The position numbers and the translations under genes are program-made. A stretch of 8,384 nt of DNA from Anaerolineales bacterium (GTDB lineage Bacteria > Chloroflexota > Anaerolineae > Anaerolineales > Villigracilaceae): assembly GCA_016928525.1 (NCBI GenBank), contig JAFGKO010000264.1:1-8384 (forward strand), read 5' to 3'. The notes beneath the pieces are model-generated. The model saw only the letters and a list, made by a program, of their open reading frames with translations, had not been told where the DNA came from and did no database searches. Positions within the stretch are counted from its first letter, which is position 1, and each line of letters opens with the position of its first letter. This document shows, piece after piece, positions 1 to 8,384 of the stretch.

Positions 1-338
1 AGCGTTCAGGATCATACAGACTTTTTTTATCTCGTTCATAGGCTAAATCTACTATATTTCAGTGAAATGTGACATTGTCAAACTAGGATAGTAACAACCA
101 TTATGTCCAGTATGGCTTCAATGCATCCCTGAGCAGATAGAACGGACTTAGGCACTTGCTGCTGTTTTTACACCCACCGTTATTTGGCAAATCAATGCTA
201 AGCAGTACATCAACATTGTTTCATCGTGAGTTTTCAACAGGTCCGGCCTACCTCATAATTCTTTGATAAGATGGTTATGCAGGGGAATCATTTTTTGGCA
301 TCGCAATCCCACTGTTATCCTTTCCTTTGTGGAGTACC
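1..338. other. AT-rich stretch with no recognisable gene
   Basis: No reading frame of useful length and no RNA gene is recognisable on either strand. Small structures seen are a TGACA-T-TGTCA dyad at 70-80 and T-runs near 24-30 and 291-296. A weak promoter-like pair, TTGGCA at 295-300 and TATCCT at 316-321, has a spacer of only 15 bp and lies just before the decayed Usp gene. GGAG at 331-334 is the likely fossil ribosome binding site of that remnant. The stretch is probably degraded intergenic DNA. Confidence 0.5.
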
Positions 339-590
339 GTGATCAATCATATACATGTCCCACTTGATAACTCATCATTAGCTGAGTGTGTACTGCTGTA
401 TGTACTTGCTGGTTGCGCAAGCAATAGATGCACGCATTTCCCCCAGCGATACACATTGACAATGTGGCTTGGACTTTCAATGCAGCGTACAGCTGTCAGC
501 AACAATAAAACCGGGCAATTCTAATTATCGTTATCGGCACATGAAATTTGAAGAAAATGACCCGGATTTTCTCTTATCCTTGTGCCCATA
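339..590 (+). pseudogene. Decayed universal stress protein (UspA-family) remnant
   Basis: From GTG 339, with GGAG four bases upstream, the frame reads VINHIHVPLDNSSLAECVL. This aligns without gaps to the start of the intact Usp at 1944 (MFDPILVPLDGSQLAECVL). At about 405-410 the similarity moves to the +1 frame: codons 409-441 read LVAQAIDARIS, matching the AFARSFDAEIT part of the intact gene at exactly the expected distance, so a single extra base explains it. That frame stops at 457-459. In the third frame 518-541 reads ILIIVIGT, like the LIVIGTHG strand of Usp domains, followed by a stop at 542. RIFSYPCA at 563-586 resembles the usual KVLSxAPCPV end. The middle of the domain is about 40 codons too short and no second domain is present. 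The first part is firm; the part after 459 is tentative. The 65-residue frame that runs through to 524 is not a real protein. Confidence 0.62.
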
Positions 591-628
591 ATGTGCCGTA
601 TTCAAGTTGCAGTTCTAAAATTAAAAGG

Positions 629-660
629 AAACAACTTGGTAAACTTACACCAAGTTGTTT
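629..660 (-). terminator. Perfect 12-bp hairpin, likely terminator of the toxin-antitoxin operon
   Basis: AAACAACTTGGT at 629-640 and ACCAAGTTGTTT at 649-660 are perfect reverse complements around an 8-base loop. Read on the minus strand, the stem is followed by CCTTTTAATTTT, a broken T-rich tail, so it fits a factor-independent terminator for the minus-strand operon whose last stop is at 765. The stem is not GC-rich. On the plus strand the stem is followed by AGACAGG, which does not suit termination in that direction. Confidence 0.55.
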
Positions 661-670
661 AGACAGGCGG

Positions 671-711
671 CCCCGACGGGATTAGGGTTCGCGGAGCGTA
701 ACAAATCGGGG
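671..711. repeat. Small GC-rich nested palindromic patch
   Basis: An outer stem pairs CCCCGA (671-676) with TCGGGG (706-711). An inner stem pairs GTTCGC (687-692) with GCGTAAC (696-702), with one bulged T and a GGA loop. The patch is clearly richer in GC than the AT-rich DNA on both sides. On the minus strand a stop-free frame across it (about 740 down to 650) includes the peptide IEHPDLLRSANPNPVGAA, but no start codon or ribosome binding site precedes it. It could be a small dispersed palindromic repeat or a fragment of a lost gene. I do not recognise it. Confidence 0.3.
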
Positions 712-750
712 TGTTCGATGAGTTGGATGATGTTTGGATATTATAACAGC

Positions 751-774
751 ACCAGTTTGACCAATTAAACTGGT
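751..774 (-). repeat. 8-bp hairpin containing the toxin stop codon
   Basis: ACCAGTTT (751-758) and AAACTGGT (767-774) are perfect reverse complements separated by eight bases. The toxin TAA occupies 767-765, so the stop lies at the edge of the stem and loop. No T-run follows on the minus strand, so this alone is a poor terminator. It may protect the 3' end of the transcript or act together with the stronger hairpin about 90 bases further on. Confidence 0.4.
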
Positions 775-1193
775 AAGATTCGTCCCTCCGGAAAAAAGCT
801 TTCCAGGAATCTGCTTGGGCTAAAAACCGTTGAGCCTTTCTCCACCAGCGGGGCAAAATGACGCAGGTTACCTGTTACCAGGGCATCAGCATTAGTACTG
901 ATGAACACCTCTGCAAAGGGCAGGTCACCTGGGTCACTGTAGCCTTCATCAGACAATGGGGACGCACTCACAAACTTACCCGCCAGTTCAAGGTAGGAAA
1001 TGATCGCCTGGGCGCGGGCAGGGTGAATGTGCAATTCCGGACGTGCCAACACATCCTCATATTCCCCAAAAATGCGGTCGTCATAAGCCAGTTGAAAGCG
1101 ACCATCCAGCTCTAAATCCAACACCTTGGCAGGTTTGCCGGATTCGTTCAATAGACCATTTACCACCACATTCGTATCCAAAACCACTAGCAT
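765..1193 (-). CDS. PIN-domain toxin (putative toxin component, PIN family, COG1569-like)
   Basis: A 142-residue protein with the typical length and order of a PIN-domain endoribonuclease toxin. VVLDTNVVVNGLL (residues 3-15) is the first strand with the catalytic D6 and the DTN motif. E44 or E46 in IFGEYEDVL is the second acidic position. D87 and D90 in DPGDLPFAE supply further acids, and D103 with TGN (107-109) and LRHF form the C-terminal signature. PIN toxins hold metal ions with these acids and cut RNA, often tRNA or mRNA; the target here cannot be read from the sequence. The ATG at 1193 overlaps the antitoxin stop by one base (TGATG). An AGAAGG site at 1206-1201 sits seven bases upstream inside the antitoxin gene, so translation is probably coupled. 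No inactivating change is visible and all acidic positions are kept. Confidence 0.9.
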   Translation of the reverse strand: MLVVLDTNVVVNGLLNESGKPAKVLDLELDGRFQLAYDDRIFGEYEDVLARPELHIHPARAQAIISYLELAGKFVSASPLSDEGYSDPGDLPFAEVFISTNADALVTGNLRHFAPLVEKGSTVFSPSRFLESFFPEGRILPV

Positions 1194-1483
1194 CAGCGCG
1201 CCTTCTCTTGGCGTGTTTTTTGGATAAGCGCATCAATCTGCTCTACATTCATTTGATCCAAACCATTTCGTCGTGCCTGACTGCGGATTGATCGTGCAGC
1301 CATTTGTGCTCGAAGGCGTGAAACCAACAACATGATCTCATCCATGTTTTCGCTTCCGCCTAGATCGATCATGACCGCAAATGGCTTTCCATCCACTGTC
1401 ACCACCAGTTCACCCTGTTCTCGTAATTGTTGGCGCAGGGCGGTAGGTTTATTTCTCAAGACTCGATAGGGTACGAATTCCAT
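1193..1483 (-). CDS. Phd/YefM-family antitoxin
   Basis: A 96-residue protein that pairs with the PIN toxin downstream. The N-terminal part (residues 1-41) has the Phd/YefM pattern: an LRNKPTALRQQL helix, then GELVVTVDGKPFAVMI, the beta hairpin that forms the DNA-binding dimer. The C-terminal part (about 47-96) is helical and highly charged (RLRAQMAARSIRSQARR), the kind of tail that wraps the toxin and neutralises it. The start at 1483 is chosen because AAGGAG (1495-1490) lies six bases upstream. The frame is open as far as 1624, but that extra stretch crosses the promoter and would be odd protein. The gene comes first in the operon, as is normal, and probably represses its own promoter through the palindromes at 1494-1531. 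Confidence 0.9.
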   Translation of the reverse strand: MEFVPYRVLRNKPTALRQQLREQGELVVTVDGKPFAVMIDLGGSENMDEIMLLVSRLRAQMAARSIRSQARRNGLDQMNVEQIDALIQKTRQEKAR

Positions 1484-1493
1484 TTTTTTCTCC

Positions 1494-1514
1494 TTGTAGC
1501 AATTTACGCTACAA
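1494..1514. promoter_or_regulatory. Inverted repeat at the transcription start (second possible operator)
   Basis: TTGTAGC (1494-1500) and GCTACAA (1508-1514) are perfect 7-bp arms with a 7-base spacer. The repeat covers the predicted start point and touches the antitoxin ribosome binding site (1490-1495). It could be a second operator. In RNA starting near 1510 only part of the left-hand arm would be transcribed, so a DNA-level role is more likely than an RNA hairpin. Its arm sequence differs from the 1520-1531 palindrome. Confidence 0.5.
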
Positions 1515-1516
1515 AT

Positions 1517-1545
1517 ATTATACAATTGTATGTCTTGGAATGCAA
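1517..1545 (-). promoter_or_regulatory. Sigma-70-type promoter of the toxin-antitoxin operon
   Basis: On the minus strand TTGCAT (1545-1540) and TATAAT (1522-1517) are separated by exactly 17 bp. The -10 box is the perfect consensus and the -35 box matches 4 of 6 bases. Transcription would start near 1510, giving a leader of about 27 bases before the antitoxin ATG at 1483. The promoter is clasped by two palindromes, as expected for an autoregulated toxin-antitoxin operon. Confidence 0.75.
1520..1531. promoter_or_regulatory. Palindrome over the -10 box (probable antitoxin operator)
   Basis: ATACAATTGTAT is a perfect 12-bp palindrome overlapping three bases of the TATAAT box. A bound antitoxin dimer here would block RNA polymerase. 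Phd/YefM antitoxins bind short AT-rich palindromes at their own promoters. The assignment to this antitoxin is inferred from position. Confidence 0.6.
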
Positions 1546-1943
1546 GTGGTACGTGTAGGAATAGTATGGCCAAGTTCAAAAAATTAAGTCCAGCATATTT
1601 GGGTTTCGATTCGTAAGATGGCATGTGAGTCTAATCGCGGGCCCGATAATAAAGTCAAACTTTCGCTTGTTAGCAATTCGGAGCCTAAACATATAATAAC
1701 AACAAAGTGGAGTATACTGATATAAGTAGGCTAAACCGCTTACGGTTGGAAGATTCATTTCTGCTAGGTGCGTTACAAAACCCGATATCGTAACATTTCA
1801 TAGTAGGTCTAATCCCACTCGTATACGCGAGATGACTACCACACCCAATCACATCATTAATACCAACACGACGCAGTTGGAATAAGAATTCCAATACTTA
1901 TTCCAATAAATTTGGAGGTATGAAAGAATCGAAAGGATGAACC
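1546..1943. other. AT-rich intergenic region upstream of the Usp-glucan synthase operon
   Basis: No gene is supported on either strand; the minus-strand open frames have no ribosome binding site and unlikely composition. The region must hold the promoter of the Usp gene. A candidate is TTGTTA (1667-1672) with TATAAT (1692-1697), but the 19-bp spacer is long and the leader would be about 240 bases, so I rate it weak. A TATACT at 1713-1718 has no clear -35 partner. Short dyads include CGGGCCCG at 1638-1645 and AACCG-CTTA-CGGTT near 1734-1747. The clearest structure is the inverted repeat at 1877-1906. Confidence 0.5.
1877..1906. promoter_or_regulatory. 10-bp inverted repeat before the Usp gene
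   Basis: TTGGAATAAG (1877-1886) and CTTATTCCAA (1897-1906) are perfect reverse complements with a 10-base spacer, so the half-site centres are 20 bp apart, two turns of the helix. It ends 37 bases before the Usp start. This suits a dimeric regulator binding one face of DNA, or a leader hairpin. A shorter competing pair, CCAAC (1863-1867) with GTTGG (1876-1880), shares the TTGG of the left arm. No T-run follows, so it is not a terminator. Confidence 0.5.
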
Positions 1944-2915
1944 ATGTTCGATCCTATTCTTGTCCCCCTGGACGGTTCTCAACTGGCCGAATGTGTTCTG
2001 CCCCATGCTGCTGCCTTCGCCCGTTCCTTTGACGCAGAAATTACGCTGCTTCGTATACTGGAAAAGAATCAGGCAGGCGTATCAGCACAATTGTTCGATT
2101 TGCTTAACTGGCAAATCCAAAAAACAAAGGCGACTCTCTACCTGGAAGAAATCAAAGCGCGGTTTATAGAATCAAATATTCAGGTACGGGCAATAGTGCT
2201 GGAAGGATTGGTGCCGGAAGGGATTACAGATTACGCCCAAAATGAGGGCATGAAATTAATCATTTTGAGCAGCCACGGACGTCACGGCATGACTCAATGG
2301 GGCATCAGCAGCATTACGCAAAAAATCATCCTGAGCGCACCCACATCGGTGCTCATCGTTCGGGCACATCCACAGGATATTCCGACTGGTGAGTTAGCAG
2401 AAACCCCACTTTACCAGCGTATCCTGGTACCGCTGGATGGTTCCCAGCGGGCAGAACATGTTCTGCCAATTGTAGTGCAATTAGCGCATGTTCATAAGCC
2501 GACGATTCATCTTGTACATGTAGTGCAAACCCCGGAAATGGCGCGTCAGATGCCCCCTGCCCAAGAGGATATCGATCTAGCCAATCACGTTGTGGCGCGG
2601 AATCGAGAAGAAGCCGGACATTATCTCGAACAGGTGGAGTCGCGTTCGTATCTGCAAGGCATAGACGTTAGAACTCACCTCATGACCAGCGATCACACAG
2701 CTGCATCACTGCATCAAGTGGTGGAGCAGGAAAAAATTGATATGGTTACGCTGAGTGCGCATGGATATTCGGGGAAACACCAATGGCCGTATGGTAGTGT
2801 GGCCAGCAATTTCATCTTATATGGCAAAGTATCTCTCCTGATTGTTCAGGATATGCCCGCCAAACAAGAGCTAAAGCCACTCGAGTTGTCATCAAGAGAA
2901 CGCGCAGAGCGTTAA
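1944..2915 (+). CDS. Tandem-domain universal stress protein (UspA family)
   Basis: A soluble 323-residue protein of two Usp domains in tandem, the usual length for this type. Domain 1 covers about residues 1-142 and domain 2 about 156-303, each opening with ILVPLDGSQ (5-13 and 160-168), the first strand and nucleotide-binding loop. Domain 2 keeps the ATP-binding signature G274-x2-G277-x6-G284-S285. In domain 1, G112-x2-G115 is present but the later glycine-serine reads S122-S123, so nucleotide binding there may be weaker. Usp proteins bind ATP or other nucleotides and support survival under starvation, osmotic and oxidative stress, often by acting on partner proteins; no enzyme activity can be assigned. 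The ATG at 1944 is supported by AAAGGA (1932-1937) six bases upstream. The stop is three bases before the glucan synthase start, indicating one operon. A broken homologue lies at 339-590. Confidence 0.93.
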   Translation: MFDPILVPLDGSQLAECVLPHAAAFARSFDAEITLLRILEKNQAGVSAQLFDLLNWQIQKTKATLYLEEIKARFIESNIQVRAIVLEGLVPEGITDYAQNEGMKLIILSSHGRHGMTQWGISSITQKIILSAPTSVLIVRAHPQDIPTGELAETPLYQRILVPLDGSQRAEHVLPIVVQLAHVHKPTIHLVHVVQTPEMARQMPPAQEDIDLANHVVARNREEAGHYLEQVESRSYLQGIDVRTHLMTSDHTAASLHQVVEQEKIDMVTLSAHGYSGKHQWPYGSVASNFILYGKVSLLIVQDMPAKQELKPLELSSRERAER

Positions 2916-2918
2916 CTT

Positions 2919-5900
2919 ATGCCGCCTTCGCTGCGAGTTAATCTTTCTGATCCAGCCAAACCGGACACAGATAATCGACTGAGTGACTTTGCGCGCCGCT
3001 TAGCCAAAACCCACGCAGTGGATGCGGTCCCGCCGCCCGCACGGAACTCAGCAGGAATATCCCACCACCCAAAACCTGATCTGCTGGAACAGATGGAAAT
3101 CTGGGAAAAGACTTTGCGTAGTGCCAATGCAATCTTCAAGGCTGTCCCATCCAATGATCTGCCAGTTTCCCGCGCGGGCGAATGGATGTTGGATAATTTT
3201 TATGTTGTCAAACAGACCTTCCGCCAGATTGAAGAAAACTTGCCAGCCAGCTTTCTCAACCAATTGCCAAAACTGGCTGGAACTCCGTTGCGGGGTAGTC
3301 TTGGTTCTAGCGCAGGACAAGGATACCCTCGCCCCGTGCAGGAACCGGGACTACCTCGCATTTTTGCGCTGGCGTGGGAATGGATTGGATATAGCCAGAG
3401 CCAGCTTGACCTGACTCAAACCGCCGCTTTTATGCGGGATTACCAGCAGGTTACGCCCCTGAAGATTGGGGAACTGTGGGCATTGCCCAGCATGCTGCGT
3501 ATCGGGATTTTGGAGAGGCTGGTTTATGCTGCCGTGGAATTGACCGGGATGGATGTGCCGGAAGGCTTGAGCGAAATCCCGAGCCAGTTCGCTTCTCCAG
3601 CGCTGGCGAACGAGACCATTGTAGCCAACTGTTTCCTCAGCCTGCGATTGCTCTCCACCGCGGATTGGGAAGCCTTTTTTGAGCAGACCAGTCGGGTGGA
3701 ACAGATTTTGCGCGATGATCCCGCGGGGATTTACACTCGCATGGATTTTGACACTCGCAACAGCTATCGCAATGTTGTCGAGGAATTTGCCCGTTACTCA
3801 CCCTTCAGTGAAGAAGATGTCGCGCTCGCCGCAGTAGAACTCGCTCGCAGCACAGGGAGCAAGGCCTCAGGGCGGCAAATGCATGTCGGCTTTTATCTAC
3901 AGGATGCGGGGCGTTTGACGCTCGAAGCCAGCGTCCGCTACCAGCCTGGATTCAACCTCCGCATCCGCCGTGCGCTGCTCGCAGTCCCCACCCTCACATA
4001 TCTGGGGAGTATCGCCATCCTTTCGTTACTGTTTATGGTGGGGATACTTACCTACGCCTTGCTTTCGGGCGGTTCGCTTGTCCAACTCATCCTCACAGGT
4101 CTGCTTGGGATTGGATTGGCTTTAGAGGCCGCCATTACACTCGTGAACTGGAATGTTACCCATCGTATCAAACCACAGAGCCTGCCGCGTATGGATTTTT
4201 CAGATGGTATCCCGCCGGGCAATCGCACAATGGTGGTTGTTCCGTGTTTGCTTGAGGGGTCCAATGAACTTAACCACCTCCTGCAAGAGTTGGAACTTTA
4301 TTATCTGTCCAACCCCGACCCGCAACTGACCTTTGCTCTGCTGACCGATTTTGGGGATGCCCTGGCACAGGACATGCCGGAGGATGAACAACTCATCGCG
4401 TTGGCAAGGGCTGGTATCGAAAATCTCAATAAAAAATACGCAAGCACCGTTCCCTTCTATCTATTCCACCGTCAGCGTCAATGGAATCCGTCCGAAGGGG
4501 TCTGGATGGGCTGGGAACGCAAGCGCGGCAAACTGGCGGATTTCAATCGCCTGTTGCTGAACCTGCGGGTTGATTCCCCCGCTGCGCTTCGGGAAACAGC
4601 CTACACCACCCAGGTTGGGGACGTGAGCGTTTTGGCGGATGTCAAATATGTGATCACGCTGGATGCAGATACTTCCCTTCCGCAGGGCAGCGCTAATCGT
4701 CTAATTGCTACATTGGCACACCCACTGAACCACGCTGAATTTGCCCCGGACGGGCGCTCGGTGGTTGCCGGTTATACCGTGCTGCAACCACGCGTGGCCA
4801 TCAAGCCAACCAGCGCGAACCGTTCCCCCTTTTCGCAAATTTTTGCCACGAATACTGGTTTTGACCTGTACTCCTTTGCCGTTTCGGATGTGTACCAGGA
4901 TTTGTTTGGCGAAGGCAGTTACGTTGGCAAGGGGATTTACGATGTCGCCGCGTTTGAGCGCAGCCTGGCGGGACAAGTACGCCAGAATACCTTACTCAGC
5001 CACGATCTGTTTGAAGGAATTTATGGACGCGCGGCGCTCGTCACGGACATCCTACTATACGAGGAATATCCGTCGCGTTACCTCATCTACGCCCATCGAC
5101 TGCGCCGCTGGATCCGCGGCGACTGGCAGTTGCTACCCTGGCTGTTCCCCACCGTCCGCACAAAAAGCGGGATGGCACCCAACCGTCTTTCGATTATCAA
5201 CCGCTGGAAAATTTTCGATAATCTGCGGCGTAGCCTGATGCCGGCAAATTTAATTACCTTGCTCGCCGCAGGTTGGCTGTACTTTCCTGGTTCGCCCCTG
5301 GTCTGGACTCTGCTGGTACTGCTGCCTTCCGCCCTGCCCATCGCGGTGCAAGCTGTGCAGGGTGGCAAGCACAACCTGGAACGGTTAACGCTCAAACGGT
5401 TTCTCAATCCAATCCGGCCTCCGCTCATACGCTGGGCGCTATCCATTCTCTTTTTGCCCTATGAAGCTTTACTCGCCTTGAGTGCCATCGGTGTAACGAT
5501 TGCCCGCATGTTCATCTTTCACAAACACATGTTGCAATGGACAACCGCAGCCAGGGCTGCGCGTTCTCTTAGATTGAACTCGCGTTACTCAACCTGGGCC
5601 GAAATGGGGTTTTCTTCTTTCTTAAGCATTTTGCTGGGCGTCATGGTCGCCATTTTCAACCCAACTGCGCTATGGGTGGCGCTGCCCATATTGGTGGCCT
5701 GGTTGATGGCTCCGCAAATCGCTTACCAGATTAGCCAATCGGTGACACATACCCCCACGCCGCTCAAGGAGACTCAACGCAGACAAGTCCTGCGCCTGGC
5801 GCGCCGCACCTGGGCATTTTTTGAGCAGTTTGCCGGACCCAATGACCACTGGCTGCCTCCAGATCATTTTCAAGCATCACCGCGTGGCAGTGTGGCCCAT

Positions 5901-8384
5901 TACACTACGCCAACCAACATCGGCCTGTTCCTGGTGTCTACCTTATCGGCGTTTGATTTGGGCTATATTGGCTTGCTTGAATTAGCGTTCCGCCTGCGCT
6001 CTACCTTTGAGAGCATGGAAAAGATGGAACATTACCGGGGACATCTGATGAACTGGTACGACTCACAAACTCTGGCTGCGCTCCCGCCCCGTTACGTTTC
6101 CACGGTGGATAGCGGCAACCTGGCGGCTTGCCTGGTCACGCTTAGACAGGGCTGTCTCGCCCTGAAAAATGCGCCGCTTCTGGATGACAAGCAGTGGCAG
6201 GGTCTGCTTGTCCTTCTGGATATTTTGGCAGAAGTGCTGCAAGCGCTGGAAAAAAACAACCCACACGCCTCCGAGGTAGTCCCGGTTTCAGCACGGGAGA
6301 TTGAATCTTTTGAAGTCGAATTGACAAGTATTTATGAACGCGTCAGCGGCGTCCAGAACCAGCCGTCAGAATGGAAAAAGACTCTCGACTGGCTCTCAGG
6401 GGAAGGATGGGAAAGAGTCTCGCATCGATTGATGGAGTTGCTCGAGAGTCATCCCCATCTCCAGCGCGAAGCCCTGACCGAACTCCAACTCTATCTGGAT
6501 TTGATGTACCAGCACCTGCAAGACATGCAACGCAGCCTGGATTTGTTCGCGCCCTGGCTCAAGCGCCTGGATGCGCCCACCGAGCTAATCATGCAAACGC
6601 CCGCCTGGCAAGATTTTCGCAACACCCTGCTTGCTGAACGGCCGACACTAGGACAGGCAACGGAGGTTTATGAGCGCATCAAAATCGCTTTGGCTCATTT
6701 CAAGGCCCAACTCCTGGATGATCAAATTCCGGATCCGGCATGGAATGAAACCGCGCGTGACTGGTGTCAAAAACTGGAGGCTGATTTATCGTCAGCTCAC
6801 ATGACGATTGCGCCCCTGCTGATCGGTTTTCAAGAATTGGCAGCACAGGCGGACGCTGCAATCTCTGCAATGGATTTCCGCTTTTTGTTCAATGAGCATC
6901 GCCAGTTGTTCCACATCGGCTATACCCCCAGTGCCGAGCGGCTCGACCCGAGTTACTACGATTTGCTGGCCTCCGAATCCCGCATTGCCAGCCTGATTGC
7001 AATTGCCAAAAGGGATGTGCCGCAAAGTCACTGGCAGCACTTGGGGCGGCCGGTGACGGAAGTCAACGGCAAGCAGGTATTGCTCTCATGGAGCGGCACC
7101 ATGTTCGAATATCTCATGCCGACATTGTTTGCCAAAAGCTACGCCGGGACCTTCCTCTCGGATAGCTGTTACGCCGCGATCGATGCACAGAGAAGTTACG
7201 GGCAGGAGCAGCAAATGCCCTGGGGCATCTCGGAATCGGGCTACTATGCTTTCGATCTCGACCAGCACTACCAGTACCGCGCTTTTGGTGTACCTACCCT
7301 GGGCTACAAACGCGACTTGCCAGATGATCTGGTGATTGCGCCATACGCCTCTCTGATGGGGCTGTCACTGCAACCGCAGGCAGTACTGGAAAACATGGCA
7401 CGCCTGGAAAAGTTGAACATGCTCGGGCGTTTTGGTTTTTACGAGGCGCTTGATTACACAAAAGCACGCATCCCGGAAAAGCACCGGGATGATATACCAG
7501 CCGGTCAGGCACATGCCATCGTGCAATCCTACATGGCACATCACCAGGGCATGATTCTGCTGGCGGCTTGCAACTTCCTGTTGGATGATGTCATGGTAGA
7601 GCGTTTCCACGCCGATGAGCACATCCAGAGCGTGGAACTTCTGCTCCAGGAAAAGATTCCGCAAAACCCGCCTCTTGAATTTCCCCACACCGACGAACCG
7701 GTGGATTTGGACGAGGTCGTGCGCTGGGTCAATAGTGCGCCCTGGCGCGTGCCAGCCGATAGTCCCATCCCGCAGGCGCATGTGCTTTCACAAGGTGATA
7801 CCAGCGTGATGATCACCAACGCGGGCGGCGGATTCAGCCAGTGGCGCGAGTTCGCGTTGACGCGCTGGCATGCCGACAGCACGCTCGACCAGTGGGGCAC
7901 ATGGATTTATTTGCAGGACCGCGAGAGCGGCGCGCTCTGGTCAGCCACCTGCCAGCCGATTGTAAGCGAACTGGAGTATCTGGAGAACAAAATTCCAGTA
8001 CGGGATCAAGAAGTTTGGTTTTACCCTCACAAAGTCGAGTTCCAGCGTTCCGACAATGGCATTACCCTGCGCACCGGGATCACCGTCAGCGTGGATGGCG
8101 TCGAGATCCGGCGGGTGAACATCCTGAATAACAGCGACCGCCCTCGAAAACTAAAATTGACCAGTTATGGCGAAGTAGTCTTGGCGGCGCAGGCAGCCGA
8201 CCGGCGTCATCCGGCTTTCAACAAACTTTTTATCGAGAGCGAATATCTCCCCAAAGAGAATGCGCTCCTGTTCCAGCGCCGACCGCGCTCCGCGGACGAA
8301 AAGCCGGTCGTGCTGATCCATGCCATGCTCATCGAAGCCGGGCGCAAAGTCACCGGCGACCACGAAACCGACCGCGCCCAATTC
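2919..8384 (+). CDS. Cyclic beta-1,2-glucan synthase (NdvB/ChvB/Cgs type), 3' end outside window
   Basis: A multi-domain inner-membrane enzyme that polymerises glucose from UDP-glucose into beta-1,2-glucan, closes the ring and trims chain length. 1822 codons are present without a stop; known family members have about 2800 residues. Order: N-terminal domain (about 20-340, including LPSMLRIGILERL); two membrane helices (about 355-410); GT84 glycosyltransferase (about 435-740) with D582-A-D584, D696 in HDLFEG and the R727xxRW731-IRGDWQ motif; about four membrane helices (777-807, 838-862, 898-935); a helical linker; glycoamylase-like cyclisation domain (about 1325-1580) with SGTMFE1397YLMP, PWGISE1439SGYY and AHHQGM (1540-1545); then the GH94 beta-sandwich start (SVMITNAGGGFSQW, from about 1627). 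The GH94 catalytic barrel lies beyond the edge. No strong ribosome binding site precedes ATG 2919, so coupling to the Usp gene is likely. Residues 127-144 look like a foreign in-frame insert. Confidence 0.95.
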   Translation, partial: MPPSLRVNLSDPAKPDTDNRLSDFARRLAKTHAVDAVPPPARNSAGISHHPKPDLLEQMEIWEKTLRSANAIFKAVPSNDLPVSRAGEWMLDNFYVVKQTFRQIEENLPASFLNQLPKLAGTPLRGSLGSSAGQGYPRPVQEPGLPRIFALAWEWIGYSQSQLDLTQTAAFMRDYQQVTPLKIGELWALPSMLRIGILERLVYAAVELTGMDVPEGLSEIPSQFASPALANETIVANCFLSLRLLSTADWEAFFEQTSRVEQILRDDPAGIYTRMDFDTRNSYRNVVEEFARYSPFSEEDVALAAVELARSTGSKASGRQMHVGFYLQDAGRLTLEASVRYQPGFNLRIRRALLAVPTLTYLGSIAILSLLFMVGILTYALLSGGSLVQLILTGLLGIGLALEAAITLVNWNVTHRIKPQSLPRMDFSDGIPPGNRTMVVVPCLLEGSNELNHLLQELELYYLSNPDPQLTFALLTDFGDALAQDMPEDEQLIALARAGIENLNKKYASTVPFYLFHRQRQWNPSEGVWMGWERKRGKLADFNRLLLNLRVDSPAALRETAYTTQVGDVSVLADVKYVITLDADTSLPQGSANRLIATLAHPLNHAEFAPDGRSVVAGYTVLQPRVAIKPTSANRSPFSQIFATNTGFDLYSFAVSDVYQDLFGEGSYVGKGIYDVAAFERSLAGQVRQNTLLSHDLFEGIYGRAALVTDILLYEEYPSRYLIYAHRLRRWIRGDWQLLPWLFPTVRTKSGMAPNRLSIINRWKIFDNLRRSLMPANLITLLAAGWLYFPGSPLVWTLLVLLPSALPIAVQAVQGGKHNLERLTLKRFLNPIRPPLIRWALSILFLPYEALLALSAIGVTIARMFIFHKHMLQWTTAARAARSLRLNSRYSTWAEMGFSSFLSILLGVMVAIFNPTALWVALPILVAWLMAPQIAYQISQSVTHTPTPLKETQRRQVLRLARRTWAFFEQFAGPNDHWLPPDHFQASPRGSVAHYTTPTNIGLFLVSTLSAFDLGYIGLLELAFRLRSTFESMEKMEHYRGHLMNWYDSQTLAALPPRYVSTVDSGNLAACLVTLRQGCLALKNAPLLDDKQWQGLLVLLDILAEVLQALEKNNPHASEVVPVSAREIESFEVELTSIYERVSGVQNQPSEWKKTLDWLSGEGWERVSHRLMELLESHPHLQREALTELQLYLDLMYQHLQDMQRSLDLFAPWLKRLDAPTELIMQTPAWQDFRNTLLAERPTLGQATEVYERIKIALAHFKAQLLDDQIPDPAWNETARDWCQKLEADLSSAHMTIAPLLIGFQELAAQADAAISAMDFRFLFNEHRQLFHIGYTPSAERLDPSYYDLLASESRIASLIAIAKRDVPQSHWQHLGRPVTEVNGKQVLLSWSGTMFEYLMPTLFAKSYAGTFLSDSCYAAIDAQRSYGQEQQMPWGISESGYYAFDLDQHYQYRAFGVPTLGYKRDLPDDLVIAPYASLMGLSLQPQAVLENMARLEKLNMLGRFGFYEALDYTKARIPEKHRDDIPAGQAHAIVQSYMAHHQGMILLAACNFLLDDVMVERFHADEHIQSVELLLQEKIPQNPPLEFPHTDEPVDLDEVVRWVNSAPWRVPADSPIPQAHVLSQGDTSVMITNAGGGFSQWREFALTRWHADSTLDQWGTWIYLQDRESGALWSATCQPIVSELEYLENKIPVRDQEVWFYPHKVEFQRSDNGITLRTGITVSVDGVEIRRVNILNNSDRPRKLKLTSYGEVVLAAQAADRRHPAFNKLFIESEYLPKENALLFQRRPRSADEKPVVLIHAMLIEAGRKVTGDHETDRAQF
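3289..3360 (+). repeat. 72-bp near-palindromic element inserted in frame in the glucan synthase
   Basis: The arms TGCGGGGTAGTC (3289-3300) and GACTACCTCGCA (3349-3360) pair fully if one G-T is allowed. The stem continues inward through two T-G pairs to GGTTC (3303-3307) with GAACC (3342-3346), giving about 19 to 20 bp closed by a loop of about 32 bases. In the protein it encodes SLGSSAGQGYPRPVQEPG (residues 127-144) between PLRG and LPRIFALAWEW. From memory of the family, these flanks normally join directly (a PLxG-YPR-type turn). The length is a multiple of three. A partial inverted copy is at 6272-6297. Confidence 0.6.
6272..6297 (-). repeat. Partial inverted copy of the 3289-3360 element
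   Basis: CGAGGTAGTCCCGGTT (6272-6287) is identical to the reverse complement of 3343-3358. After three bases with one match, GCACGGG (6291-6297) equals the reverse complement of 3333-3339, giving 24 of 26 bases identical. Only one arm and part of the loop are present; no matching second arm lies nearby. It encodes EVVPVSAR (1119-1126) in the variable helical linker before the cyclisation domain, where an insertion would be tolerated. Confidence 0.55.

Follow-up and report, generated by a model that had tools for sequence, protein, structure and literature searches.

The hairpin in the cyclic beta-1,2-glucan synthase gene of the window (the whole stretch of Anaerolineales DNA analysed, 8,384 nucleotides) probably represents two insertions of a 27-nt mobile repeat dispersed in the Anaerolineales, which took place independently and in opposite orientation. 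The repeat has the consensus GNGGTAGTCCCGGTTCCNGCACGGGRC; the reading that fits best is a very small mobile element that is non-autonomous and, by its length, frame-neutral.

Two oppositely oriented repeat copies in a glucan synthase gene

The host gene, the hairpin and the three repeat copies in the window are as follows.

2919..8384, plus strand: host gene, cyclic beta-1,2-glucan synthase, running off the window end
3289..3360, plus strand: hairpin in which the left copy pairs with the oppositely oriented right copy; 20-pair outer helix
3292..3318, plus strand: left copy of the 27-bp repeat, 20/27 identical to the consensus; residues 125-134 (RGSLGSSAGQ); junction C^AAGG
3331..3357, minus strand: right copy of the 27-bp repeat, 25/27 identical to the consensus; residues 138-147 (RPVQEPGLPR); minus-strand junction C^GAGG
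6273..6299, plus strand: third copy of the 27-bp repeat, 23/27; same gene, other frame; residues 1119-1127 (EVVPVSARE); junction C^ATTG

The sequence-only reading of this DNA had described a stem-loop lying within an open frame, and this was borne out. The region 3275-3375 had a folding energy of -54.4 kcal/mol (z -5.05), and none of 200 shuffles folded equally well. The outer helix (3289-3308 with 3341-3360) consists of 20 consecutive pairs, 16 of them Watson-Crick and four G-U, the latter indicating that the arms have diverged at the DNA level. The synthase ORF, which starts at 2919 and has at least 1822 codons, stays open across the hairpin. The arms were absent from the output of a repeat finder using 9-base exact seeds, and a search of Rfam with positions 3000-3700 gave four matches up to an E value of 10, none at its gathering score.

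The same reading had taken the feature for a single 72-bp palindromic element inserted in frame, possibly a dispersed repeat, and had named the Rickettsia palindromic elements (RPEs) as a precedent. The in-frame insertion, the dispersed nature of the repeat and the precedent, which is a fair one, stood, but a 72-bp palindrome is not the unit that was inserted: two insertions of nine residues each, at 3292-3318 and 3331-3357, make up the 18 extra residues. Read in repeat orientation, the left and right copies are identical at 19 of 27 positions and are separated by 12 bp, and the third copy matches the right copy at 23 of 27. The junctions of the left and right copies could be read from the sequence, and the right copy bears a full 6-bp direct repeat (GCGAGG at both ends). 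Among neighbouring copies within 100 bp of each other in the repeat-bearing loci L001-L101, drawn mostly from two assemblies, 155 of 156 pairs were head-to-tail and one was inverted. The window palindrome is therefore best read as the chance product of two oppositely oriented insertions.

A search found 2056 synthase homologues, and the window was aligned with 120 listed of these (121 rows). The result showed that the hairpin site holds 39 residues in 78 of the 121 rows, 48 in 13 rows and 57 in the window, so that the shorter form is the common one; this confirms the insertion proposed from the sequence, as does the solved Agrobacterium synthase (8rf0), in which 19 residues are missing at the window insert. 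Among close homologues, P0001 carries only the right-copy peptide and P0004 only the left-copy peptide at this site, and P0037 has a long tandem run there. At the site of the third copy, 88 of 121 rows have 32 residues, and the window, P0011 and P0032 have 41. The complete alignment contained 50 repeat-coded peptide stretches, three of them rows of one P0037 segment, in about ten regions in different homologues. Relative to the commonest length, 23 of the 50 were longer by exactly 9 residues and 32 by a multiple of 9, compared with 144 and 148, respectively, of 618 control segments without the repeat peptide, taken from overlapping windows; the 144 control segments differing by exactly 9 are perhaps decayed copies. 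In an AF2 model of the synthase (19 sequences, mean pLDDT 70), residues 113-144, which cover the left insert and extend into the right one, had pLDDT values below 50 and were placed between helices.

The synthase N-terminus had matches in six of 13 carrier genomes, and in none of the related assemblies G001 and G002. Among the six, the repeat was present in the fetched loci only in G334, whose synthase has an empty window site and two tandem copies about 80 residues further on.

Elsewhere in the window, a gene for a PIN-family toxin (TIGR00305) lies at 765-1624 on the minus strand, together with a small ORF upstream of it (1193-1624), for which no family match was found; the two are a possible toxin-antitoxin pair. 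An inverted repeat of 14 bp (93%), its arms 2 nt apart, is located at 1877-1906, just upstream of a universal stress protein gene at 1944.

Distribution, boundaries and junctions of the repeat

An exact pattern scan with 21 fixed letters in a collection of 84,980 species' genomes returned 101 stretches, and all 101 titles were Chloroflexi or Anaerolineae, Anaerolineales or Anaerolineaceae. With up to three mismatches allowed, eight carrier genomes contained 214, 89, 16, 4, 16, 2, 4 and 13 matches, and the reversed-pattern control gave none in each of them. In 400 sampled genomes of the order, matches with up to two mismatches were found in 19, eight of which had three or more: 314 in G001, 130 in G003, 120 in G002, 19 in G347, 15 in G008, 7 in G334, 4 in G004 and 3 in G308. 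The 11 genomes with one or two matches are near chance level, since 14 of the 400 matched the reversed pattern once. All genomes carrying the repeat are draft assemblies. The earlier suggestion of a dispersed, protein-invading repeat of this lineage thus held, for the 27-bp repeat is spread in Anaerolineales genomes and proteins. The exact repeat was not found in viral contigs, nor its tandem consensus in plasmids. A literature search with subscription journals mostly outside its scope found neither an in-frame palindromic repeat insertion into Chloroflexi proteins nor a 27-bp Anaerolineales repeat. On RAYTs in Chloroflexi, PMC3733652 and PMC6006769 appeared pertinent among the 20 papers listed of 43.

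The logo of the repeat copies shows a clearly bounded unit with the tetranucleotide GTAG at one end. In 151 copies the head had frequencies of 0.98 for T, 0.92 for A and 0.94 for G, which are partly so by construction because these letters lie inside the search pattern; G at -1, outside the pattern, reached 0.88 in 123 isolated copies and 0.77 in the 151. C occupied position 22 in 90 of the 123 isolated copies and G position 26 in 96, with both present in 76, and pyrimidines were favoured at -9 to -7. Matches across the junction in the 151 copies exceeded expectation at -6/21 (66 versus 43.2) and -5/22 (91 versus 68.2). When a 6-bp target-site duplication was considered, the excess over expectation lay mainly at the RC positions, and this candidate was not retained. 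Full 6-bp direct repeats are nevertheless present in two of the 151 copies, at the L069 site and at the right window copy, so some target duplication is conceivable. A MITE was rejected, as by eye the logo has no terminal inverted repeat, the junction excess falls mainly at two positions and the 6-bp repeat occurs in two of 151 copies.

Head-to-tail spacings were dominated by 20 bp (65) and 27 bp (44), and steps of 20, 24, 25 and 28 bp occur besides 27. In the arrays at L012, L023, L031, L066 and L088, 7-10-bp ACGGGGC/ACGGGAC repeats often form the end, and some repeat copies have a second motif (ATATCATCCCGAATCTC) attached.

Comparison of G001 and G002 allowed presence and absence to be read at individual sites. 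Of 267 copies flanked within the parts of G001 and G002 that were covered, 68 had both flanks mapped in the other assembly; a site visible from both assemblies can count twice in these numbers, and the polarity of each indel is presumptive. The spacing was the same for 22 copies, and for 19 the other assembly was shorter by exactly 27 bp; it was shorter by 25 bp for four, 28 bp for two and 24 bp for one, and the remaining 20 showed other differences, many in tandem number. Inspection of the 19 differences of 27 bp showed 12 clean single sites, six changes in tandem number and one poorly aligned case (L046_206). At the best cut, nine of the 12 clean sites read C^NNNG, and L027, L048 and L080 had no plain C^NNNG. 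At L030, L071 and L092 the base left of the junction C is that of the target and its right-hand counterpart is that of the element. By context, 10 of the 19 are in frame, five are noncoding, two have one coding flank and two are of other kinds; among the four 25-bp differences, three are noncoding and one has a stop.

Copies within genes and proteins

The gene context of 197 arrays in L001-L101 was assigned with a home-made codon model trained on 180 long ORFs. The results showed 47 arrays in frame, one in phase with a stop, six on the same strand but shifted, 13 between opposite strands, 53 with one side and 54 with both sides noncoding, and 23 at edges; five of the 47 in-frame assignments depend on a single copy that has four mismatches, and in-frame calls exclude stop frames by definition. 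In-frame arrays made up 47 of the 174 non-edge arrays (27%) compared with 43% of random positions, and arrays with both flanks noncoding made up 54 of 174 compared with 12.8% at random. Seven of the 54 same-strand coding arrays were shifted or stopped, a higher share than at random; of all random positions, 2.3% were shifted. Taken together, these results indicate that genes are avoided relative to chance and that the insertions in genes are mostly frame-keeping. For 29 single copies with up to three mismatches, the frames were used 15, 6, 3, 3 and 2 times, stop frames again being excluded by definition.

Twenty host ORFs from the 47 in-frame arrays were compared with Pfam, and 18 matched families, including PheT, MutS2, PEP synthase, HypF, ValS and response regulator. 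The repeat lies within the matched domain in five (L022, L038, L060, L069 and L095), and in L093 it lies within a match below the Pfam cut-off. Alignment of the GMP synthase at L088 with the solved structure 5tw7 showed a gap of exactly 9 residues, an insert common to G001 and G002 (L066 and L088), and the PcrA helicase at L055 has 18 extra residues relative to 1pjr. In-frame insertion in conserved proteins, here GMP synthase, PcrA and others, is a feature that the repeat shares with RPEs.

Possible origin of the repeat and its relation to known systems

We tentatively suggest that the repeat may belong to a distinct class of mobile DNA: 27 nt long, far below the usual size of transposable elements, with no tie to a RAYT, inserting at C^NNNG by a putative enzyme and frame-neutral, so that core proteins such as GMP synthase and PcrA helicase would have been lengthened repeatedly in nine-residue steps across the lineages of the order. 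A putative enzyme acting in trans would insert the 27-bp unit; it is perhaps of the single-strand HUH type, as suggested by the GTAG head and the C| junction, and we infer the strand on which it would act. The repeat would survive inside genes because 27 is divisible by three and only one of its six frames contains a stop. Selection would remove insertions in the stop frame and those whose length is not a multiple of three, and the survivors would sit in loops, probably near neutral. Head-to-tail arrays may come from re-insertion or slippage.

IS200/IS605 elements insert 3' of a fixed short target by a Y1 enzyme, with no duplication. The C^NNNG found at nine of 12 clean sites fits this, but repeat orientation relative to GC skew showed no strand bias in the short contigs available (60/115, p about 0.49; 34/57, p about 0.25), which counts against a replication-coupled single-strand mechanism because that mechanism predicts a bias. 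None of 53 Y1 loci in these incomplete drafts (all 23 in the eight carriers and 30 of 48 in 13 other genomes) was flanked on both sides by the repeat.

Long Y1 proteins, present in many carriers, were considered as a transposase and set aside, those inspected being composed of a receiver-like part and a Y1 domain without a visible HUH motif. Proteins of this kind, about 510-630 residues long, are encoded at L148:1204-2808 (-) and L149:298-1887 (+) and in L135, L137, L138, L140-L142, L144 and L146; their N-terminal half is receiver-like, and they end in a Y1 transposase domain in which, by eye, the HUH motif seems to be missing; they look like domesticated IS200/IS605 transposases. Open frames in L181-L184 and others were judged similar by length only. 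Some long Y1 genes stand beside a polA-like gene, and in two cases a single repeat lies between the two genes. Nearly the same IS200-like TnpA is encoded in G002 (L132:1426-1908) and G001 (L134:1426-1758), two of the three repeat-richest assemblies. Downstream of the G002 gene lies GGTGGTAGT, which is like the 5' part of the repeat, probably by chance.

It is conceivable, if rather doubtful, that the repeat is instead a GTAG-tagged REP family (REP/REPIN) moved by a RAYT that was lost or missed in the drafts, the window hairpin being a REPIN-like dimer. The GTAG head is strongly kept, and a stem of 5-6 bp with a 9-nt loop can be drawn for a single unit, but single-unit folding was unremarkable (z -1.85, -0.33 and 0.41). 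A covariation test of this stem on 378 copies found by the consensus pattern gave three of six pairs slightly above expectation (244 versus 236.8, 337 versus 329.4 and 287 versus 279.8) and three at expectation (348 versus 348.2, 328 versus 326.3 and 324 versus 323.2). Double changes were few, 0-13 of 378 per pair, although at one pair six of seven still pair. The compensatory changes that the sequence-only reading had proposed to look for thus found no clear support in the single-unit stem, and neither folding z nor covariation indicated a palindromic stem-loop behind the GTAG head. CT/CA cleavage sites are known for TnpA-REP from passages of PMC8266576, and passages of PMC3733652 describe intragenic GTAG REPs and GTAG repeats of Chloroflexi, both in favour of such a family; the rarity of inverted pairs speaks against it, as would the absence of a repeat-flanked RAYT among the 53 Y1 loci examined in these incomplete drafts. 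A REPIN was dropped on the head-to-tail pairing, the unremarkable folding and covariation at or only slightly above expectation.

T. roseum is a member of the Chloroflexi. Passages of Di Nocera et al. (2013, PMC3733652) assign it the family GTAG-23, report GTAG repeats in Chloroflexi, name a UvrD/REP helicase among the intragenic cases and state that more than half of the intragenic GTAG REP inserts are dimers or groups encoding 20-30 residues. As described in these passages, and compared by description, not by family consensus sequences, GTAG REPs resemble the Anaerolineales repeat in their GTAG head, their 20-40 bp, high copy number and some copies in genes; the latter differs in having no covariation-backed palindrome, no adjoining RAYT among the 53 loci and a recurrent 27-bp insert. 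REPs are mainly extragenic, which compares with the noncoding and in-frame shares given above (54 and 47 of 174). Passages of Bertels and Rainey (2011, PMC3116915) propose the inverted doublet as the replicating form of REPINs, and the window hairpin resembles such a doublet, but only one of the 156 neighbouring pairs in L001-L101 is inverted. RPEs are palindromes of 105-146 bp in passages of PMC2229807, and passages of PMC3733652 equate RPE-4 and RPE-6 with its short CGTC repeats. Like the RPEs so described, the Anaerolineales repeat is dispersed, in frame in conserved proteins and between genes, but it is 27 bp long, is not clearly palindromic, belongs to an unrelated lineage and carries GTAG, not CGTC. 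The repeat is therefore filed as neither a GTAG REP nor an RPE, though alike in habit, because stem covariation and inverted pairing were not found and no flanking RAYT was seen. It is not a wholly new kind either, since intragenic GTAG REPs (PMC3733652) and in-frame RPEs (PMC2229807) are in print, as passages of these papers show.

The small size of the repeat also has a parallel in another phylum. Elhai et al. reportedly described small dispersed repeats of cyanobacteria in 2008. Passages of PMC2884548 give such repeats as about 20 bp, tandem and possibly mobile; by description, not sequence, the Anaerolineales repeat is likewise very small, dispersed, tandem and possibly mobile, in a different phylum.

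An origin that needs no enzyme, with the unit spread through template switching or microhomology (RC...RC) in the course of replication and through tandem slippage, is unlikely. It would accommodate a shared junction that is mainly C and often R, the excess of matches at -6/21 and -5/22 and the variable tandem spacing of 20, 25 and 27 bp. However, G at +26 and the pyrimidines at -9 to -7, which lie outside the unit, and the recurrence of the 27-bp length where sites are unrelated, favour an enzyme that recognises its site. Very little speaks for a domesticated peptide module, a 9-residue insert under selection for synthase function: the same synthase site has been hit repeatedly in different homologues, but peptides of both orientations occur at the hairpin site, the shorter form prevails in 78 of 121 rows, and the repeat is also found in unrelated proteins and outside genes. 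Chance or assembly artefact, which the draft state of all carriers and single matches near the control rate (14/400) might suggest, is hardly credible overall. For the high-copy genomes the counts refute it (2-214 matches in eight carriers versus 0 for the reversed control), and independent assemblies, like proteins of several databases, contain the same repeat.

Protein-invading repeats are known from Rickettsia, Wolbachia, enterobacteria and scattered REP cases, as passages of PMC2229807 and PMC3733652 relate. In the Anaerolineales the usual unit length is nine codons even outside genes, presence/absence pairs reveal both the target and the junction, and about ten regions have been invaded in different homologues of a single gene family. 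The repeat, read as a very small mobile element, therefore amounts to a natural insertion-scanning experiment on conserved enzymes, and it offers a clear system for asking how elements shorter than 30 nt move.
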